This document shows positions 1 through 64,000 of a stretch of 64,000 nt of DNA, in pieces; the stretch's first letter is position 1; each line of letters begins with the position of its first letter. The notes under the pieces were generated by a model, which saw only the letters and a program-made list of their open reading frames with translations, was not told the DNA's origin and searched no databases. The stretch comes from Acholoe squamosa (lineage: Eukaryota > Annelida > Polychaeta > Phyllodocida > Polynoidae). Position numbers and translations under genes: made by a program. The stretch covers positions 24,061,495 to 24,125,494 of the forward strand of contig OX439048.1 in NCBI GenBank assembly GCA_949317995.1, given 5' to 3'.

Positions 1-851
1 GCCTTTTCATAGTGGAACCAGGCACAGTTTACATCATTGGTATCATTAAAACTAGTCCAATTGTAATTATCAAATTCTCTTAGTAAGGTTTCATCTGTTA
101 GGCGTGCATATGAGCGACCCGATATATAAACCTTTTCTTCTTTAATTTTCCATTTTTTTCTTAACAAATATATGGGTAGGTGGTCTGATATATAATTATT
201 CGTTACACCTGATTTAATACAATTCGGTTTGATGTTAGTAAAAATTAGGTCAAGGATTGCTTTTTTCCGCGTGGGATCCTTTACAACTTGTTCGAGACCA
301 TAGGTCTTCATACGATTCAATAGATTATTTATAATATCATTGTCTTCCACAATGTTAAAGTTGAAGTCACCCATTGCAATAATTTCAAATCTAGCCCTAT
401 TTTCAATGTTTACAATAATTCCTTCCAGAATATTAATAAATTCATTCTTGTCTCCATCCGGGGGTCTATAAGTATTTAATATAATTATAGGTTTCATGTG
501 TTCCTTGGTAATAGATATAATCTGGATTTCTATATCTTTGTCTGACCTATTAAGAAGTGAAAATATGTCAGGGTCATGTGATAAACCATGTTTTATAAAA
601 ATACATACACCACCACCTGTTTTAATATTACCTTTGACATCAAGTACCTGTCTATCTAATCTATAACGAGTGTACCCATATAGTTGGTAGTTCATTTCAT
701 CGTCTTCATTTTTTAACCATGTTTCAGAAAAAGATAAGATTTCAAAGTTTGATGGATATATTTCTGCACATATTGAGGCATAATTTGCTTTAAAACTTCT
801 AGCATTCAGGTGCATGAAGCGAAGGCCTCTGGTGCTTTTTAAATTAATCAT
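1..851 (-). CDS. LINE ORF2, N-terminal APE endonuclease part (runs off window)
   Basis: The minus-strand frame is open from about 851 to the window edge, so it is missing only because the window cuts it. It encodes an apurinic/apyrimidinic-like endonuclease, which nicks target DNA for target-primed reverse transcription. Visible motifs in order are HLNARSF near the start, SETW (catalytic Glu), a YRPP-type motif, GDFN (Asp/Asn pair) and SDHLP (Asp-His pair) near position 185. After the endonuclease the linker reaches a WFHYEK segment at the window edge that matches the same place in the ORF2 at 13101. The start is not certain: Met codons at 851 and slightly upstream are in frame, and the homologous ORF2 begins about 30 residues before the HLNARS motif. 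All endonuclease residues I can identify are intact. Confidence 0.85.
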   Translation of the reverse strand, partial: MINLKSTRGLRFMHLNARSFKANYASICAEIYPSNFEILSFSETWLKNEDDEMNYQLYGYTRYRLDRQVLDVKGNIKTGGGVCIFIKHGLSHDPDIFSLLNRSDKDIEIQIISITKEHMKPIIILNTYRPPDGDKNEFINILEGIIVNIENRARFEIIAMGDFNFNIVEDNDIINNLLNRMKTYGLEQVVKDPTRKKAILDLIFTNIKPNCIKSGVTNNYISDHLPIYLLRKKWKIKEEKVYISGRSYARLTDETLLREFDNYNWTSFNDTNDVNCAWFHYEK

Positions 852-1190
852 GTTATTATACTGCATAGCCATGTTTGGGTTCGAAATGGAGTTTTACGAT
901 ATCTGCGTGAACAAAATGAGAACGTATCTACCATATAATCAGGTTGGTATGGTTTTCTTTTGCCTCCCATCATCAGTATACATGTTGACAATTTTAATAC
1001 CAAATCAGGGACATCTGCCTTACTGCAGTCCCCAACACTGGAATACATTGTTGGATTGAAAGTGAACGTTTAGGTGGTAAAAAAACTTTTTCAGCATATA
1101 GGATACATTGGTACATAGACATAATATAGCTGGAAAAATGTGATACAGTGTTTATATAGAAATATTTGGTTCAGTCCGAGTCAGATCATT

Positions 1191-2621
1191 TCAGGGTTTA
1201 TCCCCTTGAGTTGTGGCCATTTCAAGTCTAATTTCTTCAGCTGTAGGTAAGGGTTGCTCTTTGGTATGTTGGATGCGAATCTTCATCAGCATTTCACCTA
1301 ATTTGTTGGTACACTCATGATCATTTGTCGCTACATTTTTGATGGTGATGGAATTTTTCAGGCCAAGGTGAAACCCAGATCCATAGGTCTTATTCAAGGT
1401 AGCTTCGTAGAGGTATTGACCCTGTGTCTGGGTTAATTCATGGAGTAGATCAGGTTGGGAGAATTTAATCTCCAGTAGACGTCTCATTATTGCTTCATCC
1501 TCATCAAACCATTCGTTGGTTAGGTTGCATGATTTGGCAGCATACATAGAGTCAATTGGTGTTTTTGCCATGTTTACACGTCTTAGTATATGTACTTGAT
1601 TACATACTACTGCTTTTTTGGCTTGATATGCACGTTCTACTGAGTCATATGAGTGACCTTCAAATTTTATGTCACATTTGTAGAGGTTTGAGAAAACCGA
1701 GTGCTCTCCTTGGAAGGCTATGCCATCAGGAGTTGAGACAGTTTTAGCATGTTTCAAGGATAATCCCATGGGCAGATTTCCAATATCTTTATACGCATAT
1801 AGGTGGTCTTGAATTACGATTTGGGTGCCCCTGACTGTGCAATCAATACCTTTGCTTTTGGCTAAGGCTTGGATAGATCGGAGATCTTTTTGCATCAGTT
1901 TTTCCTCTTGGCTAACGTCATCAGCCAGGTGAATGCCTTTCCATGCATTGTTTCCTTGTAGGTTCTTGATTTTGGCGAAGATCTGAGTCTTGTAGTGGGC
2001 CGATGAAAATATTATTACAACCGGTCTCTTTCTTGGTCTAAAGTTGGGATTCTTCTTTTGGTTTACATTTGGAGTATGTTTTTTTCCTCTTCTATACAGT
2101 GCCTCTGCAACTGCATTATTGAAGTCTAATCCCAGGTCATTTGTCAATTGATCCAGTATGTCACGTAGACTTCCAGGACGATCCTCATCTAGACCCTCAA
2201 TAATCAGAATTCTTTTTTTCCTTTCTCCATCCATTTTAGTGAATTGATCAGAGTGCTTCTCAGAGATTCCACCAAGGTTAGCAATGTCAGCAGCAGATTT
2301 AATAATCTTATCATCGTGTTGTGATAGTACTGTATCATGTTCACCGATCTTGTTCTCTAGTTCAGGGATAGTGGCAGTTTTGGTCTGTGGTACTCCATCA
2401 GGACCGAACAGTCTTTTTTCCATACCGTTAAGGATATTTAAAGTTCTCCTTGTGATATTTTCCTGGGCCTTGAGTCTTTCATCTAACTCATTTATCTTGT
2501 CGATGATAGCTTTAGGAGATGCTTTATATTTCAAAGCAGGTAGATATTTGATGTCTTCATTGTCAGAATCACTAAATTCACTCTGCGTAGGGCCGTTTTT
2601 GTTTAGACCGGACGTCGCCAT
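1191..2621 (-). CDS. LINE ORF1 protein with C-terminal NADAR domain (copy 1)
   Basis: A 476-residue intact frame. Residues about 36-125 are heptad-like and charged (coiled coil, trimerisation in L1-type ORF1 proteins). Residues about 135-215 look like an RRM, with an ILIIEGL strand and a PVVIIF strand. They are followed to about 290 by a basic C-terminal nucleic-acid-binding segment. Residues about 300-450 match the NADAR (YbiA-like) fold: VFSNLY near 309, DSVERAYQAKKA around 327-337 with conserved Glu329, EWFDE at 370, KF at 386, a G-Y-YEAT segment, the YGSGFHLG loop and a terminal NKLGEMLMKIR helix. NADAR enzymes cleave N-glycosidic bonds, including ADP-ribose on guanine. The start ATGGCG lies at the same alignment position as an internal ATGGCG in the second copy. 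ORF2 follows downstream on the same strand. Domain calls are from motif reading only. The fusion itself is certain because it lies in one uninterrupted frame. Confidence 0.88.
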   Translation of the reverse strand: MATSGLNKNGPTQSEFSDSDNEDIKYLPALKYKASPKAIIDKINELDERLKAQENITRRTLNILNGMEKRLFGPDGVPQTKTATIPELENKIGEHDTVLSQHDDKIIKSAADIANLGGISEKHSDQFTKMDGERKKRILIIEGLDEDRPGSLRDILDQLTNDLGLDFNNAVAEALYRRGKKHTPNVNQKKNPNFRPRKRPVVIIFSSAHYKTQIFAKIKNLQGNNAWKGIHLADDVSQEEKLMQKDLRSIQALAKSKGIDCTVRGTQIVIQDHLYAYKDIGNLPMGLSLKHAKTVSTPDGIAFQGEHSVFSNLYKCDIKFEGHSYDSVERAYQAKKAVVCNQVHILRRVNMAKTPIDSMYAAKSCNLTNEWFDEDEAIMRRLLEIKFSQPDLLHELTQTQGQYLYEATLNKTYGSGFHLGLKNSITIKNVATNDHECTNKLGEMLMKIRIQHTKEQPLPTAEEIRLEMATTQGDKP

Positions 2622-3130
2622 TTTGTATGGCCTTGACCTTTAGAGCTAGGAGTTGAACCCGAGGAGTGATACGTATTTCTAGTCGTATAGTTCAATCGTT
2701 ATTTTCGTAAACGTTGAAAGTCGGAAGACTTGTAGAAATAACTGGTCTATTTTCACATAATATTTTGTAATTTTAGTTACAAATAACAAGATTTGTCTAT
2801 AAGTGTTCATTTGACCACAGGGAAATCCGTATTAATACGATTTACAAACTGTCGCCGATCGGCGTTTGTCCAGTCGTCGCCATCTTGGAAAATTTACCAT
2901 AGCCGTGTGACAAAAGTTTCAATCTCCCATAGTGACTCCGGGTAAGTGATTATTTCCATAGGATCCTCGTTATTCTGTCCTATGTGGTCTTATAAACTTA
3001 TAGGTTTCCATAAATAGTGTGTAGTAACGTCATAGTGCTCGAAAACCAACATATCCCACTGTCAAAGTTCACCAACCGTCGTCAACCTTGTGCCATTGTT
3101 TCGCCATTAAGACTACCTAGTTAATAAACT
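2622..3130. other. Non-coding: probable 5' UTR of NADAR-LINE copy 1 and junction
   Basis: No coding frame is seen. The first few hundred bases next to ORF1 are the likely 5' UTR and promoter of the minus-strand LINE. The exact 5' end and any target-site duplication are not visible. Confidence 0.5.
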
Positions 3131-4127
3131 ATACAGGAACAGGGACGAGTCAAAAGTAACCTGTGCCTGTTATGTAGACTTTAGCAAAGCGTTTGACTCC
3201 ATACACCACTCACTACTGATCAGGAAACTAGCAAAAACTGGGCTCCCATTGGGTATCTTGAAATGGCTCGCGAGTTACTTACAAAATAGGAAACAATCAG
3301 TTTTACTTAATGTCATCCAAACCGAACCGCGGGATATACTCTTTGGGATACCCCAAGGCTCAATACTAGGACCCTTACTATTTATACTATACGTCAATGA
3401 CATTACAGACACCACAGTTCACTCAGATATGATATTATATACTGATGACATTGTATTGACCTCAAGCCATAAAGATCCATGGGAGGCTAGAGCCATGCTG
3501 CAGCAGGACCTAAACAAACTAGATACCTGGTACACAAGTAACGGTATGACTACAAATGCTAAAAAGACACAGACAGTCTGGTATGGTGAGAAATTGGCAG
3601 TAGAGGCCTGTGACAATATGTCACTATACATAAAGTGCAATAAGCTTGAGTCCCCATCTGACCATACCTACCTGGGTGTAAAGTTAGATACAGAGCTGAA
3701 GTTGGACTCATTTATGAAAACCAGAGACAAAAGATAATATTTAAATTGAGAAAAATACACTACCTCATTGTCAAAGACACTGTCCTCACAGTATACAAAC
3801 AGACCATACTCCCATACCTGGACTACCATTAGGAGTGTAAAATTGAAAAGCTCAATGTTAGAAGGGTCAAGCAACTTGCTTCCATAATGTATAAGCAATC
3901 CATCAGCTTAGGGCTTTGCCCTACCTGAAACGCAAGGACTAGAGGTGATCTCAAGGTAAGATTCCCATCCTATAAGCGCATAAAACAAAAGTTTAAAAAG
4001 TCACCGCAATACCGTGGTGTGAAGCTCTGGGATCGGCTCACTCCAGCCATTCAACAGGCCAAATCAGTGGCAAGCTTCAATAACCTCTTTAACAAATACA
4101 AGCTTCCCCAGGCACTACCAGACTAAC
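3131..4127 (+). pseudogene. Decayed LINE reverse transcriptase (LINE-B), 5'-truncated
   Basis: The plus strand encodes the palm and thumb of a non-LTR RT. It opens with a YVDFSKAFDS motif near 3170, then a GIPQGSILGPLLF motif near 3350. The catalytic box reads YTDD near 3440 instead of the usual YADD or FADD, so a substitution sits inside the active site. The first frame stops at 3737. A shifted frame continues with a KQTILPYLDYH segment and then hits further stops. The C-terminal tail (KSPQYRGVKLWDRL and following residues) is readable from about 3945 to 4125. There is no endonuclease or ORF1 upstream, so the copy is 5' truncated as well as frameshifted. It is dead. The clade is probably CR1/Jockey-like by motif style. 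Confidence 0.85.
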
Positions 4128-6207
4128 CGCCTGGTAGTGTCCATTGACTCTTGACTTACCTGACTCTTGAGTCTTACCATACCTCACTGGTTCCCCTTAG
4201 TCCACCCTCCCATTTGTATCCCATTGTATTATATTACTCAGTATACCACCTGCAGAACATGCGAGTTGATATTCGAAACACCCTCTCTCTATCCGCTGAC
4301 TATTGCCGCATATAGATGGTAAATTCAGAAACTCCTCTCACCTCATTCATCACACTGTATCACCAGTAGAATTGCTCAGCAGTACCTGGCAAACACTGCT
4401 ATTTGCATGAATTATCATTTATGGTATATTTGGCAAGTAATAAGCGTAGTTTACATATTTATGCGTAATGACCATGTTTGATTTCTAAGGTCAATTCCAA
4501 ATTCATATCAAACACAGCTTAGCCACAGCGAATATCTAATGCGAGAACGTAAAGTAACGAATATCATGAAAATGAATGTTGTATTATTTGCAAATAAAAA
4601 AAAGAAAAAAAAAAGAAAATAAAGAGGCCTACCATGTTCCCATAGATTTATCATGACATGATGCAGCGATGTAGAAAACCCTACTTAAGTGCTATTAGCC
4701 AATCAGGTGCCCATGTAATAAATCATATTTGTTAATTACATAGATGGGGTCTCATCTGGTTAAGCTAATGCATGAGCATACTACTGATTGTGTTGGGGAT
4801 AAAAAGACTTAAACCTAAAGCCCTAACTTAGCTTACATGCTCTCTAAATATTGAGCTTAGGTTAGTCTCTCATTGGCAGATTGATCATAGTACCCATATA
4901 TCTTCCTCTAGTATAATCATGTCACCAGTATCTCATTTGCTACTTCTAATTAAGGATTTACCACCTATCAATAACTTTTCTTTAGTTATAGTTTGAAGGC
5001 CTGGTCATTAAGCTGAGGATTCCTAGAACCCTAGAGAAATGGTATAACTAGGTTTTAAGTGTGTCAATAAAACATGGGAGGTTAGTGACATGAAAATTTA
5101 GAATCAGAGGATATCAATAACTGTCAGAATTTATGTAGGAATAAAGGTAACAATAAATTTCATAGTTTAATCCAAGTATTTTTAAATTATGTAATTTCAT
5201 CACAAAGCATCCCCATTGTAAATCACAGAGGGTCTGAAAGAAGGGACTGTCTTATGACTTTTTGGAACATGATGAGGACTATTTAAAATGAGTTTTAGAT
5301 TCTGACAAATTGTCAAAAATAATGTAATCAGGTTTCCAAGTGGGAACCATACTAGACTCGGTCAGTATCGACACTACAGAGTATGATACCCACCAAACAA
5401 GATCGATCTCTAGAGTTCTCAGCAATTTCTTGATCCCTGACTTGAGAACATACCATCAGGTCTGGATGCTTTTACAGCAAATCAGATGTATGTTCAGAGA
5501 CGGCCAAGCCATCTCTGATGCGGCGACTGAGCCTCCGTTCTTATATAGGTAGGGAACAGTGGCGCCACACCATGTCACTCATCCATCCAAGCCCGGACCA
5601 GTGCTGCCACCTATCCGAGACTAGGAGGGAATAACCCGGGTGGCTGACTCACCCGTCACACGAGAGATAACCATAATATACCTACCTCTACATTATATTT
5701 GGTTATGGTTGGCATAGAAGGAACGAGCACCACACTAACACATCCCTCGGATGAGGTGCACTAATATATACACGACGATGCCGGCCCCTACACCAACCCA
5801 CTAGACTTTACCTAGGGTAGGTGTTACAATAGACCTATTGTTTAATATGATATGATAATATATACATAGGTAAGTCTATTATCAAATGTTATATGTAGAT
5901 TATATGACATTATAGGGGCATTATAAATAATATGTACATAATAATAGGCATCGTCATATATAACCCGAAGTAACTAATAATATCAAAAATAGGAGGTGGT
6001 GCCTTATGCACCATCGACCTATGGTGAGATGGTAAAGTAACAATGGTACATGGTTATTGTAGTTATAAATGACATGATAAAATAAGTGTTTTAAACATAT
6101 ATTGTAGTGTGATATAAACATAATATATACAATATAGATATGATAGACCCGAGAGGTGGGGTAACCCGAAAAAAATGTTTTGAGTCTAGTTATAAAAATA
6201 AATAATA

Positions 6208-6264
<57 letters not shown>

Positions 6265-6577
6265 TATGAAATTAAGAGGTGTCCTACCGGGGTAGTAGGA
6301 TCACCCTTACAATGAAACTAAACTTCAGGCGAACCTGGAATGACTGGTTTCTGAAGCTCCATTTGGCGACATATGAGTGGTGGCAAGCCACATTGCTGTG
6401 TGTAGTGCCCTGGTGAGGATGTGAAGATGGAGCCCCTTTTCGGATGTTATTCCACGAATGGTTCAGGTAGCGTCAATCTTAGCTGCAGTTTGTCATTCCA
6501 GTCCGTCGGATCCAGGTAGTCCTCCGAGAAATAAATCTCTGGCATACGGTATGTCTTTACCCTCGGCAGACGGACAC
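4128..6577. other. Non-coding stretch: LINE-B 3' end, anonymous DNA, possible Gypsy 3' region
   Basis: About 4128-4400 is probably the 3' UTR of the LINE-B remnant. An A-rich run lies at 4594-4622. No convincing gene is seen from 4400 to 6577. The part from about 5570 to 6460 is AT-rich with scattered direct motifs and could contain the 3' LTR of the minus-strand Gypsy element, but I could not find a matching second LTR, a polypurine tract or a target duplication. Confidence 0.4.
6209..6259. repeat. (TA)n microsatellite
   Basis: Uninterrupted alternating TA of about 50 bases in the AT-rich stretch left of the Gypsy downstream frames. Confidence 0.97.
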
Positions 6578-9076
6578 TTACAAGTCCTCGGACTCATCAT
6601 CAGTGTCCATCTTCTCAGCTGGCTCCGGGTTAGGTTCGGGAGCCGAGCTGCTGCTTCCCACAGAGAGAAGCTTAAGGGCATCGGTGCTCGGGTCGCTGAG
6701 TAGACTCAGAGCACCCATGCCTTCAGACGGGCTGTCCCCCACTGCCTCGGCTCCAGCATCCGAAGGGATGGCCAAAGACGACGCTGTGCCGTCCCAGTCA
6801 TCCAGGTGCTTGCCGAAGCAGAGGAAGAACTTTAGATCCGCCTCTTTGTACCTGTTGTACTTTAAGTTCTCAGCAGCATGGAACTCCTTAAGCTTCTCGG
6901 CTTCCCTCTGTTTTTCCTTGCAGGATTTGTAGGCCTCCTCGACCCGCTTTATTTCCTGCTCTTTTATCTTGTCTTCCTCCCTCTTCTGGATCTCATAGAC
7001 CAGATTGAAGGTGGCTTTAGTCATGTCTCGCCAGTAGTCAATCGACCTCTGGCGATGCAGGGACTGCCATTCGGCCATCAGATCGTTCTGGATCCGGCAA
7101 GTACTTTGTCTCGATGATCAACGATCCTGAAGACCCGCTAGGGTACATGCCACTAACTCCATGACGGGGACCCAAGGGCCAGCAGATGAGGCAGCAGCTG
7201 GTACTGGTGCCGGCGATGGCACAATAACAGGCGGAGTGCCTGCGCTAGGGACTTCAGAGCCCTCAACTGTAGTCCCTCCCCTTCATCGGCCATAGCCGGG
7301 GAGTAGTCGGGTGGACTCGCATTCATCACGGCCTCTACCCCGAGCTTTCTGTCGGCCTGAGGAGGTCTGCACCTGTGATTCGGGTCCTGTGGGTCCCATG
7401 GCAGGGAACTTCACCTCATAAGCCTGGCGCCGCTTCTCGGATGACTCCTCTCTGACCCACCAAGCACTGTGGCTGGATTTAAACCCGAAGAAGGTAGCCC
7501 AGTCCTCCTGGCTCCCCGTGTCTACGCCCGGAGGGCGCTGTGCGCTGGCAGTGAGGCCAGGTGGTGGTGGTACTGCCTGGCTAGCCACCCGATGGGTCTG
7601 ATTGCCAGGCATATCCAAAGCCGAGACGTTAACGGCGCCCGGGCACATGTAGTGGATTTAGTCGTGAGCACAATCCGAGAAGCAGCGAGGGACGCGTTCT
7701 TTAAATCCCTCGGCTGCATTCTTCCACATCCATTTCTGATTTTCGGCCTTAGGGATGTCCATGGTCATATCTTCCGACGTCGTCACGGACTCCAAATCAG
7801 ATTTGGCTGAATCGCTGCTCGAGTAGACGCCTGCCCCCTTAGGCTGGACTCGACTGGTGGTAGTGGTACCAGTCAAAGTCACAACAGAGGTGACAGCGGG
7901 CGACCCGCTGGTGGTGACAGTGGGTGCTGCAGTAACCGAGGTGGCATGGTGACGGCTGTAGTAGCTGGAGCTAAAGCCTTCGGCTTACCCTTGTCCCCCT
8001 TCTTAGTAGAAGAAGGCTCAGTTACGGCTGGAGACACTTTCGCTCCCTTCTTCTTCTCCTTCTTTTTCCCTTTGGTTGTTTTGGGGCTTCAGGGCTTTCG
8101 CTCCCTTCTTCTTCCCCTTCTTTTTCCCTTTGGCTGTTTTGGGGCTAGAATCTGTCTTACCGGACTCCTTGCCTTTACCCCGGGTGCTCCTTCAGCTACT
8201 GACGGTAGAGTCAGTGTCCGAGGTAGCACTCAACTGGAGCTGGGCCTGCTGCTTGCGGTGGGCCTGGCAGGCAGCGGCTAGCTCTTTCTGCTGGGCGTCA
8301 AGCTCACGGCGCTTGGCTTCCACAGCACCCTGCTGACGAGATATATCTTCGTCTGAGATGTTACCAGCCGCCTCCGGTATGTTGGCGCCTGGCTCCTCCT
8401 CAGACTTCAACCTCTCAATCGCTATCCGAAGGTCCTCGTCCTCGAGATCAGACTCGGTCAACGGTCCCTTCGGTGTAGGCTTACGAACCAACTTTTTGGT
8501 CCGTCCGGATTCCACCGACGAGTGGGTGATGGTAGAGTCGGTGTCCATGTCAGACTCAGACTCCCTTAGCTGTGTTGCCCTCCAGACAGCAGGACAGCTC
8601 GCACCAGATCCTCGTCAATCATCATGGCTCCTGCCAACCGTTTATAGTTGCAGAGCCATGACACTCGTCGGAACAAGAGTCTATCACCAGTGATTTGAAA
8701 TTGTCTGGGATAGACTCCGGTTCATCGGGCACCTCGGCCAACAGACCGCATCCAAACATGGATGGGTGCATGGGTATGTAGGTACCCCACCTTGTGTAGA
8801 CTATACCTTCGGCCTCGTCTACGTGGGCGAGGCGTTGAATTCTAGTCTTGAATCCCGGGGGATACAAGGGCATGTCCAAGACATCCACATCAAGTTCCTT
8901 CGGGCTGGAGGGGTTCGCCGAACCTGACGCTGTAGGTACTGGACCCGGGTTTGGTGGAGGAGGCATCCGCTCCCTGTCTGTTGCCGCTGTCGACATGGCA
9001 GCGAGGCAGTTGGCGGCTTCTTCCACTTCTGGCTCCGTCCAAGGCCAGCATCAGAGGAATCCATGGTTTCCTCCAC
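6578..9076 (-). pseudogene. Degraded Gypsy downstream reading region (ORF3-like), unknown function
   Basis: Several minus-strand frames line up head to tail downstream of the integrase: 9026-8622 (Pro-rich start, then a PLYPPGFKTR segment), 8548-8192 (acidic then Gln/Ala-rich helical), a Lys-rich stretch around 8150-8040, 7882-7658 (a QKWMWKNAAEGFKERV segment), 7648-7283, and 7078-6578 (an EWQSLHRQRSIDYWRD segment, a long charged coiled-coil-like helix, and an acidic tail). Biased composition and continuous theme suggest one ancestral protein broken by frameshifts. I do not recognise it. Its place after integrase is where env or accessory ORFs of LTR elements lie, but I see no signal peptide or membrane segment. 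It could also be an unrelated captured gene or a gag from another element. Confidence 0.5.
8040..8150 (-). repeat. Lys-rich tandem duplication inside ORF3-like region
   Basis: A unit of about 58 nt is present twice in tandem with only a few differences. It encodes runs of Lys and Gly on the minus strand. Since 58 is not a multiple of three, the two copies are read in different frames, so the duplication itself may have helped to break the frame. Confidence 0.7.
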
Positions 9077-9553
9077 CCGAGACTAAGGTTCGGCTCGGTA
9101 TACGAGGCGCATGTTACTACCGGGGTGCTATCATCTGGAGCTTGGTGGTATATACATCGCTATAAAGCGAATGTACCGGTTAATCCGACCACCAATCACG
9201 GGATACGGCTACCCAGGGAACATATGTTCGACACCCCAGCTGCGATACATATGTTATTCGCCTACGGCGAACTACACACAGTTGCTCGTTGTGTACTGAG
9301 TTAGGTAATGGCAGACCTCAACCGAGGACTGCGTCTGACTCCTTGGGTCAGCATTTTATTTCTCCTGGCATTACATACGGCCTTCTCCAGCCACGGCAGG
9401 ACCTTTCCCATGTGTAATGCCTTCACTCAGCGAGACATTTTTCCATTTCTTACGATTAGGCCGTTTCCGACTCATCGTCTTCTTCTTAGAAGCTATCTTC
9501 GCCTCCGGATACTTCCTAGGCTGACCTCTAGGGCGTTTCTCGGGTACCACGAC
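9077..9553. other. Gypsy spacer between integrase and ORF3-like region
   Basis: No coding frame of its own is seen here. The integrase C-terminal frame stops at 9554 and the downstream frames begin near 9076. If the downstream frames were expressed from a spliced RNA, the acceptor would be expected here, but I cannot assign one. Confidence 0.4.
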
Positions 9554-10678
9554 CTAAGGCCTACTAATAGTAGGCTCTGGGGGTTGGTATCCGAACTCCC
9601 TCTCTGCCGCTTCGTGTCCCTTCCAGGGCCTGAGCTTTCCTACATTGGTCTTCCATTTTCTACCAGTGTAGCAATCCTCCATCATCACTGTTGACTCAAA
9701 GATGATGCGCACAATCTTAAACGGACCCTCCCAAGGCGTTATGAGCTTCAGGCATTCGAGTGGCTCGTAATACCTTAGTACCTTGTCCCCTACATTAAAA
9801 TGTATCATTCTTGCATTGGTGTCATACCCGACCTTCTGCCATTTAGCACTCTTCAGTAGTTCTTTACGAACTGCTTCGTATGCATGCTTAAATCTATCCC
9901 GAAGCGACCACACAAACAACACAGTGCAGGGAGCCTCCGGGTCGATTCCAACCACTCTGTATACCAAGTTGGTGGGCATAATTATGTCCTCGCCGAACAC
10001 CAAGAGGTTTGGGGTACAATAAGTGGATGAATGGACGGTGTTCTTGTAGGCGTGTACTACAAACTCGCACTGTTCGTCCCAATCGTCCTGGTGGCTAATA
10101 ACCAGGGGCTTCAGGACCTGTATCAAAGTCCTATTGAACCTATCTACCTGGCCATCCGATTGTGGTCGGTATGGGTTGGTTCGGGTCTTACATATTGCTA
10201 AGTAATGGCACATTTCCTGCCATAAATCTGACTCGAATTCTCTGCCTTGGTCACTGTGCATCATGGGGGGTACACCCAAATGTAGCACCCAGCCTTTTAC
10301 AAATGCCTCGGCACATGTAGCGGCCTTGTGATTCGGAAGAGGAAACACCCGAGTGTACTTAGTATAGTAGTCGGTTACAACCATCATACAAGTATTCTCT
10401 CTAAGCATCGTTTTAAATCCACTGATGATGTCGATTGCTACCCAATCAAATCGGACACCAAACAATTCCTGGGTCAAGGCTAGCTTGCCCAGGCCGGGTC
10501 CTGGCTTGTTTTTACAACAATCAGGGCAAGTTGCAATCCACCGAAGTAGGTCGCCCCTCATCCCTGGCCAGTAAAATCGTCTTTGCAGACGTTCTATGGA
10601 CCGTTTCTTCCCAAAATGGCCACTCGTTTGGTGTCCATGACAATAATACATGATATCCCTTCTCAACGAAGGGATTAA
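9554..10678 (-). CDS. Gypsy integrase (front severed by LINE insertion)
   Basis: The frame is open from 10816, but residues before about 47 are LINE-A sequence, so the Gypsy part begins near 10678 at IPSLRRDIMYYCHG. An HHCC zinc-binding module follows (HxxxxH at residues 62-67, CPDC at 97-100), then the catalytic core: Asp129 in a VAIDI strand and Asp189 in HSDQGREF. The third acidic position, 35 residues further on, is Asp225 in SDGQVDRFNR, where the family has Glu. The enzyme would join element cDNA to host DNA. The C-terminus holds a GKLRPWKG segment typical of Gypsy integrase tails. The gene is inactive as it stands because it is cut from the rest of pol by 8.6 kb of LINE sequence and carries the Glu to Asp change. 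Confidence 0.9.
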   Translation of the reverse strand, partial: LIPSLRRDIMYYCHGHQTSGHFGKKRSIERLQRRFYWPGMRGDLLRWIATCPDCCKNKPGPGLGKLALTQELFGVRFDWVAIDIISGFKTMLRENTCMMVVTDYYTKYTRVFPLPNHKAATCAEAFVKGWVLHLGVPPMMHSDQGREFESDLWQEMCHYLAICKTRTNPYRPQSDGQVDRFNRTLIQVLKPLVISHQDDWDEQCEFVVHAYKNTVHSSTYCTPNLLVFGEDIIMPTNLVYRVVGIDPEAPCTVLFVWSLRDRFKHAYEAVRKELLKSAKWQKVGYDTNARMIHFNVGDKVLRYYEPLECLKLITPWEGPFKIVRIIFESTVMMEDCYTGRKWKTNVGKLRPWKGHEAAEREFGYQPPEPTISRP

Positions 10679-11200
10679 TGCTAGAATTAATGCTAGAAGT
10701 ATTAAAATAAAAGAAAAAATAGATGAATTCAAAGCAAGGTTTTCCAATACATGTGTTAATTTTATTACAATCACAGAAACTTGGTTTACTTCACTAGACA
10801 GTTCCCACTCATACAATATAAATGGATTTAAGCTGTTCAGGTCTGATAGACAATGGTCGGATGATGTTAATTATGATAGGCCAAAAAAAGGTGGTGGCTT
10901 GGGTATTTATGTTAATAATAATTTTCACTGTTCTACATCGTTATTGATTAAGTATAATTATTCAAACAGTGCCATTGAGACGTTCTGTGTTGTACTAACT
11001 GATAAAAAAGGTAAAAACAAAATTATTTGTATGGTCTACGGACCTCCAAAGGGCAACATGGAAACTTTCTACAATGTACTAGAGACTATTGTTAGTGAAT
11101 TAACAATTAAGGCCAGGAATAATTTCTTTGTTTTGGGTGATTTTAACATAGATCTCCTTGATCCAAACCTTAAAAATTTAAGTTGTAGGCTTACAAATAC
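10679..11200 (+). pseudogene. LINE-A endonuclease, first part (split by insertion)
   Basis: The visible frame (10650-11315) begins in Gypsy sequence and ends in the nested LINE, so only 10679-11200 belongs to LINE-A. It reads as APE endonuclease: NARS, TETWF (catalytic Glu), VYGPP and GDFNID motifs in order. It breaks off after an NLSCRLTNT segment. The rest of the domain, with the SDHH catalytic pair, is at 16420-16690. It is a pseudogene by insertion. The target-nicking residues themselves look intact. Confidence 0.85.
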
Positions 11201-11343
11201 GCGGGAAAATGACTCACGGCTAGAAGACGTAGGCGAGCGGGCTCCAGGGGAAAACCTTTCTATTTACCGGTTGTGGTCATTGCTCATCGACTATTTTTGC
11301 ACACATTCTATATGAACACCACAGTTATACAACACCACCATAA

Positions 11344-12831
11344 ATGAGTGCCTCCAACATTATATCGACCAGGAAAAATAGCTCAACACCACTACTCTGC
11401 CTCGACGAGAAGGGATTACCCAAAATGGCGGACATTCCAAAGGTAAACAAACCGAACGGAGACCAAACTGTGCCGCTACTACCACCTCTAACATACAATG
11501 CTAAACCCAAAGAAATAATAGACAAAATAAATGAAATTGACACAAGGTTAAACCTCCAGGCCTCTATTAGCCAACGCACACTCGAACTTCTTCAAGGACT
11601 AGAAAAGCGCATCTACGGTGATGAAGGCGCTGTCAAATCCAAAGTCACTCTCCCACAGCTTGAAACTCGCATTGACACGATTGACACAGCGCTAACCGAC
11701 CATAGTGACAGCATATCCAAAAACTCTAAAGATGTCAACAAGGTCAAATCTAGTTGTGATAGCTATGAAGAAAACTTCCTAAAAATGGAGACAGATCGGA
11801 AAAGGAAAATCCTTGTAATAGATGGGATAAATGAAAACTCACCTGTTACGTTAAGGGACAAACTAGACCAACTGATCCAAGACTTAGGCCTATCCTTTGA
11901 CAATACCTGCGCAGAAGCCGTGTACAGACGAGGTAGGAAGCTTGATCCAACCCCTCAACAGAGAAATGACCCTAAATTCAAGCCTAGAAATAGGTCTGTA
12001 ATTGTCATATTCACTGCCACACATTACAAGTCTTTAATCTTTGCCAATATTAGCAAGTTGAGAAATAATCTCACCTGGAAAGGGGTTCATCTCTCAGACG
12101 ACATGTCGCCAAAAGAAAAGCAAATCCAGAAGGACATTAGATCTATTCAGGCCCTAGCCAGGAGTAAACAGTTTATCTCTAGCGTAAGAGGAAATACCAT
12201 TATTGTTGATGGTGTAACCTACAGCTATGGTGAGCTTAACACCCTACCACATGGATTATCTCTTGAAAATGCAAAGACAATCGATACCCCTGATGGTGTA
12301 GCATTTCAAGGGCCCCATTCAGTCTTCTCAAATCTATATCCTTGCCAAATACAGTTCCATGGCCAGATGTTTGACTCAGTCGAAAGGGCATATTGTGCAG
12401 AAATGTGTGTTAAATCTAACCAACCCCATGTTCTTCGCAAAGTTATGTCAGCTAGCACACCTATGGAGGCAATGTATGCAGCCAAGACCTGTAAAAAATC
12501 AAATGAATGGTTCGACGAGGAGGAAACTACTATGTTCAAACTGATTGAAACCAAATTCAATAATCCTATCCTCAGGAACAAGCTGACAGCCTTAAAAGGT
12601 AAATACATGTATGAAGCCACAACCAACAAAACCTATGGATGTGGGTATCATCTAGGCCAGAAAGCTGACATAGTAATAGCCAATGTGGCCAGGTCAAACT
12701 TTGCCAATAAGCTGGGAGAAATTCTGGTTGAAGTACGTAGACTACACACAGGTGAAGACCCACTAAAAACTGCTGAAGAAGTTCGACTCGAGATGGCAAG
12801 AAACCAGGACCTAAATCTACCCCATGATTAA
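11344..12831 (+). CDS. LINE ORF1 protein with C-terminal NADAR domain (copy 2)
   Basis: An intact frame of 495 residues. The homologous start in copy 1 aligns with the internal ATGGCG at 11425 (residue 28), so the real protein may begin there. Domains are a coiled-coil-like region about 55-145, an RRM-like region about 153-235 (KILVIDGI and SVIVIF strands), a basic C-terminal binding segment to about 312, and NADAR about 317-466. NADAR landmarks are VFSNLY at 327, DSVERAY with Glu348, EWFDE at 388, KF at 404, the YGCGYHLG loop at 431 and NKLGEILVEVR at 455. In copy 1 the Glu is followed by AYQAKKA, as is usual for NADAR with a conserved Gln and Lys. Here those positions read AYCAEMC, so part of the pocket is changed. 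ORF2 follows on the same strand. Confidence 0.88.
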   Translation: MSASNIISTRKNSSTPLLCLDEKGLPKMADIPKVNKPNGDQTVPLLPPLTYNAKPKEIIDKINEIDTRLNLQASISQRTLELLQGLEKRIYGDEGAVKSKVTLPQLETRIDTIDTALTDHSDSISKNSKDVNKVKSSCDSYEENFLKMETDRKRKILVIDGINENSPVTLRDKLDQLIQDLGLSFDNTCAEAVYRRGRKLDPTPQQRNDPKFKPRNRSVIVIFTATHYKSLIFANISKLRNNLTWKGVHLSDDMSPKEKQIQKDIRSIQALARSKQFISSVRGNTIIVDGVTYSYGELNTLPHGLSLENAKTIDTPDGVAFQGPHSVFSNLYPCQIQFHGQMFDSVERAYCAEMCVKSNQPHVLRKVMSASTPMEAMYAAKTCKKSNEWFDEEETTMFKLIETKFNNPILRNKLTALKGKYMYEATTNKTYGCGYHLGQKADIVIANVARSNFANKLGEILVEVRRLHTGEDPLKTAEEVRLEMARNQDLNLPHD

Positions 12832-13100
12832 AATGGACAGTCTACATAATAATGAACTCAATGACTACGATTCTACTTATATACTTGTACTCTTGAATCA
12901 TTACTATGTATATTTATTTCTCTTGTAAATTTTTCCCTGCACCCCCTATGCCCCCTGAATCTAGTTGAAGACTTTATACCTTACCGGTACAATGGGTGGC
13001 AATAAGGCCTATACCCATGTAAATGTACCTAAATTATATATTACTTCATTGTACCAACAAACTTATACTGACTCTATAGTCAACTATATTTCTAATTTGC

Positions 13101-16013
13101 TTGAGAAGGGATTGGAACGGGTTTGGAGTACCAAGTTGCACCCCAAGCCTTAACATATCCCAAGACATAATTAGGTTGGCTGGCACCAAAGGTATTCATT
13201 TTGTTCACTTAAACGCCAGAAGCCTAAGGGCAAACTACCCTACTATATGTACTGAATTGTATAATGATAAGATTGAAATATTTTCTTTCTCTGAGACCTG
13301 GTTAAAGTGTGAGGATCCTGAAACCTCGTACCAATTTTGTAATTATACTAGATACAGATTAGATAGGCAAACCCTAGACGGTAAGGGAAATATCAAAACT
13401 AGTGGAGGCCTATGTTTTTATATACGACATGATGTACCACACGATTACAGTGCATTTGAGCATTTAAACCTATCTGAAGAACATATTGAAATCCAAAACA
13501 TCCTGGTTAATAAGGAACACATGAAGCCTATAATTGTATTTAATGTATATAGACCACCAGAAGAAGGCCTTAAACAGTTGTTTATTGACTCGCTATTAGA
13601 CATTATTGATAGAATTAATGATATTAATAATTATGAGATTATCATTATGGGTGACTTTAATTTTAATATTAAGGATGACAATGATATGGTCAATCAACTG
13701 TTAAATAAAATGAAAAGCTATGGGTTTATGCAAGAAATCAATCAATCTACCCGTAAAAATGCTATACTAGACCTGGTCTTTACAAATCTAAGAAGAAACT
13801 ACATTCAAACAGGAATATTGGAATCATATATCTCTGACCACCTTCCTATCTACTTGGTTAGAAAGAAGTGGCATATGAAACCTGAAAAAGCAGAGATTAC
13901 TGGTCGCTCTTATCTGAAACTTTCTGATGATATATTGTTTAACAAATTTGACAATCATGACTGGACCTTATTTAATCAGGCTAATAGCGTAGACAATGCT
14001 TGGGATGAATATGAAAAAGCTGTACGTTCAATCCTAGACACCTACTGTCCAGTTCATAAATTCACTGTTAATAAGCTAAGAGACCCGTGGATTACACCTC
14101 AAGTCATTGAACTTATTAGAGATAAAAATTCAAAATTAAAGACAGCTCGGAAATCGAAATCTGAAAATGATTGGAAAACTGCTAATAAATTAAGAAATAA
14201 ATCAAACAAATTGGTCAGTAAAGCACATAGATTATTTTACAAAGAACAAGCTGAGTCATATAAAAATGATCATCGTAAATTTTGGAGGGTTATAAATAAA
14301 TTAATCTCAGGTCATGAGAATAGGGTTGGTGATATAAATTTAGTGGATCACGAAAATGCTAATTCAACCATCCCTAGAAATGAAACCGCAGATTTTATCA
14401 ATGATTATTTTTCTAACATTGGTCCTAAACTGGCTACTAATATGCATACACCATGGAAAAGTTATGATCCACTTACTGCTAACACCATAAAAAATATCCA
14501 AACCAATGCTCAAGAAGTTATTAGGCTAGTTCACGACATTAACCCACTCAAATCCTCAGCTATTGACCAGATATCATCGAAAATTTTAAAGAAACTTTTC
14601 TCGCATGACCCTAATAAACTAGTTAAAATCTTTAATTTATCATTTACAACAGCCTCTGTTCCTGCCAAATGGAAAATCTCACAAGTAACCCCTATACCGA
14701 AATCTGGTAATCTGAATAATTATAGGCCCATCTCATTGATCCCTTTACCCTGTAAATAAATTGAAAAAAATGTTCACAATAGATTATATGGGTTCCTAAC
14801 TGATGAAAATATTTTAACAAATTTTCAAGGTGGTTTTCGTCCAGGCTTTAGTACTGTCGATACCCTAGCTAAATTCACTGATGATATTAAAAGAGACCTT
14901 AACATTGGGAATTCTACTGTTGCTGCTTTCATAGACTTGAGGAAGGCTTTTGATACTGTGGACCACTCAGTTCTTCTTATTAAACTCCATAATTATGGTA
15001 TAAGATCGGATACATATCACTGGTTTAAAAATTACCTGGTGGATAGGAAACAAATTGTTAAAGCTAATGGTATTACTTCTAGAATGTGTAGAGTGGTATG
15101 TGGTGTTCCTCAAGGATCAATATTAGGACCGTTACTTTTTCTGGTGTATGTCAATGATGTAATAAAATGTATAAAAAATTGTAAAATTAGATTATATGCT
15201 GATGATACTGTGATTTATACCTCTCATAATAATTTCAAAACTGCTAAAGTGTGCTTACAGGAAGATCTGGAAGTTTACAATACTTGGTGTGAGCAAAATA
15301 AGTTATCGGTAAATATTGCTAAAACCAAAGTGATGATTTTTTCATCATGTACCATGAAACTTAATACTTTGTCAGCCAATATCACCATGAATAATATGAT
15401 GTTGCAAGTTGTACCTAGTTATAAATATCTTGGAATCATACTGGATCCGCTACTGAATTTTAGTTTACATATCAAAAACCAGGTTAAAACAATTGCTCAT
15501 AAAACCTACCTATTATGTAATCTAAGGAAATATATTGATACCAAATTATCACTAAGAATTTTTAAAGCTACTATTTTACCATATATGGACTACGCTGATA
15601 TTATCTTCCATACTACCTATGAAAAATACCTTGAAATGCTCCAATATGCACAAAATCGTTGTTTAAAAATCTGTCTTAAAGTACCACATCTCACAAATAC
15701 CCCCTATATTCATGATATTACAAACTGCAATTTCTTATCTGATAGAAGACAAACACATTTATTAAATTATATGTATACAAGATCTAGATGTGATGAATAT
15801 ATAGACCATAGACAGATAAGAACAAGACAGCATTTGGCCCCCACATGTAAAGTATTATTCCCTAACACTGTTTCTTACATGAAAAGTATTGAATATTTTG
15901 GTGCCATAAGTTGGAATGCTCTCCCAATAAATCGTCGAAACACTGAAACTCTATCAATTTTCAAATCTAATAATAAAAAATTATTACTTGAACTTATTCC
16001 TAGAATTGGGTGA
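13101..16013 (+). pseudogene. LINE ORF2: APE endonuclease plus reverse transcriptase, one internal stop
   Basis: One reading frame runs through the whole interval and is interrupted by a single TAA at 14757-14759. The endonuclease has HLNARSL near 13205, SETWL, YRPP, GDFNFN near 13650 and SDHLP near 13840, all intact. A linker with an HRLFYKEQ segment leads into RT: RPISLIPL just before the stop, then FIDLRKAFDTVDH at about 14930, GVPQGSILGPLLF near 15100, the catalytic YADD near 15195, a KTKVM segment and YLGIILD near 15425. The C-terminus ends in a WNALPINRR segment. The enzyme nicks the target and copies the element RNA in place. An earlier short frame at 12965-13153 is probably spacer. 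The style fits the CR1/Jockey group. The single stop suggests recent decay. Confidence 0.9.
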
Positions 16014-16413
16014 GCAACCCGGCTTCTGATCTGCTACACTTATTCATTAATCAAAATATATTTTTCCTTCTCTCTCTCCCTCTCTCAATTACAATTATCT
16101 GAAAATTAAATCAGTATTATATACAATTATTGTTTATCACTATATTGGTACATTTCCTTCTTTCTATATGTCTTGTCAAATCTTTATGTGCGTCAATCTC
16201 ATACAAACTTATAAATAGTGTAGGTTGGACCAGAAGTATCAACCCATACACCCTAAGAGGTGGGGATGAGGTCCATCACCTTCTTTAGTCTCAACTTGGT
16301 AACCTACTATAAAATAACAGCCTGTATATGATATATGCATGTTATATATTCTGTACCTCTGTAATTGTCGTTATACTTGAAACCTGAGACAATAAAAAAA
16401 ACTTAACTTAAAA
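16014..16413 (+). other. 3' UTR and tail of NADAR-LINE copy 2
   Basis: Non-coding, with a CT-rich run near 16070-16086. It closes with a CTTGAAACCTGAGACAATAA motif followed by A-rich and ACTTA-type repeats. The LINE-A tail near 19250 carries a similar CTTGAGACAAATAAA stretch. Confidence 0.7.
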
Positions 16414-16419
16414 AAATAC

Positions 16420-18750
16420 AATGCTTCAATATGGACTAATAAATTGGGTCAAAGGGGCCACTAGAGAATCACAAAGGAATGGAGATAAAAACTCCTGTCT
16501 CGATTTAATATTCACTAATAATACTCATATGTTGAATACTGTTATTATACCTTTTGACCTAAGTGATCACCATATTGTTGGTGGTATTATGGATGTAAAT
16601 GATGCGAATCCTATATCAGCAAGCTTTAAGGGTCGTTCTATGAAAAATTTTAACAAAGATGATTTATTAAAAAAATTTCTGGATATTAATTGAGATGAAT
16701 TTTTTAATTGCCATGATGTCGAATTTTTATGGTCATATTATATTAATACAATTGAATGTATTCTTGATGAAATGTGTCCTATAAGAAATTTTAATATTAA
16801 AAAACCTAAAGATTGTTGGGTTACTGCTGATCTCCTGGATGACATAGCTGAAAAAGACCGGTTGCTAGCTAGATTTTGGAAAACTCATAATCTTTTAGAT
16901 AAATTAGCTGCCAAAGAGGCAAGGATTAATATTAGCAAAAAAATTACTTCAACCAGGGAAAATTTTGTTAAGAATATTACGGAAGAATTTAAAAATGACC
17001 CTGTCAGATTCTGGAGAGAAATTTCAAAGATTTTACCTTCAAAGAAAAATGATATTTCAATGATACAATTGTTTAATGAAGAAGGAGAATCTATTTCTAG
17101 TCGAAATCTTCCTGATTACATCAATGGTTATTTTGCTAATATTGGAAAAAAATCTAGCTAGAAATCTTAATGATGTGTGGTCTTATGATGGTGTATATAA
17201 TAATGATTGTATTTTGGATAACTTGAGTACTAGTGAAGAAGAAATTGAATATTTTATTGATGATATTTGTACTACAAAATCATCAGCTATTGAGGGAATA
17301 AGTTCTAGCATATTAAAAACGGTCTTCAAAAACTCATTGAGGCATCTCAAGCACATATTTAATACCTCGTTAAGGACTAGTAAAATTCCTCTTGAATGGA
17401 AAATAGCTAAGGTTATACCCATACCTAAAGGAGGTGATGATAAATCTGTCTCTAATCTTAGACCTATATCACTTCTATCTCTACCAAGTAAAATTTTAGA
17501 AAAATGGTTCATAGGAAAATTATTAACTTTCTTGAAGATAATAATTTATTATCATTAAATCAATTTGGCTATAGGAAAAATAAATCCACTATAGACTCGG
17601 TAGGTAAATTAACAGATGAAATTTTAATTAACAAAAATTATGGGCAAAATTCATTGGTTACATTTTTTGATCTCAAAAAGGCATTTGACACAGTTAATCA
17701 TCAAATTTTGATAGAAAAATTGCAGTATCTAGGTATCAAAGGTGATATACTAAACTGGATCAAAGTTTATTTAAGTGACAGATATAAATACACCTCTATT
17801 AATGGTATAAATTCAGATAAAGAGGCAATAGAATGTGGAGTGCCTCAAGGCTCTATTTTAGGACCAATACTTTTTTTGATATACATTAATGATGTACAAT
17901 TTGTTTGCAAAAATTCAAATATTTACTTATTTGCTGATGATACAGCAATTACTACAAGTTGTAAAAATGAAGGATTGGCATTATATAACATGCAAAAAGA
18001 TGTAGATGCTTTTGTAAGTTGGTGTGACAAAAACAAACTCACTGTTAATATAGAAAAAACTAAATTTATGGGTTTTGGTCATAATAAATGCTTCCCAAAT
18101 ATAAATATAAATATCAGAAATATTCCAATAAAGAGAGTACATAGTTATAAATACTTGGGAGTATTATTAGATCCAACTTTGAATTACAATATTTTTCTAA
18201 AAAATCAAATGAAAACTATTGCTTATCGTACATACCAACTTGCAAAAATAGCTAGGTTTTTAAGTACGGAGAATTTAATCAGAATCTACAAGGTCTATAT
18301 TTTGCCTATCTTTGATTATGGTGATATTTTATATGATAAATCAAATGTCGTTAATTTGGACAAACTGCAAAGAATGCAGAATAGAGCTATTAAAATTTGT
18401 ATGAAAGTCAACTATCTTACAGCTACAAATTTTATACATCATGAATCTAAAATAAGTTTTTAAAAGATAGGAGAAATTCTCATTTATGCATTGAAGGATT
18501 TAAAAGAGCAGAAAATAATTCTAATCTAAAATATATTAATAAAAAATTAAGATTTAATAAAGGTAAGATACTCTCTAATCATATACCTAAATGTGAAATG
18601 TATGAAAGAAGTGTTCATTACAATGCTTCAGTCATATGGAACAGCCTGCCGTACAAAAAACGTTGTATTGATAGTATTTCAAAATTTAGGTCTCTTTTAA
18701 GAAGAGAGCTAAAAGAATTTCTACCTTCAATAGAAGACATAACATAATTA
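16420..18750 (+). pseudogene. LINE-A ORF2, second part: endonuclease end and reverse transcriptase, broken
   Basis: This continues the frame broken at 11200. The endonuclease end has CLDLIFTN and LSDHHIV (Asp-His pair) near 16560. A TGA at 16691, probably once a Trp codon, stops the first frame. The same protein goes on to 17161 with CPIRNF and FWREISKI segments, then shifts frame twice (near 17140 and near 17540). RT motifs follow: LRPISLLSL at 17458, FFDLKKAFDTVNH at 17665, GVPQGSILGPILF at 17840, the catalytic FADD near 17930 and YLGVLLD near 18155. The last part, with an IWNSLPYKKR segment, is in another frame from 18466 to about 18747. The active-site residues survive, but there are at least one nonsense mutation and three frameshifts. 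Confidence 0.88.
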
Positions 18751-19297
18751 CTATTTCTTAGATACACTTATATTCTAAGTGTCCATTTGGTCATTTATGG
18801 GGTTATAATATTGCCAATATTTCTAAACCATTTACAACAATTATTGTAACGCTATTCTTTTGACTATGTCATACTTATGTAAATGTATTTCTAATCTCAA
18901 ACATTTGTCATTGCTTGCAATAATCTTATCTATTACCTATCCTTCCTTGTATTGTCCTGTATGTCCTTTTATTCAATTTTGTATTTCATGTATTTATATA
19001 ACTACTTGTGGAATACATGGTGGCCAACTAAAACTAATTTATTAAGCGGCAGCCATTTTGTCTCAGTAATATTAATATTAAAATCATAGAATATACTATT
19101 ATAACTCTTTTTTTTATAACTTGTAATTATCTTCTAACTATTATGTGTATATAATATATTGTAAATCATTGTAAATATTACTATAATGGTTAATATTACC
19201 TCATTATAAAAATTTGTTGACAATGATCTATATTGTGCTAATTGTATTATGACTTGAGACAAATAAATTACTTTGAATTGAATTGAATTGAATTGAA
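18751..19297 (+). other. LINE-A 3' UTR with TTGAA microsatellite tail
   Basis: AT-rich non-coding DNA with no gene. It ends in about five TTGAA units at 19273-19297 immediately before Gypsy sequence resumes. A microsatellite instead of a poly(A) tail is typical of several LINE clades outside L1. Confidence 0.8.
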
Positions 19298-20285
19298 TCA
19301 CTATTTGCAACAGCTTATTGCCTGTGGAAGTGGTCTTCCACCTGCACAATATGCTGTCTCGGATCTCTAGCTTGGTCCACTGAGCTATTAATCGCCTCGT
19401 TTCTCTGTCTTCCAGAGATAACATTGGCCTTACCGGCTTAATACCTTTTCGTAAGTATTCCAAGATGCGTGCAGTGGTGGGATCTGACTGCTGAAACTTC
19501 TTGATGGTCTCCGGGGACCAATCGAGATAGCTACATACAGCCTCCTCCCAGGGGATATGGGGGGTGGTATAGTTATGTAACAACCCGGCGACCACAGCAT
19601 TGTGGGCCCCGCAGTCATTACAAGTGGCATTTTGGCACTTTCGGACTGGTCGTCTCGATAAGGCATCCGCATTTATATGCTTTTCACCCGGGCGATGCTC
19701 AATCTGTTTGTGCTCTAATCCAAATTCGGATAGGTGAGCTAACCATCTTCCAATCATCCCCTCGGCACCTTTACAATTAAGAAGTCACCTGAGAGACGAA
19801 TGGTCGGTACGCAAAGTAAAGTCAGTTCCCCAGAGGAAATGCTTATATTTCTTCGTATACACCACTACCGCAAGGAGTTCTCTTTTAGTGGTACAATAAT
19901 TACGCTGTGTTTTGCTTAGCGTGTTGCTAGCGGGACTTAGACTCCATTCTGGACCTGAGAGAGTGCAGCCTCTATAGCATTATTGCTCGCATCAGTGTCT
20001 AGTATGAAATGTCCCTCGGGAGTGGGATATTTCAGTACCGGTGTGTTTCTAAACAAATCTTTTATTTTATTAAAAGATTCTGTCTGCTCGCTGGTCCATG
20101 GGAAGGGTTTCCAAACCCTACCCGGTGTCCAATGAGCTAGGCATTGCATAGGAAAACTTACACAAGAGTAATTCGGTATAAAATCACGCTAATAGGAACA
20201 AAATCCTAAAAATGATCTAACCTCCTTAGCACTCGTGGGTCTTTCCCAATTCTCTACTGCCTCAAGCTTCTCCAGATTTGCACTT
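19298..20285 (-). pseudogene. Gypsy RNase H and RNase H-integrase linker, broken
   Basis: Minus-strand frames 20149-19937 and about 19760-19300 are parts of one polyprotein. The first holds the RT/RNase H connection (FNKIKDLFRNTPVLKYP) and the first RNase H Asp (FILDTDASNNAIEAALSQ). Between them, RNase H sequence with stops is still recognisable around 19930-19760. The second frame has the RNase H end (IEHRPGEKHINADALSRRP) and a Cys-rich linker, and finishes with a LLQIV segment where LINE-A begins. The residues after 19300 in that frame are LINE tail and not Gypsy. It is inactive through stops and through separation from integrase. Confidence 0.82.
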
Positions 20286-20493
20286 ACCCCGTTGGGGGCA
20301 GGCTTCCCTAGCCCACTTAAAAGGGTTTATTTCTCCTCTTTCCTATCCCCTCGGGATGTGTGTGGTGCACATATGTGCAGGCACTGACACATTCCCCTGT
20401 GAAATTATGTAATGTAGTTCTCGCCATGAATATGACCTTAGCTGTCAAAATGGCGTTAAACATCTATAACTCACTCACTCACCCTGTTGGGGG
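20286..20493 (-). mobile_element. SINE-like family copy 1 (GAGT-microsatellite end) with target duplication
   Basis: The body 20299-20480 is flanked by a 13-base duplication (20286-20298 and 20481-20493, one mismatch, core GTTGGGGG). The body carries ATGAATATGACCTTAGCTGT and GGCGTTAAACATC segments and ends on plus in an ACTC run. Closely similar copies lie at 50650-50847 (opposite orientation) and 52385-52583. I see no clear tRNA A and B boxes, so the class is open. The strand is given so that the microsatellite end is first. It is inserted in the Gypsy RT/RNase H connection. Confidence 0.8.
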
Positions 20494-20556
20494 TAATTAT
20501 CCTTCCCAAGTATGTAATTGTTTTCTTAAACAGATTACATTTCTAAGGGTTGAGTT

Positions 20557-20830
20557 TTAGGCGTTGGCGAGAATCCTATCCAAGACCAGCTGTGGATTCG
20601 CGTGGCATTCCTGGAATGACTTGCCGAATATGACGACATCATCCAAGTAAACCAAACACTTCTTCCACAGCAGGTCACTGAGTAGAGATTCCATCATGGC
20701 CTCAAACGTAGCTGGTGCATTACACAATCCGAATGGCAAGACATTATGCTGGAATAGTCCCAAATGGCTAGAGGACACAGTTTTCTCCATGTCTTTGGGA
20801 TGCATCGATCCCATCTCCTAAAGTGGAGGG
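20557..20830 (-). pseudogene. Gypsy reverse transcriptase fragment (palm)
   Basis: On minus the fragment reads MHPKDMEKT, then HLGLFQHNVLPFGLCNAPAT and the catalytic YLDD box (LVYLDDVVIFGK) near 20640. These are classic Ty3/Gypsy RT motifs for copying element RNA. The N-terminal fingers and the first catalytic Asp are absent. Upstream of MHPKD the frame changes within a few codons into unrelated spacer sequence, which suggests an internal deletion. Downstream it ends at the SINE insertion. Confidence 0.85.
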
Positions 20831-21247
20831 ATCATCCAGTAGACCGGGTGTAGAGAAAACTCTCTGTACACCATCCGGGTTATACATATACTGTTGACCC
20901 GGTTTCCAGTCTAACAGCAGATGCTGGGAGGTAATACCATCCTCTTCGAATTCCTCCAGCCCAGGGCTGGAGGAACTCGCCTCGGGTTTTCTGCGGCTTT
21001 CGGCTGTTTGGCTGCGCTCCACCCGGAACCGACTGGTCACGGCACCAGTGTAACGGTTCGTATTGACTATATATGCTTGGTGGCTCTTTGGCTCGCTTAA
21101 CTCTAGAGGTACCAACACAACACAAGTAGTTCGGGTTGGGCAAAGCCCTGGAAACTTCCCACCGATGCCGGCGCCCACAATACCACTACAAGAACAATAT
21201 TCGATGTGACAGGACTCATAGTCAAGAAGCCTTATAACAAGGTCCAC
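20831..21247 (-). pseudogene. Gypsy region upstream of RT, possible protease/spacer remnant
   Basis: A minus-strand frame (21247-20768) is adjacent to the RT fragment and probably belongs to the same element. It has a segment reading VLVPLELSEPKSHQAYIVNT and an acidic-Pro stretch. I do not see a clear DTG or DSG protease motif, so protease is only a guess from position. No gag or zinc knuckle is visible further right. Confidence 0.35.
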
Positions 21248-21289
21248 CTCTGGTAGTCTACAAGAAGGTGCTCTTTGCTAGATATCAAT

Positions 21290-21480
21290 GGAATTCACAG
21301 AAAAAAAGAATCTTATTGACTTGAGGCTAGATCCAGGCTCAGGCAAATTCGCCAAAATGAGTTTGATTTGATACAGAGCCTGATCCTCAGGTGAAACTTT
21401 GGCTATTCTAGAGTATCACCCCAGGATCAGGCTGAGTATAACATCATTCTCACTTGAGGGTGGCATTACCTTAGTCTGAA
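21290..21480. repeat. Dispersed repeat rich in GCCTGA/TCAGGC motifs, copy 1
   Basis: The segment from a CACAGAAAAAAAG start, through CGCCAAAATGAGT, to alternating GCCTGA and TCAGGC words resembles the segment at 53097-53215, which shares the order of these words. A third, weaker relative is at 55000-55255. It is probably a decayed MITE family. Confidence 0.45.
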
Positions 21481-24400
21481 TCCCCCCTCAAGTGAGTAAG
21501 ATTGTTTTGTTCTTTTTCTTTCGAAATGTCTGGGTAAGCTAGAAGTGTGGAATGATTACTGAATTGCTATGATTTTCATTTGTCTCAGGCCTCAAAATTT
21601 GTGTGAAATACTTGTGGTCTTAATATACAATTCCAATTGTATGTTCTCACAATGCGCTAGGGAGCTCTCTAGCCTTGGGGAATGTTCTATTATAACATTT
21701 TTCTCTGGCAACATTAGTGTATATCTGTCTTCTGTAGGTGCTGGGTATCAGTTTCCTGTCCTCAGACAGTCTCTCATATAGGCTACTCTTTATGAGGGGG
21801 AAAAGCCTCAGTCCCGCAAGCTATATATAGAAGAAGTGATCTGTAGATGCATTTAGATGCAGAGCCAAACCTCAAGGGCTGGTATAGATCATGATAGCTC
21901 AATCCTCAGTGATGTGCTGTAATCACCTGCTTACACTGACATAGGTGCTGAATATATAGCCGCTCCTCTCAGGACCTGCCAGACTCACCTGTATCAAAGC
22001 AGGGAGAGCGTCCTGATGGGTCTGAGGGAAGTCAACCAAAGCATGGAGGCCCCAGAGGACATAGAGATGAAAATATCTGTGATGTAGCCATAGGATCAGA
22101 ACTCTACCCACATAATCATGTATCATGAAGGGTGAATATAGATTTGTAACAGGAATCAATGAAAATTATGAGAATACCTAAAGAGGACCGCAGGGTCATA
22201 AAAGGGGTAAATTCATATTGGGGCAAGACAAGGGAGATTGTGTGGGGCACTATTATTTTTCATGATTATCTCATACATGGCCGGTTTATCTGAGTGCCAG
22301 CTAGGATTCCTGGATGCTGCTTTGGTATGGTGTATTGAAATGTAAACCTCCTGTCCCCCTGGGATAAATGGTTGGGGCATCCTGAAAGGACTTGAACTCT
22401 CCCACGTGTCCCAGTACAATTAGTGATTTTAACTAGGACATAAACCTGATGGTACCACCCAGAATAGCTCATTTACTATGCACTAAATCTTTCCTACCTC
22501 TATCTCTTGTCATCTATGGAATGCTAGACAGTTGTCCTTCACATTGTAGACTTAGCTCTGCAAAACCTGTTTTTGCTAAACCACAATTATTACCATGGTC
22601 ATGTCACAATAACAAGCCATTCATAAACCATCTGTCTCAACAGAATATCTAACCCTTTTGATCTTTTGATTAAATGGAATTCACATTTTCAAGTTCTAAA
22701 GTGCAATATAGCTTTTGTATTTCACAAATGTAACATATAAAGGGCTGGTTCTACTGCCTTTGGTTGAGCTAAATTTTGTAAATCCAATTATCTTTATAGC
22801 AAATCTAAAGGATGAAATTGTCAGATGAGCAAAAGTTCACCCGACTGAGGACAATGGAACCAGCCCTTAAATTAGACAATTAGGTTATCATAGTGACATA
22901 GAGTTATTCAATGTGATCAAACATTTTTTGGACATGCCCAGTTGCCCTCTTCAAGGCTTATTTGACAGGTCTCATGAATACATAAATTTAAACAGCAACA
23001 AAGATGTCTGGATGCCCTGCCCAAGTGAATGGCATCTTGTTCTTATTACCATTCTAGATTTTATCAATAACAACCAGGATGGTCTCCATTGCTAATGCAA
23101 TGGACCAAAGCTATTGCAAATGTAGAAATTGTTGCTTATGGCGCTGCAGTTGGCATGAGAGTGATCATTTTGTCTATTTATGCTTCTCCAGACAGTTATC
23201 ATTAAAGCCAAATTTCAAGAATGATTACATTGAAATAATGCCAGGCTGTTCAAGAGCTTTTTGAAATTTACTGTGTTTCTTATTACTTTTGCCTTTTAGC
23301 CAGTGTTCCCAGCAAATACGGGTGTGGCTGCTTCTGTGTGAGGGAGGCAGGCGAATGCCTATACGGCGCAAAGGCGCCAGGCGTGGCAGGGGGTGGGCTA
23401 GGGGTGAGAGGGGGCAAGAGAGGGTGAGAGGGAGTGGATTGGGGGTGAGTCCATGCGTCTCCTGCTCATGATAGCCCATGCACGCGCATTGCGATACCAC
23501 CCATGATTGAGCCCATGCAGGCTCACTCCAGCTAGCCTTGGCTCACTCACTAGGATATCATCTGAGACTACACTATCATCTGATTGGTCAACTGTTGAGT
23601 TTGAAATCTCTTTGTCAAGTAGTCAGTTACGAGGTGCAGCTACTGGAGGTAGGACATAAGGTAGGCTGTGTCTCCTAATACATATGAAGAACGATACAAT
23701 ATCCATTTCATACAGACTTTCATATTTCAAAACAAAAGTAGCTGTCCATCTTCTGATACATACACATGTATATTCATTGTCAAATTCTTTTTCAATGTTT
23801 GAATTCTATATCTTTTATTATGTTCATGCAGTTTCCATATGGATTTTGCAGTGTTAATCCTTGTAGTCCATGTAGCATGTGAACGGGGAAAGTATCTATA
23901 TGCAATGGGAAACGTGGATATATATGTACATGAAATTCTAATTCTAGCTGCTAAACCTGCTTTACTTTTGAACCCGGTAGCATGTGCCTGTCCCAGCTAT
24001 CCTTGCAAGAACGCAGGGTTGGAGTGGACTGGATGACAGTACCCGCTCAGATAGACCGCGTGACACCATTCAGTCAGCCCCTCCTGCCTCCACCTCCCGG
24101 CACAGTCTCCTCCAGGGCGGCACCAGGTGCTTTGACTGTGTGCGCTGTCAACCCACGTGGTACACAACAAGAGGCACACCACACATAACAAGAACAAAAG
24201 GACCTTATTTGAACACTACAATGGATCATTGTCATTGATGCACATTGGTGCACCATTAATAATTGATGCTCTTCTAGGAATAAAAAGAAGAAAAAATCCT
24301 GTAACAAATGATGTATACCCCCCTCCCTATTTACCTACCCAAGGCACCCCCACCCCTAACCCCCTCCCCCTAGAATGTAGCAGGTCACGTGATTCTCGCA

Positions 24401-26270
24401 AAAGTATGCTGGCGTGGGGCTGCGTGCCTATGGGTGCATGTGCAGATTTCTGCTGGGGGTCTGCTGGGGCATGGTCGCGTCCTTGCGCCTCCTCTATCGC
24501 GATTCGAATGTAACTTCCACGCTGGGGAGATTCCGGCGCAGATGTCGCCCCAGTTCTCGCCATTTTCCTGGGTTGTGCAGTGATTTTTATTGAAAAATGC
24601 TCAGCCAAAACATGAAACTCCCGGATAAATCAGATATATGGCTCTGAATTTGGTAATTGCTTTTTAAGTGAAGAAAAAATGGTAGGTCTGGTATGTCTAG
24701 TTGGAGCTAGTTCCTTTTTGCTGTAAAGTTTATTGGTGTTTTAATAAGTTACATTTGTAGGTGTTTCAGACTAGATTATTCTTAAAGGCCAAAGGCTAGC
24801 CCTGATTGTGGTCTTTGGGGGACAGGTAGAATTGCTACCTCAACTTGTAGATATATGATTACTCTTATCGACAACGCCTGGCAGGGAAATTCTCAGAAAT
24901 TATTTAAAATCCTGTTTTGGATATCCATATGGAACATATGTATGGTTCCTGCATACATACTAATCGTTTTCCTGGTTTGATGATTTAGAAAGTTGAAATA
25001 TATAACCCAGCATTTAATTTATCTAGTAGACTAAATTTAGAACCTACTAGGGCCTCCCTTAAGCCAAAGTCAAGCTGATATATACAGGGAGTAAAGCCCA
25101 TGTCCCGTAGATTTTAAAGAGCATGCATATGCACTAGCAGGTGCCTCCAGGTCGTTATCTCCTTTTTCACCAGACCAGAAAGGACGGAAAGCAAAGGTAT
25201 TCCTAAATGTGCAACTTGGTACCATGTGTACATGTAAAACGGCCTTATCCTTAATTCTTGTATCAGTCTACATGGGATTTCCTGTTTGCTCTCAACTCTT
25301 TCTTAAGCTGATACTAGCAATTGCTCATATAGACGCATGCAACTTGAAATGATAACCCAGGGCTCCATCTAAATCAGATAACCATTAATGGCACTAGGAA
25401 AACTCTTCAGAATAAGCTCTTGACGACAGAAACACTTTCATGTACGTTTAACATCTCTTCTCTGGTCATGTCAATGCGATTGCAAATGATCAGGGGATAA
25501 CTTTTTAATTGGTCTAGACCTATCTATACTTTCCAACTTTAGTGTCCGTGAATACGTTCAGGTCTTGGGTATTTTAGTAGGACAACTTAAGAAGTATGTT
25601 ATTCCTACTGACAGTCCAGCTTGCACTAATGGTGCATCATTATACTAATACAGCTGATATCATGTAGTAGACCTACCAGGCATATGAAGGGTAATGGCCA
25701 TACTTGGCCATTTCCAGGATATTACACCCTGAGTTTCACCTAAAGCATATGTCTATATAGCCTTAGGGGGAAAAGCACATAAGCCACGCCTGCAATTTGA
25801 TTGATGTTTAATCCACTAAACAAGCCTACTTTCCGCTGAGCCGGATCTAGCGATCTGCATCACCAAGGCTTATAGCTCTGATCTATCATGAGAATGGAGA
25901 AATAGTGTGAGGAGAGATGATATAAACACTTTAGACCTTGCTGTATCTTATCAGGAATTGCAATCCAGGAAATAAATAAGACCCATGCAGAGTTAGATGA
26001 TGTGCCCAATATGAAACGATGGTGCATCTGACCAGTCCTTTCTCACTCCAGCAATATCATAATGTAGAGTGTATTTCCAGATTAAACTGGGGAAGAGCAT
26101 ATCACCCTTCTTTATTGCCTCAGGGACTCCCTGAATTATGGCTGCTGGGTAGGCAGGGTCTGTTTCAATCTTCATGACATCAAAATTTAAATCTTATTTT
26201 GAGATAGGAAATCTTATTCATTTTATTACAAAAATCACATGAATGAATAGAAAGCAAGTTTCAACACAAA
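21481..26270. other. Non-coding stretch, no gene recognised
   Basis: Short frames here have no recognisable domain. A GC-rich island with G-rich tandem-like words lies at about 23320-23520 and another GC-rich patch at about 24040-24560. Neither has a readable protein or RNA gene. The rest is ordinary AT-rich intergenic or intronic-looking DNA. Confidence 0.5.
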
Positions 26271-26275
26271 AGAAA

Positions 26276-26342
26276 TGTGACATATACTGGGAAAGGGGCC
26301 CTTATTCCCCCCTGCACTAAGGGCCCTTTTTGCAGATCGTGT
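26276..26342. repeat. Dispersed short repeat, copy 1 (GACATATACTGGGA family)
   Basis: About 65 bases starting GACATATACTGGGA with an internal GC-rich hairpin (GGGCCCTT and AAGGGCCC words) and ending GCAGATCGTG. A second copy with compensating changes in the hairpin is at 31491-31552. Possibly the end of a MITE. Confidence 0.6.
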
Positions 26343-29300
26343 CTTTGTGTGTCAACAAAAAGTTGAAAAAGGAGTGCAAAAAACTCCAAAAATAGCAAAC
26401 CTTTCCATTGAAACCTGTGTCTAAGGCAATTCCTGATCTCTTTCAATATATAGAGCTGCCAAACTGTCTGAAATTAAGACGCTTTTATTATGCTTGGTGA
26501 GTGAAAACTCAATCCCCTGTCAATTCCTATATGAAGGGCAAGGTATAGCAGGGCTAAAGTTCTGAGACACCTGAGGAGGGTGATCAATGGGACACACACT
26601 GAGGGTGAACATAAAAGAAGATGCACCCTGAGCCATTTGTGCTAAGTAGCACAACGTCCATTCATCATATAGATCCCCTGACCATGCTCAGTGGAATATC
26701 TATTTCACATCCAGATTTCTCTGAATTACTGAAAGTGGGGCAATCTGAGAAAAAGGGATGTCAGCGGGAGGAAATATGTAGGGGATTTATAGGCAATTGA
26801 CAGGTGAATAGAATGTTGGGGGTATGAGAAAAATTTAGCAATCCATAAAGGAAATAAGATATAGAAAGTAAAAGGAATGTAGACAAACTGACAAGCTGTC
26901 CTTTCGTTGAAATTCTGCTCTAAAGCCTAGCACCTAGGGGTCAATTCTATGAAGTGGAAATTGTGCAAGGTAGGATCAAAATAACTGTAACTGAGAGCAT
27001 CTGACTATTTCAGGGAACTTATACTGTCCCTTGCATAATACAAACAAAAGAAGTTGTATATTGGGTTACTGTACATAGGGCTTAGGCAGATAACCTAGAA
27101 ATAACCATTTTGATTTCTTCCAGATAACTAATGAATCATTGTCATCCAGTTGTAGGCTGCCACAATAACAATGCCGAACCCCCGAAATGACATAGATCTA
27201 TAGCTAATCGTATAGCGTGTCTGCTCTGGTAATGCATTCTCGGACCTTACCTACCACTACCAAAGTGATAACCTGCAAATACATCAATAATGCATGCTAT
27301 ATGAATCCTAATAAAGAAGGCTAAGGAAGTTGCGAGAAAGACATATCTAAGAACGACAGTACCTTTAATGGCCTTTTTCATACAGGACCACACATAGAAG
27401 AGAACACTAAGCATTAATTCATTCTGCCAGAGAATCAAATCTTAGAGAAAATACCCCCTGCCCCGCATTCAGTGAGAATATGAAGTCTAATTGACCCAAT
27501 TCACCCTAAGGTTAATGCAAGAACCTTGTAATTATGCCTTTACGTCTGCCCTAGTATTGACCACTCTGGGGCACGTGAAAAAGTCAGACATAAGCCTTAG
27601 TGGTTGAAGGAATCATGCAATCCACAAATCAGTCCTGGTTTTATAGATCTCTGCCTCTCCAAAGGGTCAGAACTTTTCAGGGAAATGGGTGAAAAAAGAA
27701 AGGCTTTTGATGGAGGAACTATAAAGCTTGCTTTGAACCGATTCCACCAATACTGCAACCTATATATAACCAGGGAACCTGTCAAATTATTATGAAAAAA
27801 TGGGGAGAGTTCGAGAAAAAAAATATTATAGGACTACAGGCTTAAAGCTGTGCAGGGGAACATTCTCCCGGCATAGCCTTAGAGATACTACATGCCGACA
27901 AGCATGTCGGCATACTTGACCTTTTCTTGTCACATCGGCCTATAGGCTCATCCAAAGCACAGTAACAAATGAGGGGAAGGCAAAGGATTGTCTTGTTATG
28001 CTATTTTTGGCCATGGCCATTCTCAATTCTAAGATACTACCCTTCGTTAGACCTAGGCCAAACTTTATGTTCTATGGGCTGGCTGCATCTGCCAGCTATC
28101 TAGACCTATTTTGTCTGTGGGGGAACCAACTGGTGTAATGCTACTATTCGCAGCATTATAAAGGACTACCAACAATACATACGTAGATCAGCAAACTATG
28201 TATTTGGCCTCCACATACTGGAATTCAGAAAAGTAAAATTATTGTTTAATTATTCATTATTATTTACAAAAAATGATAAATTGATTGAAATACAATTGTT
28301 ACCATCCACTTGTGCTGTATATTTTGTATTGACTTTTTTATTTGGGCTAAACGCATAATCAACAGTGGAGTGTTAAACCAAGGAATAAATATTATAAACA
28401 CTTGGATAATTCAGCGTTTAGGTGATTGAGAGCCAAAATATCTTAAGTCTAAACACCTAAATCATAGTGTCGAGAATATGCAGTGTGTACCTGTAAACAC
28501 CTTAAGCTTCTTTTGCTGTGTGCAATTGGTAGCCACTCGCCCATCCATACTGTACAACATTGGTTAATATAACAAGGTAAAGGTGGCAATGTATTTGTAA
28601 GAGAATATGCAGTGACGACTTTGCAGGCTGTCCCCCTGCGCATATTTTTTTTAATGTAATATCTATTCTGGAGCAATAGGTCGGGTTCATGAAGATCCCA
28701 TATAACTTTTCAAGAAGGCAAGCCCATGGCCGTACATACCCAATCTACCAAAATGATCAACTTCTTTTCTGTAAAATACACTGTGACTCAGATTCAAGCA
28801 GGCAACAGCTAAGACATTCCTAGAAACTTCGTAAAAACGAGTACATATATGAATCACATATTACCGCTGGATCAATCAACATCATGAGTCTTAAAGCAGG
28901 ATCCCACTCAGCTTCGCCTTATGGATCCTGCTTCGAGGCTAACACATGAAGAAACACTTAGTTTTGAGCAATTCATGTGAAACTGTCTATTTCCTTCCTG
29001 CAGATGAAAATTGCAGAAACCAGGAAATTCTGTAGGGGACAATATGACTGCTTTTATTGAGTAATCCTTTAGTCTCATATAACCCCTGTGTCTGCGCAGT
29101 CTGAACCTATTCCAAGCTCTATAGAGAAGTCAATCAGTTTATCTGGCCTCCCAACAGGGCAACCCCTGAGATTCGATCGGCTGCCTTATTTGTCAGAATG
29201 TTGGATTCTATTCCCTCTGTGGCTGACAGAAAATTATTGTGTATGATCGGGAAGTATGGGTGCAGCAAGAGTTGTTATTGTGGAAGATGGTGGTAGAAGA

Positions 29301-29839
29301 TGGACCAGCCAGGGGCCAGGAACCCTGATCACCATTCTGAATTGAGAGCATGCCCATATTTGCCCCTCTTCAGAATCCTCCCAATAATTATCATAACGCC
29401 ATGATTCCAATAACAGAGCATTAGAAAGCAATTTCGAGAAGGTTTTGAATAGATACAAATTCTGCAAGAGGAATAAATGGGTACAAATGATACCAAGGGA
29501 AACTGGGACAAATTTGGACACCCTACCCCCCCCCCCATCCTCCAAAGTTGCTCTTGTCTACTTTTCGAAATCACACATCAGCAGAGAAAATATAGGCTCT
29601 TATGTCAAGGTGAATGCATAGGCTCCGTAGACAAAGCACTAAGCCACCGTATTGCACCCCAGCATTGAATAACTGGCGCGATTTCCGTACGTTGACGTCA
29701 TTGACTCTCCACACATGCGCAATACATGTTTCAAATCTAAGATGGCGACTGTCTCATTAAAACAACATCAGAGGATCTTATTAAATGTGAGTTTTTGTCT
29801 AATTAATAGATGAAATATCCACTCAAACACCTTGACATA
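26343..29839. other. Non-coding stretch, no gene recognised
   Basis: Only minor features are visible: a small hairpin with ATGCCGACA arms near 27892-27915 and a C-run at 29525-29536. No frame shows a domain. Confidence 0.5.
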
Positions 29840-30008
29840 AATGTAAAGATGAACTCTGTTTAGTCTTTGCCTCCTGTTTCTTCACTCGCGGTCCCTGCCT
29901 GCTCCACGGTGCCTGCTCTGCACGCGGCCTAACAGCCTCATGTGGTACGGGCAGGGACCGCTCATGAAGAAACGGTTGGCAAAGACAAAACATCGTTCAC
30001 CTTTACCA
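29840..30008. mobile_element. MITE-like fold-back element with about 57-bp inverted repeats
   Basis: The two ends form an imperfect inverted repeat of about 57 bases. Words such as GTCTTTGCC, GTTTCTTCA and GCGGTCCCTGCC recur as reverse complements on the other side. The loop of about 50 bases is GC-rich. There is no coding frame. The size and structure fit a non-autonomous DNA element. The target duplication is unclear. Confidence 0.65.
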
Positions 30009-33000
30009 TTATGCTTGTGACAGAATAATGACAATCCAAATTGAGTGTGATACCTACGCTACATAAAGTAGTCTATAAGCTTCATAATTGCATATATCAG
30101 AACCATAATTCTTTCTCAAGAACGACTCTGATCTGGCTCTCGTGTCAAACTATAGCCGACTCCTATGTATAGGGGAGTTAAAAAGGATATCACACATGTG
30201 GACATCTAGATATGAAGTTACGTTCATATGCTCAAATCGTAACGGTGGCAGAATTCAAAATCTCATCTATTTAAAAAATGATATTGCTGAAGGCTTACAA
30301 TAATTTATCGCTAAGTTCTACTAATTTAGTATAACATGGATTTTCTGGATTGAAGAAATTCTTACAACAGTGCGTCAGTCATCCTCATCTCTCTTGTCAC
30401 TTCCTGGTACCCCACTCATGCAATACCTTCTCTGAAAAGTCACCCGTCCTTGCTGTATTTATCTATTGGTTAGCATGATGCATCAGAATTGTAAAGTTCC
30501 TTACTTGAGCTGCAGCTGTACCCATGCTTCATGTGAACAACGAAGTGCATGGGGGCAGCAAATCTGATTACCATTCTTCACTTAAATGGTTAAGACATCT
30601 ATCAGTGTGTGGGCGTTTGTTGTAAACAATCCAAATGGAAGATTTGGCAATACTCATCCCGTAGAGTGCTCTCACTCGAGGACACAGACTTGTGAAAAAA
30701 AATAGAAAGATATGATATGATGTGAATGAACTTTTGGCTTATCATGAAATGAAAAAAAAACACCCCTTGATTATATGAATTTTGTTTGCCAATAAAATCT
30801 TTCTTATATCTTTAAACTGGAATTCCAGGAAGCATCATCAATCTCCTGTATACTTTATACCTAAATAAATGAACCCATAATGTCTCTGAAACATTCAAAT
30901 TGATCGATTGCTAAAGTTACCAATATGTATCTACTGCGACTGAACTGTGTGATGAACAAATGACAGGATATTGGAAAAAGCCATCTAGACCATAGCTTGA
31001 CCAATATCATGAAGACTAGTGAAACACATCTAGTAACTCCCTTTCTAGCCTTTTTTCTTCAGATTAAATATCTTTCTTTGGCCCTCGATTCATCTAAATT
31101 GATTCCGAAATACGTAATGGTCTTTCATGGCAGATCGTTTACTTTTTGCCATTAAGAAAAACATTCGAAAATCATAGCAACGTGAAGTAGGCCTATGTTG
31201 AAGGACATTCCCCAAACATATTCATTACAATCTCGTACCTGTTTAATGGTTCTACCCATGCTGCTTGCCAAAAGGCCTAAATATAACAGCGACATTTACC
31301 CTACACGTGTAGACTGTGTTGCCAGAAGCCTGAGAGGCATGCAATGGCCTCTTTAATTAGACTTTATATACGGAGGTGATCTGTTGGTAGCACTTATCAA
31401 GGACACAATTTTTTGTCATATATGGTACATAGCCAAAGATGCCTTAAATAATTAAAGCACATCCTTGTCGGTGGAAATAAGATTATTTGTGACATATACT
31501 GGGAGAAGGGGTCTCAGAGCCCCCTGCACTGAGCCCCCTTTTCGCAGATCATGTTACATTTGTTTCCGAAACCACAGCCTCAGCATAACTCTAAGCGTCT
31601 ACAGGTTGATGTTGTAAGCCTTCCAGTGAGAAGGAATTTATAGCACCCATATGAAAATTCCATGGCTCACAAAGAATGGAATAAAAATGAAATAAAAAAA
31701 TTAAAGCAACCACAAAAAATAAAATAAAAGTCACAGAAGATAGAATTATTAAGCTTGAGTGGATCAACCCTCGCGATTACCGTTGAAAACAATGTCACTT
31801 TCTTTTACCTGTCCTGATCATTCAAATTTTAACGACCGATTGCACTCAACTGGCATTTGTGGAGGCAGAACTCAGCTTGCTATGAATGTGACCAATGGAA
31901 GAGTTAAACGGGCAATATATAGCAGAAAGTCACCTTTTTTTATTTCTAATATTGGGATAGCAAAATAATGCAAATTTTGTATTGCACTTTGCTGTGTGGG
32001 GTTTAGATCTTTTGGGATAAGGGTTTTAACACCCTTTTCTGGGAACATTTCTTAATTAATCTTACCCTTCTGGAGGACTCTTTTCTCTGAGGAGATAAGC
32101 CTGATATCGCTGGTCCGTGTGACCTCACTGCTGCTCCTAAGATATAGCCTACATGCTAATTGGCTTCGTCTTTTTGTCTCATTAGAAGAGACTGCTACTT
32201 TGGAGTTGATCGATAAAGTTGTTTTAAAAAAGATTGTAGCATGCCATTTCCAGACAGTTTCACAGGAAGAACATTAAACTTGCACCTTGCAGTTATATAC
32301 TGAGGGCAATTTTGACTAAAAGGAAGTCAACAAAGCCATTCTAGCGAGGTCATTAAATTCAGTGATCCATGAGAAACACATTTAGATGTTTCTTTAGATG
32401 TTGCCAGTGTTTTGATAATGTTCATAGGACAAGATAATGGTTCTCCTCTGGTTGCCTGTATGAATTTATTTTAAATCAATATCAGTAGTGCAGGTGCATT
32501 ATTTCAATCATATATGAATATGTAAAAATACGTGGGACTCATGTCATTTGGGGGAAAAACATAAAATGAAAAGGGAAGGAAACTTCAAATGGTATGTTCA
32601 ATCAAAGTGAAATAGTTCAATGGAAAGTTGATGAAGTTATTCTCTTATCAGTTTGCTATCCTTGCATTAAAACTAAATTAACGACCCTAAAATGTATGAG
32701 CTGAGTTTGAGTTTAACAATTTTTATTTGGAACAAAAAACATCATACAGGTAAGCTTTTCAGGTTGGCCAACACACAAGGTAAATATAACAATAAGAGAA
32801 GTATGTCCATATTAGAGAAAACTCACATAGCATCAAAAGGAATACAGGTCAAGATCACCTTATACATAGGCAATCTATCTCAATTCACATATATTAAATT
32901 ATTAAACATACACAGCAGGAAGGTTGTGCTTTGTCTATCACTCATACTACTTATATGATTCGAAACCATTTTTTTTTCGGCGGGGCTTCATAATACGTAT

Positions 33001-33399
33001 CATTGCATTTGGCATGTTCGATTTACCCTATTTTCATAGTTTGTGCTTTGCCTGGCATAATGCACTCTATCTCAGCAACCATCAGGAATATGGGTCTATT
33101 ACTGTAAAAAATGGAATCGGCATGGTGGAAAACCTTCAATTTAATATATAACATCTGTTGATGAACAGCTGAGAAATGGTCATTGATTCATTTGTGCATC
33201 ATGCTTTGCCTGGCATGATGCACTCTGTCTCAGTCGTGATTCCTAAGTATTCTGAGTGGATTCCGAATATTGGCTGGGTCATCTGACCAGTCATATATCA
33301 TACACAGGAGATTCGTATCTTAACAAACTACACTTAGTCCTTATATGTAATTCATGAGTTGATATATCGCGAGGATCATGCATACTAAGGCATAATCTA
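30009..33399. other. Non-coding stretch, no gene recognised
   Basis: AT-rich DNA without a supported gene. It contains the second copy of the short dispersed repeat at 31491-31552. Confidence 0.5.
31491..31552. repeat. Dispersed short repeat, copy 2 (GACATATACTGGGA family)
   Basis: Matches 26276-26342 in start, end and hairpin position. The stem words here are GGGGTCTC/GAGCCCCC-like instead of GGGCCC, so the fold is kept while the sequence differs. Confidence 0.6.
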
Positions 33400-33985
33400 A
33401 GACAGTGATTTTGCATGGTTTGTAATTTTTTTTACAATGTTGTCAGGGCCAGTCTCTTGTATGAAGCTTGTATGCTCTATAACAGGTAACACCATTTGTT
33501 TGTATAGTTTTATACTTAATTCTGGACTAATGAATTTCTTTATCTGGCGCAGTTGGTATAACTTATGCTGGAAACTACATATGACTTTTTCAGATGTTCT
33601 TTGAAATTTAATTTACAATCAGTTATGACACCCAGATAGTTAAAGCTGGGTACAACTTTTAATCCTTTGTTGCCTACATTAACACTCTTGAATACTAACT
33701 GTTCTCTATTATATAGATGGTTTTTAGCACACCAAAGTAGTTGGGTCTTTTCAGCATTAACAGTCAATTTGTGTATGCAACACCAGTTGTATATACGGGT
33801 CAAATCAGCCTGAAGTTGCTATAATACACTTTTACTGTGTAGTCCACTAATATACACTGCCAGGTCATCAGCATAGAGTCAGTACTGACAATTCTTTATA
33901 ACTTTTGTGATGTTATTAATATATAATATAAAAAGCAAAGGACCCAGCACGGAACCCTGGGTACGCCACAGCGAACACCTATCAA
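33400..33985 (-). pseudogene. LINE reverse transcriptase fragment (LINE-C)
   Basis: Minus-strand RT palm and thumb. A GVP and PLLF-type region with an indel lies at about 33960. The catalytic YADD (YADDLAVYI) is near 33870. Then follow IYNWCCIHKLTVNAEKTQLL, a VVPSFNYLGVITD strand near 33640, and a readable thumb down to about 33430. One open frame of 87 residues (33803-33540) covers the middle. The ends are broken by frameshifts and stops, and no endonuclease or tail is attached. It is a different lineage from the LINEs at the left of the window. Confidence 0.85.
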
Positions 33986-35989
33986 AAATAATTCACTCAC
34001 CAAATTCCAAATTATCGAAATATGGGATGTCTAATCAAGATGAAATGGAATGTTCAATTCACGTTGGACTGGGAATGTCATAAATGGGTGAAACAATCTC
34101 TATTGGAGAAGAGAGAAAAGTGGTCCTGGGTAATTTCACTTTTAGGGGTTTCAACTTTTGCTCCTTATGTCACACTGGTCTAGAAAAATCTACAGGTCTA
34201 ATTAAATGAATTCGAAGTCACTGGTGTACAGCATACACCTAGATGTAAAAGTGCTTTTTTAAATTAACAAATTCAGATGATTTTAAGTGGTTTTAGCCCT
34301 AAACATCCATGAGGATTGACACTTTTCACGATGTCACACTTCCCTTTTTCAAGTATGATCTTGCACAAGTCAATGCACACTCAAGCTGAGAGTCTAGTAT
34401 CAATTTTGATTATTCACATTAGTATGTCAGATGACACAGATAAAATATATTGGACAAGGCTGAAGGCATTAATTTAGATTTTTGAGGATTGTTATCTATA
34501 CCTTTAAATTTATGGCAATGTAAGATCCAGCAACTTGCTCATGACTTCCTTAATTTTGGTACAAAATGCTTGTAATTGTACAAAAAAAATCGTTCTCTAT
34601 GAGGGTATGGGTCATACCAAATATTATCTGTCTATTGCAATCTACTTTGCTTGAAAGTTGAGACCCCTAAAATGAAAATTGCCCTCCTTCACTCGCCAAG
34701 AAATCACTAGCATATGTAAAATCTACCCTTAAAGTGACATAGCCCGATTTTTTTGATTTTTTTTTAAAAATCCTATGCGAGTGTCTTCCATACACTGAAA
34801 TAACACCATATTTAGGTGTGAGTGGACCATCTGTTATTATCTTTAGCTCATACAAGCTTAGAAAGGGGTCCCATGGACCTATCCATAAGCATTTAACTCT
34901 GCATTTTCAATGGATGAACTTTTGGCACGCACTCCAGACGTAGGAAGTTGGGCATAAATCTGACAGGTCCTTCAAATAATGGGCTTAATAATGGGAAAGG
35001 AGAGCAAATAAATCAGGTACCATAGGATGCATGATCTTTGTGAGCATCCTGGTTCACTTATGAGAAGATTCATTTTTGAAGCCCAAGCATCGTACGATGC
35101 CACTTTAAATACCGATGTTGTTCACATCCACCCACGCCAACAGTAACCGCATAGACAATGTCCTCTTTGCATGCTTTTAGTCTTTCCCCTACGTGAGGTA
35201 AACTCTATTTCCAGAGACATCATGGCATTGCTACAGAGCCTGTGTAAGATATATTACCCAAGGATTCTTATTCTTGGCACTTCCCCTCAGTATAAACTAT
35301 TGATTTCTTAATCTTCTGATTGCATTTGTGTAGTAATTACTTGCACTTTTTGAGCTTGGTGGCCTCTGGCTATACTAGTGTTTGGAGATATATAGGGAGG
35401 GTAGGGAAGGAGGAAACCAGGAGGAGAGGGCGTTTTAGATCACTTCAGAATGAAATGCTGTCTATTTGAATTCTCAACTTTATATTCCATGATATTCCGA
35501 TTTTCAATGGCGGTGTCGCGCATATAAAATTCAATGACCTGCTTCTTTAGGATAACCAAAGATATCAACACTATAATACCTATAGCAACCTATATGTTAG
35601 ATGCATGCAAACACGCTATGAACTGACGTCCATTTTCTTTTTATCTCATTAGAGTAGTTTGGTTGTTATCTCCGTGGAGAAGATTGGTTGTTAGCATTCA
35701 AAGTTCCAGCTCACAGGTATTTAGAGGAGAAATATGAAACCTGCAGCTCTTCTGTGATATGTCCCTCAGCTTTTCTGGCTCGGTCCCTCTGAGATGTTTG
35801 GGGCCCGCCCTGTCTCCGACATCATCATCATCACCCCTCAGCTTAGAAGTAATAGGGGACTTGAAGAAGGTCAACAAAGCCTCTGTCTATTGTATGTGCC
35901 ACTACAGGCCCCACTGCAATAAGCCTTTTCCACTTTCTGCTATAGTGATAGTAAAACCTCTTTCACCTCCTCCAAAATTTTCTAAATGC

Positions 35990-35992
<3 letters not shown>
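33986..35992. other. Non-coding stretch, no gene recognised
   Basis: No supported frame. The frame near 35759-36061 is only Ser/Pro-rich read-through into the (TA)n run and is not credited as a gene. Confidence 0.5.

Positions 35993-36060
<68 letters not shown>
35993..36060. repeat. (TA)n microsatellite abutting the Ngaro-like element
   Basis: About 68 bases of alternating TA directly at the left end of the retroelement. A shorter TA run abuts the right end at about 40738-40760, so the element may have inserted into a TA tract. Confidence 0.95.
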
Positions 36061-36062
<2 letters not shown>

Positions 36063-36191
36063 TTAATTATGTTAGCTCTGGGGAATATAATAATAATTAA
36101 TAAATATTATAATAATATCACAAGTGGAATAAGGAAGGAGACAATGGGTTTGGTGAGAACTGACGTAGTCAATATCAATTCTATACATGCC
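36061..36191 (-). repeat. Ngaro-like repeat B2
   Basis: 131 bases, identical to 36496-36626 except for one observed substitution (GGAGACAAT against GGAAACAAT). It forms the outer end of the split repeat. Confidence 0.93.
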
Positions 36192-36282
36192 TTTATTAAT
36201 AAGACAATAATTTAATACAATACAATAATAATACAGTAATACAATATAACAATATATAATACAATATATACAATATAAAGAT

Positions 36283-36495
36283 TTAAAAGTTAAATTTCCG
36301 GCACCACCCAGCGTGGTGTGTGCCGCTCGAAGGATATCCGCCAACTGACGGTTAATTTGGATCCCGAAACTTATATAGGCGCTATTGTTTACCATGACGT
36401 CATACATATTAATGCGCACCCTGGAGGAGAAAGTAGTACCAACCGCTGTACATATTAATTATATATATATATACACGGGTGTATATAATCCCATA
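36283..36495 (-). repeat. Ngaro-like repeat A2
   Basis: About 212 bases nearly identical to A1 at 40529-40741. It is directly adjacent to B1, so A2 and B1 together mirror a circularised junction. Confidence 0.93.
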
Positions 36496-36626
36496 AGTTA
36501 ATTATGTTAGCTCTGGGGAATATAATAATAATTAATAAATATTATAATAATATCACAAGTGGAATAAGGAAGGAAACAATGGGTTTGGTGAGAACTGACG
36601 TAGTCAATATCAATTCTATACATGCC
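36496..36626 (-). repeat. Ngaro-like repeat B1
   Basis: Directly downstream of the recombinase gene in element sense. It matches B2 over 131 bases. Confidence 0.93.
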
Positions 36627-36663
36627 AAAAAACCGCCAAACACAATGGATACACCATTCCACA

Positions 36664-37584
36664 CTATAACATCACATCTAAGGCTAATAAGTCCTGCTTG
36701 GAATCATGTAAATAATTATATACAATATTAGATCTCCAATTTGCTCTCTTTTTAATATAATCGACATTTAAACCAGAATCCTTTAACAAAGTTGCTCCAC
36801 CATGTCGGAGTGAATGAGTTGAAATTTTTTGGAGAATATCACATTTTATAGCAATAGCCTTCAACCTGGTATTAACATAGTTATAAGTCAAAGGTTTGTT
36901 ACCTATAGTGAACAATAGTCTATTTTTTGAAACCTTACAAATCTCCAAGTACCTAGCTGGACAAAGACCAGAATTATCATTACGTTTTAAATATACCACG
37001 TAAGGCTTCCTACCATATTGGTCAGTTTTAGAAGATTTAACATCAATGCGAATACAATCAACAGACAACGACACATTTTTAGATTTAAGGTTATGAGGGG
37101 AGTCCACTACATGGCCCACCCTGAATACACCTCGGTAACACAATAAGATAGCTGACCAGAAGACTACATCTTCATAAACAGACAAATCCAAAGACAAATC
37201 CAAATTAGATTTGATATTTAACATATCACTGGGAGTTAATGGATATGTTTTAATAGAAGAACATTTATAATTATGTTCAATACCATCCAGTGTCTTTTTT
37301 ACAATAAAACTACTACTATAATCAGAATAACCTTTTAATTTCTAATAATACCACACTGCGGACAAATAGTTCCTAACAGATATAGGTTTCATTTTATCTG
37401 ATAAATATACACTATACAACGAAGCTTGAGAAGGAGAACAAGGTAGGGGGTAGAAGTCAAATTTCTTACAAAATCTTTTGTACCTACTAAACTGCTGTTT
37501 GCGAACCTTACGTGTGGACTCAGCCACGCCCCTGTACAAAAACCTTCTCCTTCTCCGCTCCAGTTCCCTCAGATCTGGAAGCAT
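36664..37584 (-). pseudogene. Tyrosine recombinase of Ngaro-like element, one internal stop
   Basis: One minus frame covers 37584-36664 with a single TAG at 37342-37344. The N-terminal part (80 residues) is the SAM-like core-binding domain (RKVRKQQFSRYKRFCKKF). The catalytic part has the first Arg in CYRGVFRVGHV (residue 35 of the downstream 186-residue frame), a candidate Lys in SSKTDQ, the HSLRHGG box (His137, Arg140) and the nucleophilic Tyr in NIVYNYLHDS (Tyr169 or Tyr171). The enzyme would integrate a circular DNA copy by recombination. Its start overlaps the RT/RNase H frame by 65 bases in another frame, as in DIRS-order elements. The catalytic residues are intact, and only the internal stop argues against function. 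Confidence 0.9.
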
Positions 37585-39446
37585 AGCAACACATGTTATA
37601 CTCAGTTAAAACATTTTTACATTTCTGAGGAACACCCCTGTAATTCAGTCTAGACAAATGGTCAGCTAGAATATTTTCCTCAGATTTAATATATGTTGAG
37701 TATATTTCAATGTTATGTATAAAACATAGCCAAAAAATTTCTCTCAACCAGGACATACACAATTTATTCTTGGATCTACCGGTATTTAACATGGCCAAGA
37801 CCTGCATGTTGTCCGTAATACAATGAACTCTAGTGTTAGAAAACTTTTTCACCCAGCGTTTAAGACCTACCATTACCGGGTAGAGCTCGTACACATTTAT
37901 ATTCCTGTGGTGAATTTTGAGATTATCAAGTTTAGGGGCCTGAACGAAATGACCCACACAGTCTAACATAGGATTAGCGTCGTCCCAAGTACCATACAAA
38001 TAGTCCTTATCAAACCAGGCCCCAAAGCCCTGTATAGAGGAATCGGAATACATAGGAATACATTCATTATCATTCAAAATGATATTCTTACAATTAAAAA
38101 TCCTACAAAAATCCCTCCACCACAACAGGTCATTCTGGGTTTCCTCATTAAGTTTAATAACACCCTTATTCCTGGCTTTTGCACAAAGATCGAACAATCT
38201 CCTGCTGAAAGTTCTACCACCACGTACCACCTGGGAACAAAAAGACATCAAACCACCAATCTTCTGTAAAGTCTTTTTAGATACAAATTTTTTACCCAAG
38301 CATTCGTCTATTGCTAGGCTCATTTTATCTAGTTTCCTCTGTGGCAGCGACAACTCCATACACGTAGAATCAATAGTTATACCCAGAAAAGTACACACCT
38401 GGCTTGGCTCAGTCACCTTCTCTTTCGACACAACAAACCCTAAGTATTCCATACACTCGATAAGGATGTTCCTCTTACGTAAACAATCCTCCTCAGTCTG
38501 AGCTATGATAATAAAATCGTCCAGATAGTTTACTATTCTATCTACACCATAAAATTTTGCAATAATAGTAAAAAAATCAGAAATTCTACTAAATATATAT
38601 GGGGCACACTTCAGACCAAATGTCAACTGGTTACTCTCAAAAAACTCATCTCCATTACCAAAATTCCACCTGAACCCTTGATAGCCCACATGTGGACCAT
38701 AAATATTAATACTTCTATATGCAGATTTCAAATCTACCACACACATAAAGTCATTTTTATCAAGTTGACAAGTAACAGTGTTAATAGAGTTATACGAGAA
38801 GCTTTTGGACGTTGTGCTCATAAAATTATTAATAGAAATATCCGCTGGCATGCTACAGTCAGTGATAGGTCTTAATTTACCATTAGACTTCTCCACACCG
38901 CCTAAAGAATGGATGCATCTGGGCTTGACATTTGACCTCGTAACCAAGCCCTGGACTAGCTCCTCCTCAATAATACTACACATCTCGTTATAAAATCTAT
39001 TCTCTAAAACAGACTTATAATTTTTACAATCATATGTTGTATCACACTCTGGGTCAACTATTTTGAACCCCTCAGTAAAACCACACCATAGAAAATCAGA
39101 TTCAATCTGATTGATATTAATAAAGTCTGACTGCATGCCTAAGAAAACTAGCCAGTCGACATGGGAGTATCTGAGCCTTCCTACCATAAATGAAGTGCCC
39201 ACACATACATACACCATTTACACAACTATCATAAACCCTGATGCTGGGCCTATTTAAACATTCCACCGTAAAAAGTGGTTCAACCTCACCCTGTACTGGG
39301 CAACTATGAGAAATAAATAAATTCTTTGACAGGTCACAAGAATTATAAATATTTACATTATCATTATTAATATTATCACCCGGAATGATATTAACGGGAG
39401 GCTTAGGAGGGTCTACCGTACATACTAAATTAAAATCAGGCATCAA
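37520..39446 (-). pseudogene. Ngaro-like RT/RNase H (pol), frameshift near its N-terminus
   Basis: The main frame 39217-37520 gives 565 residues. RT motifs are KLRPITDCS at 114, the first catalytic Asp in VVDLKSAY (Asp162), QLTFGLKCAPYIFSR at 197 and the YLDD box at 231-234. RNase H shows Asp392 (MYSDSS), Glu444 (NVYELYP), Asp469 (CITDNMQ) and Asp519 (ILADHLSR), a full set. A second frame, 39446-39117, carries the probable N-terminal extension. The two share a boundary near 39190, where they fit together only across a one-base slip, so I read a frameshift and not two genes. The protein would copy element RNA to DNA and remove the RNA. Gag precedes it and the recombinase overlaps its end. Confidence 0.9.
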
Positions 39447-39488
39447 ATTTTCAGATTTTAAAGTAGGACCCTGCCTAAGAGCGACACA

Positions 39489-40490
39489 CTAATCCTTTTT
39501 GTTCTTCTGGCATTTATCCTTGCCATGGCTAGGAGAACCACACACATCACAAATGTGACGGTATTTACAGGGGTCCTCCCTACAGCCTTCAGCTCTATTG
39601 TAAGCAAAACAAGTACGGGCTGACTGTTTAGATTTGAAAGATTTGGGCTTTGCCACCTGACCTTTCTGGGCCTGAACGGTCCCATCGTAAGATAAATATC
39701 TAAGAATGTCAGAATTATCTACTCTTTCGAATGCTTTCAACCCGTTTTTGTTTGCTCTATCTTTCACAGACTTATCATATTTGGACAATGCCGAAACCGT
39801 ATAGATTTTTGTACTCGACTTCTCAATTAACATTTCAAGATGACCAAGCAAATGGAAAATATCCTCGCCTTCCTCATACTTGTCCTTAGCAAGACGTACA
39901 TTTACCAGCATTAACCGTTCAATACAGTCAATTTTTTACTTCTTCTCTAGATAATTTGTCTGATCGAACTCACCCCAATGTATTTTCCGTGTAGAATGGG
40001 TCGTGTCAGTAGAGGAACTTCTTGAAGAAGATGAATCCTTATCCGAGTCCGACGACGGTGAATGGACTCGCCGCCATCTTGTTTGCCTGTCGTTATAGCC
40101 TCCCCGGTCGCTAGGTGAGCGCTGTCTACGTCTTCCTCGTTGCTTGGTTACAGCGCCTTTGGAATCTTGCGTCAAAACATCACCACGTGAATCCGTCCGA
40201 CACGCCCCTTCTACCGGATTGCTCTGTTTAGCTGCTATGGTTTCAAGTAGATCTTTGATATCAGCGAGCTGGTCCTCCATTACCGTAGTCCTCTCCTCTA
40301 AATTGATGAACGTCTGGTCAGCAGATAAGCCCAAATCAACCCATGAAGCTTTTGGGATAGGTGACATCGGATCAACCAGATTTGGATCAGAACTGCTCGG
40401 AGTCCTAGAGTTGGCCTTACTCCTCGTATTCTTTGTAGATTTCTTAGTCCTAGGCTTGGCATTTGCACTACCCATCGACTTCCTACCCAT
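39489..40490 (-). pseudogene. Ngaro-like gag with CCCH/CCHC-type zinc fingers, one internal stop
   Basis: The frame starts at the Met at 40490 (MGRKSMGS). The same frame runs further upstream, but that part is repeat A1 and is unlikely to be coding. The N-terminal half is basic, Ser/Arg-rich and disordered-looking, with a helical segment (ERTTVMEDQLADIKDLLETI). A TAA at 39936-39938 interrupts it. The same frame continues from 39911 to 39489 with a helical part and a Cys/His module: CFAYNRAEGC, then CKYRHICDVCG, then HGKDKC, reading as a CCCH finger followed by a CCHC-like knuckle. The protein would package element RNA. The single stop is the only lesion seen. Confidence 0.82.
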
Positions 40491-40528
40491 ATTGCAGGGT
40501 ATTTTACCGTAGTATACGAAAAAACAAA

Positions 40529-40741
40529 GTTTAAAGTTAAAATTTCTGGCACCACCCAGCGTGGTGTGTGCCGCTCGAAGGATATCCGCCAACTGACGGT
40601 TAATTTGGATCCCGAAGCTTATATAGGCGCTATTGTTTACCATGACGTCATACATATTAATGCGCGCCCTGGAGGAGAAAGTAGTACCAACCGCTGTACA
40701 TATTAATTATATATATATACACGGGTGTATATAATCCCATA
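40529..40741 (-). repeat. Ngaro-like repeat A1 (element 5' end and probable promoter)
   Basis: Matches A2. It lies just upstream of gag in element orientation and holds a TTATATAGGC stretch that could act as a TATA-type promoter; that role is inferred. Confidence 0.9.
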
Positions 40742-41109
40742 TATATATATATATATATACAACATCCTTTCACTATTTTTAGAGGTAACGTGGTAACGAA
40801 CTAGCAGGTAAACATCTATACTACAAATACATCAACAAAAACTATTACAGCTCTCGGAGAAAAGTATTATGCAAGGTTCTTTATTGCAATATTAATTGGA
40901 TTTTCAATGTTGCTCCTTTCTTTATATTAGATATTCAGTGAAGCTCTAACCTACCCTGACTAGTGGAGGTCAAAACTATCGATGCGAGACCTTAATTTGC
41001 ACCTTTTATCTGACCTTTACTATTAGGATTTTATTAGTTTTACATCGTGATTCACCTTGTGGATTTAAACCCATAGATCATACTCACATTATCTCACTTA
41101 AGTTATTAA

Positions 41110-41560
41110 AGCGTTAAATCCACTATGACGCACGGCTAATGCGTCAGCTATGCGTCTGTTTTGGGGGGCATTTGCATGCATCTCGGCTGTACGTCTGGTC
41201 GTGCGTCTTCGAAAAATATTCAGCTTCATGGGTCTGCGTCTGTAGACGCAGACCCATGAAGCTGTGCGTCTACAGCAGACGCATGGGAGACGCAGGCCTG
41301 AAACTACTTCCACTGCGCATGTCACCAGAGGTGTACAAGGACCTGCTAGAGATGGTGCGACCGTACATCACATACCATGAAGCATGAGTCGCTTCCACTG
41401 GCCGTGAGTGTGCGTCTACAGCAGACGCATGGGAGACGCAGGCCTGAAACTACTTCCACTGCGCATGCGTCTGTCTGTGCGCGTGGTCACGTGACCTCTG
41501 TTTGGGTCTTTGTCAGAGAGGAAAGTCTGTGGTGTTTGGAAATCTTTCCTTCTCGAAACA
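41110..41560. repeat. Harbinger left terminal and subterminal repeats, with a captured exon fragment
   Basis: After the inverted repeat, GCGTCT-type words recur many times. A 58-base unit (41264-41321) is repeated at 41410-41467. Between them, 41316-41377 is a 62-base exact copy of transposase exon 2 (42131-42192). A local perfect hairpin with GGTCTGCGTC/GACGCAGACC arms lies at 41231-41255. Confidence 0.88.
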
Positions 41561-41562
41561 TC

Positions 41563-43643
41563 ATGTCACGCAAAAGAAAACAGGTTGAGATGGAGGCACA
41601 GGCGCAGTCTATAGAAGAGGAACGTCTGCAGAATCTGAGGAACCTGGCAGCCTATGTCATCATGGATGATGACTTGGATGATGACTACATTTTGCGTAAC
41701 CACAAGGTGCAGAGGTCACACATGTATTGGATGCACCCATATCTGCGTTCAAGGAAGGAGGAAAGGATGAAAAGATCCCTTGCCAGGCTGGAAGAGGATT
41801 TCCTGAGGGTGAGAAATTTTTATGCTGTTTTACCCGTACATTTATAATCATTCCCATGTCACAGGTCAATGTCTACATAAGGCCTAGTCTCATGCCTCTA
41901 TTATTTTTTATTTTCATGGAATTAAAACATATCAATAAAAATAATTGGCTATGTGCTGAAAAACAATTTGAGAAGCACACTCATGAGATGGAGTGTATAT
42001 GAACCCCTATGTAAAAAAGAGTCATCTCTTTAAAAACCAGATACCTAAAAAAAAAAGACATTTTCTGGCCTTAATATATTTTTTGCCTTATTTCCAGCTC
42101 GGTTGCATTTCTGAGTTCAAGAAGACCACACGCATGTCACCAGAGGTGTACAAGGACCTGCTAGAGATGGTGCGACCGTACATCACATACCAGGACACAT
42201 CTTTCCGTGATGCAGTCACAGCTGAGGAGAGGTTGAGCTTGACTATCAGGTATCTGACACGAGGTAAGAAGTTTGAGTCTGTACAGACACAAAAGTGTGA
42301 AATTTTTCCTTCTCGTTTATATCTTGTTCAAAAACAGAAGAATACATTTTGTTTTATTTATGGCCAAAAAGTTGTGAGTTGCTTAATATAAAAATAATTT
42401 AATTAACTTTACACAATATTTCAGTCAATAGTTTTTAATTATGTGTTTTCCTCTCCAGGAGACAGTGTTACGACTCTTCACCAGGGTTACCTGGTAGGTG
42501 AGTCAACGGTGCTACCCATGGTGAGAGACACTTGCAAAGCCATCTTCAGAGCCTTGCATGAAACATACTTGAAGGTATGTGTCTTTAGACTAACTTTATG
42601 ATCCCCCCCCAAAAAAAAAACAATTAAAGGAACCACTTTAACACTGTCTGTGACATGATAATAGACCTTTCATTCCATATAGAAATCTTCTATCAAAAAT
42701 AATTCCTGAAGTATGAGTGTGTGAGTAAAAGAATTACTCTTCTGCAGAAGCACAAGTCAAAGCCTGCTTCTATCTGACTGTAATTTTGTTTTTTATGTTT
42801 CAGCCGCCTACCACGAGGGATGACTGGTTAGCCATAGCCAAAGGGTACCACGACAAGTGGAACATGCCACATGTACTGGGTTCTTTGGATGGGAAGCATA
42901 TCCGCATAAAGAAGCCAAAGAAGTCTGGTTCGAACTATTACAATTACAAAGGATATTACAGCATAATTCTGTTTGCCTTAGTAGATGCAGACTATAAGTT
43001 CACATATGTGGATGTCAGAGCAGAAGGTAAAGCATCAGATAGCACTATTTGGAAGTACTCCTCTTTTGCTCAGGATATTGATGCTCCAGGTAACCCCCTT
43101 AATGTGCCAGAACCCTCAACTTTTCCAGGCTTCAACGGGGACTTGCCCTATCATTTTCTTGCTGATGACGCATTCGAGATGAGTGAGAGACTTATGAAGC
43201 TATATCCCTCCACCAAACTCACCCCCCAGCAGAGGATATTCAACTACCGCCTGAGCAGGTCTAGACGGTGTGTGGAGAACGCCTTTGGGATCCTGGCCAC
43301 TCGTTTCAGGATTTTCCGCCGAGAAATAGAAATGGCTCCAGAAAATGTGGACATTATAGTACTGGCATGTGTGGCTTTGCATAATTACCTTAGAACAGTG
43401 GCCCCAGGAGCATACCTTCCGAAGGAAGCTTGCGACTGGGAGGGGAAAGACTACAAACAGCACAAAGGTCTGTGGCGTGCAGAGAAGGTCCTCCCAGGCG
43501 GAAAGCCTACTACTGTACGCAACCGATCAGACAGGGTCAAGATAATGAGGAACAATCTCGCGGGATGGTGTCTGACCAAGGAGGGAGAACCTCCAAAACA
43601 GTGGGACGTTGTTATGCAACATGACTTCTACTTTGAGCGCTAA
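41563..43643 (+). CDS. Harbinger DDE transposase, four exons
   Basis: The proposed exons are 41563-41808, 42098-42263, 42459-42574 and 42804-43643. Each intron has GT-AG ends and phases that match, giving 455 residues. Exon 1 is charged and helical (MSRKRKQ start, LDDDYILRNHKV). Exons 2 and 3 hold the helix-turn-helix-like region (MSPEVYKDLLEMV, AEERLSLTIRYLTRG). Exon 4 is the nuclease core with GSLDGKHI (Asp205), a LADDAFEM box (Asp297) and CVENAFGIL (Glu334), the DDE triad of PIF/Harbinger. The protein would cut and join the element ends, probably with the MADF protein encoded on the other strand. There is no stop or frameshift in the spliced frame, so the gene may be intact. Splice sites are by eye. 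Confidence 0.9.
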
Positions 43644-43958
43644 GTGTGAACCCCGGAGTCTATGAACTTTAGTGTGTGGCCAGTAATGACAATGTCAGAG
43701 ACATTTCCTTTTCAGCTAAGTAAGTCATGTACATTGTGGTTCATGATATAAACTTATGTATGTATATCAGTCAGATAGAAATAAAGAAATACTATGATTA
43801 ACAACAAAAACATGAACCTTTATTAAAGAAATTAACAAAAGTTCTTGAACTGGAATATACTTTCGCTTAAGACACTTTTCTGATACGTGTGTAGGCTTCT
43901 CCCTTCTTTGAGGCAGGATATATCGAACTGTAGCCCTGGTAAGTGAACAAACATGAAC

Positions 43959-44018
<60 letters not shown>

Positions 44019-44547
44019 TATTTATCTGTCTTTGTGTAAGCATAGAATAAATTATTTATCTTGTTCTTCAGAACCCGTATGTGTTTAAATCAGTCATGAG
44101 ATCTTGATCCTTGAGGGAAAGTCTTAAGAAAGGCACCTGTGTTCGGGAAGCCCTATATGTCATACGTGTACACTTTTAGTTTGTAGACGCTGATTGTACT
44201 GTCATTTAATATATAGACGCTCAACTTTATAAGTTAACTCCTAGAGCATTGCGAGAACAAAAAATAAAATATCATAAGTTAGAATCATGCATCATTCATC
44301 TAAAACAAAATGTTCTTGAGCACGAACTGTAAAAACTTGGATAAATACTTGTCATAGTATCATAGTAACATAAGACATGAACATGTAATTTTCCATATTA
44401 AGCACCACGCAAGGCTTTCTTGCACAATTATATAAATAAAAAGTTCTTTTCCTTTTTCATACAAAATGTTCAAACAAATTTCTCTTGTTGTGTGTTATTT
44501 GAGAACTTCCGTCTTTATATATAATCATCGTGGATGACAAACATGAA
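43644..44547. other. Harbinger intergenic region between convergent genes, with (TA)n
   Basis: The 3' regions of the two convergent genes. A (TA)n microsatellite lies at 43962-44014. Possible AATAAA-type polyadenylation words occur near 43782. No other gene is seen. Confidence 0.7.
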
Positions 44548-46989
44548 TCAAAGCATGTTAGTGACATGACGCATGAACTTCCTTTTCAGTTTCGGTGACA
44601 TCTGCTCTACCTGTCTGACCAAAGAGTCGGCCCACAGTTGGGCATCTGATGAAACAGGGTCTGAGGTAAGAGGCTGACTTATGACTTTGGGTTTAGACAA
44701 GACTTCGACCATTTTTTCTAGGTTTTCGGATTTTTTTTCCATCATCCTCAACACCGGGTCGTTCTTGGCCTTCTCGGCTTTTTTTTTGTCCAGCTCAGCC
44801 TCACGGACCCGACGATGTTCAGGTCCTTGCTTTGTGTACCAATTTGCAGACGGGTTTTCCACACCATAGTCAGTAGACCTGTCCTCCATGGAAGACTCAC
44901 CCCCATGCATGGAGGTGTCCTTTCCTGTGTATGGTTGGTAGAGAGAAGCTCTCTGGGATGAGCCATCCTCAGAATAATGCAGGCCAGATTTCACTTCTGC
45001 TTTGCTGAACAACCTATTGTACCTATCCAAGGCTGTTTCCTGGCCCTTACCTTTGTGTGAGGTCTGATGCAGCCCTTTGCCTGCACCTTTCACAGTGTCT
45101 TTTGAGGTAGAAGCTAAAGGTGCTGTATCCTTGCAGCTGGATGATAGTCCCGACTTAGTAGGCTGACTCTGTTTCTTCTGTGGATTGTGTGGACTCAGAC
45201 GCTTAGATCGGTGTGCTGCTGCCTGCGTGCCAATGTGTTGGTTTCTGCTGTAATGTTTTTTACTAGGCTGGAACACAGGACTACCCTCATCGTCTTCCTC
45301 TTCCTTACCCTCACCCTCACCATCTCCTTCACCTTCTTCCTCATCTTTATCCAACTCATCTAAAAGTTATAAACTAAAGCACACTCTTACCTCTAAGTCT
45401 ATAGGCTGGGAAGCTGTTCCCTTTGACTTCGGGGTAGATGTGAAGGTGGCCTTCCCGGGGCTGTGTCCAGAGTAGGTGTTGTAGGTTTCGTTCTGGTTCA
45501 AGTAAGTTCTTAAGAACCCGACCAACCTGCATATCTCCTTCTGTCGAGGGGTTCTACCTACAGCAGCTGAACCACTTTTACCAGTTTTCAGTATCTTGGA
45601 ATACATGTTTCGGAGACTCCTCATCCTGATTTCGATTTTCTTTGCTGGAAAAAGGACAAGCAATATCTTGCAGCAAGATGTTTGTATAAAATGAAACAAA
45701 TTTTTTTTTAATTCAAATACTTTAGTTATGAAACTGTTAACCAAATACTTAAGGTCCATTTTTTATTTAATAGCCTATGTTAAGAATTGAGTAAGAAAAA
45801 AGTATAGGATTAAAAGAATGATGAAGTAATTACTTACGTGGAACCTTAAGAATAACTGCCATTTTGGCGTAGATCAAATCCTTAACAGATGCCACCCGAT
45901 AGCCATTAGCCCTCATATCATAGAGAGCTCTCTCCTGTTCCCACAGCCTGCAGAGCATCTCCTCACGGGTAGGGTCTTCTGTCCACCAAGTTTCCATGTC
46001 CTTGTCTTCAAATTTCAAGTCAAATTTAGATGGAGTCATTTTCAGCATAGTGGATTGCAGGTTGGCTAGGTCCTCTGCGTCTTGGTCTACCTCATCACCG
46101 TCTTCGTCTTCTCCCTCTTGATCCTGGTCTAGAACTGGATGTTTTGTGTAATCACCTTCACCTTTGAAGAGAAAAAAAAAGAAAGCAATTCAATGAAACA
46201 CACACAGACTTTGCTTAACCTTTTCTTAAAAGCCAACAGAAATAACTAACAGGTAGGTTGGGAAACAACAAATTAATATTTTGCATAATGTCTTTCATGG
46301 ATAGCTACTGACATCAATATTAGGGTCCAGACTCAAACTTATAACTTACCTTCCATAGTACCTTGAGATTGGTTAAAGACATCTTCCATCTCTTCCTTGG
46401 TTGGATTGTCCTCGCTGTCGACTTTTAGCTCGTCCTCCTTGGACTTAGCAGCCCTATTGCGGGAATGTTTGGATTTTGGCATCTTAGGCAGAAGGGACTG
46501 CGATTGAGTATCTGACTCACCCTCTCCTGACTCTTCTGGCAGTCTTTCAAACTGCAGGGATTTACTAGATTTATGCCGTTTAGTTTCTTCTCCGTGAACA
46601 AGAATGTCTTCTATCTGGGCCTTCAGGTGAGGGGAAATGCACGCCTTACCTCAACCTCTCACAGACTTATCACACTGGGGGGTACCAGGAACATTCTCTT
46701 CATTGGTCTCGCTGTCCTCTTGTACAGAGGCAGAAGGTGGAGTCGACTTCTTAGGCCTACCCCTCTTCTTGGGAGGAGGGAGACCCACCCGAGATTTTGG
46801 TTTGCCGACCTTCTTAAACCGCGGGGATGTTCTAGTAGGCAGAGGAGCCGCCTTCCTTGCCTTTAAGCGAGTGCTAGAAGAACCAACCTTCTTCTTTCCT
46901 GCCTTCTTTGTGTCTTGGAGAGGCGGGGAGTCTGTAATTTCATCTATTTCTTCCTCTTTGGAGGCACGTTTCGTCCGACGGGAAGCCAT
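44548..46989 (-). CDS. Harbinger-encoded MADF-BESS DNA-binding protein, five exons
   Basis: The proposed minus exons are 46989-46663 (Lys/Arg-rich, GRPKK AT-hook-like motif), 46620-46350 (acidic/basic linker), 46161-45838, 45644-45391 and 45359-44548. The third and fourth encode a MADF domain: LCRLWEQERALYDMRANGY, then LIYAKMAVILKVP, then KIEIRMRSLRNMYSKILK. The fifth starts with an acidic repeat and ends in a BESS-like motif (LWADSLVRQVEQMSPKLKRK). MADF/Myb-like partner proteins bind the element ends and bring transposase to them. The first three introns have matching GT-AG phases. The fourth would be only 31 bases and its phases do not agree, so a deletion or one-base slip probably damages this junction. 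Confidence 0.82.
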
Positions 46990-47439
46990 TTTGGTTTTCT
47001 GTTTGTACGGACAGACTAGGTCACATGATACGTTCAGTACAGTGGCGCCGACATGCGTGAAGGAGAGGAACTACAAGTTGTGTTTGTCTAACACTAGATG
47101 GAGCGGCCTTCGGCAGACGCACAGGCAGACGCATGGAAATATCTAATTGCTTTTGATATTTAAAAACAGAGGTATATGTCTGTTTGCGTCTGACTCTCAT
47201 AAGTGAGTTGACGCACGCATGACAAAAATCTGCTTCCACTAATGCGTCTGCCTTGCGTCTGTAGACGCATGGAGGACGCATGGGAGACGCATGGAGAGTG
47301 GATCCAGACTCAACCCATTGCGTCTGTCCTTTTTTCCCATAGTCTGACGCATGAGACTGCCTCCACTGCCTCTGTGTCGAGCTCATGCGTCCATTTTCAG
47401 ACACACGCATGACCTATGCGTCGTAGTGGATTTACCGCT
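46990..47439. repeat. Harbinger right subterminal repeats and terminal inverted repeat
   Basis: Between the MADF start codon and the right end, GCGTCT/AGACGC words recur, many in the extended form GACGCATGG, mirroring the left side. They are candidate binding sites for transposase or the MADF protein. The last 25 bases or so are the inverted repeat. Confidence 0.8.
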
Positions 47440-47442
47440 TAA

Positions 47443-49110
47443 CGCTCTTCTCCAAGCGGAACATCGATTTAGATTCATTCTGATTGCTACAAGTTGCATC
47501 CATATATAGTGGCAAAATGTTGTAGGACTAGTAGTAGAGTGCTGCATGGCGACCTTTTCCAATATCTTGTGCCCACTGTTCTGGGTAGTTATCTGTGACG
47601 ATCCATCCTTGTTCACCCTCCATTATTACTACCTCTATGATGATGATGTGATGATTGGGGGTCACCACCTGTAGATGGCGCACTAACCTCACAGGACAGG
47701 AAGTGTGTGCACCTCGCCGAATGGTACAATATAGTACGGATAATGCTAGACTACTCAATCTTCCGTACCTAACTGTACCGGACGGAGGGGTGCTGAGTGG
47801 CAGGGCCAAACTACAGGTATTCTAGCAAAATGGGCTTCCTAACCTCTGCTGACAACGTGTCCATCTTCTTGCTTTTGGTTTCCACTTGGTGTTTTAGTGG
47901 TCTATTGCTGGTCCCTTGGTGTTGGTCTATTACTGGCCCTAGTTTTTAGCTCTTTTAAATCCACGTCCTTGTTATAACGTGATGACACTGCTGAAGGTAA
48001 AGGCACGCACATACATCCATTTGATTAAAGCCATAATATGGATAATTTAGATTTCCCCTGGAACATTGAATGATTTCTGCTTTTTTAATTCTAGAGTTTA
48101 CATAATAAAAGATATCAGCTAGCATTTTAATATGAGCGCCTCTGTGATTTACAATATCAATTTGTCCATCTACTAACACAGACCCTTATTTTAAGTTTTG
48201 AGTCTTAAGCCTTCTACTAATCTAGCATTCCTCCATCTGTCTTCTGCCTTTCTTCAACAGGTCGCTGTCTAGTAGTCTAGTTCCAACCAATGGATGATTA
48301 CAAATCCTAGGAGGTTGTTGAAATGTCTGCCACAAATTTCCAATATTGAAATAATCCACTAGATCTATACAATGTTGCCCACTAGATGATTGACTACTTT
48401 TTATCATTATATAAACGTATTCAAAATAATATATTATATTGTCCATGCGATCGATCCAACTTCCATGAGTTATATTGGCTGCAGTGGCACGTTGTCAAAT
48501 TAGACAGACAGAAAATAGAAACCAAATCCACTTCTAGCTATCAGTAAAATAATTTCCCTGCAGTAATATCCCCTCCATAGATAAACAAGTGATTTAGACA
48601 GGCCGAAGTGGAGAGCAATAACTCTTTGTGTGGGATTTCACGAGCCTGTCCAATAAGTTCCTTTGTTGTTCAATGACATCCATCTGGCAAATATATATGG
48701 AGTATGAAATGCAGTCCTTAGGCCGTCCTATGCGATGAAGTCTACCACCTACTGAAGTGAAGGAATTCTTGAAACCATATTTCATACTCTATTACCCTGA
48801 TTCTGAGCTTGACTATGTAAAATGTCCCAGTAATGAAACAACACTTAGTACATGTCCTTAAGTCACACCCGTGACCTCAAACTGAACCTGAACCCACCAT
48901 TTACATGGTGATAGGGGCATCGGTTATGTCTAGACCCTAATTACATCAATATGAATGTACTAAGATAGGCACTATATTATTTCATACTATTATAACACAT
49001 CCATTACCCACGCCCCTCTGCTTGGACTTGGTCAATATATAAGTCAATCATAATGTCTGAATAAGGTATGGTACTGCATTATTCCCTGTCACTGTGGCTG
49101 CAAAGCCCCT
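47443..49110. other. Non-coding stretch with possible decayed protein-like segments
   Basis: Three short minus frames, 48785-48594 (GGRLHRIGRPKDCISY), 48446-48222 and 48179-47955 (GQIDIVNHRGAHIKMLADIF), look less random than their surroundings and lie in the same direction. They could be remnants of one gene or repeat. I do not recognise the family and cannot support a product. Confidence 0.3.
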
Positions 49111-49113
49111 CTA

Positions 49114-49196
49114 GGAAGCTAGCTCAGATGACAAGGCGGCAGATTTGCAAGGTATATATGACTCGTTGGTTTAAATCTACGTCTCAGATGGACTGT
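49114..49196 (+). repeat. tRNA-like SINE head
   Basis: Contains a box A-like TAGCTCAGATGA and a box B-like GGTTTAAATCT about 45 bases apart, as in internal RNA polymerase III promoters. The cloverleaf arms pair poorly, so it is a SINE head and not a working tRNA. Confidence 0.55.
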
Positions 49197-50640
49197 TTGC
49201 GCAGCTACATTGTCCTCCTAGTTTATTTGGACATATCGGGGCATGAGAAGCAGTTTTGAAGTGGGGGAGGGGTTTGGGTCTTGACGTCATAGAGCGATTA
49301 TCAGAAAATGAAAATCGATTTAAGGCCGGGTGAGCTGACCTCATAGATTCAATGAACATTAATTCCCATAAAAATAGCGTAATTGTAAACTATAGGTTAT
49401 AGAGCAATCAGCGCAGCACAACCTACCATATGTTTATATAATGGGCAGAATAATGGTTGTTTTAGTAGTTGCTACTATCATAGTTTAGTATGACATATTC
49501 AACCATTTAAGCTAACCTCCCCTCCCCCAGCTCTATGCCTCAATGTTCTAGTAAATAACGGTCTCCATCCTTAGTGGTGACAAGTTGGCTTCTACCATTA
49601 AGATTGATTTTTGCAGAGGAGAAATTAGGAGAGACTTGCCTTTCCAATTCTAAAATTAAATTACACTTAAATCAAACGACAATATTTTCAAGCGAGGATT
49701 GATTGCAGGCGACAAAATCTTTTCAACAATTCAAAAATATCAAATTGAATTGGTTTGTGTCAGGAAAGTTTTAACAAGTTTTATTTCTTAAACAGGTGTA
49801 AAGAGAATGCAGATGGACTCCATCTGCATTCTCTTTGTATTCATTGTCAGAGAGAAAATGATGATGATGGCAAAAGTGAGCGAGAACCGAGGATTGATAT
49901 TCCTTGTTACACAACACTGATTTTCTTCTTACCTGAGTGATGATAAGCTGTGTTCACTGGAAAATCGACGCCTCTTTAAGTTTTGCAATAAATAAATATT
50001 CATTTAATTCACGTGATATCTAGGATCCACCAATCTGGATTTTTCTTTTAAAGAGTGATATTTTGATACACGGATAGTAATTAAACATCGCTTAAAAAGA
50101 ATGAATGCAACTCCCGAACAACCGTTCGAAACAAGTTTTTATTTCCCTGAATTAGTCCCTGGGAAATTGCACTGCAACCACCAGTAAATATCCAAGTGAA
50201 AATGCTGGAAGGATGCCAACTAAATATCTCTCCCCATGAGAAATACAATTGCCCAAATCTATATAGGTATTACTCCGTACTAGTTTCATGGGCTTAGTAA
50301 ATAAACCAAACAACAATAGGTTAGATTTTATCTATCTTCATACAGAAATGTTGATGTACAATGCAATAAGATGCCTGCTTATGTTATTTTTTGCCTAGCC
50401 AGTAGACGCAAACGTCCATTCAATGCTAAATATCATTCGTCCTCATCCAATACTATTAGTATACACTAAAATACGATCTCTACAAATGGTTATTTCCTAT
50501 AAAAAATGTATGCCCAGTAGACGCAAATCTTTGCTCAATGCTGAATCAACATTGACAAGTGGTTGATAAACTGTTGATTAAATAGTTGTCAAGATTAATT
50601 TAATGTTTTGTGCCTGTAGGACAAAGCGGACTGAGGAAGA
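49197..50640. other. Non-coding stretch with a 37-base near-perfect palindrome
   Basis: No gene recognised. At 49800-49836 an 18-base arm (AAAGAGAATGCAGATGGA) is followed after one base by its exact reverse complement. Confidence 0.6.
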
Positions 50641-50856
50641 TTCTTTTGTGAGTGAGTGAGTGATTGAGTGGGTGAGTAAAAGATGTTTAACGCCATTTTG
50701 ACAGCCAAGGTCATATTCGTGGCAGGAACTATATTACATTTCACAGAGGAATGTGTCAGTGCCCACGTATATGTACACCACACACACCTTGAGGGGATGG
50801 GAAAGAGGAGAAATAGACCATTTTAGTTGGGCTAGGGAAGCCTGAGGTTCTTTTGT
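50641..50856 (+). mobile_element. SINE-like family copy 2 (GAGT-microsatellite end) with target duplication
   Basis: The body 50650-50847 is flanked by the nine-base duplication TTCTTTTGT (50641-50649 and 50848-50856). It starts in a GAGT run, then ATGTTTAACGCCATTTTGAC, and matches the bodies at 20299-20480 and 52385-52583 in the opposite orientation. Clean duplications around several copies show that this is a real mobile family. Confidence 0.85.
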
Positions 50857-52371
50857 AAACTGAGTTGAACAATGCTTGGAGTGTGTCACTAATCCCTCTG
50901 GAATTTCCCATGATCCTTCAGAGATTATGCTTGCCGCCCTCTCTGGCGAGCAGTGGCATAATCAGGCCAGTTTCATCACAAGCCATGAACAGAACAAATA
51001 CAAATCCCTTGTTTTTATGCGTATTTTGCCACAAATTGCTTTTGCCAAATGGCCGATCAGTTTTTAACCCATCCCATGCGATTCTTTTTCTTCTCCAAAT
51101 TGCCCACTTTCCACCAGTTAACCCAAGAACACTCCTAATACGCAGCTTTTAAATGCACCATTCAGGTAGAAGTGACTAAGAACCAAGGTGCGCTCTCAGC
51201 ATTGTTTTGTAGAATTATTCAGGTTAATTAAGTGCCTACTTAATGGTAACAATTAGCCCCCTCCATCACCTCACAAAGAAACTACAGAGGGTCAAAAACC
51301 GTCCTTCAGTCCACACATAGATCTCACTCTAACAGGGTTAATTAGATAGCTTTGTTTTAATACTACCAAGGAACTTGTCAAAACGATCATGTATATGTGC
51401 AAAGTCAAATTAAATTGGTCTATACACTGATTTTATAATCGATTGTGGGTGCCTCGGTTGATGATTAAAGGTGTCAGGACCAAAGATCTTGCCATAGAAA
51501 TTCTACTAAATCGACAACCTGCATTACCCTTGTTTTATATTCCTTAATTGTAGTCATGATGCACCGATGCAGTGCTGGCAAGGCTACTATCCAACACTGC
51601 ATTACTGCATCATCTAGAGTGTATCAACGCTGTAGATGCATGCATGCAACGCATGGTAACTTGTCAGAGCTGCATTCATGTACCGTGACAATGAATAGGC
51701 TTGATACATCGACAAAATACGCGCTTAAAGGTTAAATGGCTTGGTTTTTGAATTTAAATGAAGTACAGACACTCATACCTCAAATCAAGAGAGAAAGGAA
51801 AACCTCACGCTACCTCGTACATACACCACGATCGTCAATAGTTTCTGTCAAGGTAACCCCGATATGTCACGCCCCATCCCACAGCATTCTGCCAGATACC
51901 CCCACCCCCTCCCCACCACTAAATATTGCACAGGACCAATGCAGGAGTTTAAGTTCCGTGGTGCCTGATTCAATCCCCCATGTACGTATACTACTTATAC
52001 AGTGTGTGTATAAACAGATCCACATGACACTTCTCATTAGGCATACTGTGACACGCCCAGCACCATGCCAGACCAGTCACCCAATCCCGTTGTACTCTCT
52101 GGCTGCAGGTGGTATACCCCATGTTTCACATACCGTTATTCAATAAAACTTAATGATGAGGCACTCTTTTGTATAATGAGCCATATTCACCATCTTTATA
52201 CTACTTGTAAACACGCTTGAATGTAGGAGTATAATAATGTACATAAATACTCCTTCTCTCTGTTTATAATGTGTGTTCTTTTGCGGCTAGCGATATAGAT
52301 TGTGGCTCACACAATCTGCTGTAGTATATTGTGTAGATAATCACGAATCCATTTATATTTCATTGACTATC
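50857..52371. other. Non-coding stretch, no gene recognised
   Basis: At about 51550-51660 several ATGCA/TGCAT words form a partly palindromic patch that resembles the MITE at 56630 in vocabulary. Nothing else is supported. Confidence 0.45.
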
Positions 52372-52596
52372 CTACATAGATTTTCGGGCTTCCCTAACCC
52401 ACTTAGGGCGTCCCTAGCCCACTTAAAAGGGTCTATATCTCCTCTTTCCTATCCCCTCAGGATGTGTGTGGAGCACATATGTGCGGGCACTGGCACATTC
52501 TTCTGTGAAATAGTAATGTAGTTCTCGCCATGAATATGACCTTAGCTGTTGAAATGGCGTTAAACATCTATTACTCACTAACTCTACATAGATTTT
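52372..52596 (-). mobile_element. SINE-like family copy 3 with exact 13-base target duplication
   Basis: The body 52385-52583 is flanked by CTACATAGATTTT at 52372-52384 and 52584-52596. It has the same body as copy 1 (20299-20480), with an extra tandem of the CCCTAGCCCACTT-type word at its left end. The microsatellite end is short here. Confidence 0.88.
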
Positions 52597-53096
52597 GCCA
52601 CAGCACGTCAGTAGATATATAGGTGCCTGTGGAGATGATTAGATCTATGGTATGAAAAGGGAAGCCTGTTCTTTCTCAGAAGCCTTCTATTTCAAACCAA
52701 AAGCTTTACCTTCTAGGAAATTTGATTGTCTACCATAGTAAGGTTCCTCTCTCTGCTATCCTAACTGTCATTCCATGTATGTTTTGTTATAGGGTTCTGC
52801 CCTTTTGTGGCAGCACAAACTGGATTTCTCTCCAGCAAAAGGACCCCGTTTATGCAACGGCCACTGGTTGAATAGGCATGAAAAGCAAGGGTCCCTTGGG
52901 TCCACAAAAAGGGGAGAATGATTCTTTCAAAGGATTACAAGGGATAAGGAGGTTATTGTTGGTCCCCAACCAATCCACCATGGACCATAGCTCGAAACCT
53001 ATTCCCCTACCAATAGTATGTCTATACAATGGTGAGGTAAAAAAATATCGGTTGCGGCAATTTATGTATAGGATTAGGATTTGCACTTGTGCTTCA
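52597..53096. other. Non-coding stretch, no gene recognised
   Basis: Nothing supported. Confidence 0.5.
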
Positions 53097-53215
53097 CCTT
53101 ACACAGAGAAAATATTGATACTCACCGTGAGCCTGATGTTAGCCTCAAGCAAATGTCGCCAAAATGAGTATATTTTGATACTCAGGGTGAGCCTAGGGTG
53201 TAGGCATACTCCAGC
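53097..53215. repeat. Dispersed repeat rich in GCCTGA/TCAGGC motifs, copy 2
   Basis: Shares the CACAGA start, the TCGCCAAAATGAGT word and the spacing of GAGCCTGA-type words with 21290-21480. Confidence 0.45.
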
Positions 53216-53838
53216 AATACCTGACACTACTCTAGATTGTTTATGGCCTAACTGTACCCTCTCTACTGCCCTACTCTCACAGTGCAGGAGTCTCTTAAGA
53301 GACAGGCTCAGGGTAAACTTGAGTAACATAATAGAAGAGAATAGGACATTGCCTGAGTATCTCTATGAAGAGGGTCAGACAATGCTGGATCCTACCTGAA
53401 CAGGCTCCAATATTGCAGGAGTCTTTCTTACCAATGGTGTAATGCACTGTCAGAGTATCCCAATACATAGGATCACACTTTGCTGGATTCTACCTTCAGA
53501 GTGAGTCCAGCAACACCACCCAGTGGGCACAACCTCACTTAATGAGTTATTAATCAGCACTGCATTGTAGGGCTTACAGACAGTCTAAATTGTAATGGTT
53601 ATGTAGCCCTGCATTTGTAGCCCTTATTGAACTACTAAGCTGTAGGGTGTATTAAGCCCAACACATAAGTGGTTTGTTAAACACTATAAAGAAATATAGA
53701 AATTAAGGTCACCGTATGACAAAAGCCCATTATTTCATACACACAAGGATTTCAGATGGTCGAACATTCAACTTCCTAAGGCAGTCTAATTAATCGATGA
53801 ATAGTTTGTGCATTCCTGGTTTCAGTGTCCTTATTGCT

Positions 53839-53912
53839 CTTTGGTGGGATTTGAACCTGGTAACTCCTTATTCTGACTCCTTTGTGCTCCTATCTGTGCT
53901 AGCGGGGCAGGT
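53839..53912 (-). repeat. tRNA-like SINE head
   Basis: On minus: box A-like TAGCACAGATAGG and box B GGTTCAAATCC, tRNA-like spacing. Confidence 0.55.
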
Positions 53913-54130
53913 GTTGAAAGTAGCACTATCAATATGATATTTCAACCATAGACCTACTACAGTGAGATGTCATTGGTCATATGAGGCCCAGTAGAATAAT
54001 AGGAAACACAGACTGGAGTGGCCATAGTAAGGAAAAATGCCCATAGTAAGGACAAATATCCACACTGTCCTCAGTAAGTATGGCACAGTCCTACTTATAT
54101 ATGCCTATTGCAACCTGGCTCACCAGTTGT

Positions 54131-54203
54131 AAAGGTGGCACAGCGGTAGGATTCTCGCTTTGTATGTGAGGGGTCTCAGGTTCAAGTCTCGGTGGTGCTG
54201 AGA
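54131..54203 (+). repeat. tRNA-like SINE head
   Basis: On plus: box A-like TGGCACAGCGG and box B-like GGTTCAAGTCT. A T-rich stretch follows, a possible terminator. The arms do not form a standard cloverleaf. Confidence 0.6.
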
Positions 54204-54404
54204 AACATTTTTCATTTTTTCAGTTTAATAGGAAACATCTCATCTATTGCAGTGTATTTTTCTAAGACCTAACTTTGTAACTAATTGAAATAGATGCTTG
54301 CTTGAAAACTGACAGAACCTTCAAAATCTGCCAAGAAAGAAAATAGCAAGAAAATAAATTGTTTGCATAACAAAAAATTTTGGGTTGAAAACTTGCAGCT
54401 TTTG

Positions 54405-54490
54405 AAGAGCATCCCTGGGCTGGAATCGAACTCAGGACCTTCTCATATGAAGGTAAACATGTTACCACTACACCATCTTGACTGTGCTGA
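54405..54490 (-). repeat. tRNA-like SINE head
   Basis: On minus: box A-like TGGTGTAGTGG and box B GAGTTCGATTCC, good matches to the polymerase III consensus. It lies 200 bases from the plus-strand head at 54131, in opposite orientation. Confidence 0.6.
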
Positions 54491-54888
54491 AAGATCTTTA
54501 CTTGAAATCTCATATATGAGCTGCTCCCTCTGTGTGTTGAAAGCTGGTATTCTACTTTTTTCCAAGCCCCAAAACATTAGAAATATGCCTGGGACCATAT
54601 ATATGTCACTTTTACATTTACAGCAAAGATATGATCATACTCTAAATGTTTTAGTGATTAATTCTTATTATATTCCTATATAGATCTAGATAAGATTATA
54701 TTATTCTTAGATATCACGGTTACAAGGACTAGAGGATGATAGAAAGGATATTGAGTATGTGCAAGAATGGGTGAGGGGGGGGGGCTTAATAGGGAACAAT
54801 TTTCTCAGAAGCCCATTATGAATGCATATTCATGCTCACATTCTAGCAATAAGATTGACTTACCGAGATTGACTTTACAAAAATTCTC

Positions 54889-54957
54889 AATGGGGCTTGA
54901 ACTTACCACCTTCAGATACAGAGTTCAGTGCCATATCAACTGAGCTAATGAGGCACA
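54889..54957 (-). repeat. tRNA-like SINE head
   Basis: On minus: box A TTAGCTCAGTTGA and box B-like AAGTTCAAGCCCC, the closest to a real tRNA of the set, but with mismatched acceptor arms. Confidence 0.6.
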
Positions 54958-54999
54958 TGGTGTGGTTGGTGCTAGGATATGATATAATCTCAGACATCA

Positions 55000-56625
55000 G
55001 TGTAGGGGCTAGACCCCTGCTTTGCTGGAGTATTCAGTTAGATTCAGACTGAGTATGGCACCATGTCTGAGCCTTGTGCCATACTCATGCTCATCCTTTT
55101 TCCCAATGTGTGGCATTGAAGCAGGCTCAGCATGAGTATGGCATGTCAGGGGAGAGCCTCTAGCAGAGGCTCTCATGATACTCAGGCTGCGCCAGAGACT
55201 AGGTGAAACTCAGGCCGATGCTCTTTTTTCCGTCAGTGTAGATATCAATGCAAGTAGTTTAACTTAGGATTAACAAAACAAAGCTGGCCATTAAAGGCAG
55301 TTGTCAAAACCAACAAAGCCAGACAGACCCTCCAGGTAGAATGTCGCCCAGCTTGATGTCACTGTTAGCTTCTTTCCATCTCTCAATATTAAAATTAAAA
55401 TCCCAGACTAAAAATAATATATGATGATACTTATAAGAAAGCCCATCTCCAAATCTAACAGTACTGGGAGAAGCTTAAAGTAAAAATATGTGTTTTCGAT
55501 CACGAGGACTGTGCAGTGAGGAGATGAACGCTGTGACATATGTGTGGTACCATGTGCTAGTTGACTATAGCTCTGGAGGGTGATTCATAAAACCTCACGA
55601 TACAATCTAGGGAGGTCTAACAAACCTGATAACTGATAATTCTATATAATTTCTAATGCAGTGGCAGATCCACTCTGGAAAAAGAAGGCGGCACAAAAGG
55701 AGAGGGAGCACCCCCTATTTCTAAGCAGATTTTGGGGTCCAAAATATCTAATTAAATTCTTAAGTACTGGGAGAAAGAGGGGAGCGTGTGCCCCGCCCCC
55801 CTAAATCCGCCACTGTCTAGTGTCAATTAGGCAATCAAACGACTGGACATAAATATAATTTCAAAATATGGCCATCTTCGTGTTATAAAACGTGTGCTTC
55901 TAAATGCATCATTTGGTCATCAGACAAAACAACTTTTCTTATTTTCGTCGGGAACCAAAGTAGCTGAAAACAGTTCAAACTTAGTTGATGGCTGTTTTTA
56001 ACTCCCTTCTTAAGTGCTCTATACTTTGACCACAATAAGAATCGTCCGTTTTTATGAATCTCCCTCCAGACAATGATTGTGTCAAGTCCTGCAAATTAAG
56101 GAGGCAACTGCCACGTCATATGATACTGAATCCATGGAATTGACACAATGTCATGTTTTGGTGCATGGAAGATTGAAAAATGTCATGGCAAAAGAGCTTG
56201 TAACATATGCTACTTTGTTTTGGTCTAGGCACCTCACCCTTGGCATTTACCAACAAAAGGCAATTCGATTTGCCATTCACATCTTTAGTTTAACAGAGAT
56301 ATCCACCCGCCATATAATCTAGCTCCCTAACTATATGCAAACGGTGCTTACATCGTCATATCATGTTCCAAAGGACTCTCCTACTCCCTACTTCTCTGAT
56401 TGATAATTTTCATTACAGCAGTATGATAGATGCATTTAGGGTGATTGGGGTACCTCGTCTTAATGAGGGCCCATCTCTGTTGCAAATGATGAAGATGTCA
56501 CCACTGCCAGGCCTACATATAATAGATTACAGATGTGATACTGATGAAAAATCATTAGTCAACGGTAGGCTACTGCATTGGTGTGCCATACCAAGCACCT
56601 GGGAATAATTACTCACTGGCACTAC
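55000..56625. other. Non-coding stretch, no gene recognised
   Basis: At 55000-55255 GAGTATGGCA/TGCCATACTC and GCCTGA words create imperfect inverted repeats, possibly a third, weaker member of the 21290/53097 family. The rest is anonymous. Confidence 0.45.
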
Positions 56626-56842
56626 TTAAAGGCCGCTGATGCATTAATGCATCATGCCCATTGGTCGTCATGATGCACCAACGAAGTACTGGTGAGACAT
56701 CTCCCCAGTACTTCATTGGAAGATTGTGCAGACCCTCCGGGAGCATATGTATTGATCCCGGAGGGTCAGCTAGATGCACCAATGAAGTGGTACATCGTGA
56801 CGACCAATGAGCATGATGCATTAATGCATCAGCAGCCCTTAA
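56626..56842. mobile_element. MITE with TTAA target duplication and internal hairpins
   Basis: TTAA flanks a 209-base body (56630-56838). The ends are inverted repeats of about 50 bases built around GCTGATGCATTAATGCATCA and CATTGGTCGTCA words. Inside are two further hairpins: AGTACT arms (about 56680-56715) and GACCCTCCGGGA arms (56732-56770). The TTAA duplication suggests a piggyBac-type source. It has no coding capacity. Confidence 0.78.
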
Positions 56843-57672
56843 AAGTTAAAATGTTGAAAATTGATAATCTGTGTCTAATGCCTGAACCCAATATCAATTT
56901 AGATACTACTTACTGATGTGAAAGAGTTTGTCTTTGGTAAAGGTGTTTGCATTTTATTCCAACACTGAGTTCTACATAATAATTATCAGAGTAGTATGAA
57001 ATAGTGTATCAGCATAGGGTTAAGTGACCATGAGTCGTCCACCTGGACCCCTGGGTAACCTCCAACTTTTTCTAGGACCTGTGCTATAGTAGGCTAACCT
57101 GTAGGGAGCATAACAAAATGGGTATGGAAATTATCCTGAAGTGTTAATGTTTCCATCAAATAAGGTTACAACTCTTATACGCATGTCCACCAGGCCCTAT
57201 TAGCCTTTGTTAGGGAAGTGATGTGTAATTTTCTTTATCAGTACCATGAGTCAGCCACTAGTACTTTGAGTCGGCCACATCATATCATGAATCAACTACT
57301 GTGCAGGAGAGATTATATTGTGCACTTGATGCAAGGGAATTGTAGATTTCCAGTTTACGTAGCATTTAATCCATGTTATGAGACAGCACAAGTGCGGTCT
57401 CATAACATGGATTAATGCGTTTATCTAATGTATTCATCCATTATGTATTAAATTCTTACCTTATAACCCCAGAATTAATCCATGAGAAGACATTTTCTAA
57501 GTGCATGCGATCCGTATGGTTTGCCAAGCTGTTGTGGCCACGTTGTCACTCTGCCCGACATACCTCCACCTTTACACACATTTTTCAGGTATAATCCAAG
57601 CATGCCAGCTCTTGTACTTCTAAAGCCAGCAAATATACAATCTCTAGTTGGTGTTCGCCTACATTGTGTATC
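56843..57672. other. Non-coding stretch with a 25-base-arm hairpin
   Basis: No gene. At about 57369-57418 TTAATCCATGTTATGAGAC is followed by its reverse complement with a short GCAC-rich loop. Confidence 0.6.
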
Positions 57673-57675
57673 CAT

Positions 57676-57861
57676 AAATAAATAAGAATCCATTGATTTT
57701 CCATAGCGATCCAACGCAAACGGCCTGGTACACGGCCGTTGCGTCTTGTTTACAAAGCGGGGAGGTGCCCGGATGTACCTGACCTACTTTCGGGTCAGCA
57801 AGCTGCAATGGCAGGTGCTGAGACGTATCGCTATGGAAAATCATTGGATTCTTATTTATTT
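57676..57861. mobile_element. MITE-like element with 35-bp terminal inverted repeats
   Basis: The ends 57676-57710 and 57827-57861 are reverse complements over 35 bases with one mismatch (AAATAAATAAGAATCCA and CCATAGCGAT words). The body is about 186 bases with a small inner hairpin of CGGCC arms. The target duplication cannot be defined in the A/T-rich flanks. Confidence 0.8.
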
Positions 57862-58010
57862 CGAAGAAAATGGAGAAATTAAGCATGGCATGTTCATATA
57901 GGATATCTAATGATGTTTCCCTCTTAATAACTCCACCTTCCACCATTGGATTCTATGTTAACGAGGTATGTAAACATCAAATCCTTGATGTACATTGCTT
58001 TGTATCATCG

Positions 58011-58078
58011 GTCGGCTTGGTATAGTGGACAGCGAGCTCGCCTCCTGCCACAGCGGCCAGGGATCGATTCCCCGTTGA
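58011..58078 (+). repeat. tRNA-like SINE head
   Basis: On plus: box A-like TGGTATAGTGGA and box B GGATCGATTCC at tRNA-like spacing. Confidence 0.6.
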
Positions 58079-60187
58079 ACCCTAAACTATGGCGTAGTTG
58101 ACTTTGTATGCTTCGCCAATTTATTAACATGTCCAGATTGAAACCAGCACCTTCTTGAAGACAAACAAAAGGTATCAGAGTAGGGTTATAGGTTGATAAC
58201 GCCTGGGGGTTATGACCAAAAAGGCATTGTAGAGGCCAGAATCGTGAGATAATGATAATTGGCTGGGTGTGTATGTAATCCATATACAATATTTAGTTGT
58301 GGTTAACTCTGTTCCTCGACAACTAGGGCATCATTCTAAGCTTTTCGTCATTAATTAGTTGCATTTCAATATAAGTAGGCCTAGCTTCAAAATCATCAAA
58401 AGCCCATCCCTATTTGCATGGATATAATCCCAAACATACTGACATTTACAGCCTGTTGAAGGTGATAAACCAAAAATAACCAGAGATGATAGGATAGCGG
58501 GTGCTGCACCTTCCCATCTTTTATCAATGTAAATTACTTAAAATCCTCTAAGGTAGTCATTGATAATCTTAATTTGGCACTATATACATGTAAAGTGGCC
58601 AACTCAGGGTACATGGACGACTCAAGGTCGCTAAGGAACGATCTTTGCCATATATAAGACTTTCCCTATAGCCAATGGAATACCTGCAGTAAAACCAATC
58701 AAATTGAAACCGACGAAGAGGGACCCTATATCTGAGCACCCTTTTACCTATTAGTCTTATGGAAACAACCATTTCAACTAAATGAAAGAAGAGATTCAAG
58801 TGGTGACAGGATCCTTTTATTGACAACGAAGGCATCAGATATGGGTATTGTAACAAGAGACTCTGACAATCCACTTGCTCTAGTTGAAGAGAGATGAGTA
58901 GACTGAGAAGCTCCATTGTGTCCTCAGAAATTACCAATGGCCATGAATAAGTGTAGGGTATCCCATGCTTGTCAGCTAGCCAGAAGAGCTCCTAGTAATC
59001 CAGGAAGATATGCTGGGTATTGTGATCATGAATTCCTATTTGGCTGTCATGGGAAGTCCATTTCACTGGCAAAGGGGGTTCACCGGCACTGGGAAGGGGA
59101 CTGAAGACTGTCTGAGCATTGATTGCACTCTCTATCAAGGCTGTAATACTGAGGCAGCAGCTTGGCCATTTTCCGTTCGCACTCGGGAGTTACCTATTCT
59201 TAAATGAAAGCGTCTTGCATTTTAAAAATGACTGTCTGTGTACTATTAGTCAGAATAGAATCATAAGTATATGCCTGTGAGCTAGAACCCAGGACAAAAT
59301 GGCCAGCATGCCATCAAAGCTGGTACAAAGAGGTTAATACTCATGGCCACATCAAGACCTTCACTGAGCTAAGTTAGGACCACCTTAGGTGTCACCATAT
59401 GGTGCCGCTTATATAATGACATAGAAGATGAAGAAAACAAGGATTCTTCCCACAGGACCGGCGTAACACAGCACATAGAATTTTCATATCAATACAACTA
59501 TAGAGAAAACAAACACTGTACACATGCTGGATTAGAATAGTAGGGCTGGGGTATACAATCCTGTTAATGATATGCAGATTTCTAGCAAACAATGCAAGTT
59601 ATTTAGATTTTGCTGGTTCCTGATAAAACACTAGATTTAAACTTCCTCTAAGATCTGCACCTGACATGGGCCCATGACGTTGGTAGACTAGAAAAATGAA
59701 CGTTATCTACTATCAATTATCTTTAGAAACCGTTAATAGGAAGGGCACTTTACAAATACAGCAAGAAGGGGGGAGGGGTAATGAATAAGTTGGGTTTAGA
59801 TTGAATGCATATAACCCAGGTAACAAAATGAAGTTATTTTAACGTTAGATTAACGTCATTTCCAAGTAAAAAAAAACGTTCAAAGATGGTGTAGCTTAAC
59901 TCCATTTCGTGGATTCAAACGAACATTGAATACATGTTGAAAAGGTGTTGATTCAACTCAAGAATTCTCATGGAAATATGCATGAAAAAGACTTTGGAAT
60001 AACCCTGAACCAACCTCATTTTGATCCCAACCATGCCTGTGTATTAGCATAGGGTATTTCCTTTATTTTCACTTCTTCTGGTACATATCATAGGATTCAT
60101 TTCCCCTCATCTCCTGCAATGCTACATGAGTCCCATTTTGCAAAGGGACCATGTTCCTCTTGTGTTAGAGTAGCAGTGTATGTTAAT
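58079..60187. other. Non-coding stretch, no gene recognised
   Basis: Short frames only, none with a domain. Confidence 0.5.
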
Positions 60188-60659
60188 TCATAAGGGAAGA
60201 CTGGCTCGAATTTTATCTCACCTCGTGCCTTCCTTGCGGCCGACACTCAAGGGTGAGAGGTCCCGCGGGTTGTATCCACACCGAAGTGAGATTACCCTTG
60301 TGGCGTTGCTTGCCCGGACCCTAGTCTAATGGGGAGAGGGGATGATGGTGACCGCATCTATGGGAAGATAGAAAGCACGCCCCTACACATTTACCGAGGC
60401 AATGGTTCTTTAACATCCGTCACTACATAGGCATAGTGAGAGATGGACAGGCCTGTTTTAAGTCATTTGTCTGCTATGACCGCCGAGAGACTTTCCAGCA
60501 CAGCCTAGCCAGAGCAGGGAGGATCTCAACCGACACCCTACGGCGACGTTTGGAACCACCACTGTGCCCCAGCCGGGCCGGGAACCGAACCCACGACCTT
60601 ACGGCCTGTGAGCGGACACGCTACCGACTGCGCCACGCCTCCCGGCTCATAAGGGAAGA
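60188..60659 (-). mobile_element. Full-length tRNA-derived SINE with exact 13-base target duplication
   Basis: TCATAAGGGAAGA occurs at 60188-60200 and 60647-60659 around a 446-base body. On minus, the right end is a tRNA-derived head (60646-60572) with box A TGGCGCAGTCGG and box B GGTTCGGTTCC, followed by a long GC-rich, tRNA-unrelated body and tail. Polymerase III transcription and LINE-mediated copying are expected from the family plan. Partner LINE unknown. Confidence 0.88.
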
Positions 60660-61795
60660 TAGAACAAGAATGGATTATACAAGTTCCGAATGTTTCAATA
60701 ATGGTGTGTAGCATACCGTGGACCATAATGCATGGAAAGATTTAATTCATTTATGGGTATTCTTTCACCCAGATATATCTAGACATAGGATCTATATAAT
60801 GAGGTTGGTCCAACAGTTGCATTATCATTATTATGATTTATATTAGACATGTACCTGTATGCAGCATCCCGACCAGTCCTATCATAACATTTCCTGACAT
60901 CTAGTGAGTCATTTTGGAATCAGAGAATGTTCATTCAATATTTTTTTTAACCAGTTAAATCAACGTCGGTTTGAGTCCACATTTTGAACATTGATCAAAG
61001 GTTATCTAAAAAATGGTTTTCCGCTAAATGTTTTTTTTTAAATGTTAAACCAATATCTACAAAAAAAAAACATTTCCTCAGAAACCCCAAATCAATGTTG
61101 AAACAACGTTTTTTGACAAATGATAGTCCAACTAACCATCAGTGAACATCAATCAACGTTCCCTCAACGTTTCTTGTTACCTGGGAACTTTCTTTGCGTG
61201 ACCCCATATGTAATTGATTTACATCAGGCCATTCACAACACACTGTTCATTCAAATAATTTACATGGTAGGGTTAACAATGAATATTTGCATTCTGATTA
61301 ATTTAACAGAAAAATTCAAAACCTTTTTTTCTTGCTGCATTGATCTATAGAAAAGAGCAAGGACTGTTATAACTCTTTACTCGTTGTTTCTAGAGAATGT
61401 GGATTTCTAGCTGACTACATGTTTGCATGTTTAAGCAGTCCAAATAAAAATCATATGAATTTCCCTGGTTGCCCATAAAACACTGGATTTAACACTTCCT
61501 CTAAGATCTGGACTGTTCTAAGCTCTCTGTTCTTTGTTTCTAGAGAACACACCCTCTTGGAATGAGAAAACAGCAGGTGCTGTAATATAAAACCTTTAGT
61601 AAGAATGAAAGTTGTTAAGGCACACAGGTCCTTGGCGTAATCATTGACAGCCGCTTTGTTTGCTCCATATTTCTTCTTTTCCAAAAAGACTATGTAAAAT
61701 TGTTTTTAACAAGGCCTTGAATAGGAGAGACAAAGACTCTAAGGGAGCATTCATTATTTATGGCAGGGGGGTGAGAATCTCGTGCGGCAAATACC
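60660..61795. other. Non-coding stretch, no gene recognised
   Basis: A- and T-homopolymer runs around 60940-61075. Nothing else is supported. Confidence 0.5.
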
Positions 61796-61950
61796 TGAAA
61801 ATGAAGCGTCCCCCCATGTGAATATCCCAAAATGAACCACCTCCCCCACAGAAATACCCAAAAATGAATTGCCCCCCCCTATGTGAATACCCTAAAATGC
61901 AGTGCCCCCCCTTTGTGAATACCTAAAAAATAAAGCGCCGCGTCCCCCCT
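61796..61950. repeat. Degenerate C-rich tandem repeat
   Basis: About four copies of a 35-40 base unit of the form CCCCCC, GTGAATACC, then AAAATGAA. Confidence 0.75.
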
Positions 61951-62289
61951 CATTACCGCTCACTATAATACACTAAAATTGATTCCCTCAGTAGAAATAT
62001 CCTAAAACCACTCTTCCCCTTAGCACATGAAATGGCACTTTTCTGTGCTAAGGGATTTTCCTTTGAACAACAATGCTGGCTACCTGAAGGCATATAGCAC
62101 CTTACTATGTGTGCATCCCTTTATGTTGCTGCAAGCTGGTGTAGTAGAAGGTGTGAAAACTCTCGTAGACACAATCACTACCAATGGTGGTACCACTTAC
62201 AAACATTGATTGTTGCCCTAATGGATACCATTGTAAGTCCCCCTATATTCTATTTCATTGGACATACTAAAAGAATTCTGCCCCCCCCC

Positions 62290-62602
62290 ACTCAAGGGGT
62301 CAAAATGTTTTTGACCCACACCTGAAGAGCCAAAAAGCGTGTGCAAATGCGGCCTTTTAACCTATTCTGATGTAGCAGTTTATCCCATGGGCATGGCCAT
62401 TGCTGGAGCTTGTTACCAGCAAGTTCTACAGATAAGACCTACCAGATGGGTACCAATTGGCCCCCGGGAGGACTGCAGTGAACAGTTGGGATCATCTCAT
62501 TGGCTAATAATTAAACCTGCTAAGTATGTATAGTAACGTGTGGGCTTTTTCGCTGAAAACAGGTGAAATTGTTTCGACCCCCTGGTCAAGGGGGTCGAAA
62601 CA
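62290..62602. repeat. Fold-back element with 13-bp perfect terminal hairpin
   Basis: The left part (62290-62345) and right part (62538-62602) are imperfect reverse complements sharing GTCAAAA, AGGTG and GCTTTTT words. The right end holds GTTTCGACCCCCT and its exact reverse complement around a five-base loop (62571-62602). A further copy of the right part is at 62964-63011. Confidence 0.65.
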
Positions 62603-62963
62603 GTAGATATTCTGAATTTGGGATAATGGTATAAGTTGCACCTGATGTCTGATAAGGTTCCGATTGTCTAATAAAGTCTATACACCGCTTTCAATGTAAT
62701 AAGCGCACATACCCTAATAAGTGCACACACCCTCTTTTAGACTAGGAATTACTGTGAAACCCTGTTCATAAGGTGACCCCAGTCATAAGCCAGGGCTAGA
62801 GAAAATATCATGAGCTGATTTCGGGATGAAATTTCAAGAGGTTTAGAAAAGCTCTATAATTTATAGCAATAAAACTTGGTCATAAGCCAGGGGAGACTTT
62901 GGGAGAAAATGATTTAGAAGCCGATTTTGCTAGAAAATAAGAAAAAAATCTGGCATATGTCAT

Positions 62964-63011
62964 GGTGTGGGCTTTTTCGCTGAAAAACAGGTGAAATTGT
63001 TTTGACCCCCC
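62964..63011 (+). repeat. Second copy of the GTGTGGGCTTTTTCGCTGAA repeat
   Basis: About 47 bases nearly identical to 62538-62583, in the same orientation 426 bases downstream. Confidence 0.85.
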
Positions 63012-63230
63012 TTTTGTTTGATGGCTGTATAGGCATCCCAAAATTTCCAGTGAGTTCATGTTACCTAAACTCATCGTTCTTAGACCTCTAAATTTCTATA
63101 TCTCTGAGTAGCACAATCGTAAGCTTAAGTTGCAGCAAGCAGCCTATTCTTTTGTACAAGTTTCAAACTTAATGTCTCAAAATGTACACTTACCCCATCC
63201 GGTATAGGTATTGACTCCAGATGGCTGGTA

Positions 63231-63359
63231 GTTATACCACGATTACTTGGTTACTCAGTGCTTTTTGGTGTCTATTCCCATCCACATATCTGTCGTTATA
63301 CCACGATTTGTGAGTTACACAGTGCTTTTTGGGGTCTATTCCCATCCACATATCTGTCG
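63231..63359 (+). repeat. Two-copy tandem repeat of about 64 bases
   Basis: Units 63231-63294 and 63295-63359 both start GTTATACCACGATT and end CACATATCTGTCG. Confidence 0.9.
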
Positions 63360-63398
63360 ATATTGCACACCTGGTAGGCTGTAACATCAATTTTGGAA

Positions 63399-63452
63399 GG
63401 CGTGCGGTTATCCAGGTAAGGCGTGCGGTTATCCAGAATAACCGCACGCCTC
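63399..63452. repeat. Direct and inverted repeat of AGGCGTGCGGTTATCCAG
   Basis: The 18-base word occurs twice in direct order and is then followed by its reverse complement, giving a hairpin at about 63419-63452. Confidence 0.85.
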
Positions 63453-63492
63453 TCCCATGTCACATGTCACATGTTAAAACCCATGATAGACT

Positions 63493-63567
63493 TGACCAGG
63501 GCAGGGCTCGAACCTGCAGCCTAAGATCCCTAGTCCAACCCCCTATGCAGTGCGCCACAGGGACTGA
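63493..63567 (-). repeat. tRNA-like SINE head
   Basis: On minus: box A-like TGGCGCACTGCA and box B GGTTCGAGCCC. Confidence 0.6.
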
Positions 63568-63690
63568 CGAGAAATGCTCGGTTCGAACCAAGTCTGGATA
63601 TGATACAAAGCCGTGAGCGCTGTCGCTGTCCGCTGCCGGGCGAGGAGGTGTATTATACACAAACATAACCGCGAGACGCAGTGAACGGAG

Positions 63691-63762
63691 AAGGCGCGGT
63701 AGTCTAGCGGTTAGCACGTTGCGCTCAGCCGTCAGAGGTACATGGATCGCGCCCCGGTCCTT
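63691..63762 (+). repeat. tRNA-like SINE head
   Basis: On plus: box A TAGTCTAGCGGTTAG is a good match, while the box B position (TGGATCGCGCC) has decayed. It lies 130 bases from the opposing head at 63493. Confidence 0.5.
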
Positions 63763-64000
63763 GTGTGTGTTAGCAAAGGCTAATAACACTCGGCCTACGG
63801 CCTTGTGTCATTATCCTTCACTAACACACACTCGTCATGAATTATCCATTAGTTACTTGTTCAATAATGCCTAAGTATGAAGGAGAGGTGTGGTAAGGAT
63901 AGTCCAGACACTGGGTCCCTCTCTATTGGGATGGCTGGAGAAGATTTCTGCTCCATACCAGCAGCTTGTCTCAGTACCTATTGACTATGTCGCCTCTATC
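63763..64000. other. Non-coding end of window
   Basis: An 11-base inverted pair (GTGTGTGTTAG and its complement) spans about 63763-63830. No gene. Confidence 0.5.

Follow-up and report, generated by a model that had tools for sequence, protein, structure and literature searches.

In the genome of Acholoe squamosa, selection maintains a NADAR domain in the ORF1 protein of two LINE families, here called families A and B. A family A element lies within the window, by which we mean the whole 64,000-nucleotide stretch of DNA that was analyzed, and its ORF1 (11344 to 12831, plus strand) consists of 495 codons that are open without interruption in the list of open reading frames and in the translation. 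The 495-amino-acid product is made up, in order, of a coiled coil, an L1-type RRM, a CTD and the NADAR domain. The Pfam model for NADAR (PF08719) matched residues 324 to 466 (12313 to 12741, plus strand) at an E value of 5.5e-13 and 49.9 bits, against a curated cutoff of 35.1. When a profile composed of the window ORF1 and three database relatives was compared with the PDB, its C-terminal part matched the solved NADAR 8bau (4e-19) and Escherichia coli YbiA 2b3w (3.4e-9), and the coiled coil, RRM and part of the CTD matched the LINE-1 ORF1p 2ykp (8.5e-6). An earlier note on this DNA had described a single intact frame joining the coiled coil and RRM of an L1-type ORF1 protein to a C-terminal NADAR, and had proposed a profile search as a check. 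The single frame is confirmed, the NADAR match is present in both Pfam and the PDB, and the L1-type identity of ORF1 is borne out by the profile match to 2ykp. Chance similarity to NADAR is ruled out by the same Pfam and PDB profile matches.

A profile built from the non-NADAR part alone reached LINE-1 ORF1p at 4.6e-4, a level at which unrelated coiled-coil proteins score equally well or better. Searches of the PDB with single sequences found neither NADAR nor ORF1p, and the single ORF1 sequence did not match Pfam Transposase_22 up to an E value of 0.1. The protein nevertheless has the coiled coil, RRM and CTD in the order that distinguishes Type II (L1-type) ORF1 proteins. Identity as the YbiA enzyme of the riboflavin pathway was considered and is ruled out, the score against TIGR02464, the model for that pathway, being 48.5 bits versus an equivalog cutoff of 73.7. 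Relatives of ORF1 are few in the protein database (two and four in separate searches), and one of the proteins found, P0005, is a non-LINE protein. None was found among the 598 viral contig stretches that were scanned.

The family A LINE in the window is a full-length copy of 5.2 kb nested inside an older LINE, and its limits (11201 to 16413, plus strand) were set by homology among copies, by their differing flanks and by the continuity of the older frame. Homology began at window positions 11197 to 11203 in all 11 family A copies compared (L036 to L046) and ended at 16413 to 16424 in nine of them and at 16299 to 16300 in the other two, and the flanks differed from copy to copy. The older LINE is represented on the left by part of an endonuclease cut by the family A insertion (10650 to 11200, plus strand) and on the right by the rest of the endonuclease followed by a decayed reverse transcriptase (RT) (16420 to 18463, plus strand), both recognized from Pfam matches and the joined frame and the latter also from the list of open reading frames. 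Removal of the insert joins the two endonuclease flanks into one open frame of 274 amino acids. The 6-bp word AAATAC is duplicated around the element (11195 to 11200 on the left and 16414 to 16419 on the right, plus strand, with limits that are ambiguous within a run of A) and is a putative target site duplication whose length is no greater than that of the control, since unrelated flanks also share words of up to 6 bp. When the window and the 11 copies were compared, the word common to the two flanks was longer than this control maximum at three of the 12 sites, each by one base, and the window was not one of the three.

Downstream of ORF1, the list of open reading frames and Pfam place an endonuclease-RT ORF2 at 13101 to 16013 (plus strand), in one frame that is broken in the window copy by a single in-frame TAA at 14757 to 14759. 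In 20 copies fetched from the genome (11 of family A and 9 of family B), ORF2 was open from stop to stop over at least 956 amino acids in 13, and the RT motif YADD was found in the longest RT-bearing frame of 19, with none in L042. The element closes with AATAAA and an AACTTA-type tail (16391 to 16413, plus strand). A block of 64 to 74 nucleotides in the 3' untranslated region (16221 to 16293, plus strand) is 77 to 81% identical between family A and six of the nine family B copies, though their ORF1s are only about 52% identical; it is possible that this block is a recognition signal for the RT. An Rfam search over the window gave no matches.

A search of the genome (1.48 Gb, 63 contigs) with the window ORF1 protein, in which 86 of 3,519 candidates were scored and whose counts are lower bounds, yielded at least 87 matches. 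At least 66 of these belong to family A, at 76 to 100% identity and with two of the matches being pieces of one copy, and at least 21 belong to family B, at 53 to 56% identity and without internal stops in any of the 21. A third family, C, is present in the window itself. Its ORF1 (1191 to 2621, minus strand) encodes 476 amino acids with a NADAR match at 6.7e-16, and the endonuclease part of an ORF2 lies behind it at 3 to 872 (minus strand), running off the start of the window. In a tree, family C is the sister of family B (support 100/99). The statement in the earlier note that the NADAR-bearing ORF1 adjoins an endonuclease-RT ORF2 and thus belongs to a LINE stands, and further copies with NADAR in frame next to ORF2, whose absence the note had named as a refutation, exist in the animal's own genome. 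A one-off fusion or an assembly artifact is ruled out by those copies.

Selection on the domain was assessed using 38 distinct intact frames, comprising 27 of the 30 A1 loci, two A2 loci and nine of family B; L011 and L014 were left out of the A1 set for an internal stop and L010 by the start-motif filter. The ratio dN/dS was taken as mean dN over mean dS by the Nei-Gojobori method, from pairs that are not independent and copies that were chosen for their intact frames. For NADAR, this ratio was 0.106 within A1 (351 pairs), 0.075 between A1 and A2 (54 pairs) and 0.096 within B (36 pairs). The corresponding values were 0.058, 0.027 (with dS saturated in 49 of the 54 pairs) and 0.061 for the RRM; 0.107, 0.060 (3 of 54 pairs saturated) and 0.060 for the CTD; and 0.116, 0.125 and 0.127 for the coiled coil. 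NADAR is thus constrained, less so than the RRM. Because synonymous sites are mostly saturated between families A and B, identity was used for that comparison, and it amounted to 58.5% for NADAR, 55% for the RRM, 58% for the CTD and 39% for the coiled coil. With dN/dS values of 0.075 to 0.106, we conclude that the NADAR domain is maintained.

The domain is not confined to these families. When the genome was searched with the Pfam NADAR model (3,224 candidates), at least 150 places were scored, all over the cutoff, and eight of them (L051 to L058) were read. Three of the eight, L051, L052 and L053, precede an ORF2 endonuclease, and the endonucleases are of two kinds, one of which, that of L052, is L1/Tx1-like. 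L051 encodes 463 amino acids, recognizable on reading the sequence as coiled coil, RRM, CTD and NADAR, and is followed by an endonuclease open reading frame. An endonuclease like that of L051 lies 0.3 to 0.9 kb downstream on the same strand at no fewer than 11 of the 16 places that start at profile position 8 among the matches listed. L052 (530 amino acids) and L053 (536 amino acids) form one family, and each is followed by an endonuclease frame that is cut by the end of the stretch; the endonuclease of L052 matches LINE-1 endonucleases in the PDB (8sp5, 4.4e-8). L055 and L056 appear from their ORF1 architecture to belong to LINEs, although the short stretches read there show no ORF2.

The remaining three loci are of other forms. 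L054 (positions 567 to 2837 of its stretch) is a frame of 757 amino acids with NADAR in the middle of the protein, and frames of 757 to 777 amino acids recur among the NADAR places listed. Its C-terminal part has a weak match to the esterase-type SASA model (0.003, below the cutoff), and the locus showed neither a PDB match of note nor an ORF2 in the short stretch read. We tentatively regard it as a LINE ORF1, possibly a Type IV ORF1 with a NADAR domain. L057 and L058 (G000:C17:9901769-9902218 and G000:C14:682108-682554), recovered in the NADAR search, are open frames of 222 and 247 amino acids with a stand-alone NADAR at 183.8 and 169.3 bits; with introns left out of account, they are probably host genes.

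The type of LINE to which the window element belongs was considered from its ORF2. The endonuclease of the family A copy L039 found no LINE-1 endonuclease in the PDB up to an E value of 10 and showed no similarity beyond chance to that of L052, and it matches the endonuclease of L051 with 36% identity over 120 amino acids (7e-18). Tx1 is a LINE of the L1 group, and an L1/Tx1 identity for the window element was rejected on these comparisons. Because the L039 endonuclease lacks a LINE-1 match where that of L052 has one, the element is not filed under L1/Tx1, and to judge from its endonuclease it does not look like such a LINE, though its ORF1 is L1-type. The whole ORF2 matches LINE-1 ORF2p (8e-15) and R2 RTs (8e-13) at similar, weak levels. 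Its length of about 970 amino acids and its C-terminal motif are, we presume, typical of the CR1/L2/Jockey group, and on this basis the window family is likely a member of that group.

The residues with which a Phytophthora NADAR holds ADP-ribose are listed in section 12 of PMC11543638. We equated 8bau with that protein, since the numbering in the paper agrees with the 8bau residues at an offset of two, and columns 84 and 86 of the contact table were left out, as two alignments place them differently. The two glutamates that contact the distal ribose, E43 and E125 in 8bau numbering, correspond to E347 and E424 of the window protein and are kept in 38/38 and 37/38 of the intact A and B copies, respectively. 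At the site of the phosphate lysine K50, all 38 copies have methionine (M354 in the window). The counterpart of K50 in the E. coli C7 NADAR, K95, is reported as essential for hydrolysis of guanine-ADP-ribose (PMC11543638). Among the aligned rows of families A and B (seven and four), K75 is replaced by methionine, R93 by glutamate or aspartate, the position of R79 holds lysine or arginine, and the tryptophan W89 (W389) is kept. With the changes at K50, K75 and R93, most of the clamp that grips the pyrophosphate of ADP-ribose in 8bau is altered. Compared with the guanine-ADP-ribose hydrolases as a class, families A and B thus have both glutamates and lack the phosphate lysine.

In the alignments, the lysine is present in family C, L051, L054, L055, L056, P0003 and the host-like L057 and L058, and its place is taken by arginine in L052, L053 and P0004 and by histidine in P0002. 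The NADAR tree unites A, B, L051, P0002 and P0004 in a clade with support of 100/97, to which family C also belongs, and within this clade the site varies among K, R, H and M. That the lysine had been lost throughout the clade was considered and is overturned by family C, the sister of B, which has it. The lysine would then have been lost twice, or lost once and regained. Across the clade of A, B, C, L051, P0002 and P0004, the phosphate side of the pocket has changed and the ribose side has been kept. The window family has the lowest NADAR score of the LINE NADARs scanned here, 49.9 bits, compared with 59.4 for C, 61.0 for B and 88 to 98 for L051, L052 and L054 to L056.

The ORF1 protein would coat the RNA of the element, placing the fused NADAR on the ribonucleoprotein, where it may serve as a cis-acting N-glycosidase that works on the RNA or cDNA of the element itself or on its nicked target. 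Its likeliest substrate would be a base-linked ribosyl adduct, for example, guanine-ADP-ribose made by host ADP-ribosyltransferases. We favor this reading, a cis-acting N-glycosidase that most plausibly removes base-linked ADP-ribose, an activity that may be absent or altered in A and B, but hold it tentatively and at rather less than even confidence. In its favor stand the Pfam and PDB profile matches, the low dN/dS of NADAR, the retained ribose glutamates and the open ORF2 of most fetched copies. NADARs are reported to hydrolyze guanine-linked ADP-ribose on DNA (PMC11543638) and also on RNA (PMC11833690), and CARP-1 of shellfish is described as writing N2-guanine ADP-ribose, with a proposed role in innate immunity (PMC8053099). 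Against ADP-ribose hydrolysis in A and B stand the methionine at the essential lysine in every copy and the change of two more phosphate contacts; because the lysine and these other contacts are lost, hydrolysis in the two families may be weaker, altered or lost. Family C, L051, L055 and L056, which keep the lysine, are the better candidates for it. The variation of the lysine site within the clade and the low NADAR score of the window family also count against the favored reading, as does the demonstration in PMC11125620 that activity of a NADAR in vitro need not mean protection of the cell. The counter-defense suggested in the earlier note would be a candidate function of the domain.

The same substitutions would suit a domain in A and B that retains the fold without the chemistry, a noncatalytic module that helps ORF1p to assemble and that binds RNA, nucleotides or a protein partner from the host. 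The uniform methionine, the replacement of K75 by methionine and of R93 by an acidic residue, and purifying selection over the whole domain all agree with such a module, yet the ribose glutamates and W389 have been kept and the lysine is present in the sister family, C, and we judge this explanation somewhat unlikely. A pocket with its ribose side kept and its pyrophosphate side changed could also belong to an N-glycosidase with another substrate, be it some other nucleobase that is damaged or modified, a structure at the cap or tail of an RNA, or a small signal molecule derived from ADP-ribose. Small-molecule and RNA-processing roles have been proposed for viral NADARs (PMC9503650), and processing of RNA intermediates has been proposed for those of transposable elements (PMC12477816); however, no such substrate is indicated here and the riboflavin model matched below its cutoff, and this possibility is an unlikely one. 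That a host NADAR gene was captured by chance and persists as a functionless passenger is very improbable. The genome does hold two stand-alone NADAR frames, L057 and L058, but these fall outside the window-family clade (100/97), the tree leaving them and L054, L055 and L056 unordered; in addition, NADAR recurs in several LINE families, and in the many copies and subfamilies compared its dN/dS is close to 0.1. A neutral passenger is rejected on the NADAR dN/dS.

A wider reading is that LINEs of this animal have repeatedly taken on NADAR as an enzymatic arm. Several families would carry it, with ORF2s of two kinds and with ORF1s of the coiled-coil-RRM-CTD form and perhaps one of esterase type, and they would keep it in response to base-linked ADP-ribose that the host places on the nucleic acid of transposons. 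We consider this wider proposal distinctly doubtful. If it is true, nucleic acid ADP-ribosylation would be an animal defense against transposons, and the lineage-specific change of the NADAR pocket would be the trace of an arms race.

NADAR domains have been noted in mobile elements before. PMC12477816 briefly reports NADAR in ORF1 of several families of Tx1 LINEs in Crassostrea gigas, the same placement as in the animal LINE described here; these families differ from the window family, whose endonuclease is not L1-like, and L052 looks to be their closer counterpart. The same source describes NADAR in the Pol of a Gypsy element of Ectocarpus, likewise a capture by a retrotransposon but one in an LTR element and in Pol rather than ORF1. 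The Type II ORF1s of the L1, CR1, L2 and R1 clades (PMC4120745) share the N-terminal architecture of the window ORF1, and the words NADAR, YbiA and DUF1768 are absent from the main text of that paper. The DarT1-NADAR antitoxin and other guanine-ADP-ribose hydrolases (PMC11543638) have the fold family and the two glutamates in common with the LINE domain, which differs in being fused to an RNA-binding ORF1p and, in A and B, in having methionine for the essential lysine. The NADARs of animal RNA virus polyproteins (PMC9503650) also occur in a replicating RNA-based element, but in a viral polyprotein rather than a LINE. A nonexhaustive search of titles and abstracts, with most subscription journals and bioRxiv outside its scope, returned no other paper on NADAR in LINEs. 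Within the reach of these searches, it is new that NADAR occurs in LINEs with an ORF2 that is not L1-like and in several families of a single genome, that the domain is under selection and that the key lysine varies naturally.

According to the Discussion of PMC11125620, it is unclear what NADARs do in animals. In the present genome, the domain is fused to the RNA-binding protein of mobile elements and retained there under selection, in families with and without the key lysine, two of which occur in one 64-kb window. Such families make possible a direct test of whether these proteins remove ADP-ribose from RNA or DNA and whether the element needs it; if both hold, ADP-ribosylation of bases would be indicated as a means of defense against transposons.

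The surroundings of the element contain other mobile DNA. The older LINE is flanked on one side by an integrase with Pfam H2C2 and rve matches (9554 to 10816, minus strand) and on the other by a piece that resembles a Gypsy RNase H, without a Pfam match (19134 to 19757, minus strand). The arrangement is probably a nest three deep, with a Gypsy element holding the older LINE and the latter holding the NADAR LINE. Farther along, a tyrosine recombinase (36664 to 37224, minus strand; Phage_integrase, 2.3e-11) lies beside an RT (37520 to 39217, minus strand; 7.7e-17), and the pair, at 36664 to 39217, resembles an element of the DIRS or Ngaro type. A DDE_Tnp_4 transposase (3.9e-33), which we take to be Harbinger-like, is located at 42786 to 43643 on the plus strand.
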